DNA from: Mytilisepta virgata
Lineage: Eukaryota; Mollusca; Bivalvia; Mytilida; Mytilidae
Reading direction: 5' to 3'
NCBI GenBank assembly: GCA_028015205.1
Contig: CM051514.1
Span: forward strand, 31,202,150 to 31,266,149
Length of the DNA stretch: 64,000 bases
Shown here: positions 1 to 64,000 of the stretch, piece after piece
Numbering within the stretch: position 1 is the stretch's first letter
Layout of the letters: each line of letters starts with the position of its first letter
Notes under the pieces: generated by a model
The model's database searches: none
Told to the model about the DNA's origin: nothing
Seen by the model: the letters and a program-made list of their open reading frames with translations, nothing else
Position numbers and translations under genes: made by a program

Positions 1-2222
1 TTGGAAGCCATGTATTGACAAAAAATTAACAACTGTCTTAAAACATTACAAAACAGTCATTTGACAGTTTGGTGCGCAATTTAACTGCAATTCGTTAGAT
101 TTATGAGGACGCATGTTGCACAGTATAGCCATACATTGTACGTGTTGGCTAATCTCGTCAGAAAACGGACGTATTGAAAATAACAGCAATTTTTAAATAT
201 TTAGGTCTCCTAATTGCTAAGGTATAATTGCATTCCTTAAGATATTCAAAACACAATGATTTGGACGTCATGTATGGACAAAATTTAAACTTCTGAAAAT
301 ACATGTAGTACATATAAGGTTTGTTGACTATTATAGCCATTTAACTGGAATTTACTTGGAAGTACATAAAAATGCACAAAACAGACAGTAGATCAGATAT
401 AGGAACTTGGCTAACAAACTATCCAACTTGGATAACAGGAATGACCCTGGGTTTGCATATTTAATGTGACGAAATAGAGTAAATAATATTTTTTTTAGAA
501 TTATCATATTCAGCGTCATTTCTTATTCATAAGCATAAATATGTAAGTAAAAATTGCATCGTTTTTAATTAAATGATAAATTTAAATCCAAGAAGATTTT
601 AATTAGTTTTCATGATAAAAGAACTCTTCCTATTCTTTATTTTATGCATAGATTTAGCCTTTCATGATATTTTGAACAGTTAACATATTTCTTATGCTCG
701 TGAACTAGCCTAATTATCTAAAAAATTGAGCCTTTAAAATATTATTTTTTATTGTTATTTTCATCAGTCATATTCATATTCATCCCGTTCAATAGTACTG
801 ATTCTCTAAATGTCAACTTTACAAAATGCATGTTCCACCTCATTCAACTGGATAAAGGGCTCCAATATGGGATGGTCAAACTAAATCAAAATCTCAGGTA
901 AAAGTAATTTAAAACTATAACTTGTAAATAATCCTAATGATGTTTTATGTGTATGTTTTTGTGAATAATGCTTTGTGAAGTTCATGTCTTTAAATCATTT
1001 TCTCCAGATAAAAAAAAACAACAGAAAGTGTACCAAAAGAAAATATATAATTCATTTGATAACAAAGTACTACAGTAGAGTTCAAGCTTCACATACTGGA
1101 TTTATTTCCATTCATTATGACATATTTTGATCTGATAAGTTGTTTTTTGCATAGCTGATATGACCACATTGGACCTCATATATCAGCCATAGATTTTAAA
1201 TTCAAAATATGTGATAAATAGATTATGACATCACATTTTCCATATCGGCCCTTGTATCATTCCTCGACAGATATCGTACCTCGGGCACAGCCCTCGGTCT
1301 GATATTGGAGTCTCAGGATGATACCAGGGCCGATATGGAAAATGACATGTAATAATCTATAATTATCTAATGAAAAGCACTTAATATTTGTAACAATAAA
1401 TGTCAATCAATGCACCATCTTCTATAAATTCAACTTAGTGTAGTATATTGAACATAAAATTAGCATGAACTGGCAATTTATATTTGAAGCATTATGTGAA
1501 CTGTGTATAACATGGAAACTAAGTATTTTGGGTTAAGTGTTTGTAAATTTGTATTCCCTTTTTGTTTATTTCATCCAATATTGAATTGCTCTCTGTTCGC
1601 GTCTGACGTATCGAAGACCTGACCTTGAATTTGGTTCTTTGTTTTATTGTTATTGTTTTATATGGAGTACGAACACATAGAATGAACGAGAAAAATAACA
1701 ATATTTTAAGATTCATTCGATAGATCATTAACCGTTTGACCGGAATCTTGTTACTTGTCTTGTGAAAAATATTAGTCTTTTCTATTTAACAAGTTCAAAT
1801 GAAAATCAAATGGGCGAGGTTTTTTACACTTATGCATTAACACTTTTTGAGAAAACCAAATCTTGTCTACACTCACATTTTCAATAGACAATTGCTTTTT
1901 GGTACTTGACTGTCTGTTTAAGCCTAAAATCCATTATTCCAAATAGTGTCTGCGTAAGCCTGAAATTGATTATTCCAAACACTCACGTGAAGACATGGGA
2001 TCAATTATACCAAGTAGATAAACGATTACCTGATACAATATAAGAAATATATTATTTTTTTCAATTTTCGTCTTTTAAAAACCGCTGAAATTTTTCAAGT
2101 CTTTTAATTTCTTATATAAAAGTAAAAGTATTAGTTAAACGTTCATATATTCGAACTAAAACGTTTACAAAAGAAATGTTAAGGCTATTGTAATTATAGA
2201 ATAGAGAATGGAAACGGGGAAT
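1..2222 (+). repeat. Partial copy A of the large fold-back element
   Basis: This segment matches 6250-8178 in the same orientation with scattered substitutions. Bases 1-430 match the inner end of the arm, and about 690-2222 match the core. Copy A carries roughly 260 extra bases (about 435-695) absent from copy B, so one copy gained or lost a block. It has no right arm: at about 2222 it passes into a repeat (GGAAACGGGGAATGTGTC) also seen near 40430. The outer arm probably lies before the window. No coding frame longer than about 70 codons is present, so the element is non-autonomous or non-coding. Confidence 0.85.
1222..1358. repeat. Palindromic module in core A
   Basis: A hairpin-like module: the left side reads CATTTTCCATATCGGCCCTTG and the right side carries its complement (GGGCCGATATGGAAAATG), with a centre rich in CCTCGG. 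The same module recurs at about 7184-7312. It looks like an old miniature inverted-repeat element carried inside the larger repeat. Confidence 0.7.
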
Positions 2223-2580
2223 GTGTCAAAGACGAACAACCCGACTTAAGAGCAGAAAACAGCTACCCCAAGGCTACCAATGGGCATTCAACGCCTTTTT
2301 TCTGGTTATCTATATATAGCAGCTCCTCTAGTTTTATTTTTAGTAACAGATTATACTTTTACTTATATATCTTATTTGTTTTACGACATTTAATAATGTT
2401 TGGTTAATTAACTGTATTGTGGCGGCCATACAGTTTTTTTGATTGACGAAGCCTAAGTACCACTCAAATTCTGTAGGAGAACTGAAGTCGTGGCCATAGA
2501 AGAACAAACAAACCTCCCCAACAATTGGAATCGAAGTAAAACCACACTTGAAAGGTGTTTTACATAAGTATCATTATTGG

Positions 2581-2965
2581 AAATTAATTGACCGTTACAG
2601 TGTTCTTATTTCTAAGATGATGTTGGACCTGCTTCCACTGTCGTAACACTTCATGTGCCTCCACCGATTTTTTTGAACTTCACGACGGGTGCCGTATAGG
2701 GAGCAGGAACTGCTTACCCTTCCGGAACACCTGGGTTCACTTCTGGGTTTTATAGGAGTTCGTGTTGTTCATTGTTGTTTTAATTTTCAGTGTTTATTTG
2801 TTGTGCTTGTGGTTGTTCATTTGTCTTCCTGGGTTTGTCTGTCCAATGGATTACGTTTTTCTATTTGCTCCCTAGGTATATTTGTCCTCTTTACACAAGT
2901 ATCATTATTTGTGTTTTTTCGTTCAAGCATTATCAATAGTATTACCAGACAAGGTAGGTAATTCT
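2581..2965 (+). pseudogene. 3' end of a reverse-transcriptase retroelement
   Basis: The first 66 bases (2581-2646) read as the last codons of a reverse transcriptase, with the signature LIDRYSVLISKMMLDLLPLS then a stop. The rest is the element's 3' untranslated tail, beginning near TTCACGACGGGTGCCGTATAGG. The whole block is the reverse complement of 25640-26000 and is related to the tail after the RT remnant at 30.2-31.2 kb. Only the extreme C-terminus survives, so this is a 5'-truncated relic. Confidence 0.75.
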
Positions 2966-3520
2966 GTTGTTGGTCTATGATTGTCCTCCTCACCATTAGA
3001 TCCTTATACAATATTTACTTTAAAAGTGTTGGACTTCTTTTTGATTCAATATTTTTTTGTTTGCTTATTTTCAGTAAAGTGTATAGAGAGTTAATGATTG
3101 TCTTCTGACTATAAGCAGCCCTATATAAATAAATGAAGCATTTGGTGAAAATCAAATGATCTTTTTAAGGAGTTTATGGTTGAAAAACAGTTATTTAAAT
3201 ATAATTTTCACTATTCCTAACGTAGTCCGACATAAAAAAAACATTCTCTGTATTTTAGTTGTGCGGTACTTGTCTCACTAAAAATAGTTATAAGTACCAG
3301 TTGTGTGTCATTTGAGAACATCAGGGTTAGATAGAGAACTCTAACAATTAATTTGACGTGGCAAAACAAAAATTACAATAATAGTGTCATTTTTAAAGCG
3401 AAGGAATATACAAGTAGAAATTTTAAAGCATTTTTATCTGATTGAGTCCAGCAATTTTACTTTATTTACATAGCATGAGCATGTATGCAAAAATCCATGC
3501 ACACATATTATGCATGATGT
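2966..3520. other. No gene seen
   Basis: AT-rich sequence without a convincing coding frame. Its last part (about 3490-3513) is the left half of the target-site duplication of the neighbouring SINE. Confidence 0.5.
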
Positions 3521-3873
3521 TGGATGGATGAATTGTTGTTTAACGTCCAGTGACAGCTAGGTGCATATCAGGACGAGAACATGATAATGAATATGATCGA
3601 TGCTTTGTACTAGAGCTACACGCTGAGCCGGATTTTTAATGTGCTAGCTCAAGAGGTAATTATCCACAGGAAGACATATCACCCCACTGGGACACATTAT
3701 ACTGATTCCGAGCCAATCAGTAGATCTTTCCTCTTACTCCTAGATGCCATGTGCTGCTTGGCAGAGATGCAGCAAATACCAATTTTAATGTCTTTGGTTT
3801 GACCCGGCCGGGAATGGAACCCGAGACCTTCCGTACTCGAGGCGAGCACGATACCACGAAACCACAGGGGTGG
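3521..3873 (-). mobile_element. tRNA-derived SINE, full length
   Basis: Read on the minus strand, it starts with a tRNA-like head (A-box-like TTTCGTGGTATCGTGCTCGCC, B-box-like region near GGTTCCATTCCCGGCCGGGTC), continues through ATTAAAATTGGTATTTGCTGC and ends in a CACTGGACGTTAAACAACAATTCATCCATCC tail. Near-identical flanks (3490-3513 and 3881-3904, AAAATCCATGCAC...TATTATG) form a target-site duplication of about 24 bases, direct evidence of retroposition. It belongs to the same family as the copies at 15774 and 40074. Known bivalve SINE families such as RUDI or the MetaSINEs are candidates, but the family name needs a library search. Confidence 0.88.
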
Positions 3874-4250
3874 TTTATTTAAAATCCATGCACATATATT
3901 ATGTCCATGCATGAAAAAAAAAATTTCAAGTTCCTTTTAAGTAATATATAATTTCTTATAGATTTACAATTAATTTTTTTCAAGTTTCTTTTAGGTATAT
4001 AATTTGTTATAGCTTTACAATGAAAAAAAAAAACTATTATTGGAATTTATACAAACTAACTATTGATATTGAAGTTGTCATATAGATTTTATTATAAATA
4101 CGTCATTTTTTTAATATTCATATACACCTAAGACCCTTTTATAAAATTTATAATTTAATTACAAACGCAGAAGCCGATGCATGACACTGATCAGTCTGGC
4201 TGATGTCACCTCGCCTTGACTTTATTTTCATAGTAAAGTGCCTTGTATTC
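3874..4250. repeat. Flanking block duplicated at 9936-10240
   Basis: From GTCCATGCATG through TTCAAGTTCCTTTTAAGT to TGACACTGATCAGTCTG this matches 9936-10240 in direct orientation. With the SINE it shows that the SINE locus was duplicated after the SINE had inserted. Confidence 0.8.
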
Positions 4251-5026
4251 TTACATTATTTGTATGCTGTAATGTTCATGATCACGATCTCACAATTGGC
4301 AAACCTATATAGAAACACAAATATATACAAATACGCATTCGAATAGTAATATTTCTGTGTAGCAATTACAATTGATTCCACTAAAAAACCAGGTGATTAC
4401 TATAAAACTCTTAACGCTCACATTAAATGTACTTTATTTTATTGTATGCTTTCCAAATGTCATCAGCAGCATTACATTCATTTTTTCAATGCGTCATGTT
4501 AAAAGATTTTCATTAATTATCATTGGCTCTTTGTGGTCAAAGGCCATGGAGAAAAACAGAATTTTGAACAAATCTGATGGTTATGCACCAGTATACCAAT
4601 GTTACAAATATATCTGAACTTAAACATGTGCCAGTCAAAATGATAAGGAAAATATTGTTTTACAGTCCTCTTTAACATGCAACTGTTGGTGGAAATACAA
4701 AAAAGTGACAGACAAAACCAAGTGTTTCCCCCTTTTTTGAAGTGAAGATTTAATTTAATCATGGAATGTCTCTTAACACGATAAATAAATCATTTCACAC
4801 ATATTGGCATATCTTTACAGTAACAGAAAGAGTATTTTTGCGCAGCGCAACTCCTTTGCTTCTTTTGAAACAATTTACTTGTTGCGATAGTGTTATTGGT
4901 CGATTCCGAGAAATCTGAGAGTACTTAAGTTTATCGTTGGCAACAACATGTTGATTACATTTTTGATAACGGTTTAAGAAAGGGTTAGAATGGCAAAGAA
5001 TTAGATAAATAGTATATACTTATTGA
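4251..5026. other. No gene seen
   Basis: AT-rich DNA. Short open frames on both strands overlap each other and show no splice context or recognisable motif. Confidence 0.5.
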
Positions 5027-5159
5027 CTGGGTATGATGGGAATTGTAAGTGTATTGTCCCCGAGATACAAACTATTGCCCCGAAGCTTAGCCAAGGTGCA
5101 ATAGTTGGTATCGAGAGGACAATAAACTTACCATTCCCTGAATATGCAGTCAATAAGTC
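5027..5159. repeat. Palindromic MITE-like element
   Basis: Imperfect inverted repeat: ACTTATTGACT...AATTGTAAGTGTATTGTCC on the left, GGACAATAAACTTACCATT...AGTCAATAAGT on the right. It has no coding capacity and abuts the left arm of the fold-back element. Confidence 0.7.
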
Positions 5160-8100
5160 TTTTATTATACCGAAACACTTCACCGGTCAATAGTTTCCAG
5201 TACTATTCACCTGTCAGTATTTACCGGTGACTAGTTTTGGAAACTACTCACCGGTAAACAAATAGTAAAATTAGTGTCTCGATTTTTATATAGAAAAAAC
5301 ACTGAAATATAATAACAGTAAATGATGATCCATAGCTTAAACTATTGCCACATACATGTATGGAGTTTGTCAAGGGTTAATCCACCATACACTTCTTTCA
5401 TATTTTAATGCTTGAAATGTGGTCTTAACTTTACTCATTGTCCCAAACTACAAGAAAATTTTTGAACTTTCGGATTTCAGTGAAACTTAATATCACTTCT
5501 GACATCATTCGTTATTGATCGACCTTTCATCATACAAAGACAAATTTACAACTTCCTACATCATTTATCGCTTTGAATTTATAGGAGATAGGAGTGAGAT
5601 TTATTTCGTTCACGGAGGAATGTTTGGCAGTGACTTTTAGTTGAAGAACAATAATAAAATCGTTGTTACTTTGGTCGAACTGTTTAAAATCGTACGCTTC
5701 ATATATCAAGAAATTTCTTATTGCTCGCTGTTGTTCTAAGAAACATTTAAGCCCAGTAAGAATTAAGCCGACATTTGTATACTCTAAATTTAAAAAGGTT
5801 AAAAATATTAACAGCTGTCGACACTGATGAAAGGAGGGATCGTATGGAACATATCATCTTCAACAGAACATTCTAGAACCTTGATATCACTTAAGACGTC
5901 AATTATTGTTTATTGATCTTATATGTGAGGAAGACAACTTTACACTTCTTATGATATTTTAACGCCTTGAATGAGAGCAAAGAATAAGCGTACTTTATAC
6001 TAAATTATCAAAATGATTGAAGTTTACACTATCAAAACACTTTGATCGTGTAAACAAGCCCTAATCTTCAAATAATGTATAAAGCAGCATTCGGGTACGC
6101 AAGCACACGGAGTAGGTGGTGACAGCGGTATGCACGAGGTTAGCTTAAACATATTCCACCATTCTTAAAAGAAGTCTTTCATCCGAAGTTTTTTTCATAT
6201 TCGCTAACCGTATTCTCCATTTTCGCGTGCATCCTCAGTGGAGGCTTATTATTTGGAAGCCATGTATTGACAAAAATTTAACAACTGTCTAAAAACATTA
6301 CAAAACAGCTTTGGTGGCCCATTTAACTGCAATTCGTTAGATATATGAGGATGCATGTTGCACAGTATAGCCATACATTTTACGTTTTGGCTAATCTCGT
6401 CAGAAAACGGACATATTGAAAATAACAGCAATTTTTAAATATTTAGGTCTCCTAATTGCTAAGGTATAATTGCATTCCTTAAGATATCAAAAACACAATG
6501 ATTTGGACGTAAAGTATGGACAAATTTTAAACTTCTGAAAATACATGTCGTACATATAAGGTTTGTTGACTATTATAGCCTTTTAACTGGAATTTACTTG
6601 GAAGTACATAAAAATGCACAAAACACACACCAATTCAGATATAGGAACTTGGCTAATAAACGATCCAATTCGAGAACTAGCCTAATTATCTAAAAAAATT
6701 GTGCCTTTAAAATATTATTTTTTATTGTTATTTTCATCAGTCATATTCATATTCATCCCGTTCGATAGTACTGATTCTCTGGATGTCAACTTTTCAAAAT
6801 GCATATTCCACCTCATTAAACTGGATAAAGGGGTCCAATATGGGATGGTCAAACCTAAATCAAAATCTCAGGTAAAAGTAATTTAAAACTATAACTTGTA
6901 AATAATCTTAATGATGTTTTATGTGTATGTTTTTGTGAATAATGCTTTGTAAAGTTCATGTCTTTAAATCATTTTCTCCAGATAAAAAACAACAGAAAGT
7001 GTACTAAATGAAAATATATAATTCATTTGATAACAAAGTACTACAGTAGAGTTCAAGCTTCACATACTGGATTTATTTCTATTCATTATCACATATTTTG
7101 ATGTGTGCTTTTTTGCATAGCTGATATGACCAAATTGGACCTCATATATCAGGCTTAGATTTTAAATTCAAAATATGTGATAAATATATTATGACATGAA
7201 ATTTTCCATATCGGCCCTTGTATCATTCCTCGACAAGTATCGTACCTCGGGCACAGCCCTCGGTCTGATATTGGAGTCTCGGGATGATATCAGGGCCGAT
7301 ATTGAAAATGTAATAATCTATAATCTAATGAAAAGCACTTAATATTTGTAACAATAAATGTAAATCAATGCATTATCTGCTATTAAACACTATAAATTCA
7401 ACTTAGTGTAGTATATTGAACTGGCAATTTATATTTGAAGCATTATGTGAACTGTGTATAGCTTGAAAACTAAGTATTTTGTGTTAAGTGTTTGTAAATT
7501 TGTATTCCCTTTTTGTTTATTTTATCCAATTTTGAATTGCTCTCTATTCGCGTCTGATGTATCGAAGACCTGACTTTAAATTTGGTTCTTTTTTATTGTT
7601 ATTGTTTTATATATCGAGTACGAACATATAGAAGAAACGAGAAAAATGACAATATTTTAAGATTCATTCGATAGATCATTAACCCATTTGACAGGAATCT
7701 TGCTACTTGTCTTGTGAAAAATATTAATCTTTTCTATTTAACATGTTCAAATGAAAATCAAATGGGCGAGGTTTTTTACACTTATGCATTAACACTTTTT
7801 TGAGAAAACCAAAATCTTGTCTACACTCACATTTTCAATAGACAATTGCTTTTTGGTTCTTGACTGTCTATTTAAGGCTGAAATCCATTATTCAAACTAG
7901 TGTCTGCGTAAGCCTGAAATTGATTATTCAAAACAATCACATGAAGACATGGGATCAAATATACCAATTAGGTAAACGATTACCTGATACAATATAAGAA
8001 ATATATTGTTTTTTTCAATTTTCATCTTTTAAAAACCGATGAAATTTTTCCAGTGTGTAATTTCTTATAGAAAAGTAAAAGTATTAGTTAAACGTTCATA

Positions 8101-9688
8101 TATTCGAACTAAAACGTTTACAAAAAGAAATGTTAAGGCTATTGTTATTATAGAATAGAGAATGGAAACGGGGAATGCGTTATTTTGAGCAGGTTGAATA
8201 GTTTGTTAGCAAAGGTCCTATATCTGATCTAGTGTCTGTTTTGTGCCTTTTTTGTACTTCCAAGTAAATTCCAGTTAAATGGCTATAATGGTCAACAAAC
8301 CTGATATGTACTACATGTATTTTCAGAAGTTTAAAGTTTGTAAATACGTGATGTCCAAATCATTGTGTTTTGAATATCTTCAGGAATGAAATTATACCTT
8401 AGCAATTAGAAGACCTAAAAATTTAAAAGTTGCGGGTATTTTCAATAGTACGTTTTCTGACGAGATTAGCCAACACATACTATGTATGGCTATACTGTGT
8501 AACATGCGTCCTCAAATATCTAACGAATTGCAGTAAAATGAGCCTCCAAAGCTGTTTTGTAATGTTTTGAGACAGTTGTTAAAATTTTTTCAATACATGG
8601 CTTCCAAATAATAAGCCTCCACCGAGGATGCACGTGAAAATGGAGAATACAGTTAGTGAATATGAAAAAACCTCGGGTCAAAGGCATGTCATCACCTACT
8701 CCGTGTGCTTGCGTACCCGAATGCGGCTTTCTACATTATTTGAAGATTAAGGCCCGTTTACACGATCAACGTGTTCTGATAGTGTAAACTTCAATCATTT
8801 AGATAATTTAGTATAAAGTACGCTTAATCTTTGCTTTAATTCAAGGCGTTAAAATATAATAAGAAGTGTAAAGTTGTCTTCCTCACATCTAAGATCAATA
8901 AACAATTAATGACGTCTTAAGTGATGTTTCTTAATTAAGTCAAGGTTCTGGAAAGTTCTGTTGAAGATGGTATGTTCTATACAATCCCTCCTTTCATCAA
9001 TGTCGAAAGCTGTTAATATTTTTAACTGTTTTAAATTAGAGTCTACAAATGTCGCCTTAATTCTTACTTGGCTTAAATTTTTCTTAGAACAACAACGAGC
9101 AATAAGAAATTTCTTGATATATGAAGCGTACGATTTTAAACAGTTCGATCAAAGTAACAACGATTTTATTATTGTTCTTCAACTAAAAGTCACTTCCAAA
9201 CCTTCAACCGTGAACGAAATAAATCTCGCACCTATAAATTCAAAGCGATAAATGATGTAGGAAGTTGTAAATTTGTCTTTGTATAATGCAAGGTCGATGA
9301 ACAACGAATGATGTCAGAAGTGATATTAAGTTTCACTGAAATCCGAAAGTCAAAAAATTTTCTTGTAGTTTTGGACAATGAGTAAAGTTAAGACCACATT
9401 TCAAGCATTAAAATATGAAAGAAGTGTATGGTGGATTAACCCTAGACAAACTCCATCATGTATGTGGCAATAGTTTAAGCTATTCATGTATGTGGCAATA
9501 GTTTAAGCTATGGATCAGCATTTACCGTTATTATACTTCAGTATGTTTTTTCTATATAAAAATCGAGACACTAATTTTACTATTTGTTTACCGGTGAGTA
9601 GTTTCCAAAACTAGTCACGGTAAATACTGACTGGTGATTAGTACTGGAAAATATTGACCAGTAAAGTGTTTCGGTATAATAAAACACT
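5159..9688. mobile_element. Large fold-back element (copy B)
   Basis: The left arm (about 5159-6668) and right arm (about 8196-9688) are inverted copies of each other, about 1.5 kb each, traceable over landmarks such as TATTATACCGAAACAC at the outer ends and CTTGGAAGTACATAAAA at the inner ends. The core (6669-8180) lies between them and matches copy A. Divergence is modest, with small indels. No transposase is visible; the 96-codon frame at 8961-9251 lies inside the right arm and is not convincing. The structure resembles long-TIR or fold-back transposons, but the class cannot be named without target-site duplications or an autonomous relative. Confidence 0.82.
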
Positions 9689-9738
9689 AAAAAACTTACC
9701 AATAAACAATTAACAAATTATATACTTAAAAGGAACTT

Positions 9739-9935
9739 GAAAATTTCGATTCCCGGCCGGGTCAAACCAAAGACATTAAAATTGGTATTTGCTGCTTTCC
9801 TTGCAAGCAGCATGCGGCATGCCTGGCAGAGAAGCAGCAAATACCAATTTTAATGTCTTTGGTTTGACCCGGCCGGGAATTGAACCCGCGACCTTCTGCA
9901 CTCGAGACGAGCACGCTACCACGAGACCACCTCGG
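9739..9935 (-). mobile_element. Rearranged SINE copy with perfect 46-bp hairpin
   Basis: Minus-strand tRNA-derived SINE head at the locus paralogous to 3521-3873; the right flank (AAAATCCATGCACACATA) is the same. Instead of the normal SINE body, a 46-base stretch (9752-9797) is the exact reverse complement of 9832-9877, with a 34-base spacer. The rest of the body and the tail are missing. A template switch or a fold-back repair event is the likely cause. Confidence 0.8.
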
Positions 9936-10240
9936 TGGTTTATTTAAAATCCATGCACACATATAATGTCCATGCATGAAAAAAAAATTTCAAGTTCCTT
10001 TTAAGTATATAATTTCTTATAGATTTACAATGAAAAAACTTATTATTGGAATTTATACCAACTAACTATTAATATTGAAGTTGTCATATAGATTTTATTA
10101 TAAATACGTCATTTTTTATATTCATATACACCTAAGACACATTGGTAAAATTTATAATTTAATAACAAATGCAGAAGCCCATGCATGACACTGATCAGTC
10201 TGACTGGTGTCACTTCGTCTTGACCTTATTTTCATGATAA
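9936..10240. repeat. Flanking block, second copy of 3874-4250
   Basis: Direct repeat of 3874-4250, including TATAGATTTTATTATAAATACGTC and TGACACTGATCAGTCTGAC. It marks the outer boundary of the duplicated SINE locus. Confidence 0.75.
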
Positions 10241-11740
10241 AGTGCCTTGTCATTGCGTTTGTGTAGAACTCCAAATAATCAATACGAGACAAAATCTAAT
10301 GTTGCGGGCGTAAAGTTCAAAATCATTTCTGCGCATAATGTTCGAGGATTACTGATAAAAAAAATTGAACTGTTAGAAAATAAATCTTATTTTGAATGTT
10401 GTTTATTCATTTCAAAGTTCAACCGTCCTATTTTGGACTTTGCCTCGTGTATATGTCGTTGCACCAAAAGTCAAATGTTAAATTCAGTCACATTTTATTT
10501 GAGTGTCAAATCCGGTGATGTTTCGATTCGAGAAGGACGTGAAAGCTAACCGAAGATATCTAATCCCATTCTCGAGATAGAAACTTCTTATCGGCATATC
10601 AATTCGTGATGACAACTGTGTCTTGGACGTTTATGTGACTGCAGTCTCACTCTGTCGGGAAAGTTTTCGTATATAGCACATTGAAGGCATTAATCAACTG
10701 TGAAATGTACACATCATAGGCTGGAGGTATTTGATTCCTCCTCTTGAAACGCTATATTAATCATTATACATCACGAAATGAAATGTAGAATTTCATGTTT
10801 TCTTCATCGTTGCTTTTCTCAAAGGTATGTTTTAGATATAAGACTGATAATAGAATCTACAAGGAGTAGACTATTAGAGGAAAATGTCTTTGGTGGATTA
10901 ATGTATTAAATAATATCATTTAAGAATAATAATTGTCTCCCCTTTAATTAAAATCCAGAACATGTAAAATAGTATATATAAACAAGTACATACGCCACCC
11001 TTGTACTTTATCAAAATGAATTAAATCATAATTCACAGTAGAGGTAATTATTTCTCCCTCTTTATGAAGGCTAATGATCTGACAATGACTTCCTTGTACG
11101 TAAGAACTACAATATACCGAATCACCTGATAGTCAACAAATAACCACAGACACAAAGTCAAATAATACAAATAACTTATGAAAACGTACACACAGAAAGA
11201 AATAAAACGAATGAAACACAGTAATAAAACTATAATGTAAAAACTGAGAATATCACATGAAACTACTTAAAATAGCCCTGTCCAAAATAGTCAATACCAT
11301 AGCATATTAGAATTTACAAAATTGTGATATTGAGAGATGAGGATGCAAAATGTATCGACCTATAATTGGTCCGGGTTATATGTATTTTTCTTAAATCAGT
11401 AGTTTTCTTCGTAGAAAGAAAAAACATTTTAGTTTCCGACATCGAATTACAACCTTACTGTATTTGTGCAAGTTTACAGAAAACATAAACAAAGATCATT
11501 TCTTCTATTGTCTATTGATAAAGACTATAGATCAGCTAATTAACGTGACAGTAACGTTGGGCGATTTGACATGCTGATTTCCAAATCTTGAAGTTCTGGT
11601 TATATTTTCCAAATCAAAACCTTTAAGCTTGAAACTGTAAGTACAGTATACAAAAATTTGTATTTGTCCAGTGAACTGTGTTATAATTGATTGCAATGAA
11701 AACATTTAATAATTATAGATAACTAATCGATGAATTAAAC
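10241..11740. other. No gene seen
   Basis: A 100-codon plus-strand frame at 10247-10549 has no recognisable motif or splice context. About 100 bases near 10510-10610 (AGAAGGACGTGAAAG...) resemble 21540-21640 and belong to a dispersed repeat. The rest is AT-rich. Confidence 0.45.
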
Positions 11741-11746
11741 TAATCG

Positions 11747-11882
11747 CTGAATTGAAATACCGGAAATAAACAACGCGTGACCAAACTACGCAGTAAATTA
11801 CGAGTGCGAGCAGCGCACGAGTTATTTACAACTGTAGTTCGGTAACAAGTTGTTTATTTCTGGTATTTCAATTCAGCAATTG
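11747..11882. repeat. Palindromic MITE-like element
   Basis: CTGAATTGAAATACCGGAAATAAACAAC on the left pairs with GTTGTTTATTTCTGGTATTTCAATTCAG on the right. The centre (TACGAGTGCGAGCAGCGCACGAG) is GC-richer than its surroundings. No coding potential. Confidence 0.75.
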
Positions 11883-12207
11883 GTTATACTGTTTATTACA
11901 TTGTAAAGAATCTAGCATTTTAGCAGAAATGAATTAAAATAAAACAGACTATGTCTTTTGATATCTCTCCGCTGCAATTGTGACATCACTTCCTAGAGTG
12001 AAAAAACGGCTGTTTTGTTCACATGTGATTTACCAGAATTTCTTTCACTCGGATACTACGGTAAAGCACCAGTTACAAAATGTATTTCCTCTATTTTGAT
12101 CTCTGGCAGGTTTCGGATTACTTAAAAGCCTGTTGAAGAAAAGTAAATCAGAATTAATGTATCAGCAGTATCAAACATTTCACGTTAGTTTGCAAAACTC
12201 TCAACAT

Positions 12208-12600
12208 TTACACCATGTTCATAAATAGTCCTATAATTAAATATATTTCATTTATACTTTGCTGCTTTCGGGGCATCCGATCGGTTGGAGAAAAAGTTGA
12301 TAATCGACGTGTGATTTGTTGATCTCGGTCGCCGATTGGTCGTTGAAATTCGCATCCGATTTTCTCCATGTTTTTCGAAGATTCGATAGAAACGCGTAAA
12401 CAACGTAACGCCAACGTCAGCAATATTCTGCACAATAAAGGATTTACAAGGACAAAAAACCAGCCATCTAGATTGATCAAAGGAGACGATACACAAACAT
12501 TTCGGTTTCCAAATGTGACGTATAGATATGTTGCGTCATACGAAATATGTGAGAAGGCCAATACGGGGTTCACGGTGAATTTCGAATATTACGGCTAATT
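12208..12600. other. Unresolved open frames on both strands
   Basis: This stretch stays open in several frames at once: minus frames of 121 and 82 codons and a plus frame of 76 codons. It is richer in CpG and CGA/TCG than its neighbours. I recognise no domain in any frame and no clean exon boundary. It may be an old exon or a GC-richer repeat. Next to it, 12600-12810 holds a degenerate repeat (TCGTATTTC... / GAAATACGAT). Confidence 0.25.
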
Positions 12601-13166
12601 TAAAACTGTTGATAGAATTAGAAAAACTGAATCTTACATCGTGAGCATTTGATTGTCGTATTTCCACAGTCTCTCGCCAAGGCTCGAGATTTGAAGGTTT
12701 ATCTATCTCGACTGTAGAAATACGATAATCAACTGCTTGCGATGTAAAGCTCAAGATTTGAAGATTTAATTATTGAGGCTGAAGAAATACGATATTCAAC
12801 TGCTATAAGATTCTATATATCTATAATAAATAATATAACTGTATAGAAATTAACAATATATCAAAACAACAAAATTATCAAAAATGAAAATACTTCTTGA
12901 CTATGTGTCATTAGAGTATTCCCGAAAAGACAGAAACATTTATTGTCTATGGAAAAAGAACACCATACCCACAACTGATATTGGGAAACCAGTATTCATT
13001 AATGACAAAATATACAATGAAAAACACGGATATAAAACGTAACGATTTTCATCAATTTAACTGAAAATTTTGCCGGCTGGTCCAAAAGTTTAAGCCAATC
13101 TTGCTTTGCTTTTAAAATCTCACATTACATTAAGATAGTCATGTGTTTCCATAGAGGTACACAAGT

Positions 13167-15109
13167 CTAATATTTATACTCACACAACATATTTTCGCAG
13201 ATGTATTTGTATGTTTCTGAGCATTTAGCGTCTCCCCATTGTCCTGTACGGTAATGAATATACACACAATCTTGATTACCTCCACTATTGTTTGGTTGTC
13301 CATTCTGATAATTTGTATAATTGACAAGTTCTTGGTCATATGTCCACCTGTATTCTCCTTCTATCAGATCTGTCAGTCCAATCCAGTAAGAACTGGCTAC
13401 AATTTCAATAAATGATACAACTAGATATAAACTCTTGTACAGTAACTTAAAAAAATGGAAATATTTTGTTTCAATTATCATTTTTCTGTTATTCTATTTT
13501 TGACTATTTTTTGAAGTTTTTGTTATTTTATATACATGTTAATATAAAAAGCTAATGAGATAAGTTGAAGTAAATATGGTTTTTTTACGGATAAAGTTTG
13601 AATGTGAATAGTTTTAAGATTATCTTACAACTTATCCCATTCAGTTGCGACTTCACCCACGAATCCTCAGACGAGTCATCAATTTTCAGTAAATATCCTC
13701 TTATTTGGCGACATGTTCGCTGAAATAAGCAATGTTAATGTCATTATTTTGCACCCAAAAAAGTTAGGTTTGATTTTCTGCTTGAAAATAACGTAGACTT
13801 TATTTCGATTCATTATTCTTTATGTCACGGAGTGATCCTACAGCTGGAGAATTTGAATTATAACCGATGACCTGTATGTGTAAAGTACATATATTATAAA
13901 CGGGTCATATATAAAGTTCTTACCTTGGCGTAACGTTATAATAAAATGTATCACAAAATACCGAAATAAATTTGATGCACTGTATGGCCATTTCGTTGAC
14001 TGATAACTCATCAGCAGTGCTCAAGTTCAAAATGTTGGAAAACCGGTTAAAGATATAATGAAGAATTAATAAGCACAACCATCAAAAACCAAAACAATTG
14101 AAACAAACAGGAACTGGTTAACAGTGTCACCATGAGCAGTTTCATATAGTCTAATATACATGTAGGTCATTACTGATGTAACGAACGCAATGAATGATAA
14201 ATGAGATAATTGAAAATGTATATAATAACATACAAATCATTGCATTTCTTTACGGTCCTATGTTTTACATTACGGGTTTCAATATTTAAATTAGATAGGG
14301 TAATACCCATTGAATTCCTTTCTGCACGGACGATTTCGGTGGTCAGTATATACAGAAAATTTAAGGCGCGCTTGACCAATGCGACGTTCGTTACAAGATA
14401 GTAAGGACAAAGTAGTTAGTTTGGTATACTATTCCCCACCCACCCACCTCATATAACCATCTTATATGTTACTTTCTCATTTCTTATCGACTTGTGTATG
14501 GTGAATTTTGATGCATTTATGTATGGCTGATTGTATGTAGATATGTTCAATATGTTAAACTAAATGCAATCTTGTAGCAAACGCAAAACCCTGTACTGTG
14601 TTTGGTTTTTCTACGATATCTAAATTTTATTTTCGGAGGAGTGAAACGAGGGAGAAAATAAAATAAAATAAGAGAACCAAATAACTAACGGGAATATATA
14701 TAGACGTTAACAATCTAACCCAATTATGAATTCTTTTTTCTGTCATTACACAAATGTATATAAAGCACACAAGAGGATATAAAATGGCTGAGGACAAATG
14801 TCATGCATGTTTTCGGCAAGAATAAAAATAGACAGTTGTCTTATAACATGTAAAAGAATTCTTTACAATATGATCTCAAACCAAACCATTAAAACCAAGA
14901 AAGATTATACAAATGCTCTCCTTGTTTACATGTTACTAAGTTTTCTCAGATGCCTAAATTGCTTTCCTCGAAACAAATACAATTGTAATTACAGTTCTAT
15001 AATTGCGTGTGTCCGAATATGGTTTTGAGGATATCACTTGCTCAGTACTTCGACACTAACACTAAATGATAAATCAAAAACTGTAAAATTTTGTGAAATC
15101 TTAGGTTAT

Positions 15110-15143
<34 letters not shown>

Positions 15144-16843
15144 TGGCCTTTCTCTGTCCTTAGACGGGTTTGGCTTTACCCTTTTTATCGATTTGGCGTT
15201 TGAATCTGTTCTTAAAAATTCTTTGTTATTGTTTTGTTATTATTTTACTGATGCGTAGTTAATGGACAAAATGTAAACATCTCGTACATCAAAATATATG
15301 TCATAAAATATGAATTATGGTCTAAAAAAGGAATAGAAATAAGATAGCAAACATTCTATGATTTGTTCTATTTAGCCCATATTTTTGTGGAAATTTCTGA
15401 TTGTACTCAAGATGAAAACATTGATCAAATGGTTTAGCAGATTCAATTTATTTTTCATAAAGACCCCCCTTCCCATCGTTGGCTATTACAATGTTCTATC
15501 CGTATAGTACCTATTGACTAAGTAGTTCAAAGTAGATTTTGAAGTACATGTACATGTATATTTTCTGTATGTTTGGTTATGGTGACTTTTAAGTCTAAGG
15601 TCTAACAAATTACTACCTATGAACAATTTCATCAACGCAGACACCAGAAATTTACCAGATTTTTTTTTACTGATTCTTCTTTGTCATACTGGTCCAATTA
15701 TATACTTTGGACCCAATTTTGCAACTAAAAGGCCTAAAAACCACTTCGACGAAGTTTTATCTTCCTCAAAAGCCTACCGCCTCGGTGGTCTCGTGGAAGC
15801 GTGCTCACCTCGAGTGCGGAAGGTCGCGGGTTCGATCCCCGGCCGGGTCAAACCAAAGGCATTAAAATTGGTATTTGCTGCTTCTCCACCAAGCACCGCA
15901 TTAAGAAGTAAGAGCAAAGATCTGTTGGTCGGCTCGGAGTCCGTATAATGTGTCCGAGTTGAGTGATATGTCTTCCTGCGGACAGTTACCTCGTGAGCTA
16001 GCACATTAAAATTCCGACTCAGCCTGTCGGTCTTGAACAAGGCAGGGATCTTATTCATTATCATACATGTTCTCGTCCTGATATGCACCTGGCTGTCACC
16101 GGACGTTAAACAACAATTCATCCATCCCTCTAGCCTCAAAAGCGATATTGTGTGCAACCCACTAAATTTGTTCCGAAAGGCAACCATATTGCTGAAAATC
16201 ATCTCAAGGGATTACATCACTTTACAAACTATTTGATCTTAGAGAGGTTTCTAATACAGCAACTAACATGGATCATACCTCTGCCTGAAACCATGTCATA
16301 AGATTTTCGCCAAAATAGTAGCAATGCCCATTGTGTTTTCGCCATTTTTTGTCTACAAATATAAAAATATGTAGATTTGAGGAAAAACTGTTTACAAAAG
16401 CCTATTTTCAAAACAAATATGAAAGAATAATCCGATATTTTTGGTAGATATTGTATTGAAAATTTACCTTTGAATTTTTTTCTTTATCGAAATAATTTAT
16501 CGTTGATTTTTAAAGGAATAGTGATATAATACAGTTTGTAACATTGTACAATGGATTAATCAGTTTTTGAGTAGCCATAGAATGATTTATATAAGCAAAA
16601 AAAAAAAAAAAAAACACTGTAAAAGTTTACAATGATAAAAACATTAATCTTGCCTTGAAGATCAGTTTCAAGGGCTCGTAAATCTGCGTCTAGTGTATTA
16701 ACTTTCTGCTTCATATCATTCTCTAAAGCTTTAAATTTCTCTCTAACGTTCTGTAACTTTTGTTTGGTTTGGCCTGAAAGGCACGGAAATGCCCACATTT
16801 CAGAGAGTATCAAACTTGAAACTGCAATTTGAAGAATGAACAT
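13167..16843 (-). CDS. Secreted C-type lectin, four coding exons
   Basis: Coding exons are 16843-16654, 16352-16279, 13719-13629 and 13396-13167. Phases 1/0/1 agree and give 194 residues without a stop. Residues 1-24 are a signal peptide (MFILQIAVSSLIL...). Residues 30-63 form a charged helical, coiled-coil-like neck. Residues 67-187 are a C-type lectin domain with the family landmarks GHCYYFG, CRQ, YWIGLTD, NQDC, WGDAKC and YICE. The sugar/calcium loop reads QPN (152-154) where EPN or QPD is usual, and WGD replaces WND, so specificity is uncertain. Intron 1 has a GC donor (CAAG/GCAAGA). A TTTTTTCCAG acceptor just before the ATG suggests an untranslated upstream exon. A GTGAGT near the stop could allow an alternative 3' exon. 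A SINE sits in intron 2. Bivalve lectins of this type bind microbial or food-particle glycans; that role is inferred from family. Confidence 0.85.
13985..14115 (-). repeat. Dispersed repeat (ACTGATGAG family)
   Basis: Contains ACTCATCAGCAGTGCTCAAGTTCAAAATGTTG, related to 22574-22735 and to the reverse complement of 19283-19475. Part of a dispersed retroelement-tail family. It lies upstream of lectin exon 3, inside intron 2. Confidence 0.5.
15111..15143. repeat. Poly-C tract, 33 bases
   Basis: Uninterrupted run of C, followed by TGGCCTTTCTCTGTCCTTAGACGG, the start of a dispersed repeat also seen at 19310. It lies inside intron 2 of the lectin gene. Confidence 0.95.
15774..16133 (+). mobile_element. 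tRNA-derived SINE, full length
   Basis: Tail, body and tRNA-like head are all present: A-box region TGGTCTCGTGGAAGCGTGC, B box GGTTCGATCCC, body ATTAAAATTGGTATTTGCTGC, tail CCGGACGTTAAACAACAATTCATCCATCC. An exact 10-base target-site duplication, CCTCAAAAGC, lies at 15764-15773 and 16134-16143. It sits in intron 2 of the lectin gene, in antisense to it. The head is the best preserved of the family in this window. Confidence 0.92.
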
Positions 16844-17034
16844 ATCTGGAAAAAAAGGGAAAAAAAATGTTGACATATATATAAAACAATAAAAATCGTA
16901 ATATTATAGAAGTACACAATTCTATGCACATTGACTTTGCCACTGGGTAAAGATTAAATTGTGAATAAAATGTGGATCGAGTAGGAAATTTGAGCCCAAA
17001 TTAGGCCTAAATAATTTCATTATTTTGAAATAGG

Positions 17035-17475
17035 TCGATACAAGAAAATTCCAAGAGAACATAGAGTTTGTAAAGTTTGTAAAATTTTAGATGGTGAGGA
17101 ACACTTTTTCCTTAATTGCCAAAATCAGTGATATGATTAAAAATCCCCTTATAAATGCAATTCAAACCCATTATCCTACATTTTTTCATAATGTTAACCA
17201 GTTTGACTCAAACTTTAAACTTAAAACTATTTTAGATCCCAATAAATATATCTAGTCTAATGTTGTGGGCTATATAAAGCAATCCATGGAATTGTGAAAA
17301 TGAGGTCCACATTGGTCTATATCTATATACTGATATAATTATAAACTTGACTCGTTTAGAACTGTATTTATGTGTTATATATTATTTATGTACATAGCTG
17401 TACATTCATGTAATGTTTGCATTTTAACCTGTCAAGGTTTACTTTTGTTTTGCAATAAAGTGTTATATTCATAAC
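17035..17475 (+). pseudogene. 3' end of a non-LTR retrotransposon (LINE)
   Basis: Bases about 17035-17130 encode IPREHRVCKVCK...EEHFFLNC, the cysteine/histidine C-terminal motif (CxxC...HxxxxC) common after the reverse-transcriptase domain of several LINE groups. In-frame stops follow. A 3' untranslated region runs to an AATAAA at about 17454. Everything upstream is lost: a typical 5'-truncated dead copy. The clade cannot be named from this part. Confidence 0.7.
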
Positions 17476-18351
17476 AAATATTACATACCCATGCTACACT
17501 AAGTGTAGGCCTGTAAAGATCATTCTATAAGAGCATAATATTTAAACGAGAATATATGTGATATACTTAGTACAGGACTTACCGTGTTACTATTTCTTCT
17601 TATAATCACTGAAACAAAGTTAAAATTTGGATAAAATATATGTGTATTTGAAATGCCTTAGCACGTTTAAAACAATATGTACATGTCCATGAACTAAATT
17701 GAAAAATGAAACAAAATTGATTCATGATTCAAACGGTTTATTTCATCTTCAACTAACTGTTAATTTGCAGAAAAAAAAAATGTTTATGATAACTGATATT
17801 TCAATAACATCTTTTTGTGACAGTTCAAAATATTTCCTATAATAAATTGTCTTGGCTTTTAAATTTCATTTAGACATTTTCAGAACTTAATGTGAAAATT
17901 TATATAAAACACGAAACAAAATGAAATAGATTAGTAATACATTTTTTCACACGATTCTGATGTTCTTAAAATAATGGTATTTATGGCCGACATAGTTGCT
18001 TAGTGTTCAGACTACTGGAATCCTGTGGGAGGAAACTGTGAACCCGCGAAAAACTGTTGATATTTTCGCATGAAGCATGTTTTTACATAATAGAGAAAAG
18101 GAACTAGCCCGGCCATTTATTTTAGTTCCTGACACATAGATCTTAGGATCCTAACTTTAAGGATTATCTAGCCCAAGGAACTTGAAATAAATTTAGGAGA
18201 TTGCCGACACACCAGCCTCTATTGCTGGACTACCATTCATAAATAAACGAAGCTTCAACTTTTGAAGTTCCCCTTTCGTAGTAGTAAAATACAATTATCT
18301 CGAGCCTATAGTGTTTATTTTCAGAGTTTTATTACAATTTGACATGTGGCA
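17476..18351. other. No gene seen
   Basis: AT-rich DNA upstream of the lectin gene. Any untranslated first exon or promoter of that gene would lie somewhere here, but I can point to no specific site. Confidence 0.4.
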
Positions 18352-18355
18352 TTAA

Positions 18356-18743
18356 GGATGTTTGCTGGTCATGTTTTTAATTTTTTGTCATATGATCATA
18401 ATCATCTGGTTTTATCCATTTGAATGCCATAAATCATTGTTCCCGCCAACACCCAATTTTCTTTTCATGAATCTTTTGCATGCAGAATAATTAGCCATTT
18501 GTAAAATCTTATAAAATCCTTGTTATTATTTAATGGTTAAGAAATAATACTTGTCAATGATAAAGCTATGTAAAATCAAAAGAGCATATTTTTCCCTCCA
18601 AATTTTCAAAGGCTTATATCGCGAAAACAAGCACACGGGTCTTTAATTTTTTTTTCGCTCTTTTAGTTCCTTTATTAATCCACTATCAATATTTACCAAT
18701 GTTATGAAAAGCTTGTTATTTTTGAACTGAGCAGGGAACATAC
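18356..18743 (-). mobile_element. TTAA-flanked MITE, copy 1
   Basis: 388-bp element bounded by TTAA at 18352-18355 and 18744-18747. Termini are GGATGTTTGCTGG and CAGGGAACATAC, inverted repeats with mismatches. It is a full-length inverted relative of 24649-25019, sharing AATCCACTATCAATATTTACCA and the TATAAAATCCTTGTTATTATTTAATGG stretch. TTAA target duplication is typical of piggyBac and Kolobok elements. It has no coding frame, so it would depend on a transposase elsewhere. Confidence 0.88.
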
Positions 18744-19282
18744 TTAACGGAGAAGATACTTTGTGAAGTCTATCTTATTCTCTGTGGTTATCAAAATGTT
18801 TTTCATTCTGGGCAGAATAAATAATGTACGCACTATCATTACAGCTCGATTTAAGTAAACAATACTCGTACATGAGCTTCTTTTTTAGATTTTATTTTTA
18901 AAGTCAAATTACCTTGCGTATAATGGGCAATTACATGATTGTACTCTTCATCAGTTACGCTGGCATAATAATAATCAATATGCTGCGACCAAGAGAATAG
19001 AGTATCAAAAATCCGAGGTGAGTTGAAACTCGAATTTTAATGAATTTAAAAATAATATTTATCTGTATGTAAAAATCTTGTCACCACCGAAGCAATGAGT
19101 TACTCCGGAAACGCATATACTCCCCTCTGAATGATAGTAATATAAACTCGTATAACAATTGACCTTTGAAATTAGTGATACCAGTATATATGGTACGATA
19201 AAAGTCATTACTTTGCCGTTCATTAATATCAATATTTCAGCAAAACAGCGAACGGTGGTTAAATGAGACAATCTATCTTTTG

Positions 19283-19500
19283 TATTTTTTAGTATTTCCC
19301 TCGTACATAGCTCTGTCCTTAGATGGCTTTGGCTTTACCCTATTTGGTCATTTTGGTATTTTTTAATTTTGCTCTTCAACGTTTTGAATTGTTGTTTTGG
19401 TTTTCAACTTTTTAGGCCTTGAGAACAACTGATGAGTCGTAAATCGACGAAACGTGCAGACCTTGCGCATCATAATTAGCATCAAAGAATTTTATTGACA
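19283..19500 (+). repeat. Dispersed repeat (CGAGGGAGATACT family, reverse)
   Basis: Reads GTCCTTAGATGGCTTTGGCTTTACCC...ACAACTGATGAGTCGTAAATCGACGAAACG. The reverse complement occurs at 22574-22735 and a diverged copy at 32306-32445. The ends resemble retroelement 3' tails, but no coding sequence is attached. Confidence 0.65.
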
Positions 19501-19639
19501 ATAAACAATAATTTGTAAATTTTTATTTTTTTAAATGAATTTCGTACAACGGGAAGTAACTACAAAATATTTAAGACATTTAATTTAAAGTGAATTTGAC
19601 TAAAATAAAATTAAAATAATATTGAGTTAAATTTCGGAA

Positions 19640-19995
19640 ATAGAATACCAAACCAATAAACATGGGCATATTCTACAGGAACGAAATCCAAAGACCAGGG
19701 AAATTCGTGAGAAAACAAACAACAAAGACACAACAAAAGGAGAAACCCGTAACTAAAGAGAATCAGAACAAGACAGAAAATGAATAAACCATTTGCAATG
19801 TGAACATCCACAAAGAACCAGGAGTGACATCAACTGTTGTGGATCGAAAGGTAAGCAAGTACTGCTCCGTTAAAGGCACCCGAAACGTTGCAACTGAGGA
19901 AAATCCGGTAGAGTATGAAGTGATGTGAAAAGTCAATTCCAGTAACACGTGAATCAAGTCGTGACGTCACGATGACTGTTAAATTTCTGTGATGA
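19640..19995 (-). repeat. RT-element 3' tail, degenerate
   Basis: Shares the layout of 25640-26000 (ACCAGGAGTGA..., GGTAAGCA...TGCTCCGTTAA, GTCGTGACGTCACGATGACTG) but without readable reverse-transcriptase codons. The orientation places the lost RT at higher coordinates on the minus strand. Confidence 0.6.
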
Positions 19996-20387
19996 TATTA
20001 ACAGTGACGTATTTTAAAAAATGCCTTGAAAATATTTCTCAAAGTGTTCTAAATTCCTGTCATAATATCAAATTTTCAAAATAGTCTTCCGTACTAACTC
20101 AAAACGATAGCAACAACTATCTCCCAGAGTCATTCTATTGACACATTTGTGTCTGATCAGATTTTTAGCTCACCTAGCCTAAAGGCAATGTCCGACGGCT
20201 GTGGCTGTTCAAAGTTTCCATCGAAACCTTATAGAAAAAGAACAAAAAACTAAGTATGTTGCGAAACAGCTCATGCGACAATAGATAACAAGAAAAATAA
20301 ATGGAAATGGTGAGCTGTCAAAAGGGGCGTAAAACGACTAAAATGTATGAAATACACAAGTCAAACAAAACCAAATATAAAATCGTA

Positions 20388-20838
20388 AAACAACAACAAC
20401 AAACTAAAAAGTTAAAAATACTCAACGTTTCGACCAATATGGTCTTGATCACGAGTATGTAAAAAATAAAAAATAAAAATAAAAAGGTGTTGACTCTTTG
20501 AAACCCAGAGCAAGACTGAGTCCGTACATAAAATGTAAACACAAACGACTGAGTCCGTACATAAAATGTAAACATAAACGAGTTTGTGTTTACATTTTAT
20601 GTACGGACTCCGTCTTGCTCTGGGTTTCAAAGAGTCAACACCTTTTTATTTTTATTTTTTATTTTTTACATACTGGTCGAGTTTGTGTTTACATTTTATG
20701 TACGGACTCAGTCTTGCTCTGGGTTTCAAAGAGTCAACACCTTTTTATTTTTATTTTTTATTTTTTACAAACTCGTGATCAAGACCATATTGGTCGAAAC
20801 GTTGAGTATTTTTAACTTTTTAGTTTGTTGTTGTTGTT
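20388..20838. repeat. Compound palindrome with internal duplication
   Basis: Outer arms are nearly perfect complements: AACAACAACAACAAACTAAAAAG...GATCACGAG at 20388-20455 and its reverse at about 20771-20838. Inside lie a GTGTTGACTCTTTGAAACCCAGAGCAAGAC module once on the left and, inverted, twice on the right (about 20615 and 20715), separated by copies of GTCCGTACATAAAATGTAAAC. Several overlapping open frames here (70-106 codons) are artefacts of this symmetry and of T-rich spacers. Confidence 0.85.
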
Positions 20839-21189
20839 TCACTGATGCACACTTAAATTTTCCTTTAAAGATTTCATATGTGGAATCCCTGTTTTTATTT
20901 ATATAGAAATGGGACTTTATTTACATAAGAATCTAGTTCAATATGTCAAAATCCTAATTTCAACCATTTCTGGCTTCCATGTACAATGTACATGCTTATT
21001 ATATATGTAAAGACCGTTGAATTAAAATTCAAGGAAAACTATTACCAGTAGTTTGCGTCAAACCGTCATATCCCAAAGAAAAAACCGGACCTCACCAATT
21101 TCTGCAGATGTTGGGGATAACTATGCAAATAATAATTTCCTTTCTTTGTCAGTTGATTATTTAACGTGACACCTGAGAGGACGGAATGG

Positions 21190-21645
21190 TTTGTATCAGG
21201 ATCTCGAAATCTTTCAGCTTTTGTTCATCCCATTTAAATCTAAATATTGGCAAAGGAATACCAAAGCGACAAAACATTGAGAGAGATCATAAATTCGAAA
21301 TCCCAGGAAAAGACAAAGTCATGAAAATGGAACACGACAAACAAACGCCACAAGGATACATTTATAACTAAAAGATTTAAAACAAACATACAATAAACTT
21401 AACAAAACAAGAACAAAACAGTACAGAAACTAAAGCACTAGCAATGTGATCAGGTGCTCCGGAAGAGTAAGCATGTCCTACTCCGTTAACTGCATCCGTC
21501 ACATTGCCAGTGAGTAAAAACCAGTGATGTGTCAAGTTCGGTGATGTGTCAGTCAATTCCAGAAGGACGTGAAAGATGACTTAAGATATATAGCTTCATA
21601 CGTGAGATAAAAACTTCGAATCGGCCATTTTATCATAACCACCGT
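21190..21645 (-). repeat. RT-element 3' tail
   Basis: Contains AATACCAAAGCGACAAAACATTGAG, ACAAACGCCACAAGGATACATTTATAACTAAAAG and GGTGCTCCGGAAGAGTAAGCA, the same modules as 37590-37870 and 30340-30440. No RT codons are readable. Confidence 0.65.
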
Positions 21646-22199
21646 AAAAATTTTAGAATGATAAAATTAACAGAGACTGAACATAGCCTAATAAATATCC
21701 AAAAATACGTAGTTCTTTGTTCAATACAGTATTTACAATAAAAACAAATGGTTTAAGTCTAAACATTTTATTTTTAATCATCGTTATGAAATCACTAATC
21801 TTTTTATCTCTTTCTGTCTTTAACTCTTTAATGCATCTAGAAACCTATTAAAGAAAACAAAAGAAACAGCCTTACAACTGGCACATTAAGTAATGTATAA
21901 AATAAAACTTTAGATTATTAAACGAGGAAAATTTCGAAGCATTCGCACTTCCATAAGTTTAGATGAATCCAGTTGTTTACGACCACGTTCTAAACTATCA
22001 TTTTCATCAGTTTATTAGTATTACCGTTATAAAATGCAAATAATTAACAGGCGCGGATTCAGATGATTTTTTTTAGCATAAAATCCTCCAAAAACATTTT
22101 TCGCCTCGCTGCGCTCGGCGCCATTTTTACCTTTTACTTGTGGTTATTTCAAAGACTTAGTTGTAAAAATATATACATTTTACTTACAAAAGTTGTTTT

Positions 22200-24396
22200 C
22201 AAAAACGTATTTAAAAGCGTTTCAGCAGACTTCGTCTTCCCATTATCCTGTCCTATAGTTCAAATTCATACAATCCTGATTACCCCCCATGGTTGTTTGG
22301 TTGTCCGCCCTTATAATTTTTGTAACAGACAGGTTGTTGTTGGTTATATATCCACCTATACTCTCCTTCTTTCAGATCTATTTGTCCAAGCCAGTAAAAT
22401 GGGGCTGAAAGACGACACATTGATGATTTCATAAAAATAAATGAGTTATATGCCAAATGTTAGAACGAATTTAAAAACACACGTATTCAAATTCTGTCAA
22501 AAGTAGGGGTTTTAACTCCCTCAGGTAAAGCTGACCTTACCTGGATTTTTGAAATAGTTATCAACTTAAGTTTCAACACAAGATTTACAACTCATCAGTT
22601 GTGCTCAAAGTCTAAAATGTTGAAAACCAAAACAACAATCGAAAAAAGCTGAAGAGCAAAGTCAAAAATACCAAAATGACCAAAAGGAGTAAAGCCAAAA
22701 ATCATCTGAGGACAGAGCTTTGCACGAGAGATACTCCATAGTTTTTACAAATTTTTATAATTTTTAACAGTAAATTTTAAGTATCATTTTCGGACCGAAT
22801 ATATAACTAGCTAGTAATGAGAAGGCGATATCCCCGAGGACTAACAGTCCATCAGCCTTGTTATCGTCTCAATAGTAGGAAAATACACTCGGATATCTAA
22901 ATTTCTGGCGTATAATGAGTTTTTCTGGATTAAATTTCACCAGGTACATTTTAACAGGATTTATTAATTTTATAATCGACTTACTTTTCTTCCCATTCAT
23001 TTGTGATTTTAATTTTCGGACGAGTCATCAATTTTTATCAGGTATCCTCCAATATGTCGACATTTCCGCTGAAAAAATGGACATCTAAATTAAAAATCAC
23101 TATTTTTATATATGGTTATAATGTGACATTGTTTGCATGTACATTTGAATTTGGATTCAAATGGCGTTGGGAATAGTATATCAAAATAAACATTGAAATA
23201 ATTTCATCTTCTGTGGTTTAAGAATCTGTTTCTGTATGATAAAATATGTTTGATAATAATTAAAGAGTAAAAAACAACAAATTGCAAAACACTAATAATT
23301 CTATGTTTCATAACACGTCGTAAATAACTTTGTAAAGACACACTGTACAATGTAATGTAACCATCACAAGCCAGAAAGTAATGACTTCACTTTTGTCAAG
23401 AAATATTGGTGCGAATTCCGGCTAAATAAAAACAGAGATTACGAGTAACGAAAATTGACATTTCACAAATTGTATACTCGTAAACATCGACAAAAGGAGC
23501 CATAAGATGGAGGATCAATATTTAAAAGGTGGCGAATTCGTGAGAACATTACCAAAGATATAAACACACACTGCAATTGGATAATAGACAGTAATACGCG
23601 ATACGTACATGTGTAACGGAAGATATCCAGTATATTGGTAGTTTAATTAAAATTGTTACCACGGTTTTAGAAATGGGGCTTATCTCTGCCTCAAACCATG
23701 ATATCGTATTTTCTCCTAAATAATAGCAATGTCCTTTATACTTTCGCCACAGGTTTTCTAAATTCATAAAGAATTGTATAATTCTGATAAATTTGCATGC
23801 AACTTTTATGTCAAGAGTTAATCCACAATATTATGTTTGTTTCGGCTCCGATTACTTCGAAGTACTTTTAACGGAAACAAAAGGCTTATTTTCATAATTA
23901 GATTAAGTTGTATATAAAAATAACTTTAGGTGGAGGAATATCTTTTTAAGTAGATAGTGCATCGAGGGTCGAGTATTTGTGAAAAAAAAACGTATACATT
24001 AAAGTCTTGTAAGTCACCGGCCAATGTACTAACTTGCATCTCATTCAGGAAAACTTTTAATTTCTGTGTATCATTTTAAAAGGCATGGCTTTGTGCAATT
24101 TCAAAATAGGGCTAAACTATGTCTTTAAATTATAAACTGAAAATACAAAGCCAAAAAAAAAAAAAAATGAAAATGAAAACAAATTAAATTTATTAAAAAG
24201 GTACCTGTTGTTGTTCAATAATGAATTTTTTAAACTTACTTTGAAGGTGGGTTTCTAAAGCCTATAAGTCATTGTCCAAATGTTTCAAGTTATCCCTAGC
24301 TTTCTTCAGCTTTTCTTTAGGTGCACTTGAAAGACATTGTAATGCACAAGATTCAAACATTACAGAACTTATAATTACCACTTGAAGAATGAACAT
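22200..24396 (-). pseudogene. C-type lectin pseudogene, tandem copy
   Basis: The four exons of the lectin at 13167-16843 are all recognisable in the same order: 24396-24240 (signal peptide MFILQVVIISSVMF and neck), 23757-23684 (HCYYLGENTISWFEAE, 74 bases as in the intact gene), 23068-22985 (CRHIGGYLIKIDDSSEN) and 22404 to about 22200 (FYWLGQIDLKEGEYRW, QPNN). Lesions are an in-frame TAG at 24262-24264 in exon 1, a GT-to-AT change at the exon 2 donor (23683-23682), a 7-base deletion in exon 3, a frameshift at a G run after QPNNH and a TAA where the intact gene has Q171. Its exon 1 keeps a GT donor where the intact gene has GC. This arose by tandem duplication and then decayed. Confidence 0.88.
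22574..22735 (-). repeat. Dispersed repeat inside the lectin pseudogene
   Basis: Inverted copy of 19283-19475: ACAACTCATCAGTTGTGCTC...CCAAAATGACCAAAAGGAGTAAAGCC...GCACGAGAGATACTCC. It lies between pseudo-exons 3 and 4. Confidence 0.7.
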
Positions 24397-24648
24397 ACCG
24401 CAGAAAATAAATCAAATAGAAATTAAAAACACATTTTTTACATTCCAGGGAGACTTTTGAAGCAAGATTACAAGATTTATTGATAAAATTATTTTTTTTT
24501 AGAAAATTCATCACGATGTTATAGTTAAACTTGCCAATAAGTTTTGAACAAGTATAGGGCCACTGAAAATTACCCAACGGATCTATCAGTTATTTGAAAT
24601 ATACTGCAGAATGAAATTTTTTACTGATATATTAAATCATACATTTAA

Positions 24649-25019
24649 GGATGTTCGCTGCTCAGTTTCAAAATTACAAGCTTTTCATAACACTGGTAAA
24701 TATTGATAGTGGATTAATATAGGAACTAATAGAGCGAAAAAAATTATAGGTTCGTGTGCTTGTTTTCGAGATATAAGTCATTGAAAATTTGGTAGGAAAA
24801 TATGCTCTCTTGATTTTATATAGCTTTATCATTGACAAGTTTTATTTTTCAAAAGCCATTAAATAATAACAAGGATTTTATAAGATTTTTACAAATGGTT
24901 TATTATTCTGCATGCAAATTATTTATGAAAAGAAAAATACGGGTTAGCGGGAAAATTAAATTAAAACCAGATGATTCTGAAAATCTGACAAAAATTCAAA
25001 AACATGACAGCGAACATCC
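24649..25019 (+). mobile_element. TTAA-flanked MITE, copy 2
   Basis: 371-bp element with exact 12-base terminal inverted repeats, GGATGTTCGCTG and CAGCGAACATCC, flanked by TTAA at 24645-24648 and 25020-25023. Inverted relative of 18356-18743. The 63-codon frame inside it is incidental. The perfect ends suggest this copy is younger than copy 1. Confidence 0.92.
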
Positions 25020-25639
25020 TTAACAATATATAATGGTTTGAGCAATCTTTTTCCTGAAGCCCAATTCTAAGTAGTAAACTTTTCAAAGTCCTGTTTTTTT
25101 TTCTATTATACAACTTTTGAAAAAATAGAAGAAAGAATAAAAAAAATAGCTAAAATATTCTGTTATGTTTAGGTTTCTGACCAATGTATAATTGACTTTA
25201 AAAATGTACAAGCTACCTATAGATCACACTGATAAATTTGGCTCACTAACGAAAAGGTGAATTTTCTTTGAAGCGCGACACCGCTATTGCAACAGCAACA
25301 AATGGATTTCTTCAGAAACAATACTTTTATATTTATGTATATAAAATGTGTGATAAAAATGTGAGTGCACTAAGAATATAAAGCAAACAAATGTCACCCG
25401 GTTGATCTTATTTGTGTTAAAAAATATTTTGGGATTTTTTTTGTAAACTGACAAAGACTTGAGATCAAATAACTTTTTTTTACCTTTCATTGGATTATGC
25501 TGGTAAGTTCAATGAAGGTATCGTATATTTAACATTTAATGATAATACAAATGATAATACTGATAATACAAATGACTGATGTTTTATTATTTTCTACTAT
25601 TTGCAATATCGCTAAGTACACAACTTACCCACTATTGTT

Positions 25640-26052
25640 CTATGAAAAGGACAAATATACCTAAGGAGCAATCAAAAAACGTAATCCATTGGACAGACAA
25701 ACCCGGGAAGACAAATGAACAACCACAAGCACAACAAATAAACACAGAAAACTAAAAAACAATGAACAACACGAACTCCTATAAAAACCAGGAGTGAACC
25801 CAGGTGCTCAGGAAGGGTAAGCAGTTCCTGCTCCGTATACGGCAACCGTCGTGAAGTTCAACAAAGTCAATCCGGGGGAAGTCACAAATCGGTGGAGGCA
25901 CATGAAAGGTTACGACAGTGGGAACAGGTCCAACATCATCTTAGATATTGGAACACTGTAATGGTCAATCAATTCGTGATGACGACCGTAAAATTTCCTA
26001 AGTGATGACATCAACTTATCCCTGATAAAACCCTGGTTAAGAAGCTTTCTAT
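25640..26052 (-). pseudogene. RT retroelement, C-terminus and 3' tail
   Basis: On the minus strand the frame LNQGFIRDKLMSSLRKFYGR... continues through HHELIDHYSVPISK to a stop near 25915. This is the C-terminal end of the same reverse transcriptase as at 30453-31160. The downstream tail to about 25640 matches the reverse complement of 2581-2965. Everything upstream of these ~45 residues is missing. Confidence 0.75.
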
Positions 26053-27162
26053 TTTACTTCTTCCAAGCAGTAGTACAAGTTGAATGTTCTTGGAAGTAAA
26101 ACATACTTAAAATGCCTCAACAGGTTTCAAAATAATGTACATATATTAAATTGTAATACAAAACGAAATCAATACAATCTATTGACTTAATGAAGTGTAT
26201 CTTTCAAAGATGAAAACATGTACATGTATTGAAAACTGATCTTTCCGTTTTTCTAAATGAAATCAGAACGATGTCACCCTCCTTCTAAATTATAAAATCA
26301 GTTGGAAACAATGACATGAATTATCTTTGTTCAAGATGAATAAAAAGAGAATGCCGATAAGAAATCGTTAGACAATTTCTTTATAAAAATGCATGGAAAC
26401 CAATAACGCTTGTATTAAACACTGTATTTAAACATCTGGGTACCAGACCATCGATTTCCGGAATAAAAAGCAAACTAAAGGAACTTGGAAAAGAAAACTT
26501 GTGCGTTCCAGATGATAAAAATGACGAAAATACTACATCGAATTATTGCAGAACGAAATTACAAACTCGATACTTTTCTACTGCTACTACTTCAGCATAA
26601 ACACAACTTCTGATTACATTAAGTACTATTTTCGAACGCATTACATGCTACTTCTCGTTGTTTTATTGACCAGTTCTCTCACAACATAGTTTTGTAAATA
26701 AACAACAAAATGGATAACACGAAAGGCCAACTATAACACATCAATCCATCGAAGCCATCCAACAGATAAAAAAAATTAGCATTTTAAAGAGAACAAAAGC
26801 AAACATAAACTCAACGGAAAGTCATAATAGTATGATATTTGCCAGATGCTTAACAGTAGATGGGTTCATTGTATCTATTCTGGCACTCTGGAGTAAAAAA
26901 GATACCATAACACCTAACATTGCCCAATACAGTATGATTAGCAAAAACAGGAAAAGAAAAGACAACTTTATTAATTCTCAAAAGGTCAACAATGAGTAAT
27001 CGTCGAAATTTTGATCCTGGATTTTTTTCTGGCCTATTGCAGTCTAAATTTGTATTTTCATTTTAACCAAAAAAATTCCTGATAGACACAAATTATCTTT
27101 CACACTCAAAGTGATCCTGTCTTTTTATTTTGCCAACATCCTGGCCCTGGCTTTTTTTTATC

Positions 27163-27202
<40 letters not shown>

Positions 27203-27588
27203 CCTTTACAATACAAATCAAATGGTTGCTCCCTAACTGCTTAAAAAATTAGATGGCATATAATTTAGATAGCAGGGTCAGAATGTTAACTGTAAAACTA
27301 GCAATGGCTTTCATAGCCATTAGTTAGTATAAATTTAACATCCTCAACACACTGGGAGAAATTACAGTGTTTACAGAAATTGCACAAAATTCCATATTTT
27401 AATATTTTGAAAATACTGCAGATATCAATTACTTTTGTCGCAACAAATAATCGTTAAAAGTTTTGAATAAGCTACATGTTCAGGTTCCATCCCGGGGTTC
27501 CATACACCTTAGTGGATAGATATTTTATGACACATTCACCATGCATTTAATATGCTGTTTGCGTGGCCAATGATGCGAGTACAGCAAT
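26053..27588. other. No gene seen; poly-C tract
   Basis: AT-rich DNA with no convincing frame. It contains a 34-base uninterrupted C run at 27166-27199. Confidence 0.5.
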
Positions 27589-27695
27589 AGCCATTTCCAG
27601 AAAACTCATTTCCGGTATCACGATTCTGACTCTAAAATTATAATTTGAAGCAAGTTATTTCCCTTACTATACTTACTTCCGTTTCCGTCGAACGA
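27589..27695 (+). repeat. Partial copy of the 34112-34509 element
   Basis: ATAGCC...CATTTCCGG...TCTAAAATTATAATTTGAAGCAAGTTATTTCCCTT matches one end of the inverted-repeat element at 34112-34509. Only one arm is present. Confidence 0.6.
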
Positions 27696-28189
27696 AACTT
27701 TCAAGCCTTAGTATGTAGCACAATATGGCCATATTCACTTTAACAAATACATTAAACAAAGACTTTTCTAAATGACCCATATGCTTCCACTAGCGCTTGC
27801 TGCGCTCGCTGTTAAATAAAAAAAATGTTATTTCCAAAAAATATGGGTGTAGCATTATTTCCGGTAATAGTTGAGAAGCATTTTTTGTATGTGATTATAA
27901 ATATAACAAATATACAAACTGTATATATTTTGATATTTTCTACTGTAGAACTTTTATTTTTGTTTTGGAAATACATTCTATCGTCAAGGGTTTGTTTTCT
28001 TTTGAGTATCATACTAATTATGAGTCACAATTCACGTCAAAAAATTTACAAAGATCCTTCAAAACATGACGAAAGAGATCATTTTAACAACACCTAAGAT
28101 ATAAGCTGGCTCAATTTCATGGGATTATTTGTCAAGTATTTATCCACAATATCATATAACACTGATAACCATCGGAACAGAAGGTTAAA

Positions 28190-28366
28190 TTAACATTTAA
28201 GGATTGACCGTATTTTTTTTTTTTTCAGTCTATGAAGAAATAACCTCAATCATGTGGTGCACACTAAATAACACGCGTATCGGGTTATTTGGAAGTGTGC
28301 ACCATGTGCATTGAGGTTATTTCGAATAGACTGAAAACAAAATTACTGTCAATCCTTATAATTTAA
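28190..28366. repeat. Palindromic MITE-like element
   Basis: Left arm AAGGATTGACCGTATTTT...TCAGTCTAT...AAATAACCTCAAT...GGTGCACAC and right arm GTGTGCACC...ATTGAGGTTATTTC...ATAGACTGAAAA...CTGTCAATCCTTA are complementary, about 75 bases each with a short loop. No coding frame. Confidence 0.8.
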
Positions 28367-28807
28367 TTTTAACTCTTGTTTTGACATCTAAAATGCGAGG
28401 ATTCCCTTTAATGACGTCATATTAGAATATAAAATTTAGTCTATGATATTATAGACGAAAAAAATGACCAATCAAATGATACGTTACATCCAATATTAAA
28501 TTAATAAAGAAAAATACATAAAATGTAAATTTTGAAAATATTTCTGCTGGGATCTAGAGAGTTGTACTCTGATTTCGGTTGGGGAATACATGTATCTCAT
28601 TAGTATTTCTTTCACAAGAAAAAAATCATAGGTGATTTGTCGGACATCCCTAAAAAGGTTATCTATGCACCGTTTAAAGAGAGGTTGTCTCTTTGACACG
28701 TACACAACTTCCTTGCACTTTTAGTTTTTGTAAACATGCTCATTTCAGTATACGATATAAAAATTGATACACGAATAAATGATTTTAATAATTTCATGTA
28801 TATCACA

Positions 28808-31800
28808 TTAAGGCTTGAAATAAACACTACAAAATTTCTCTTTGGAAGGGAAAACAAGGGTACATGCGATTGGGTCTTTGCATCGACACGTATTGAATCC
28901 ATCTGATGAACCATAACTCGTCCCAAATTTGAAATATTTTCCGAACTCTAAACAGTATCCTGAAATGACAAGACAAAGAACTATAAGTCGTAAATTATAT
29001 AAATCCCTGTTCAGACAACTCTTTTAAATAAGGAATATGGAAGCAGATTGCAATATATCCTTGCATCTGACGATTTTTTATATAACAGGTAAAACTCTTT
29101 GGGAGCACAATTTAAGCACATCCAGATCAAAGATACATATGATATATTGTCAACACTTGCGTCAGTTGCCATCGTCGGCTTGGTTTCCCATTTTCTCTAA
29201 TTTCTTGAAATCCCAATGCCAATTAGGACCAAACTTTGGCGGAATTGTTTATTTCTTTTTATACCTTACTAGAAATAGAAAAATAGTAAAATATACTAGA
29301 AAAATTCCCTGTAAAACCACTGGGTCACTTGGAACCAAATAAAACGTCTCTGGAATGGTTCAGGGATTCGGACATATTCGGACATATGGCTAGAAAATAA
29401 AATTAGATTGCCTTTCAGATACATGTATTGAGACAAATGAGGTCAGATTTAGTAATATGGTTAATATGGCGATTCTTTATAAAATTGTGTTTGGCTGTTG
29501 AATCCTCCTGTTGACTAAGATAAAGGTTGGTGAGCCTCTAGTTTAATTAACTGGAGCACTGGTGTTATTATTTTGTTTATATTATTATGTAAAAGACATT
29601 ATATCTTGACAAAAGAAAAAAAGAAATACTTTGATAGTTAATTCCTTGGGTATAATGTGAATCTCGGGATAAATCTTCAGAAAAGCTTTTCTACAATATG
29701 CTTATTACATGATATTTCATAAATCTGTTTTTGTTCACTTATTTCTTAATCAGTCTATATTCCTTAAAATGATTGCATGAACACTAACTGACTAAAAGCG
29801 AGCAGTCAATTAATCCATATGACCATCTAGTCTTTTTATTCTTAGCATTATGCTAAGAAAATCCATTGTAAATACATAAAGACAGGCCTTTCGATAGGCA
29901 CAAATCGTAAACCGTTTATGGCTGACTTGTAAAATTATTTTAATGGTTACTACACAGAAAATTTAATAAAGCCAAGTCCTTTAAATTCAGTCTCCATTAT
30001 CTTGTATAATTATGCATGTGGCATCCCTTAGTAATACTTTGCATACGTGATTTTTTTAACCCATACTATATATTTTCAGTTCAGTTTTACAAATTGCCAG
30101 AATTGATGCTTTAGCTCATTCCTACTCTTCCATATCGCCTAATGTCTTTTGTGGTAGTTTTTCTTTTTTTTTATATTTGACCGCTTATATCTTTATAGGT
30201 AAAGTCAAGAAATACCAAAGGGATATTCGAAGGAGAGTAAAATCGTAACAACTGACAAACTCCGGAGAACAACGAATACAAGACCAAAACTATACATGCA
30301 CTACAATTAAAACTAAAAGCGTATGAACAACATGGATCCCACCAAAAAACTGGGGGTAGACTCAGGTGCTCCGGAAGAGTAAGCAGTCTCTGCTTCCTGC
30401 AGGACACCCGCCATGCTGCCCATGTCAAATCCGGTATCAGGAAGGGATAATATCAATGGAACAGGTCAATTTTCATTTGGGAAACGGTTTTTTCATACCT
30501 GTCAACCAAGTCATGATGACGCCCATAAAACTTTAATAAGGATGACTTCAGCTTAGGAGTAACCCCTGTCTGAGCAACTTTTCTGTCAGGAGCCGGGCTC
30601 TGTCCAGGAAGTCAATGTATATGTCACAAGCTCTGGAATAACGTATGAGTTGTGAAATATATACTCCATACGCCGGCGCTTCTGGAATATTGCCGCTCAA
30701 ACATGGAAAGTTGACGATTGGAAAGTCAAAGTCATCCCGTTCGTCGTAAAGTTTTGTATTCAACCTTCCTCTGGTGTCAATTTCGAGGTGAAGGTCAAGA
30801 TAAGATGCAGACTTGGCAGTGTCTGTGGTATCCTTAATTTCGAGCTCATTGGGATAGATGAGATGTAAGAAATTCCCAAAACGTGAATTGTTGAGTGATA
30901 AAACATCATCTATGTAGCGGAAGCTGAAATTAAAGGTACGGGCTAACTTCTTCTGTTTTTCCTTAAGAAGCCCGTAAAGGAAGTCTGCCTCATATGTGTA
31001 AAGGACGAAGTCGGCCGGTAGTGGAGCACAATTAGTACCCATAGGAATGCCAATTGTCTGTTGGAAAACACGTCCACCAAATTGAACAAATATGTTGTCG
31101 ATCAAAAATTCAATCATCAGGACAATTTCGTCCTCCGTTTTCTTTCTCTGTGTTATAACTTACCATTTAATCCTGTATTTATATAAATGTTTAGAAATTG
31201 AATGACACTTGTGGTTTAAATAGATCTTTTTGTAGCATATGTTGATAAATGAATCATATCGATTTGATAAGTCTCCTAAATTCATAATGGATGATTCATA
31301 ATGGATAAATTGCACCGAACTGTCTCTCAGTTTTCGATAAATGGAAAGACTTCCTTTTGAACCCCCCCAAATGCAGATATAGATGAAAGGGGGGGGGGGG
31401 GGGGGTTCCCCGATAAATACATGCTGTCGAAGACTTTTTGAATTATATTATTGACAAATTTTTGAAAACAGGTGTTATCGACAATTGCATTTTCATGTTT
31501 TACAATTTAGTTTTTTTTTTCACTGTAAACATATGGCAACATTTTATGACCTTTAGTAACCTTGAAATATTCCATTGTGCTGTAGTGTCTTGCATTTCGC
31601 CTGTACATTTTCATTTTGTCAACTTCAACTTACATAGTTACATGTACCTGTAATTACCTGTGTACCCTTTTTGAATAATGGGTCGCTCTAAAGTCATGAA
31701 AGTTAAATTTTATACTGTATACCACACAATTAAGTGGGTACGCAACAAAACAGAAACTAGTAAAATTGCACCAATAGATTTGGAGAACACATTTATCTGA

Positions 31801-34800
31801 TTTTTACGAAAGTGTATTGCTATAGCATTTTATATAGCTTGCGTTAAATATAGAAAGTATGAGAGACACACTGCCGTGCAACGCACTTTCAAAACAAACC
31901 TGAACGTTTATCTTGATTATTTTACGTTCTTAGTAATAAACCTGCGGGGTTGAAAGAGCTGAATAAGCATAATACTCTTCCCTTTCTGAAGAATCTATGT
32001 CTGTGAGCATGCGAATTTCTAATCTTATATTTAAGCAAAAATAAAATTTACAACAGAAAATATTTTCAAATGTGTAGTCTAACAGGAAATGACAGGATGT
32101 TGTCTCAATGATGCATGCACCATATTCCTTCATTTTGATAAATAGTATATCTAATTAGAAATTTAACGTCTGTTGTTAAACTCCTATCACCAAACTCCCA
32201 AGGGTAAATCATCAAAGCTTAGTGGAGATTATTTAGCTCCAATAAGCTTTGAGGAATTCAGTGTGTATGTTTTCGTACGGGACAGCAATCGTTTATTTAA
32301 TAAATTCTATGATATAAATGTTTGTGATCAAGGCGTGAAATTTAAAAAAAACCAAAACAGTGGAAAAAACGTTGAAGAGCAATTTCTAATACTGCCAGAC
32401 TGACCAAAAAAGACAGAACTATGTACGAGGGAGATACTTAATTCAAATTTTTGAAACAGCAAATTTAAAATATCGTGCTAGTATCTAAATACTAGTAAAT
32501 GAGCTAGTGAGCTTTAAATATCTAATTACGATAAATAAATGCTACACTAAAGGAATTACGCAAGAATATTCATGTTCAGAATGTATTTCTAAATTTAAAG
32601 TAAAGTAAAACGAAACATACCTTCACATTTGAGACAATGACGTGTAAATGGTAACGGATTGAAACACGCATTCGGAATTTGGTCGCATCTTTTGTATTTA
32701 CAGTATATACAGTTGTTATATGTTTTACATACTCTAGCCCATTTGATGAAAAACACACCAACGACTCCCGGTGGTTTTTCTGTGGGATCAATTCCACAAA
32801 ACTCGAAGCATTTAAGATATTTTGGTACATCATCTCGATCCTCTAAAATTTGACATAACTGTTATTTAACTAAACATTTCATGCATTTAATGAAGATCAA
32901 AATGTTCATTAAGAATAGCTGTACTAAAATTGGTTTGTTGTTTACAAACATTTTTAGCCCACCTGGCCTAAAAGGCCATATGAGCTATTGCCATCACTTG
33001 TATCCATCTTGCTCCGTCGTCCGTCGTCCGCCCACAATTCACATTTTAATCTTCTCATCTGAAACTGCTTGGCCGAACATAGTTTAACATAGGACCCTAT
33101 GGGGAATTTACTTAAAGATTTTCTTGTCTGAAATCACTTGTCAGATTGGAACAAAACTTGACAGCAATGGTCCTTAAGTGGTACTCTTTCAGAATTGTAT
33201 CCAGTGACCAAATCCGTTATCCAATATGGCCTCCAGAGTCGAACATAGTTTAACGTAGGACCTTTTGGGAAATTTACTGAGAGTCAGATCTTCTTGTTTA
33301 AAACAACTGTGCCATTTGGAACAAAACTTAGCAGCAATGGTCCTTAGTTTGTCCTCTTTCAAATTTATATCCGATGACCCCACACGTCATTCAAGATGAC
33401 CACCACAGCCGAACAGAGTTTAACATAGGACCTAATATTGACTGGAAGCCTGGAACATTGCTATCAAGCCAACTGGATCACTGGTTTCAAACAAGAAGAT
33501 CTTCTTGTTTGAAACCAGTGAGCCAGTTGGCTTGACAGCAATGTTCCATGCTGCCAGTAAAGATGGAAATAGTCTAGGTGAGCGATACGGGCTTCTGGAA
33601 ACCTCTAGTTTATTTAAAAAGTAGGGTTTCAATCCCTTAGGCAAAGTTTACCTTATACCTTGGTTTAGCTAAACTATTTAGTTCCACTTAGTTGTATTAT
33701 TAACAATGGTCTAGTGCATATTTTGGGGGGATTTGTTTACGATGGTACCTGATAAATGTTAATTAAGAAAGGCACATCGTACGCAAAGACGTTAAGTAAT
33801 CTGAGTTTGATTTACAGTCACTGGCTCACTTCTTGCCGACTATAAGTCTCCGAGGGTACATTTTACTTCAACATCAGTAATCATTCGAATGACATACATT
33901 TTTGCAACATGTACTTGTTTTATATTTTCAGTTGATAAAATTTGAAATTCGTTTAAAAAATGGAGCTTCAACTCCCTCAAAGTCGACCTAACTTGGATTT
34001 TATCAAAGCTGTTTCGGTTCTTTTGATTTTATTGGTGTTTATTTTCTTTGTTCTCCTAAGATTACGAAGGTTGATCCAGAAATGCGCACGTGGGAGTTTT
34101 CATCTGGAATTATAGTCCTTTTCAGAAAATCATTTCCGGCATTCTAAAATTATAATTTGAGGCAACTAATTTCCCTTGATGGGACGTAGCACTGGTTCGC
34201 TGTAGTGCACATCAACCAGTAGGAAGTAAATACATGTAGAAATTATTTATTACTTTGGTATACAAATATTTCCAGCTTTATAATCAAGTTTGATTACAAG
34301 TTTGTTGGAAGCAAAAAGATCGTAAGAAGTTCCCATATTTATATAAACCAAACATTACGTGCAAAGTAACAATTTTTAAAAACAGTTAATCCTTTACTCT
34401 TCATTGCAGCGAACCAATACTACGTCCCAGCAAGGGAAATAACTGGCTTCACATTATAATTTTAGAGTCAGAATCGTCATTCCAGAAATAAGTTTCTGAA
34501 AAGGGCTATCGAAGATGCTGAGCCGAATCAAACAAAAGCCATCCCATGTCATTTAGGAGGAAGACTGTGTGGTTCTTAGCAAGATAAGATGGCATATTTA
34601 CCTGAAGATTGTTACCTTGTGCGCTAACATGTTTAAATTCCGGCCCAGCTTGTCGGTTTGGCAAGGCCATATTCCCGTTGGACGTAATCAATCAATCAAT
34701 CAATCAATCAATCATGCTATTTGTCTGAGTTTAATTCGTTTTGCAGAGAAATAGTTGTTAGTTCCTTGGGTGTGTTTCAACAAAAGAAATTCTAAGATTT

Positions 34801-35960
34801 ACATGTAGTGTATGTTTTGAAAGTATCATTGAAAAAAAAATCTTTCATTTCTTTCGAAGGACAACCCGTTTCTTTCATGCCATAGGTTCTTTCGTCCTTC
34901 GATTAAATTCGTGCAATTGAACTCTTCAATACTGAAAATCTATTATATCAAAATAAAATAAAATAACAAATACAAATCTTTTACAATATTTTAAAAGTAG
35001 GTCTTTGTTCGTCGAAACTCAATAATTCGAATCTTTTTTTATAGTCGGTTGAATATTTGAGCATTGTCATGATTGTACTGTAATCGAGCGTGCTGTAGAA
35101 ACAATTCATATTACAAAATATGACCAATTCCACAACTGTATAACTGGCAAACTCCAATACTTACGAGACTGACAACTTGAAAGCGTCAGACAAACAACAA
35201 GGATAAACAACCAAAATATTGCGTCAGAGGTCTGCAAAAAAAGTATATGTATTTAAAAATGAAATATCACATCAAATAATTTAAAACCCAGAACATTTAT
35301 CGTTATTTACCTCTTGAAATATATTGTATGCCTTTTTTAAGTTTTCAGTGTCGCAGACTCGATCAGTTGTTGATCATTTTATCCCCGGGTTAGTTTTTCA
35401 TATTTGCTTACGCTATTCTGTTTTTTCTTACATTTGGTCAATTAAAATTTGTTAAAATCAAGTTTATTTTATGATATTTAACTGACAAGACATTGATGAA
35501 ATCTTAAAATTTATATAATAAAAATTCGAAAGCAATAAAATATTTTTTGTTTTTAAATGTAACACAAAATCAGATAAAAGATGGTATTAGGTTAACTAAC
35601 ACAAGAAATAAACCAAAGTAGTACTCGACCATATATAATTAAGCAGCTTGACATCGCTTGATATTGTTGTTCTTCAACTTAATGTTTCAATGAGTTCTTC
35701 AACAATGACACAAAAGCTCACACCTCCAAGAATGATCAACATGGCCCCTAGAGTTGACGTACATGACGTATGCGATAATCATAGCCTTTTACGGATAACT
35801 GTTATACGTGTTCCACATTTTTGACCAATGCAAGGTAATTTGATAAATCACAAAAGATACTAAAAAGCGTTCTTGCAAATACTGACATCTGTTTTTTCCT
35901 ACAAATTCTAAAGTATTGGATTTGCTGATTACATGTAATTGTTGTAATATTACTTACCAT
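28808..35960 (-). CDS. Secreted cysteine-rich protein, four coding exons
   Basis: Exons: 35960-35958 (only the ATG, then donor GTAAGT), 35231-35165, 32842-32621 and 28959-28808. Phases 0/1/1 agree and give 147 residues without a stop. Residues 2-23 form a classic signal peptide (AIFWLFILVVCLTLSSCQS); the mature chain starts near QDRDD. It carries about 14 cysteines in two blocks: residues 35-97 (CFEFC, CIYC, RHCLKCE) and a C-terminal block with YCLEFGKYFKFGTSYGSSDG, then NTCRC and ACT. The second block resembles single-fold von Willebrand factor C or pacifastin/antistasin-like repeats, in which a Cys-aromatic-G start leads to DGxNTCxC; this is a pattern match, not a proven assignment. No longer open frame shows this gene; it was found from splice sites. 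A dead reverse transcriptase lies in the last intron. An extracellular role is likely; function is unknown. Confidence 0.72.
29190..29565 (+). repeat. Degenerate TTTTAGCTCACCTG-family fragment
   Basis: Fragments such as CCAATTAGGACCAAACTTTGG, AACCACTGGGTCACTTGGAACCAAA and GTTGGTGAGCCTCTAGTTT resemble the repeat units at 57.7-59.3 kb. The ends are not clear. Confidence 0.45.
30171..31160 (-). pseudogene. Truncated reverse transcriptase retroelement
   Basis: A minus-strand frame from about 31158 to 30548 encodes the palm of a reverse transcriptase: IGIPMGTNCAPLPADF (residues 22-37 from the ATG at 31117) and the catalytic YIDD box (68-71), then LELDLHLE-type and YGVYISQLIRYSRAC motifs. The frame stops at LLLS. 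One frame over, it continues as KLKSSLLKFYGRHHDLVDRY...KIDLFH and stops at 30453, so a small frameshift broke the gene. A TAA near 31158 marks the 5' loss: fingers and N-terminus are missing. The 3' tail (30452-30171) contains GGTGCTCCGGAAGAGTAAGCAGT, shared with the copies at 21.4, 25.8 and 2.7 kb. This RT type is common in molluscs and other animals; a Penelope-like or related origin is possible, unproven here. It sits inside an intron of the cysteine-rich gene. Confidence 0.85.
31389..31405. repeat. Poly-G tract, 17 bases
   Basis: Uninterrupted G run inside the last intron of the cysteine-rich gene; the preceding sequence is ATGAAA. Confidence 0.9.
32306..32445 (-). repeat. Dispersed repeat (CGAGGGAGATACT family)
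   Basis: Ends in CAGAACTATGTACGAGGGAGATACTT and contains GTTGAAGAGCAATTTCTAATACTGCCAGACTGACC, a diverged relative of 22574-22735. Confidence 0.55.
32951..33615 (+). repeat. TTTTAGCYCACCTG-type interspersed repeat
   Basis: Opens with TTTTTAGCCCACCTGGCCTAAAAGGCC and CCGTCGTCCGTCGTCCG, then about three units with AAAACTTRGCAGCAATGGTCCTTA and CCGAACATAGTTTAAC, then an inverted piece (AAACAAGAAGATCTTCTTGTTT centre at about 33495) and CCTCTAGTTTA. The family is very common in bivalve genomes. It lies in intron 2 of the cysteine-rich gene. Confidence 0.8.
34112..34509. mobile_element. Inverted-repeat (MITE-like) element
   Basis: Left arm (about 34112-34210) ATAGTCCTTTTCAGAAA...CTAAAATTATAATTTGAGGC...GGGACGTAGCACTGGTTCGC; the right arm (about 34395-34509) is its complement, ending TTTCTGAAAAGGGCTAT. 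The spacer is about 185 bases and non-coding. A one-arm copy occurs at 27589. Confidence 0.8.
34510..34712 (+). mobile_element. 5'-truncated SINE with (AATC)n tail
   Basis: Only the 3' part of the SINE is present: GTTACCTTGTGCGCTAACATGTTTAAATTCCGGCCCAGC, then GTTGGACG and six or more AATC units. The tRNA head is absent. It sits directly next to the end of the 34112-34509 element. Confidence 0.7.
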
Positions 35961-37585
35961 TTTAGCTGGTAGTAGCAGCATCAATGCCTTAACACATTTA
36001 CAAAATGTTTTCTATAGATCTTTCTGTGTAGCAGATGCTTATCAGTAATACATACATGTATAATAAATAATAATTCATTTTTAATTGTGTTTCTATGTAT
36101 GTAACAATGTTAAAAGGAATTAAGTTGTAGTACGTATTTTATCCCTAACATATTTTAGTAACTGGTGAACACAGTATATTATTTGATATATCGATTTCAT
36201 TTCTCTATTCTCTAAAAGTTATTAATATAAATATTATATAAATATTACATTTTAACAAAGTGAAGGTGTAATCATGAAAAGCAACAGAAACAGGTGTAGG
36301 TAGCTCTGGTGGTTTTATATCAATTGAGTAAATTAATTCTATATACATGTACTTATTTTAGTAACACATTTTTAAAACAAAGTTTATATTTGTTAAAAGA
36401 TGTATGGTGTAAGCGGTAAATTATAAACAATGAACAAAATTATTACTAGGATATCCCATTTTATTAGGCTTATATTGATTATATAATCATTATTAGCATA
36501 AAACTTCCATGTTATAACAAACGTAAGTAGCTTTGTTCCATGCAAAAAGTGGAAAATATACATTTCATTGTACTTTTAAGACTTTGTTTCTAAGTTATTT
36601 AACCAATATCATCGTATATGTCAAATATTTGTCATCGTTTGATTTTCATACCACCTCGCTTAAAGAACAATGTGAATTTTGTCATAACTTAGCGTTCGAA
36701 GTTGGCTTCGTGCGTTTTCCATCCACAAACTGTGCCCAGGATCTGAACTTTGGAAGGTCTAGTGTTGCTTAAAGTAGGAAAACAATAAGTCTTCAGTTAT
36801 TACAACTGGAAAAATTAATAAAAAATCAGTCCAAATGCGGAATAAATTTTGATGAACCGGCTGTGATATGGACGAATATGTGTGCAAATACTTGAAATAT
36901 ATGTAAAAAGTTCATCCCTTAGACAATTTATGACCAAACTTTTAATAGGTTGCAACTTGTGCAATCCCATTTTAAAATTGTGCTCATGGAGGAGGGGAGG
37001 GGTTTTCCGACATTATGATCACTATTACTAAGAATAAAAAAATGATGAAAATATATTAAGAAATCTAATAACAGGGCAAATCGGGTCAAATTTCAATGGA
37101 CTTGTAATCGAATGTTTCATTTAAAATGATGTCCAGAGGATTGGACATTTGAGTAATATTTTATAGAATATTTACTAAAATTAATACATTTTGCTTCCGA
37201 TAGCCGTAATTAATTGTTTTCGATGCCACTGCTAAAAAGGCCTCAAATATTTTATGGTAGCAAATTTTTCATTTTTTGTATACGATTCGTGCGTAAAATA
37301 TGACTTCACCAGAATCAAATTTGACGTTTTTTTTTTAGAATTTTGGTTCATTTTTATGTTTCGGAGTTTAGTTTGCCGTCCATTTTGCTGAACTAGTATA
37401 AGACCGAAAACACCTGGATTTAATTCCGTCTTTATCATATAAAATCCTAAGGAGAAATGGAAATCTAAAAGAATAGACAAAACATTAGACATTGATTATA
37501 CAATCTCCATTATCATAATTAGATTACGTGTTAATATACCTTTTAGAATTTAACATTATACTCTATCTAAAAAATAAGAAAAATC
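35961..37585. other. No gene seen
   Basis: Upstream side of the cysteine-rich gene: AT-rich, and any promoter would lie near 35970-36100. The 79-codon plus frame at 36533-36772 ends in a short cysteine-containing stretch (CEFC, NCAQDLNFG) that I cannot assign. Confidence 0.4.
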
Positions 37586-37589
37586 GACA

Positions 37590-37900
37590 AAAGAATACCG
37601 AAGCGACAGAACAGTGAAAAAAGTCCATAAATTCGAAGTCCAAAGAAAAGACAATGTCAGGAGAATGGAACGCAACAAACAAACGTCACAAGGATATATT
37701 TATAACTAAAAGAATAAAAAAAAAATAAAAACAAAAATAGAACAAGACAACACAGAAACTTGTGAACTCCCATTGAAAACCGTTAACGGCACCCATCACA
37801 TTCCCAGTCAGTAAGAGCCTGAGTATATATGTCTTTAGTTAGTGTTCAAATTAGGTCTTACTGGAATTGACTCTTCACCTGAGTTCACAATCTACCTCCC
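37590..37900 (-). repeat. RT-element 3' tail
   Basis: Shares AATACCGAAGCGACAGAACAGTGA, ACAAACGTCACAAGGATATATTTATAACTAAAAG and TAACGGCACCCATCACATTCCCAGTCAGTAA with 21240-21530. No RT codons survive. Confidence 0.65.
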
Positions 37901-38394
37901 ATCCAATGCCGTAAAAGGGACACGACACTCCTACCCTTGCGGTTTTCTTCCTGAGAATTCACTTCAAAGTGCTTAAGTTTTCGATGTGTCTAATCCTGAT
38001 TCTGTCTGGTTTGACATATGTTTTGTTCTCCACTGGTTGTGTCTTTGTAGGATTAGTTTGCTAAGATTACTTAAAATGTTTTCAGAGAATCGCCTTTTCT
38101 TTGGATTTTGTTATTATACATATACTGCCCTCAGTTGAGGGTGGAAAGCCAGATAGAAATGTCTAAATTGGTTATTTCTAAGGAAGAATCAAATCGTCTT
38201 CCCTCAGATTACAAATACGGGGACTTGTCGTGGAACAGACACATATACATGTACAATGTGGCAGGGTTCATCATTGTTTTGTAAATATATATATAATTGT
38301 CTCCCTAAATGCTCGGTCAGTGAGTTAAGAAAGGCTGATATACAATAACCATGAAGAGGCTCCACGGAGCCTGAATCGGTCACCATAAGAAGAG

Positions 38395-38625
38395 CTTTAA
38401 AGATGAGTCCAATCAGAACAAATTATCTGCCCCTGGTAGCCATGTTGAATATCCAATCGGCACAAAAAATACCTTTTGTACAGAACCACTCATTTAAAAT
38501 TCCTGCCAAGTTTGATTCCATTTAGACTGGTGGTTTCAGAGAAGAAGATGTAAATGTTAAATGTTGACGGACGCAAAGTGATGGCAAAAGGTAACATGGC
38601 CTTTTAGGCCAGGTGAGCTAAAAAT
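38395..38625. repeat. End fragment of a TTTTAGCTCACCTG element
   Basis: Ends in GGCCTTTTAGGCCAGGTGAGCTAAAAA, the same terminus as at 58240, and contains CAAAGTGATGGCAAAAGG and TTCAGAGAAGAAGAT. Only one end is present. Confidence 0.65.
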
Positions 38626-38639
38626 CAGTCCTCAATTCA

Positions 38640-39975
38640 AAAATTACTTAATTTAATAAATTCGGTCATAAAACAAAATACTTTGTATAAAAAAGTACAT
38701 TACTCAAAACGAGAACAAAGTACCAACTGTAGATTTTAAAATTCAGAATTAATGACTTAATTCAAGACCATATATATATATATTATATATATATTAACAG
38801 AATGTATAGGTAGAACAATAGAAAAAAAATAAATACATGTAGCAATATATTACTGACAAATTAAGGCCAGGCAACTAATGGGTTAATTGATTATAATTAC
38901 CTGATTTTTTCGTGTCAGAAATGATTTTGTAGTGCTTGTAATTCACATGCACTTGTTTCTGTTTAAAAAACACCATATATCCTGGTATTTTTTTTAACAG
39001 AAACAAGTGTCCCGGTCTGTCTGACCTTAAACTGATTGAGTTTTTGTTGTTACACTAGTATTTTATTTTGCTGTGATACTTGTATGTTTGACTGTAGTTA
39101 AATGTGTGCTTATGTTTTTAGTTCTTATTTATTATTTGCATGTGATGTTTATTTGATATGTACTTGTCTCTTGCATGCATGTTTACAGTCGGTCTGCATG
39201 TTCTTTGTTATATGTATGTATTTTTCGACATTAAATAAAATTTACTTACTGTTGAAGTAATTTATTGGAGGATATCATGACAATCGCCTGGTTCAAAAGT
39301 GAATATTGTCTAGCCGACGTTGATGCAATACAGCAGAGTAATATTCAAAGCAGTACGGAGAATATTTCAAAATTACAGTCATATTTTAAATTTTTTTAAA
39401 TGTAAATTGTAATTTTAAGAACTGAATGCGTCATATTAGTAGTTTTATAGGGTTTTAAAAGTCTTGACCGTACACATACTTTTAGTATGAATTAAGCGCG
39501 TCACACAAAACGTGCTTCGGCTTTAACACTCCGATAAATCTACAAAAATTAACCATTAAGTACGCTTGTTTTAACACTTTTATTATTTTCACTCTCTAGA
39601 CTTTTGCAGATATTTCTCCCAAATTATCAATTTTGAAAACAAAAACAGAATGATGCATATTTTGATATTCTGTAAAACGTCATTATATATACATATCACG
39701 TATTCATTTCATATAAATTGTTTCAATCGTGATGTGAATAATAGGTTGATACCGTTTTCATTTGATTGTGCAATTCTGTATTTCAGATCATTTTTCATAC
39801 GTAAAAGGGACTCCGTAAAACTCTTTATCAATAACTGTGGTGAGTATTTTTTAATGAAACGTTAACAAATGTATTTATCCATGTTTTGATGTTAGTTAGT
39901 TAACCAACTACCCCAAACTTTTGTGACTTCTGAACATTCAATCTATATTATCATTGAACAGTAGTGACATGGTTC
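38640..39975. other. No gene seen; simple AT repeat
   Basis: AT-rich DNA. A TA-rich run lies at about 38771-38795, and AATAAA-like signals near 39232 could be the end of an old retroelement. A 44-base A-rich tract interrupted by C follows at 39979-40022. Confidence 0.45.
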
Positions 39976-40073
39976 ACAAAAAAAAAAAAAAAAAAAAAAC
40001 AAAAAAAAACAAAAAAAAAAAACATTCAACTTTACCTATAGTCTGGCATTTCTCTGACGTCAAATCGAATAGA

Positions 40074-40405
40074 TGATCGACCCGTGTGCGGAAGGTCACG
40101 GGTTAGATCCCCGGCCAGGTCATACCAAAAACATTAAAATTGGTATTTGCTGCTTCTCCGCCAAGCACGCGGCATTTAGGAGTAAGAGCAAAGACTGGTC
40201 GGCTCGGAGTCAGTATAATGTGTCCGAGTGAGGTGATATGTCTTACTGTGGACAGTTACCTCGTGAGCTAGCACATTAAAAATCCAACGTAGCGTGTCGG
40301 TCTAGTACAAAGCAGGGATCATATTCATTATCATATCAACATGTTCTCGTCCTGATATGCAGCTGGTTGCCACTGGACGTTAAACAATAATTCATCCATC
40401 CATCA
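40074..40405 (+). mobile_element. tRNA-derived SINE, head slightly truncated
   Basis: Begins within the tRNA-like head (GTGTGCGGAAGGTCACGGGTTAGATCCCCGG) and runs to the TGGACGTTAAACAATAATTCATCCATCC tail. An exact 14-base target-site duplication, TCAAATCGAATAGA, lies at 40060-40073 and 40406-40419. It inserted into another repeat (GAATAGAGAATAGAAACGGGGAATGTG) that also follows copy A at about 2205. Confidence 0.9.
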
Positions 40406-40682
40406 TCAAATCGAATAGAGAATAGAAACGGGGAATGTGTCAGAGATAACAACAACCCGACCAAAGAGCAGAAGACAGCCCAAGAGGTTCTTGACTTGGA
40501 TTCGCCTGTATTTCAGAGCCCACTCTATATATAATATATATTATATAACATGTATAAAACTTTGAAATTTTCCGACTCTCTTCCATTATTTGTTTGAATT
40601 TACATGGGTAGTTTTTATGTCATTCTAAAACTATAATTGATTGAAAAACAATTGTTATAAAAGGTGTTGTTTGCATCTGAAC

Positions 40683-42324
40683 ATGGTTGAAAACAAGGCC
40701 TACCGATATTTAGCGGAAGACAGTCGGACAGGTATTGGTATAAAAGAAGCCTCAAATGATTCTAAAATCCAGCATGGCGTGATACTTCAGATTAAAGGCA
40801 AAGATGTATTAACCATAAATGAAGTGAACCATCAGTCGAAAGGTATGTCAGTGTCTTTGAACAACAAAAAGTGTATCTTGTTTTATCATGTTTATAGCAT
40901 TCGGATTTTAGCATACTTCTGGCACATTTTATTTTTTTCCGGAAAAAGATGTATTAAATGTATACATTATTTTGCAAGAATTTTTATATGTGGTTTTAGC
41001 ATTTTAAATTAATACTTATATTTTCTTTAGAAAATTTAGTGACTAATTAATTTTAACCCGAGAGAAAAAAAAATCGAAAAATGACATCTCTAAATTAACA
41101 GTAAGACCCTTCATACAGAGATCTCCAAAATTAACTGTCCGACCGTACACACCGAGAAATCGTCAGAGTAACACCCCCCCCCCCCCCCCCCCCCCTTTCC
41201 TTTGTAATAAGAAATTTAATTGTGGTGACTCTCAAATTTTCAAATTGACCCCCTGATTGGGTGAATTGTAACTTTTACTATGAATATTGACATAGTATCA
41301 GTATACGTAAATATTGATAGTTTAAAATCAATATTTATTTATATTTACTACACAGATTCCAAACGTACACGGGATACGGAAAAAAATAATTTCCGTGTTA
41401 GCGTTTGGTTTTGTGTTTTAGAATTTATGTTTACATTTCGCTATCCGAGTGGAATTCCAACCAGCTACCGGTAAGTAAATCAATTGAATGAATTATCAGT
41501 CTATATTTAGTATAGTTTCTTTTTACTTGTCTTGTCGTAATTATAATTTTTCGATAATAACTCCGATTGTCAGCTTATATTTACATAACTAATATACAAG
41601 CACGGGTGTCCGAAAAAGATGGAATAGCTTTTCGTGTATCCCATCAACAGGAAATTTCACCACTGTTTTTCTTAATTAGTGTGTGAAAATTGTATGTTAT
41701 AATGTTTTATATATCTATCGATTTGAGAGACAGTAAGATTGCCATGGTTAAAGATGTCAGAAATTTTATATTTCCTCTCTATCAACCCCTTCTCTCCCTA
41801 TGTCGAGCCCTTGAATAGGGCCTTGATTAGGCTTGAATAAAGCATAATTTATAGTATATCGCACATGCACCTTTTGTCAATTTTTTCACCAGTCATTTAT
41901 ATCAAAAGTCAAATATCCAGATTTCGTCCACTGACACAGTATATGGGAAATGGATTTAGTTTGTTGCAGTTGCATCCCACTGCCCCCCCCCCCCCTTTCT
42001 TTTTTTTCTACACCCCACTATTAATTCATTTTGAAAATTTTTTATTGTTTCTGTTATGCTATAGTATAATATGGTATTGCGTTTATTTCTTTCATGAAAT
42101 GATGGCAAAAGCAATTGACAATGAAGGTTGTGGGGTGTTGCAGAGAAAAGGGGGATGCAACCGGTCTTAAAAGAGCAATCCGAGAAATACATGTAAAAGC
42201 TCAAGAAACGAAAAACAAAAACAAAAAAATCGGCGCAAATCCCCAAGGTCCGAGTTGTCCGAAAATATTTAGTACGTATATTATCGATACGTTGGAGTCG
42301 TTTCAGATTTTAATTTTTAACTGA
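40683..42324 (+). CDS. Candidate three-exon gene, product unknown
   Basis: A splice model links 40683-40842, 41356-41470 and 42144-42324. Donors are AAAG/GTATGT and ACCG/GTAAGT; acceptors are TTTACTACACAG and GTGTTGCAG. Phases 1 and 2 agree and the sum is 151 residues with no internal stop. Exon 1 starts MVENKAYRYLAEDSRTGIGI. Exon 2 contains a hydrophobic run (VSVWFCVLEFMFTF) that could be a membrane segment. Exon 3 is basic (GLKRAIREIHVKAQETKNKN). I recognise no family. Poly-C tracts lie in both introns (41174-41195 and about 41984). The last acceptor has a weak pyrimidine tract, and a spurious join cannot be excluded. Confidence 0.4.
41174..41195. repeat. Poly-C tract, 22 bases
   Basis: Uninterrupted C run in intron 1 of the candidate gene; it follows GAGTAACA. 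Confidence 0.9.
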
Positions 42325-42329
42325 TGTAA

Positions 42330-45300
42330 CGCAGTTGTAGCTGTATTGTTTAATCGACAGAATTGCGTAATTACATGTTATTAGCATCAGGGATAAAAGT
42401 CATTAAACTTTATTTTAACGAATGCTAAATAATCCAGGAAGTAATAAATTTATAGACAGTTCATGACCGAAAATGTTAAAAATAGTTTGATCATTCCATA
42501 AAGAAATGTATGGACCTAGACGTGTAAACTTCTCAGACAACACATTCGTCCTTTTCTTTCTTTCTTTCTTTCTTTGTTGTATCATCTGTCCCTCCATTAT
42601 CTGGAGAATCATCAGTCACTATTGTAGACAGCTGTTATACATGTATGTATTAAATCTGCTGAAGCAGGGGTTTGCACTGTATTAATGAAAAATTTAGCAT
42701 GAATATCACCATGCTGCTAATCAAGTTAATACGATATATATATCCACCACCAGATATGCACTAAAATATGTATCAATTCGCGAACCCACCACCTTAATAG
42801 CGCGGTTATAAGCCATAAGCTTACAATGTTTATAATACTATCCTTCACTCACTATCAGTTGTATTAACACTATCACCGCCACCGATAACAGCACTTATAT
42901 AATATATTTACATGTGTGTCTATTTTTAAATATTGATTCACAAAATTCTTAATGTTCATGTATCAAGCTGGTATCCTAAAATACCACTTCGGTTGAATCT
43001 AGTGTCACTATATATATAACCAACTATTTTGGTAAGGTCTGGAAAACAAATGTTCTCTATCAGTACTGCACACTCTGTTCTTTTCTCCAAGTTATATTGC
43101 AATTCTTAAAAGTTCATGAATTAAAATCTAAAATATTTTATACCCGCAGTTGACTATCACACTTATCGATTTTTCATCGTGAATACACTTTTTGGAAAGA
43201 TTGCAAATCGTTCCTATGGCATCGGTCTCCAAAACCGAAAGTGCGGGCTCTTCGACACCATTAGACATAAGTACATAAAATGTAGTTCCAATGATGACAT
43301 CATTTTTTAAATTACGAGTACTTTCTTGTTGATAATATCTGAACTAATATTTTAACTAACATAATCTTTGTTATTTACCGAAATTTCCCAGAAAATAAAA
43401 TGAATTTCCGACCATTATTTCGAAGACATGACGCGCAGCGGATGAATCTATCAAAACGAATCTACAGCTTTCCGTTACATTTCCACTGTGTGCATACATA
43501 GAATGCAATACATTCATAGTTTTTCTTTAAGATTATCGATTAATACAAAGTATTATGTTGCTTTTATAAATGTTAACGAATATTTTTTTAGGATTGACCG
43601 GGTCCCTTGCTTTCAAATTATGCATGTTTTGAACTTTCAGCAATTTTGTATGTTTACATTTTGGTCAGAGTAACGTGCTGTAGTCATTTAAGTTACTCAT
43701 TTGAATTGTTTATTATAAAAAAAAAATCAATCTGCCAAACCTCTGCTAAATTTCCGTTGACAATTATATATATCACAATTTCAAAACATTGACGAGGAAA
43801 TGGATCAAGAATTTAATAGTAGAATGGATATAGTTATTTTGGGAATCCAAAAATAACTCCAGGAATCCCCATACATGCGCATTGGAAAGGTGTAGAAAAA
43901 CTTCCATGTGCGTGATTCATATAATCGTTTATCCAGATAAACTTGGAAATTGGATTTTTTGGAGTTGAAATTTGAAAAGCAAGAATGAATCTTTAATCTT
44001 TTCTCTATATATAACATATTTGCTCAATCTGGAGGGCGATTCGGACGAAGAAGTAAAACTCAAATAAAAGTTTCATCAAAAGCGAAGTTGAAGTCGCCTG
44101 AACTCGTGTCAATAGCGAAGTTCGAGTTGACTATAAATTTAATTACTCTTCTGATCCAAATCGCGAATATGACAGCCGTTATTTCAAGGAAACTCCGACT
44201 AGTGAAAATAAAATCCATGCCGCCATTTTTTTCAATCAGTAATCACAGGGAAATAATCCAATAAGAAAAATATGGGTAAATTTACTCGAACCACGGTAAG
44301 TCGGACCGGAATAACAATAAATTAAAAACAATGAGAGAGATACTGGGAATAAAGTAATGATTCGATTTTATGAACTTCTTTATGTTGACTCTGTTGTACA
44401 CATCTTTAATCAAAGAATGAATCTTAATTTCTTAAAAAAAAAACATTAGAATAAGACTAGCTTTTCAAATAAAACATAATCAGTGCTGATTGGTGCTCTG
44501 GAATGTCACGTAATGACTTCTTCCTGTCTCCCTCCACTCCTTGTTAGCTTCAGAGAGAAAAGTCATTTCTCCCTGTCATCCTGAAGTAGGCTGAGCCCTG
44601 GTCCCAAATACATTAAAACTAACATTTTTGACACATTTCCATCCATTTTTTGAAAATACAGACATTTTGATTGTTTACCTTCTGTTCCATTCACGTATAA
44701 TAGGGCAGCGAGTTATCATCCGTTCTTGGGAACATTACTTTCAAATTAATTTATTGTCAAAATTAAATGTACATTTAATAATGTGACGATTATTTCTTAA
44801 ATGAACCCATTATTGGAGAAAAACCTTACGATTATCTGTTAACTCAGACATGCGTGTGAATCTAAATTGTTTAAGTCATGTCAAGTAAAATTACGATGCA
44901 ATAACAAATATTTTAGTAAAATTTATAACTTAAAACACATTGAACTCTTATTGAAAATTATATTCGTACATGTACCCCGGAATGTACATCAATTTTGAAT
45001 AAAAAAAAAAATACTCAATAGTTCAGGAAAAAAGGAATACATTCATTGTAATTGATCTCGCACAGCAGAGAAAAAAATGTGATAAATTTACATTTGAAAT
45101 TATACACAACTACAGTTGCGATCTTTCCATCATTTTGATTACATATATTGTCCGTTTGCTTAACTATACCCATAGAAACCCATCTCAATAAAAATCATTA
45201 TAAAAGAAATTACTTTTAAAATCTACAATCTGTATCAAGCTACTACCGTTGATGTATCAGGTAAAAAAATAATTGTATTGATTAATAATGAAATAATCTG

Positions 45301-46875
45301 TTAACCGCAAAATTTAGGTTATTAAAATTACGAAATACCAAAATTCTGGGGCTATAATTCCGCTTAATATGAAAAATTTAATTTAACAATTCATATGGTT
45401 ATCTCAGTCCAGGCAATTACTGAAAACTGTAATATTACATAAAAATGTAATATTACACAAATTTGTAATATTACTGTTTCTAGTAATACAATGATTTTTT
45501 TAAGGAAATAAGGGTTATCTCCCACTTGTTCATGTTGTTGCTACAAATGTATTACTTTTATTACAGGAAAAAAATAATTATTTCTGGTTTATTGTTCCTT
45601 TAAAAACTAATTGTGGTTAAAGTAATACAACAACAACAAAATCATTAAATTAATTTTTTTTTTTAATTAATGTCATTGTTAAACTTGATATTGAAAGCTA
45701 AAAAATAAAATAGATAATGCATAACATATTGACAATTAAATGAAAGATTTTCATTAATTTCCCGTCATATGTTCACTTTTAATTTTTTTGTTTGGTTTAT
45801 TTTTGGCAATTTACCCTAATTTTACAGAGGTTTCCCATAAATATTGCAAAATATCAAGAAGAAACACCCTTCACAATTTTAAAGAAATTTTTATGGGGAC
45901 TCTACCACAGAATCAGTTTTCATAAGAGCCTAATTGTTCATTAAAGACATATTATGTGGTTTATGTATCCTGCTATTTTAGGATTATTTGAATCTACCTG
46001 TAATTACATATTTGCTTTAAATAATTTTTTTTAGCCAAAACGTGGCATACCACTTCTTTCAAAAACTATACATTTCATTTTATAATGAAATGATGTAAAA
46101 AACAATAAGTTTTTTCAAACCAAATCTTATTCAATAGTAGAATTAAAACACTTATCTAATAACTGTATAAGAGCCAATGGTAGAGTTTTGTCTTGTAGCC
46201 AATCAGAGAACATAACGAGATAACTGATAGTTTTTTTCATAATACTAACTAATTTTCCTTCAAGTTTTGTATACATTTCTGTTATCAACATACTGATAAG
46301 ATGATGACAGAAAAATGATACAGACCTGCTAGACCATTGTTTAAATTCATTTTACACACAAATGTTTGCAGAATCAGCAAACGAAAACTTGACAATTTAT
46401 CTGAAATGAAAGATTTTGTTTTCTAAATTAATAGCCTTAAATGACACTTCTGGAATTTATTACTACATGTATGATGTGCCATGTGTAAGAGACCACCACC
46501 TACAATTTCTGCACTCTGTTATCAGGGTGAAATTCACATCTGTTGATAACTAAAAGACAAGATCAAATACAGAATATACTGGTAATTTATTTAAAGTTAA
46601 TTAAATTGTCAGGCTGTGCCCTCCTATTTAATGAACATGAGGTGAATTACCAATACTCTGTAAGTTTAGATAAACAGTTGTTCAGAAGCATATTATTATT
46701 GGAGAAGCAAATCAATACTGATTTTTTTCACCAAATATGTTTTGTGTTATGGGCTTTGTTAAAGTATGCCTTTGGTCAAATTATTTTATAAATAAATGCA
46801 ATGAAATAGTCAGACATTGACCTTGTCTAGGCATTTGCGAATAAAGATAAACAATTCTGTGGATTCTTGGTTTAT
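42330..46875. other. No firm gene; one possible first exon
   Basis: A CTTT microsatellite lies at about 42555-42576. At 44272-44295 an ATG followed by seven codons (MGKFTRTT) ends exactly at ACG/GTAAGTCGG, downstream of a CG-richer stretch (44030-44240); it could be the first exon of a plus-strand gene, but no second exon was found. Three GTAATATTAC palindromes lie at 45429-45474. Confidence 0.3.
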
Positions 46876-46877
46876 GA

Positions 46878-49800
46878 CTATTCATAATTTATTTCAACAA
46901 TTTCTAATTCTGACTGACTTTTGTATAAGTCGTCAATTTTGTTTTTATTGTCCACTGTCCATAACCGTCCATTTGCCAAGTTATGAACTCGAACTTTGCA
47001 GAGCATGGCATTGATATGTGCTATTGCAGAGTCTTCTTTACTTGGCCATTTAAAATTTTCACCACAAGGGTGCATATATTTTATTGAGGCCCAGTCCTTG
47101 TTGAATCCTTGGATGGCGGTCACCACTCCTGGGTACCATCGATCCTCAAATGCAATGGCATAATATGCATTTATTTCCCATGTTTCTGTATCTGGAAGAT
47201 TAAATGGGTAACTCGTTAATTCCATAAAGCGGGTGCTTTATTTGTAAATTTTCACATTTATTTCATATTCATTTTCTTCCTTTTCATGGTGTGTTATTTT
47301 ATACAATGATTAAATTATTAAGGATGTATTCTTCTGATGTTTCAGTCTCGTTGAAATCAAGTTCAGGAATTATTTCCAAAACATGTGTTACAAGTGGAAA
47401 ATATTAATGAATTCAAAAAATATTATAATCCAACTAAACTCTGCAAAAAAATTATGTACTTACAATAAGTAGTTTTGTAGTAATAAAAGTTTCAAATTTT
47501 ATAACCAATCTGGTCAGTGTTATCAGCCAAAATGTTGAGAAAATGGGTGAGGTTACAAAGAAATGATTTTACAAAAAATATGTACATCCCATATCAATAT
47601 TTTCTTTTTAAAATTCTTTAATATGTATTTTTTCAATCATTTATAACAAAGAAGTTGAAACTATATGCTCTTTGTTCTAAAAAAATGAGAAATTTACAAA
47701 ATTAACTGCATGGTCATTTTGACACGAAAAAACAACAAAATTTTATAAAAAATTCTTATATTAGCATGTACCTATAGTTTTTTTGAGATAAATTTATTCA
47801 GATTGGTCCACCTTATCTTTAGGGAAAGTATGAAAAAAAAGGAACTATTTTTTTCATGATGATAGCACAAAATGGGTAAAAATTGATGAAAAATGGGAAA
47901 ATTATCAAAACTCGGCTACTTTCAAATGACCGTAGCAACCATATGATTTTTTCTTCATGAATTAATTTCTTACAGTCATATAAACCCAAAAAATCAGGTT
48001 AAGAAAAAAGTTTAATACTAGAAATTTTTTGCTCCTCAGAGGTGTACATCCTTAAGTCTGTCAGTCATAACAATTAACTGGTTATTAATCTATTTGATTT
48101 GTTTATGTTAAATAATCATCTGTTACATTATCAGTTATATCTCATTGGTATCATGGTTGGTTGGAAATTTCTCTATATTTCATTTGTTATTGGTTAGTCA
48201 TCTTTATCATTTGTTTATTTTGATAATATTTCAATGACTGAAGAATATATTATTTAGAGAAGAAAATTTCATCAACTTGGATTTAACTTATTAAATCTAA
48301 ATCATCAGCTGAATGACATATAAATAGTTATTCATTAATACATGTGGGCTCACCTTCCTCTGTAGTAAGATCATTATTAATTTGGTTCTTTGTATTATCC
48401 TACAAAAAAAAATATGTATTTGATTTGATCTGAAATGGAACCCAAAATATTAAAGCTAAAAACTAATTACATGTAAACTTTTTTTTTTCAAATGTACACA
48501 AATGCATGTAAGAATAAGAGAATAAAAATTTTATTAACCAAATTAGAGCCCCAGGAGGGCATATTAACATAGAAACAATATTTTAATAAACATTTGCTGA
48601 ATAATAATGTATAATATAAACAAACTATACATGAACAGTGTATATATAGTTTACATTTGGAAAAATACAAGAATAGTACACTACTGTTATATATAATAAT
48701 GATCACTTACACTTGGGATGTCTTCTGATACAACCGGGTCAATGGGTACACAAGAAGGTTCTTGATCTTTATTCTTAGTATTTCTTCGCTTCTTTTTTTC
48801 TATCAAAAAATGTATTAAAGCACATTTGTAATTAAGTTAAATTTTTCATATGTTTTTCAGCGAAAGTGCTTTTATTTCTGTTGATTTTATAAAAATTATG
48901 TGATCTGACATAACTATCTTTCAGTGCACAACTAAATTGTCTGCAAAATTTATAAACTTTATAACTACTTAAAAAGGAAATAAGAAAAAATAATGTATGA
49001 AAGCATCTCTCAACAGTTTAACTATTGTTGTAATATGTTACAATAAAATGTTGTAAATTCCATGCTAAGTTATTAAGTAATATTTAGAACCAGTTATTAA
49101 AATTATTTATAGTAGTTTTCTAGGGAAACATGAATACCTGGGGCCTTAATGATTGGCAGTTCTTGATCATCTCTTTCTGTATCACCTATGAAAACAAACA
49201 TGTAAATTAATCCTTATCATGCCTGGAATCTGAGGAGGCTATATAAACTGTAAACCTTTCTATCTTCTATTCAGCTGTATTGCCTTGTGGTCTTTATACC
49301 TTCTAATTTGATGTGAATATTTGAAGGAGATTAAGAAGTAGCTATATATTGAGATCTTTTAATTCTATAGCACATACATGTATCTGATGTAGGAATTTAT
49401 ATAAAAAAAATCCTTTGTTTTCGGTAAATGTTTCTGTCTTTCAAACATTTATTTTTATCTGTTATTTTATTAAGTTCAATCTCTGCAAATGATTTTACCA
49501 AGCTATAGCTTTAGTTACATAATACCTTATAATAACTTAATGGTAAAACAAAAACTAGTAATTAAATGTACTTACCTGTACAATTGTAAACATGTAATGA
49601 TATCTATATCAATATATGCATTTTTTTAGCATTTAGTGTTTTAATGAATGAATCAATTTATAATAAAAAACTATTCATGAAATTAATAAAATATTACTTT
49701 TTTTTCTTCTAATTTTCATATTATTAATTTAAATCATAAATGACTAACATATTTTTGTTGGTCCTTTAAAATTTTACAATCCCCCCAGTCAAAGTGCATG

Positions 49801-51543
49801 TGGTATCAAATTATTTTAAGTACTTACTTAAATGAACCTGTTCTTCTTGATTATCTACAGATATATCTTGTGTTTCAACCTGAAGAAACAAATATATATA
49901 TATATGAAAATTAATTTGACAGAAACATAAGCAGTTGTCATTAAAATGTTAAAGTGTTAAACATCCAAATGCCGTCATTTGAAACAACTGTTAACAGGTC
50001 ATGTATACATAGTTTCTGGCAATATTCAAATGGCTTTCTTGCTCAAGTTCAGGTTGTTCCAGAAATAAATATATAGTCAGAAAGTACATTTGATTTTACC
50101 CTGACATGTATAAAATTTTAATTATTTCCATCTTTCTTAAATAATCGCTATTAATAAAATTTTAATAGAAGTGTCTTCTGACCCCAAACTACAATTCATT
50201 CTGAAACAGCGCTGTGCTTGAAAAACCCAATAGATATATCATCCTTTAAAGGAAAGAAAAATACAAAAAAAAAACAAAAAACTTTTCATTACCTCTGCAT
50301 CATATACTTCATCATTTTTGTTGAAATTTTCATTTGACTGGTTCTCATTTTGTTCCAAAGGCTCTGTATCTGAAAATAAGGAAAATGAAGTGTTATTTGA
50401 ACAGAGGCAAGTAGAAAAAGTACTTGCACTACTTCAATTCAATAATATTAAAGGCTTATTAACATATATGTAACAATTACTATTTTATCTCATTATCTTA
50501 AAAAGCTTATATTTTTAACAAACTTCTTAGATATGACACAAATACTTTTTACAATGGATTTTTTTCAAAATATTGAAATAAAATTCTTACCATCAATTAG
50601 CTTTCTTTTAGTTTTTTGTCCTGTTTCATCTTTTGAAGAACTGGCCTTATTAGTCTTTGCCCTTGACCTCTTTGGCTTCCGTTGGCCCTTGTCTATCTTC
50701 TTGTTTGTAGATTGTTGTGATTTTTTGCTTGGTGAGTTCAACTCTAAAGGGCAAAAATTTAACTTTAAAATGAAAAAAAAACTTTGAGTTGCTTGTAAAA
50801 TTTAATGTGCTATTAGAGTCAAACAGGTAAATCATTAAATTACATTAATATTGATTTTCCAGGAAAATTAATAGGCTTGCAATTTTAATGTTTTAGACAC
50901 AGGAGACCCTCCTCCAAAAAAGTATAAAGTCATTAAAGGATGGACATGCATGTTGAATTCAGTTACTGGATAATATCTTGGCTTTGATCAATATTCTGCA
51001 ACAAAATAATTTCTTAAACTTTTTTTTTCATATCTCCTATCATGTTTTTGGGGAAATATTTACAGAAATGTATTTTTGAAAGAATAGAGAAAAAATAATT
51101 ATATATTTTAATTTGAAACACAAACCTATAGAAAAGGAATTCTCCTGGTCTTCTGAAATGATAGTTGCTGTCTCCAGCATCTCTTTCTGTCTACTTGCAA
51201 TTTGTTTTGAAACACCTGGTCCACATGAGAGTTTAGAAGGTGTCAACATTTGAACAGGCACTGGCATATTATTTTTAACTCTTGGCAAATATCCCTCATG
51301 AATGTTGGAGATGCGCTTCATTTCCGCATTGCTTAAAAGAGGTTTTCCTTCTTTTAATCTTTGTAAAAATTCACCAGAGCCACAAAACTTTATTAATTGT
51401 CTCTCTTGGACATCATCTCTTACACAAAAAACCACAGACAAGTCTATAGTCTGAAGGTCTGCAAGTCTTTTAATTTGCTTTGTTATCTGTTTAATGGCGT
51501 TGGATTTTATACGCCGTTCATTGCTCCTTTGTGCATTAAACAT
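46878..51543 (-). CDS. Nuclear protein with C-terminal Tudor/SH3-like domain, eight exons
   Basis: Exons: 51543-51126 (the open frame extends to an AG at 51628), 50743-50591, 50369-50293, 49879-49828, 49185-49138, 48799-48711, 48399-48354 and 47191-46878. All seven junctions keep phase, giving 398 residues from the first ATG. Exon 1 is a charged, globular-looking segment (LADLQTIDLSVVFCVRDDV; FCGSGEFLQRLKEGKPLL). Exons 2 and 6 carry basic, nuclear-localisation-like stretches (KGQRKPKRSRAKTNK; KKKRRNTKNK). Exons 3-5 and 7 are short and acidic or asparagine-rich, probably disordered. The last exon (about 295-398) has YYAIAFEDRWYPGVVTAI and FKWPSKEDSAI, the pattern of Tudor-like barrels found at the ends of several animal transposon-related proteins. 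It lies 1.1 kb downstream of the RAG1-N-like frame, on the same strand. A TTAA element sits in its last intron. It may be a host gene or a partner ORF. If exon 1 is internal, 5' exons are missing. Confidence 0.75.
47322..48051. mobile_element. TTAA-flanked element in the last intron
   Basis: 730 bp bounded by TTAA at 47318-47321 and 48052-48055. The ends GGATGTATTCTTCTGATG and CTCAGAGGTGTACATCC are imperfect inverted repeats, sharing the GGATGT start of the MITEs at 18356 and 24649. Internal sequence is AT-rich with no coding frame. It probably belongs to a related non-autonomous family. Confidence 0.75.
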
Positions 51544-51628
51544 TTCATCATCAGAACAATGTTGTTTTTTTTTCCCAGGCTTTAGTTTAACTGTTTTTGT
51601 ATTATCACTTATAACTTCAGTTTCACAT

Positions 51629-52684
51629 CTATATAAAGAAGCAAATCAATATGTAGTATAAATTTAACTAGAGATATTTCCATGATTTAAAATAAGAAAT
51701 GAGAATACTATAAGTTAAAAAAAATACATGTATAATTTCAATCTCTAATTTTCTGATCATATACTAATTGAATTTGATATTCAAAACTTTGTTGAAACAT
51801 CAATTGATTGTACACATTTCTTTTTCAGACAAAAAGTTATATTACATGTAGTCCTTCAAAAATTAATATTTACATATTATGCATAATAATTACATAATGA
51901 AGACAGTATTCATACATTTGACAACAAACTTAACAAACAATGACTCATGATATTTACTTTCATATTTTCTAAAAATAATTTTTACAAATCACACCTAGAG
52001 AAGAATTAACAATTTTGCATTTTACATATTTGACCTCTTGTTAAGCCAATTTTGCCAAATTAAAATGAAAAGTTGATAAATTCATTAAAATGTGCATTTT
52101 GGATGTGTGAAAATGAAGGTGTTTCATTAAAAGTGATAGACAGAAAGAGGCAACAATTCAATTTTTCTTTATGCAAATACACATTTACCATTTAAAAAGG
52201 GAAAATGAAAGCCTGTTTTTCTTTAATAAGACGGTGAATGATTTTACATCAAAATGATGATAGGGTAAACAATGATTTTTTCAAATATTTATATATTTTT
52301 TCCCCAACTAGCCTTCAGCCATAAAAATGGTTTAGATACAACCAGCATTAAAGGACACTTTAAAAAATAAATCACAGTTATATATAATATTAAAAAAAAT
52401 CATAATAATATTACTTTTAGCAATAATATATATATATGCATGTGAGGAATATGTTTTACACTATGCATTATAAAATTATATAACAGTTTAAAAAAAAAAA
52501 AACTAATATCTAATTATGTATGATTGAACATATTTTATGAAAATACATGTGTAATGAAGATAAGGTCCTATTTTTCGGCATAAATTATGAATGAATTTGT
52601 ACCAAAATCTGTAAATGCAATAAGGTATACATGGTATATATAGAGATAGTATGTAAATAAATATACAGAGCGAAAACCATGTAT
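51629..52684. other. Intergenic or intronic gap between two minus-strand genes
   Basis: AT-rich, with no open frame above background. If the two flanking genes belong to one transcription unit, this is an intron; otherwise it holds the 3' end of the upstream gene and the promoter of the downstream one. Confidence 0.4.
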
Positions 52685-55600
52685 TTATGAATCAGGTATT
52701 GAAGTTGAATTTGCAGTTACATCCTTTAGTTCAAAATAGAGAGTTAGATATGTGTCTTTATTTGTGTTTGTGTCATTTAAACTTTCTATAATAGCCAAAT
52801 AATGGGTTTGGAGTTCAACATTTTCTGATATTTTTTCAATCAGTTTTTTTATATTATTTTTCAGCTCTGCTTTAGTCATCTTTTTGTGGTGTAGTTCTTC
52901 TTCATCCTCTGTAATAAAGACCGGTCCACTTGATTTTTCTATTATTATTCCTAAAATGCTAAAGTCAATTTTTTCCTGTCTTTTTTGTGTAGATGTTTCT
53001 AGAAATTTTACAAGATTGGGATGAAGTTTTTTTCCAATAACAGACCGGTGGTCATCAAGCATAGCAGCAAGATGCTTCCTAAGGACAGGACGAAAGCTAG
53101 TTATAGCATTGGAAATATCAATTAATTTTGTTCCATAATCAGATTGTTGTCCTAATCCAAGAATTTCTGTTAATTTTTCTTGAATTGTTTCAAAAAATTT
53201 AAGATTGCAGCAAATGTTTCTCCATGTTTCATCAGATGGCACACTTCCACTTGGCAAATACTGTTTAATTGCCTTGTTTTTTTCTTCTAAGATAAAATCC
53301 AGATCCTGTCCTTTTGACTTGTCTCCACTTACAGAAAAGGATGTGTTGTTATCCCAGGATGCTTTTACTTCTTCTGGCATAAATTTGTACTGAATGGAAT
53401 CAAATAATTCAATGTTTTGGTAATGTGGATGACAGCGGCCATAAAATAGTTCCTTTAAGTGGAATTTTGCACTGTGTACCAGTTGGGCATTATTTCGCCG
53501 AATTCCCATTCGAAAGTTGATGAGAGCCTGAGAATATCTGCATACTTGTAAATGGAGATATGCATGGTTTGGATTTTGTGCTTGAAATTGTTTATAAAAT
53601 TTGAAATAATTTTCAACTGTGGGTTCATCATTGGTATTCTTCAAGCTTCTTACAAAAGGTATGACCATTTCTTTTAAACCAGCAGTATGGAATGTGAGTA
53701 ATAGCTGCCAAGCTACATGATGGTCTTTACATGTTTTTGCAAAGTGTTTAGCATTTTCTGAGGTAAATCCCATGAGCTCACACATTTTTTCTAGGTAAGG
53801 TATCCAGTTCAACTCAAAAAATGCTTTTATAGCATTCATTTCATAATGCCCTGCTCCTATCCGCATGTATACCCAATCAAACTCCCTTGAACAGGATGGT
53901 GTTGAGTTCTGATGGCAAGATTTATGATGGTCCTTGTATAACTTTCTAGAGGTAAATGGCTGCCGGCAGTAGTTACATAGAACAGATTCATCTAAAATTT
54001 TGTGGTATAAACTGTGAGGTCTGCCATCACAGCAAATAAAAGCCCAACTCCGTTCACTTCCTCCATATCTTTTAATGCCACAATTCATGCCAATATGTCT
54101 CATTACAAGAGAGACTGATTCATTGCTGTTTGGGTTGAAAAATGCAGGCATACCAACTGTTACAGATGTAGGGTTTCGATGATTTGATGGAATATGCTGG
54201 TATCTTGAATATTCATCTTGGTTTGCCTTGTCACTTAGTGAAATTTCTTGTGTCTTTAAAGCTGTTTTGGTATTTGTGGATGGCAAGGTGCTACAATGAT
54301 CATCAGACTTTTTTGTTCTTGCCTCTTTGATTCCTTCTCTTTTCTTGCATCCTTCACAGACAAGTTTCCTTCTTGCATTTTCTGTTCCACATAATGTACA
54401 AATTAGAATGTCTTTCCTTCTTTCTTCATTGTGGGTATTTTTGTCTATATTATCCAGAAAAGCATTTTCAGATGCATTCGTTGTATGCTCTTCTACAACG
54501 GTTTCAATTGCATGTTTAATGAAATGATATAGTTGTTCATAATGCAGTTTTTCAAGATCTTCATATTCATGGGTGTTTTGATCTCTTATTTCCTTTATTC
54601 CCCTTAAAAAATATTTTTTGTCCTTCAAAATTTTTTCTGCATGGAGATTTCTTTCTTTTGGGTCTTTTGTTTCAGCAAGTTTAAGTTTTTCATCAAAGTG
54701 AGACAGTTTTAACCAGTTTTTTGGCTTAAATTCATCCTGTGTTTGAATGAAAGTATGCATGTTGTCATCTGAATTTATAGCAGCATATATTATTGATGTG
54801 ATGACAGAGGACTTAGACTTTTGGTTTGGAGATATTCCTCTCTTATATGCCACAACTTGTTCATTGTCAAAGGCAGCCATAATAACTCCAGGTGGGCAGG
54901 GAGGAGCAGTTGTTCCAGATTTAGAAATCCATTTTTGCAATGTACTGTATGTACCACTTGGACTTGTCTTGCTTAAAAAGTCAACAACTAATCTACTACT
55001 TGTTTTGGAATACACATAAAGTGAAAGGAGGAATGAAATAGGAGAAACAAGTTTCTGATATCTTAATGCATAAATTTGTTCAACTATCCTACATAGAGCT
55101 ATTTTCAGATTTTCATTTGAAAGAGCTACTGAAAAGTTTGTAAATCCTTCAATAAACCGTGTTAATGGCACATTACGTTTTGACAGCCAACTCTCGGCAT
55201 GGAATTTTTTCAAAAATGTATGATCAGTATACTGCTGTGAAATGTTTTCAATGTCATCTTTTAAACACTCTTCTTGGTCTTTTCCAATTTCAAACATGAG
55301 CTCAGACAATTCTTCATTAGACAAATGTTTGACAAGTTTCAAGAGGAAGTTTTTTCTTTCATTTAAATTTAAGGTTTCAAAATCAGAAATCAATGTTTCT
55401 GGTAAGCACTGCCTTATTTCTGTATCATTTGAATCTAATGTTGTCTGTGATACCAAAGTTTGGTTTACATCATCAATTATGCCACTGCACTTTGTATGAC
55501 AATCATTGTCTTTACCAACCTCCCTACTTGATGTCTTTGTTAGAATAAGAGGAGTTTCTGTTTTGATACATTTTAATGGTATAATATCAATTTTTTTCAC

Positions 55601-56068
55601 TCCTTGTCTTTTTCTTTTTCTACCACGGCATGTATTTATAGAGCAAATGTTACATTCATCTGTATGAGGGCAAAAATTCACGGTCTTGATACTTGTTTTG
55701 AAGGTGTGCTCCTGATTAAGAGCTTTTAAATTTCTATACTTCAATAAAAGGAGTTCATGTGATCTACAAATAGCAATCGGGTGAATCGCTGGTTGATCCA
55801 AAGTGACGTCAACTTCAAAAATTTCAGATAGCTCCACGGAAAATTCATATTTCAGACGAGATGACTTGTGTAAATCTAAACTTCCACATATCCTGCAAGT
55901 CTTTTCAAGTGCCTTTAGATGTTTTGTTAGTGGTGGTTCACTGGAACAAGAAATATTTGGATGACAATGGTAGCACAAATTTAAGCTAAGGTGGAAGGTG
56001 GGAGGGGGGTGGGGGGGGGGGGGGGGGCATGTAGGGCAATTCAGGAAATAGCTTTTCTGGCAAAGCAT
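52685..56068 (-). CDS. RAG1-N-terminus-like transposase-type protein
   Basis: 1,127 codons without a break. Residues 58-156 follow the vertebrate RAG1 N-terminal zinc region: TCRICG at 57-62, EIFEVDV then IHPIAIC (to C101) and H104, then CPHTDECNIC (133-142) and CRGRKRKRQG (147-156), like RAG1's HTPSCDIC...RGLKRK. Later come a likely active-site strand GVIMAAFDNE (D401), a zinc-ribbon-like CTLC/CEGC (557-574), a C2H2-like finger CNYC...HH...CH (698-719), GHYEMN (740-745) and DLDFILEEKNK (922-932), which could hold further acidic catalytic residues. This layout suggests a DDE-type transposase body; the residue assignment is inferred. N-RAG-TP elements of the mollusc Aplysia carry such an N-terminus. 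The first ~30 residues (CPPPPPHPPP) come from a poly-G/C tract and are probably intron: acceptors TTCCACCTTAG and TTCTTGTTCCAG follow, so 5' exons may lie upstream. No terminal repeats were found by eye. Confidence 0.85.
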   Translation of the reverse strand: MLCQKSYFLNCPTCPPPPPHPPPTFHLSLNLCYHCHPNISCSSEPPLTKHLKALEKTCRICGSLDLHKSSRLKYEFSVELSEIFEVDVTLDQPAIHPIAICRSHELLLLKYRNLKALNQEHTFKTSIKTVNFCPHTDECNICSINTCRGRKRKRQGVKKIDIIPLKCIKTETPLILTKTSSREVGKDNDCHTKCSGIIDDVNQTLVSQTTLDSNDTEIRQCLPETLISDFETLNLNERKNFLLKLVKHLSNEELSELMFEIGKDQEECLKDDIENISQQYTDHTFLKKFHAESWLSKRNVPLTRFIEGFTNFSVALSNENLKIALCRIVEQIYALRYQKLVSPISFLLSLYVYSKTSSRLVVDFLSKTSPSGTYSTLQKWISKSGTTAPPCPPGVIMAAFDNEQVVAYKRGISPNQKSKSSVITSIIYAAINSDDNMHTFIQTQDEFKPKNWLKLSHFDEKLKLAETKDPKERNLHAEKILKDKKYFLRGIKEIRDQNTHEYEDLEKLHYEQLYHFIKHAIETVVEEHTTNASENAFLDNIDKNTHNEERRKDILICTLCGTENARRKLVCEGCKKREGIKEARTKKSDDHCSTLPSTNTKTALKTQEISLSDKANQDEYSRYQHIPSNHRNPTSVTVGMPAFFNPNSNESVSLVMRHIGMNCGIKRYGGSERSWAFICCDGRPHSLYHKILDESVLCNYCRQPFTSRKLYKDHHKSCHQNSTPSCSREFDWVYMRIGAGHYEMNAIKAFFELNWIPYLEKMCELMGFTSENAKHFAKTCKDHHVAWQLLLTFHTAGLKEMVIPFVRSLKNTNDEPTVENYFKFYKQFQAQNPNHAYLHLQVCRYSQALINFRMGIRRNNAQLVHSAKFHLKELFYGRCHPHYQNIELFDSIQYKFMPEEVKASWDNNTSFSVSGDKSKGQDLDFILEEKNKAIKQYLPSGSVPSDETWRNICCNLKFFETIQEKLTEILGLGQQSDYGTKLIDISNAITSFRPVLRKHLAAMLDDHRSVIGKKLHPNLVKFLETSTQKRQEKIDFSILGIIIEKSSGPVFITEDEEELHHKKMTKAELKNNIKKLIEKISENVELQTHYLAIIESLNDTNTNKDTYLTLYFELKDVTANSTSIPDS
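56011..56027. repeat. Poly-G tract at the 5' end of the long frame
   Basis: Seventeen G in a row, preceded by further G-rich sequence from about 55993. It encodes the proline run of the minus-strand frame, so any length change alters the reading frame upstream of residue ~20 and makes the annotated start unreliable. Confidence 0.9.
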
Positions 56069-57537
56069 TATTTCAATCCAAACAATATCCTTCTCCGTTC
56101 CCCCAGAAAATCAAATGAGTGTTTTATACTGTTGCAATATAACACATGCATTCCAATGGTAACATCAAAATATGGTTGAACAGCTTATCTATTTTGTATT
56201 TTAAAAATCAACTGACATTTATCAACAGTTTTGGATCATCCATTTCATTTACACATATGTTTATATTCATGTATTTAATAATACTTATAACTATCACATG
56301 CTGGAATTCTTATCAGTCATCTTTAACCAAGTATTAATTGAAAATTATATAATCATGATAATACTTCCATGTTGATTTTGACAGATGTTTATGCTTTAAA
56401 AAAGTAGATTATTGATAAATCAACATAATAAACATTTTTGTAATTTTTTCATAAAACAAAATTAGAGTTTTCATTGCTTTAAGCAATTTTCCCTCTGCAT
56501 GAGATATTTAAAAAAATCAAATTTCTACAAAATGCTTCAAATGAATATTTATTTCATATTGTTTTGACCGTAAGAAATTTATAGTCAAATTTTAAGGAAA
56601 TATTTAAATACATCTGTCTGATGTCTAAACTGTTTTAAAAAAATATTTCATGCATCTTAAAAAAGTGTCCTGTTTCTTACAAAGGAGGAATAAAAGAGCA
56701 CAAACTTCTTTAAAGATCTAATGTCTTAAAACAATTTGATAAACACAGAAATGCAGTCAATGTTGATAAAATTTAGGTTAGAAATAAATGATCTCTCTCG
56801 AAAGTCACCAGAACTGGGATGGGTCTTCTGTTACAAAAGTTTTACAAATTAATGTGATCAAATTAATGTAATCTGTCACTTGATAATGTTATCACCACAG
56901 GATGTTATATTCCTTCAACTGTTTATAAAGTTCTAATTGTTTTTGTAATTAGATCACTGATAAGAACTGTCTATGGCATGTGTGAACATATGAATAAATC
57001 AGACATCTGGTATTTGTTTCACAGTCAGTATCATAGTCAGTATGGTACTTCTATAGTATTATTAATATCAGAAATGAACAATTTTTTAGTTCTAGGAAAT
57101 CTTTAAAACTTTTCATTTAGTTTTATTTGAAAATTAGAACTAAATAGTAATTCTAGCCAAGAAATTAAATTTACCTGAATAAAAAGCCTTTTACCCAATG
57201 CTCCATAATAAATATACAATAATATACAATTAATTTATTACTTCCATTCTTTTAGCTATACACAAACTAGAAAACTGACAATGTCAGTAAGGATCCCAAA
57301 TAAATGATTAATTTTGATACAAACAAAACTAAACATTTAATAGGTTCCAATGTTGATACCATTGGAAAAAATCCATATATTTTCTTTGTAAATAACATAT
57401 TAGTATCTAGTGCTTCAAAATTGGTATTTTTAGAATATTTAAAGCAGAAGTATCATGTTTAACACATGTTTAAGAGGCCTTTCCTTAATTCAATACATGT
57501 AAATTTTAATTTAAAGGCAGTTTTAATTCAGAATCAA
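56069..57537. other. No gene seen
   Basis: AT-rich DNA upstream of the RAG1-N-like frame. Missing 5' exons or a promoter would be expected here or beyond, but none was recognised. It ends in a 16-base poly-G tract (57538-57553). Confidence 0.4.
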
Positions 57538-57642
57538 GGGGGGGGGGGGGGGGAATTTTAAAATTGTATAACAAAACTTGCACAGTGCAAGATCACCCAT
57601 AGGCACATCAACTTCGATGCCTAATTCACTGCGTGGGACACA

Positions 57643-58240
57643 TTTTTAGCTCACCTGACCCAAAGGGTCGTTTAAAGATCTTATTCTCTGAAACCACTAG
57701 GCCAATTGGGACCAAACTTTGGTGGAATGTTCCTTGGGTGGCCCCCTTCCAAATTATGTCCAAGGAGCCTGTATCTATGTCCATCTTGACTGGCAGCCTG
57801 GAACATAGCTGTTAAGTTCCAATTGTCTCAATAGTTTCAACAAGATCATTCAGTGAACTTTCCCATTTGGTCATATGTAAAACTAAGTTCTGGCAGCCAT
57901 CTTGGATGGTGGACAGGGTCAACGGATATAATTCTGAAAGAGGACCAACTGAGGACCATTGCTGCCAATTCTTCCAAATGACCAAGTGGTTTCAAATCTT
58001 TAAGTAAATTTCCCATAGCGTCCTATGTTCGGCTCTTGCTGTCATCTTGGATGACGGGTGGGTTCATTGGATATATTGATAAAAGAGGACCACCTGAGGA
58101 CCATTGCTGCCAAGTTTTGTCCCAATTGGCCAAGGGGTTCCAGAGCAGAAGATTCAAATGTGAATTGTGGACGGACGGACAATGGACGCCAAGTGATGAC
58201 AAAAATCTCACAAGGCCTTTTAGACCAGGTGAGCTAAAAA
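57643..58240. mobile_element. Element with TTTTTAGCTCACCTG terminal inverted repeats
   Basis: The left end TTTTTAGCTCACCTG (57643-57657) and right end CAGGTGAGCTAAAAA (58226-58240) are exact 15-base inverted repeats. Inside are diverged units with ACCAAACTTTGGTGGAATG, GAGGACCATTGCTGCCAA and CGGACGGACAATGGACGCCAAGTGATGAC. This is a widespread non-coding family in bivalves; partial copies lie at 32951 and 38395. Confidence 0.85.
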
Positions 58241-59336
58241 AAGGGGGGATGAATTTTAAAAATCTTCTTCTATGAAACTACAAGGCCAATTATAGCAGTA
58301 ATGGTCCTTAAGAGGTTCTCTTTTAGAATAATTTCGGATGACCCAGATTGTTAACCAAGATTGCCACCACAGCCGAACTTAGTTTCAGATAGGACCCTAA
58401 GGGAAAGATCATTTAAAAATCTTCTTGTCTAAAACCACTTAGCCAGTTGGAACAAGACTTAGCAGTAACGGTCCTTAGATGGATCTCTTTTAGAAATGTG
58501 TCTGATGACCTGGACTGTCAACCAAGATGGCCAACACACCGAACTTAGTTTAACATCAGCACCCTATGGGAAATTCAATAAAAAATCTTCTTGTCTGAAA
58601 CCACTAAGCGTTAGAACTAGACTTGGTAGCAATGGTCCTTAGATGGTCCTCTTACAGAATTGTGCCTGATGGGCCTGTACTGTCAACCAAGATGGCCCCC
58701 ACAGCCAAACTTAGTTTCACATAAGGCCATATGGGAAAATCAATTGAAAAATCTTCTTGTCTGAAACCACCTGATCAATTGGAACCAGATTTTGCAGCAA
58801 TGGTCCTCAGGAGGTCCTCTTTTAGAAATGTGTCCGATTTCATGGATTGTTAACAAAGTTGGCCACCACAGCTGAACTTAGTTTAACATAGGACCCTATT
58901 GGAAATTCACTCAAAAATCTTCTTGTCTGAAACTAATGAGCCAATTGGAACTAAAGTTGGCAGCATTGGTCCTTAGATGGTCCTCGTTCAGAATTATGCC
59001 CGATCACCCATATTGTCAACCAAGATGGCCAATACAGCCGAACTTAGTTTCATATAGGACCCTATGGGAAACTAATTTAAAAATCTTCTTGTCTAAAACC
59101 ACTTAGCCAGTTGGAACAAGACTTAGCAGTAGTGGTCCTTAGATGGTTCTCTTTTAGAAATGTGTCCAATGACCTGGACTGTCAACCAAGATGGCTGCCA
59201 CAGCCGAACTTAGTTTAACATAGAACTTTATAGAAAAACCAGCCAAATTGACTGCAACACTTAAATTTCAAGTCCTGTTCAAGGTGAAAAGTTAAATCCA
59301 GGTGAGTGATATAGGCTCTTGATCTTGAGAGCCTCT
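58241..59336. repeat. Tandem array of ~166-bp units
   Basis: At least five units in direct order, each with AATCTTCTTGTCTGAAACCACT, GCAGCAATGGTCCTTAGATGGTCCTCTT, GATGACC...TGTCAACCAAGATGGCC and CCGAACTTAGTTTAACATAGGACCCTATGGGAAA. Spacing between the first landmarks is about 166 bases. The units are related to the inside of the neighbouring element, so the array probably grew from it. It ends with GCCTCTAGTTTT. Confidence 0.85.
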
Positions 59337-60059
59337 AGTTTTGTTGTTGTTAGGGGGTTCAGAAACCTATAGCAGCTCCATTGTTACTCCAAAGTTCAGG
59401 TCGAGAATGCTTTCATGTGAATATATTGGAAATTTATCAAATTTCAACATTAGGGAATATATTTTAGTTTGAGGGGGGAGGGGGGGAGATAAGGTTGTAC
59501 TTCCAGCTGTATGTATAAATTTTTTTCTGAATAATTCCCCAACGATAATATAAAAATAAGAAATTCTCCATCCAAGAATTCATAAGAATGAATTGATGTC
59601 AAATAAATTGCTTCTCTGAATTGTTTTTTATCTTCTAAATTCACAACTCTTCACAGTACAAATCCCATTATCAGATATTACTTTTTAATAGTTACATCTG
59701 GTTTGTCTAACTACTTAATTATAAGTATATCCTGGCTTTGATGACATGTAACCAATAAAATAGACCACCTGTTGTGTCATCTTAGTGCAACATCTACTAG
59801 ACATTGATATTATTCATTAATTTGTAGAATTAAAAGCCCCCCCCCCCTCCTCCTTCTGTATTTCTGCTTTTGATTCTTTCTGATAATAACCCAAAAGATC
59901 AAACTAAAACCTACAATAACAAGAGTGAACCCACTACATGTCTCGCATGCGTATGCACAGGGACACAGAATAATGATTATCTGATACCCGACATTTTGCA
60001 AAAGAAATTTTGGTCAAGATCAAAAGGCAGGTGTCATACCAACATGTATCCACTAAGAA

Positions 60060-60775
60060 CTATCTATTGACGTAATATGGTGGGTCTAGGTATTAAAGTT
60101 GTTGAAATCTCCAAAATGTGACAAAGTCACTCAACCATGAAATTGAGGTCAAGGTCCAGTGACAAGTGTCAGACTGGCATGTTCACATCAAGAAAAGTCA
60201 ACAGACCAAATACAGTAGGTCTAGGTATTACAGTTGTTGAAAAATGGACTTAATCAAGAAACTTGGATGAAAGTCATTCAACCATGAAATTGAGGTCAAG
60301 GTCCAGAGACAAGTGTCAGACTGGTATGTACCCACCAAGAACTATCAATAGACCAAATACAGTGGGTCTAGGTATTACATTTCCTGAGAAATGGACTTAA
60401 CCATGAAAAAGTGACAAAGTCAATCAAAGATGAAATTGAGGTCAAGGTCCCATGTACCCACCAAGAACTATCTATTGACCAAATTTGGTGGGTCTAGGTA
60501 TTACAGTTTCTGAGAAATAGATTTAACAACGAAAAAGTGACAAAGTCACTCGAGCATGGAATTGAGGTCAAGGTCCCAAGCCAGGTGTCAGACTGGCATG
60601 TCCCACTAAGAACTATTTATAGACCAAATAAAGGTATAACAGTTGCTGAGAAATGGATTTAACCATGAAACTTGGACGCAGATTTTAAATTCATGTTTAT
60701 GAAGTCAGTGAACCATGAAAATTGGGTCAGGGTCACAAGACAAGTATACTGCGGCAAACTTATATGATAAGCTAC
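60060..60775. repeat. Tandem array of ~130-145-bp units
   Basis: About five units with the landmarks GGTGGGTCTAGGTATTA (near 60079, 60216, 60362 and 60489), GAAATTGAGGTCAAGGTCC, AAGTGTCAGACTGGCATG and ACCAAGAACTATC. Units vary by indels; the last ones decay. No open frame crosses the array. Confidence 0.85.
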
Positions 60776-62020
60776 CTTGTGGACCATAAATCATAATGTT
60801 AGGTATTATATGTGCAAAGTTATTAAAGTTTTACAAAAGTCTATGCTGCTGCCGGAAAGTAATACCTATATCTCGCTTCCGCGACTTTTCGTCACCGGCG
60901 AGACAAAAATCAAAAAAAGTTTCCCACATTGACAGCAAAATCCAATTGTCAATGACTGTTAAATTTTATTCTAAAAACCAAAACAATATCTTATAGATTT
61001 TGATTTAGCTTTTAATAAAAGGTATACTTGTTACCTTAAAGTAAACTGTTTTGTTTTAGACAGAATGAAAGAATTTAATGCTTTTACTTTAGTACAGCCT
61101 GCACATAAAAATTCATTCTGCCAAGTAATATGCCCGAAAGGGGGGGGGGGGGGGGGGGTTGTAGGGGCACTTACTTTGTAAGCAGTGGTAGGGATGAGCC
61201 ACTGAAATAGGTCACTATTTCATGCACCATTATATGACAAGGGTGAGAAATTCAGATTACAAATATCATTATGTTGAGATTATCCCTTGCTTGATATTAT
61301 CTTAAGTATCTGAAACTAATCAGTTGTCAGTATTTATTTTTGATCTGGATAAACCACAGACATGAGAGACAAATGCATCAGATATTTGTCAAACCAATTT
61401 ATCTCTGTAGATATCTTCCCATGTGTATGTGGAATTTCCACTGATGCTAGTTATAGACAATGATAGATGCTTTTAATCTGTTTATTTTGACATTTGCACT
61501 TATTTAACATTATAAAGTTTGTATAACAATTATAAAAAGGAATTCCATAGTGTCTGAACATCAAGAAGATGTTTATTTCCATTAAATGGGCTCACAAGGA
61601 GCATAATACAAAATAATTTATCATTAAGAGGGGATTGTAATGTAACTTTTTATCAGTTTTTCATTTTTATAAAACTTGTTAATAGTCATTAGACTTAACA
61701 TTTTTTATCAAGTATTTATTATTTGGTAGATATTGAAATAGTTATCTCTTAATAATGAAAGACATAAAAATGGTTAATAGAGAAGTCAAAGAATGGCAAA
61801 TTTTGCTTGTCAATCAAGGTCTATTTAATTTGTTTTATGAAAAATTTAAATATGACAGTGTATATATTTTTGAAAAACAACATATATGAAAAAGGTGGGG
61901 TACTTGATGTCTCAGCTGTTCACCCCTACCAAAGTAAGATTGAAGTACTCCCTCCCCCCTCGAGTTAATATAAAGAGCTAACATACTTGTGTATAGTGTC
62001 AACACAGTACTAAGTGTACT
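60776..62020. other. No gene seen; poly-G tract
   Basis: AT-rich DNA with a 19-base G run at 61140-61158 and no convincing frame. Confidence 0.5.
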
Positions 62021-62025
62021 GAATG

Positions 62026-62310
62026 AATGGATGGATGAATGGCTATTAGATATCCAGCAGCAAGTTTAATTGCATATTTAGGACTAAAACATTTTTTTTT
62101 ATGAATATGCTTTCAACTAAAAAACAGCTTGATTGGATTTTAAATTACTGGTTCACAGGTAACAGTCAACAGGGAGACATGTTATCCTGCATGGACACAT
62201 TTCTTCTCTGGCCTGTCCAGTCTTTACTTTTACTCCTACTTGTCATGTGCTATTAAAGCAGAGAAGCAGAAAATACCAATTTCCAAGTCTTTTGTTTGAC
62301 CTGGCGGTAT
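62026..62310 (-). mobile_element. Degenerate SINE
   Basis: The minus strand shows the SINE in decayed form: tail GATGGATGAATGG side at 62031-62045, GGGAGACATGTTATCCTGCATGGACACAT, TTTTACTCCTACTTGTCATGTGCT and AGCAGAAAATACCAATTTCCAAGTCTTTTGTTTGACC. The tRNA head is lost or scrambled. This is the oldest-looking copy of the family here. Confidence 0.65.
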
Positions 62311-64000
62311 TATACTAGATACAAGAAATGTACACAAAGAGACAGGGTTAAAACCATAAAAGATATACAAACTTTGTTCTGTTTTGGGTTTTGTTTTGTT
62401 TTTTTTTTACTTGTAAGGGGGGGGGGGGGGAGAATTCAAAGCAAACTTTTTAAAAAAATAACAAGCAAAAAAAAATAAATTTAAAAACAAAAGTTAAATG
62501 GGTGGGGGCAGTCATAAATTCCCAGAAAAAGCCATTACATAAAGCCCTTATCCTGAACATGTTTGGAATATATGCCACTGGAAATAAGCAAACATTAATC
62601 AATCAATTCCTACACAACAGCTTATGTTTAAGACATCTTCAAAACTAAATCATATCATAACAAAGATCTATATAGAAAACAAAGTTATCTCTTTGGAATT
62701 GACGGTTGCATTCTGCAGACAAATCACCTACAGTTTTGGATCCCTGGACCAAAAATGTGAATAAACATATATATTAGGGATGTCAACGAATACTCGAAAG
62801 ATCAAGTAGTCAAGTGCAAAATTCCCAAAATTTGGTCCAAAGTCAAGTTTCAATCCCCATAATTGAGTGATACCTTTTCTGAAACTATTTACATGTACCT
62901 ATAAAATGATTAAAGAAAAATCATGTCTTTCGCATCATTTTTTCGTAAAATTGCATTGAAAAGTTTGTAGTTAAAAACAGTGTTAAAAAACATCACAATG
63001 ATTTCTGGACCTACGACCGGCATGGATACCAAAATGTGGACTTCCAAACTAAAAATGGCCCATGAATATAAACACACCTTAATCGTCACATAAACACAGG
63101 GTTATTTTTTACTCCAGCTATCTAAAATTGAATTTAATTGTGCAACACCTTTCATATTTGAAAAATCCACCGGGGCCAAATTGCAAAAATAAATTCCTAA
63201 CTGTTAATTGCTACCTGAATTTACATTCACATATCCTTGGGTGGATTTCCTAGTTTCCTTGTTTAGCTATAGCTTAAGATTTCGTAGTCAAATCTCATCT
63301 GAGGTACAAGACCTAATTACCATTCTGAATTAAGACAGAATTAAACTCCCTGTGGTGAACTTTGCACAACTAATTTTTAGACACTTTATTGGTTTCTGAT
63401 GATGTTTATACAGTGATCAATAATTTTTGTTTTAAAACTTTTGTAGATGCCTTGATTGTGCATTTACTTCATATTATCATTTAATTACATTAATTATTAA
63501 TAGTGTACTTTAAACGATTAATTATATAAATGATATGGGGCTAATCAAATAAAAAACTACAAACGCATGGAAAAGAAATTTTACACTAATTTTGATATTA
63601 TCTGAGTACTCAAGTATTTATTTCACAAACAATTGCAATCCATAATATACATACATTCATTGAAGTATTAATCTAAATCAGGTGGCCTTAAATAAGAAAT
63701 TTATGTATAAATAACTACGCCAATAACCTATTGAATATTTTTTTAATTGTTATAAATTCAGAATTGTTATTTGGATTGATTATGTTGAGAAAATTGAGAA
63801 AATTAATTATTAATCATTACAATGTCAGGGAATCCTGCATAAAAATTTGCCATCAAAATTCTAAATACAAGTTTTCATTCTTCTAAACCTTTCTCATTGC
63901 AATTTTTTGCAACAATAAAAACATTGCGAAATATTTCTGAATTAACAGTAATATAAAATATTCAACCAAAAATAAATAGTTCATGTATTATCAAATAGTG
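62311..64000. other. No gene seen
   Basis: AT-rich DNA with a 14-base G run at 62417-62430. I see no exon, RNA gene or structured repeat. Confidence 0.5.

What the first reader, a model, noticed from the sequence alone, without database searches (positions are those of the whole stretch)
52685..56068. RAG1 N-terminal-like region fused to a long transposase-type body in a mollusc
The frame shows the RAG1 N-terminal pattern in order: TCRICG, acidic EIFEVDV, IHPIAIC...H, CPHTDECNIC, then CRGRKRKRQG, at spacings like those of the vertebrate protein. It then continues for 950 residues with no RING or RAG1-core signature I can see, but with its own zinc motifs and acidic candidates (D401, E743, E928/E929). 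Aplysia N-RAG-TP elements are known to carry a RAG1-like N-terminus, and RAG1 has been proposed to have been assembled from two transposon sources. An unbroken 1,127-codon copy suggests recent activity or selection.
Basis: partly seen in the sequence, partly recalled or inferred. Interest (0 to 1): 0.92.

Follow-up and report, generated by a model that had tools for sequence, protein, structure and literature searches.

The report
Large mollusc transposon with RAG1-like head
A bivalve genome carries a 20,000-base jumping gene whose predicted cutting enzyme wears the front end of RAG1, the vertebrate antibody-gene recombinase, on a different catalytic body, which makes the origin of that RAG1 piece open to direct testing.

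Summary
The 1,127-codon frame is real and its N-terminus is a genuine RAG1 N-terminal homologue (Pfam E 1.2e-8; family profile versus RAG1 E 1e-11). The body is a DDE transposase: its predicted fold resembles P element, Hermes, Tn5 and RAG1, and D401, D681 and E928 are kept in every homologue covering them. The frame lies in a 19,668-bp element (window 45405-64000 plus 1,072 bp beyond) with 70-bp inverted repeats starting CAGTCCAGG. Three copies with both ends, at different loci, each have a perfect 5-bp target duplication; window and C14 copies differ at 0.3% of sites, so movement was recent. A second gene (444 aa, nine predicted exons, Tudor-like end) spans the element. Its first exon can splice in frame to either gene, so the first 43 residues of the reported frame are probably intron. 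A second family with the same D/D/E residues but no RAG1-like head has CAGTCC ends and 4-bp duplications. Best reading: an autonomous, recently active N-RAG-TP/Chapaev-like transposon with a DUF6589-like core. Whether that core is already filed as Chapaev could not be tested.

The parts
45405..64000 (-). transposon, in-window part; the whole element is 19,668 bp and ends 1,072 bp beyond the window (contig C7:31247554-31267221)
   Evidence: shared borders with copies on C14 and at a second C7 site; BLAST identity 99.5-99.7%
45405..45474 (-). right terminal inverted repeat, 70 bp, ends ...GCCTGGACTG in gene orientation; its partner lies outside the window at C7:31267152-31267221
   Evidence: 65 of 70 identical to the left end, E 2e-26
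45400..45404 (-). target-site duplication AGATA (gene orientation); the other copy flanks the left end outside the window
   Evidence: flank comparison
52685..55940 (-). transposase exon 2, nearly the whole transposase; predicted spliced protein 1,102 aa with exon 1 (C7:31266849-31266901, outside the window)
   Evidence: CAG acceptor and GTAAGT donor, both phase 2; no transcript seen
55601..55921 (-). RAG1 N-terminal-like zinc domain ('Chapa domain'), residues 50-156
   Evidence: PF12560 E 1.2e-8 for residues 81-156; profile to RAG1 E 1.1e-11
53114..55195 (-). RNase H-fold DDE domain, residues 292-985; matches DUF6589 weakly
   Evidence: fold comparison, Pfam
54866..54868 (-). D401, inferred first catalytic Asp
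   Evidence: 15 of 15 rows with a residue there, 1 gap
54026..54028 (-). D681, inferred second catalytic Asp
   Evidence: 16 of 16, directly after a beta strand in the model
53285..53287 (-). E928, inferred catalytic Glu, after a helical insertion
   Evidence: 16 of 16
51126..51628 (-). gene 2 exon 2 (exon 1, probably shared with the transposase, lies outside the window)
   Evidence: homologues P0016-P0030, GT-AG borders
50591..50743 (-). gene 2 exon 3
50293..50369 (-). gene 2 exon 4
49828..49879 (-). gene 2 exon 5
49138..49185 (-). gene 2 exon 6
48711..48799 (-). gene 2 exon 7
48354..48399 (-). gene 2 exon 8
46878..47191 (-). gene 2 exon 9, Tudor-like module (name from a source's label on P0017) and stop

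Best explanation
An autonomous cut-and-paste DNA transposon of 19.7 kb. Shown: its ends, 5-bp target duplications and near-identical copies at several loci. Inferred from sequence and predicted fold: one promoter beside the left end (TATA box) drives a transcript whose short first exon (18 residues) is spliced either to the transposase exon or to the exons of gene 2. The transposase binds the CAGTCC inverted repeats, probably through its zinc-rich N-terminal RAG1-like domain and helical region; an RNase H-fold active site (D401, D681, E928) cuts the element out and joins it to staggered target DNA, and gap filling leaves 5-bp repeats. The gene 2 protein is an accessory factor, perhaps tying the complex to chromatin through its Tudor-like end.
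Confidence: 0.82

Rival explanations
1. It is simply a member of Chapaev (or of N-RAG-TP) already filed in Repbase: the DUF6589-like core would be the Chapaev core, and only the size and the second gene are new. (This is a question of filing and can hold together with the best explanation.)
For: The RAG1 N-terminal region is called the Chapa domain, present in TransibSU, Chapaev and Chapaev3 and said to be in no other known element (PMC4411706, passages). Ends 5'-CA..TG-3' and 4-5 bp TSDs fit the CMCT range given in PMC12730594 (passages). A C pair lies 17 residues after the second Asp in 16 of 16 rows, and further H..H pairs lie 52 residues before the Glu in 8 of 16 rows.
Against: The conserved H pair follows the C pair almost directly, about 214 residues before the Glu in the window protein, whereas in RAG1 it lies some 20-25 residues before the Glu (recalled). 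No Chapaev or N-RAG-TP sequence could be compared.
Confidence: 0.45
2. The frame is a passenger in a large element moved by some other transposase.
For: 19.7 kb is large, and element and frame were found together by sequence, not by assay.
Against: It is the only long frame in the element; the next longest stop-to-stop frame has 201 codons. A second family with a different N-terminus but the same D/D/E core has similar CAGTCC termini.
Confidence: 0.06
3. A domesticated host gene with a RAG1-like N-terminus.
For: Long intact frame; dN well below dS between distant family members.
Against: TIRs, TSDs and several near-identical copies at different sites.
Confidence: 0.02

Closest known systems
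N-RAG-TP of Aplysia (Panchin and Moroz 2008; paper not held, nothing seen; described second-hand in PMC8355894, passages)
   Same: Mollusc transposon with a RAG1 N-terminal-like protein.
   Different: [quoted passage not shown] here there is a full DDE core, defined ends and TSDs, a 19.7-kb size and a second gene. No direct sequence comparison was possible, so these may be differences of description.
Chapaev and Chapaev3 (Repbase; via PMC4411706 passages)
   Same: RAG1 N-terminal ('Chapa') domain on a DDE transposase; CA..TG ends as in the CMCT clade.
   Different: Core relationship untested; position of the conserved H pair differs from that recalled for RAG1.
RAG-like / TransibSU / ProtoRAG transposons (PMC7204232, PMC4411706 passages)
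   Same: RAG1 N-terminal zinc motifs, DDE enzyme, 5-bp TSD, two genes.
   Different: No RAG1-core or RING family matched, ends are CAGTCC and not RSS-like, the second gene's homologues match no kelch or PHD family, and the two genes run in the same direction rather than converging.
PF20231 DUF6589
   Same: Weak match of the core; relatives P0001, P0004 and P0011 carry it as a precomputed label; P0011 scores 32.9 bits.
   Different: Window protein below the curated cutoff and P0001 not matched; the Pfam name gives no function; no paper in the held library uses the term.

Membership tests
RAG1 N-terminal (PF12560 / Chapa) domain | score above curated cutoff; CRICG ... HP..C ... PH...C..C | tested here: met
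   35.3 bits vs 23.3; 11 of 16 family members match at E up to 0.01; profile E 1.1e-11 to RAG1
DDE transposase | RNase H fold with conserved D, D, E | tested here: met
   positions are inferred from predicted models, activity not tested
autonomous DNA transposon | TIRs, fixed-length TSD, several copies, own transposase frame | tested here: met
PF20231 DUF6589 | score above curated cutoff of 27 bits | tested here: inconclusive
   window protein 25.9, relative P0011 32.9, relative P0001 no match at E up to 1
Transib / RAG-like | RSS-like heptamer ends | tested here: not met
   ends CAGTCCAGG; heptamer CAC.. recalled
Transib / RAG-like | 5-bp TSD | tested here: met
   3 of 3 copies with both ends
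Transib / RAG-like | RAG1 core by sequence | tested here: not met
   [not shown]
Transib / RAG-like | convergent RAG2-like partner (kelch, PHD) | tested here: not met
   gene 2 homologues P0016, P0019 and P0023 match no Pfam family at E up to 1 and the gene runs in the same direction as the transposase
CMCT clade incl. Chapaev | 5'-CA..TG-3' ends and 2-5 bp TSD | tested here: met
   against PMC12730594 passages
CMCT clade incl. Chapaev | C(2)C and H(3-4)H between second D and last E | tested here: inconclusive
   present as a local C2H2-like pair soon after the second D in all 16 rows; H..H pairs 52 residues before the E in 8 of 16 rows; the published alignment figure was not available
Chapaev | core homologous to Chapaev transposases | not testable with these tools
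   no Chapaev sequences at hand; own-genome PF12560 search did not complete (first asked, last)
N-RAG-TP | sequence homology along the whole protein | not testable with these tools
   paper not held
P element / hAT | 7-8 bp TSD (recalled; hAT usually 8 bp, hAT5 5 bp per PMC12730594) | tested here: not met
   5 bp; fold is similar nonetheless
P element / hAT | sequence match to P or hAT families | tested here: not met
   none at E up to 1 in Pfam

The most novel reading that the evidence does not exclude
The DUF6589-like core is a transposase superfamily outside Transib and Chapaev. The RAG1 N-terminal domain is then a module that has been exchanged between unrelated transposase cores, contrary to the published statement that it occurs in no other known element, and RAG1 itself would be one of several such fusions. 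Here it comes in a large two-gene element whose transposase and accessory protein share a first exon.
Probability: 0.4. Interest if true: 0.83.

Novelty: new variant of a known kind. Interest (0 to 1): 0.7.

Why it matters
How RAG1 acquired its N-terminal zinc region is an open question. This element has unbroken genes, defined ends and target duplications, and near-identical copies that show recent movement, so the role of the RAG1-like head in transposition can be tested. It also suggests a function, transposase, for a family that Pfam lists as unknown, and shows a two-gene design that differs from RAG1/RAG2.

Full report
The observation. The frame 52685-56068 on the minus strand encodes 1,127 residues and is the only frame of 200 residues or more, counted from a start codon, in the window. 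Pfam places residues 81-156 in PF12560, the RAG1 N-terminal (importin-binding) region, at 35.3 bits against a cutoff of 23.3, E 1.2e-8, and residues 875-976 in DUF6589 at 25.9 bits, just below its cutoff of 27. A sequence search of the PDB finds the RAG1 chain 21wb at E 1.3e-4; with a profile of this protein and 15 homologues it rises to 1.1e-11, with full-length RAG1 chains at 4.4e-11, significant only in the N-terminal region. Eleven of the 16 family members match PF12560 and seven match DUF6589 at E up to 0.01. Against this, P0001, labelled PF20231, matched no Pfam family at E up to 1.

Relatives. A search of 5.8 billion proteins gave 15 homologues, the named ones from Mytilus edulis and M. 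trossulus; a second search with the profile added three shorter proteins. That and the 1.03-Gb genome support a bivalve, species not given. The own genome holds 57 matches, counted piece by piece and a lower bound, since 41 of 129 candidates were scored: four almost identical to the window frame, four near-full-length relatives at 37-38% identity, then shorter or more distant ones.

The element. Comparing the four close copies showed that identity runs far beyond the frame. After one extra stretch beyond the window was fetched, both borders were sharp. The element is 19,668 bp, C7:31247554-31267221, window 45405 to 64000 plus 1,072 bp. Its ends are inverted repeats of 70 bp, 65 identical, beginning CAGTCCAGGCAATTACTG. 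The three copies with both ends carry 5-bp duplications: AGATA in the window copy, TACAT on C14, ATGAT at the second C7 site; the last has a 5.8-kb insertion inside. The fourth, on C1, keeps the right end, lacks everything left of element position 8932 in the stretch fetched and has one stop in the frame. The TIR pattern with up to two mismatches occurs 15 times in the genome, the reversed control not at all. Window and C14 copies differ at 58 of 19,634 aligned sites, plus 40 gap columns; 8 of the differences lie in the transposase exon. In codons, window against C14 is 5 synonymous and 3 non-synonymous, window against the second C7 copy 1 and 1, C14 against the second C7 copy 4 and 4. This is recent movement; these few changes say nothing about selection. 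Between this frame and the L005, L007 and L008 frames, NG86 gives dN 0.69-0.72 and dS 1.9-2.7, which points to purifying selection, though dS is near saturation and was undefined in 4 of the 10 pairs computed.

A second family as a control. Three copies of a more distant relative (L029, L030, L031; about 23% identity to the window frame), three of the six matches at query 619-1114, share a body of about 6.8 kb with sharp borders, ends CAGTCCGGACCGATCGCTG and 4-bp duplications AAAT, ATAG and AACT. Its protein keeps the D, D and E but has a different N-terminus without the CRICG..PH..C pattern. So CAGTC-type ends go with this kind of core in two families, and the RAG1-like domain is a separable head. 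In a RAG1-headed pair on C3 and C6 the shared sequence begins AACAGTCTTGGAC, so that family too may start CAGTC; its right end was not found.

Second gene and splicing. Downstream of the transposase lie exons of a second gene. A search with its two longest exons joined gave 15 homologues, the named ones from Mytilus. P0024 (gene 2) and P0001 (transposase) of M. edulis are both listed with a contig of 706,333 bases, which I take to be the same contig. Mapping P0016 onto the element found its first exon at element 321-373, near the left end, so the transposase lies in the first intron of gene 2, on the same strand. Nine exons with GT-AG borders give an unbroken frame of 444 residues. The first exon ends in phase 2, and the acceptors of gene 2 (element 13445) and of the transposase (element 9133, window 55940) both need phase 2; joined to exon 1 the transposase reads 1,102 residues, and residues 1-43 of the reported frame drop out. 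A TATA sequence lies 46 bases before the ATG. Inference: one promoter, alternative splicing. No transcript was seen. Of the 21 gene 2 matches in the genome, 12 lie in the four copies of this element, 5 lie within 6 kb of other TIR matches, and 4 lie elsewhere.

Comparison with what is known. PMC8355894 (passages) reports the Aplysia element N-RAG-TP as composed entirely of RAG1 N-terminal-like sequence; the original paper is not held. PMC4411706 (passages) calls the RAG1 N-terminal part the Chapa domain, finds it in TransibSU, Chapaev and Chapaev3, and says that it is encoded in no other known element. PMC7204232 (passages) describes RAG-like transposons of protostomes with convergent genes and, almost always, 5-bp duplications. 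PMC12730594 (passages) defines a CMCT clade by C(2)C and H(3-4)H motifs between second D and E, CA..TG ends in most cases and 2-5 bp duplications. The passages seen of PMC4455052 and PMC3630058 gave no Chapaev end sequences. The present element meets the ends and duplication length of CMCT. Its C pair lies 17 residues after D681 in all 16 rows, and a conserved H pair follows about 16 residues later, some 214 residues before E928; in 8 of 16 rows, not in the window protein, another H..H pair lies 52 residues before the Glu, which leaves the motif test open. It fails the Transib/RAG criteria of heptamer-like ends, RAG1 core by sequence and RAG2-like partner, and the 8-bp duplication of ordinary hAT. 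So it works like a cut-and-paste DDE transposon of the fold class that includes P element, hAT and RAG1; whether its core is Chapaev's could not be tested. I found no earlier description of this element in searches, made in one open-access library; of PMC2996935, PMC13337447, PMC12373286, PMC13405395 and the other papers listed there but not named above I saw only listings.

Verdict. The finding is right in its main claims and larger than reported: a recently mobile, two-gene transposon with a RAG1-like head. New variant of a known kind, with a fair chance of being a separate superfamily.

Noticed in passing
window 57671-59237: Degenerate array of about 166-bp units inside the element, between exon 1 and the transposase, with inverted partners nearby.
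   Followed up: no
L010 / second C7 copy, element position about 8172: A 5.8-kb insertion with ends CAGTCAGAGATCCCACTTGTACAAGT and a 5-bp duplication CCTGT, without a frame of 100 codons: perhaps a non-autonomous relative using the same kind of ends.
   Followed up: partly
L030:7175-7543 (-): Small reverse frame resembling a PHD-type zinc finger (by eye) inside the second family; no Pfam match at E up to 1.
   Followed up: partly
L032 (C3:25417500-25422600): A frame of more than 1,160 residues that ends in a module like the Tudor-like end of gene 2, on a different body; the module may be shared among mobile elements.
   Followed up: partly
L026 just beyond position 1077: The left flank of the insertion reads like a host coding exon followed by GTAAG, so this copy may sit in an intron of a host gene (by eye).
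   Followed up: no
P0003: The M. trossulus gene model leaves the transposase alignment before its end and continues into a trypsin domain; probably an annotation join.
   Followed up: no
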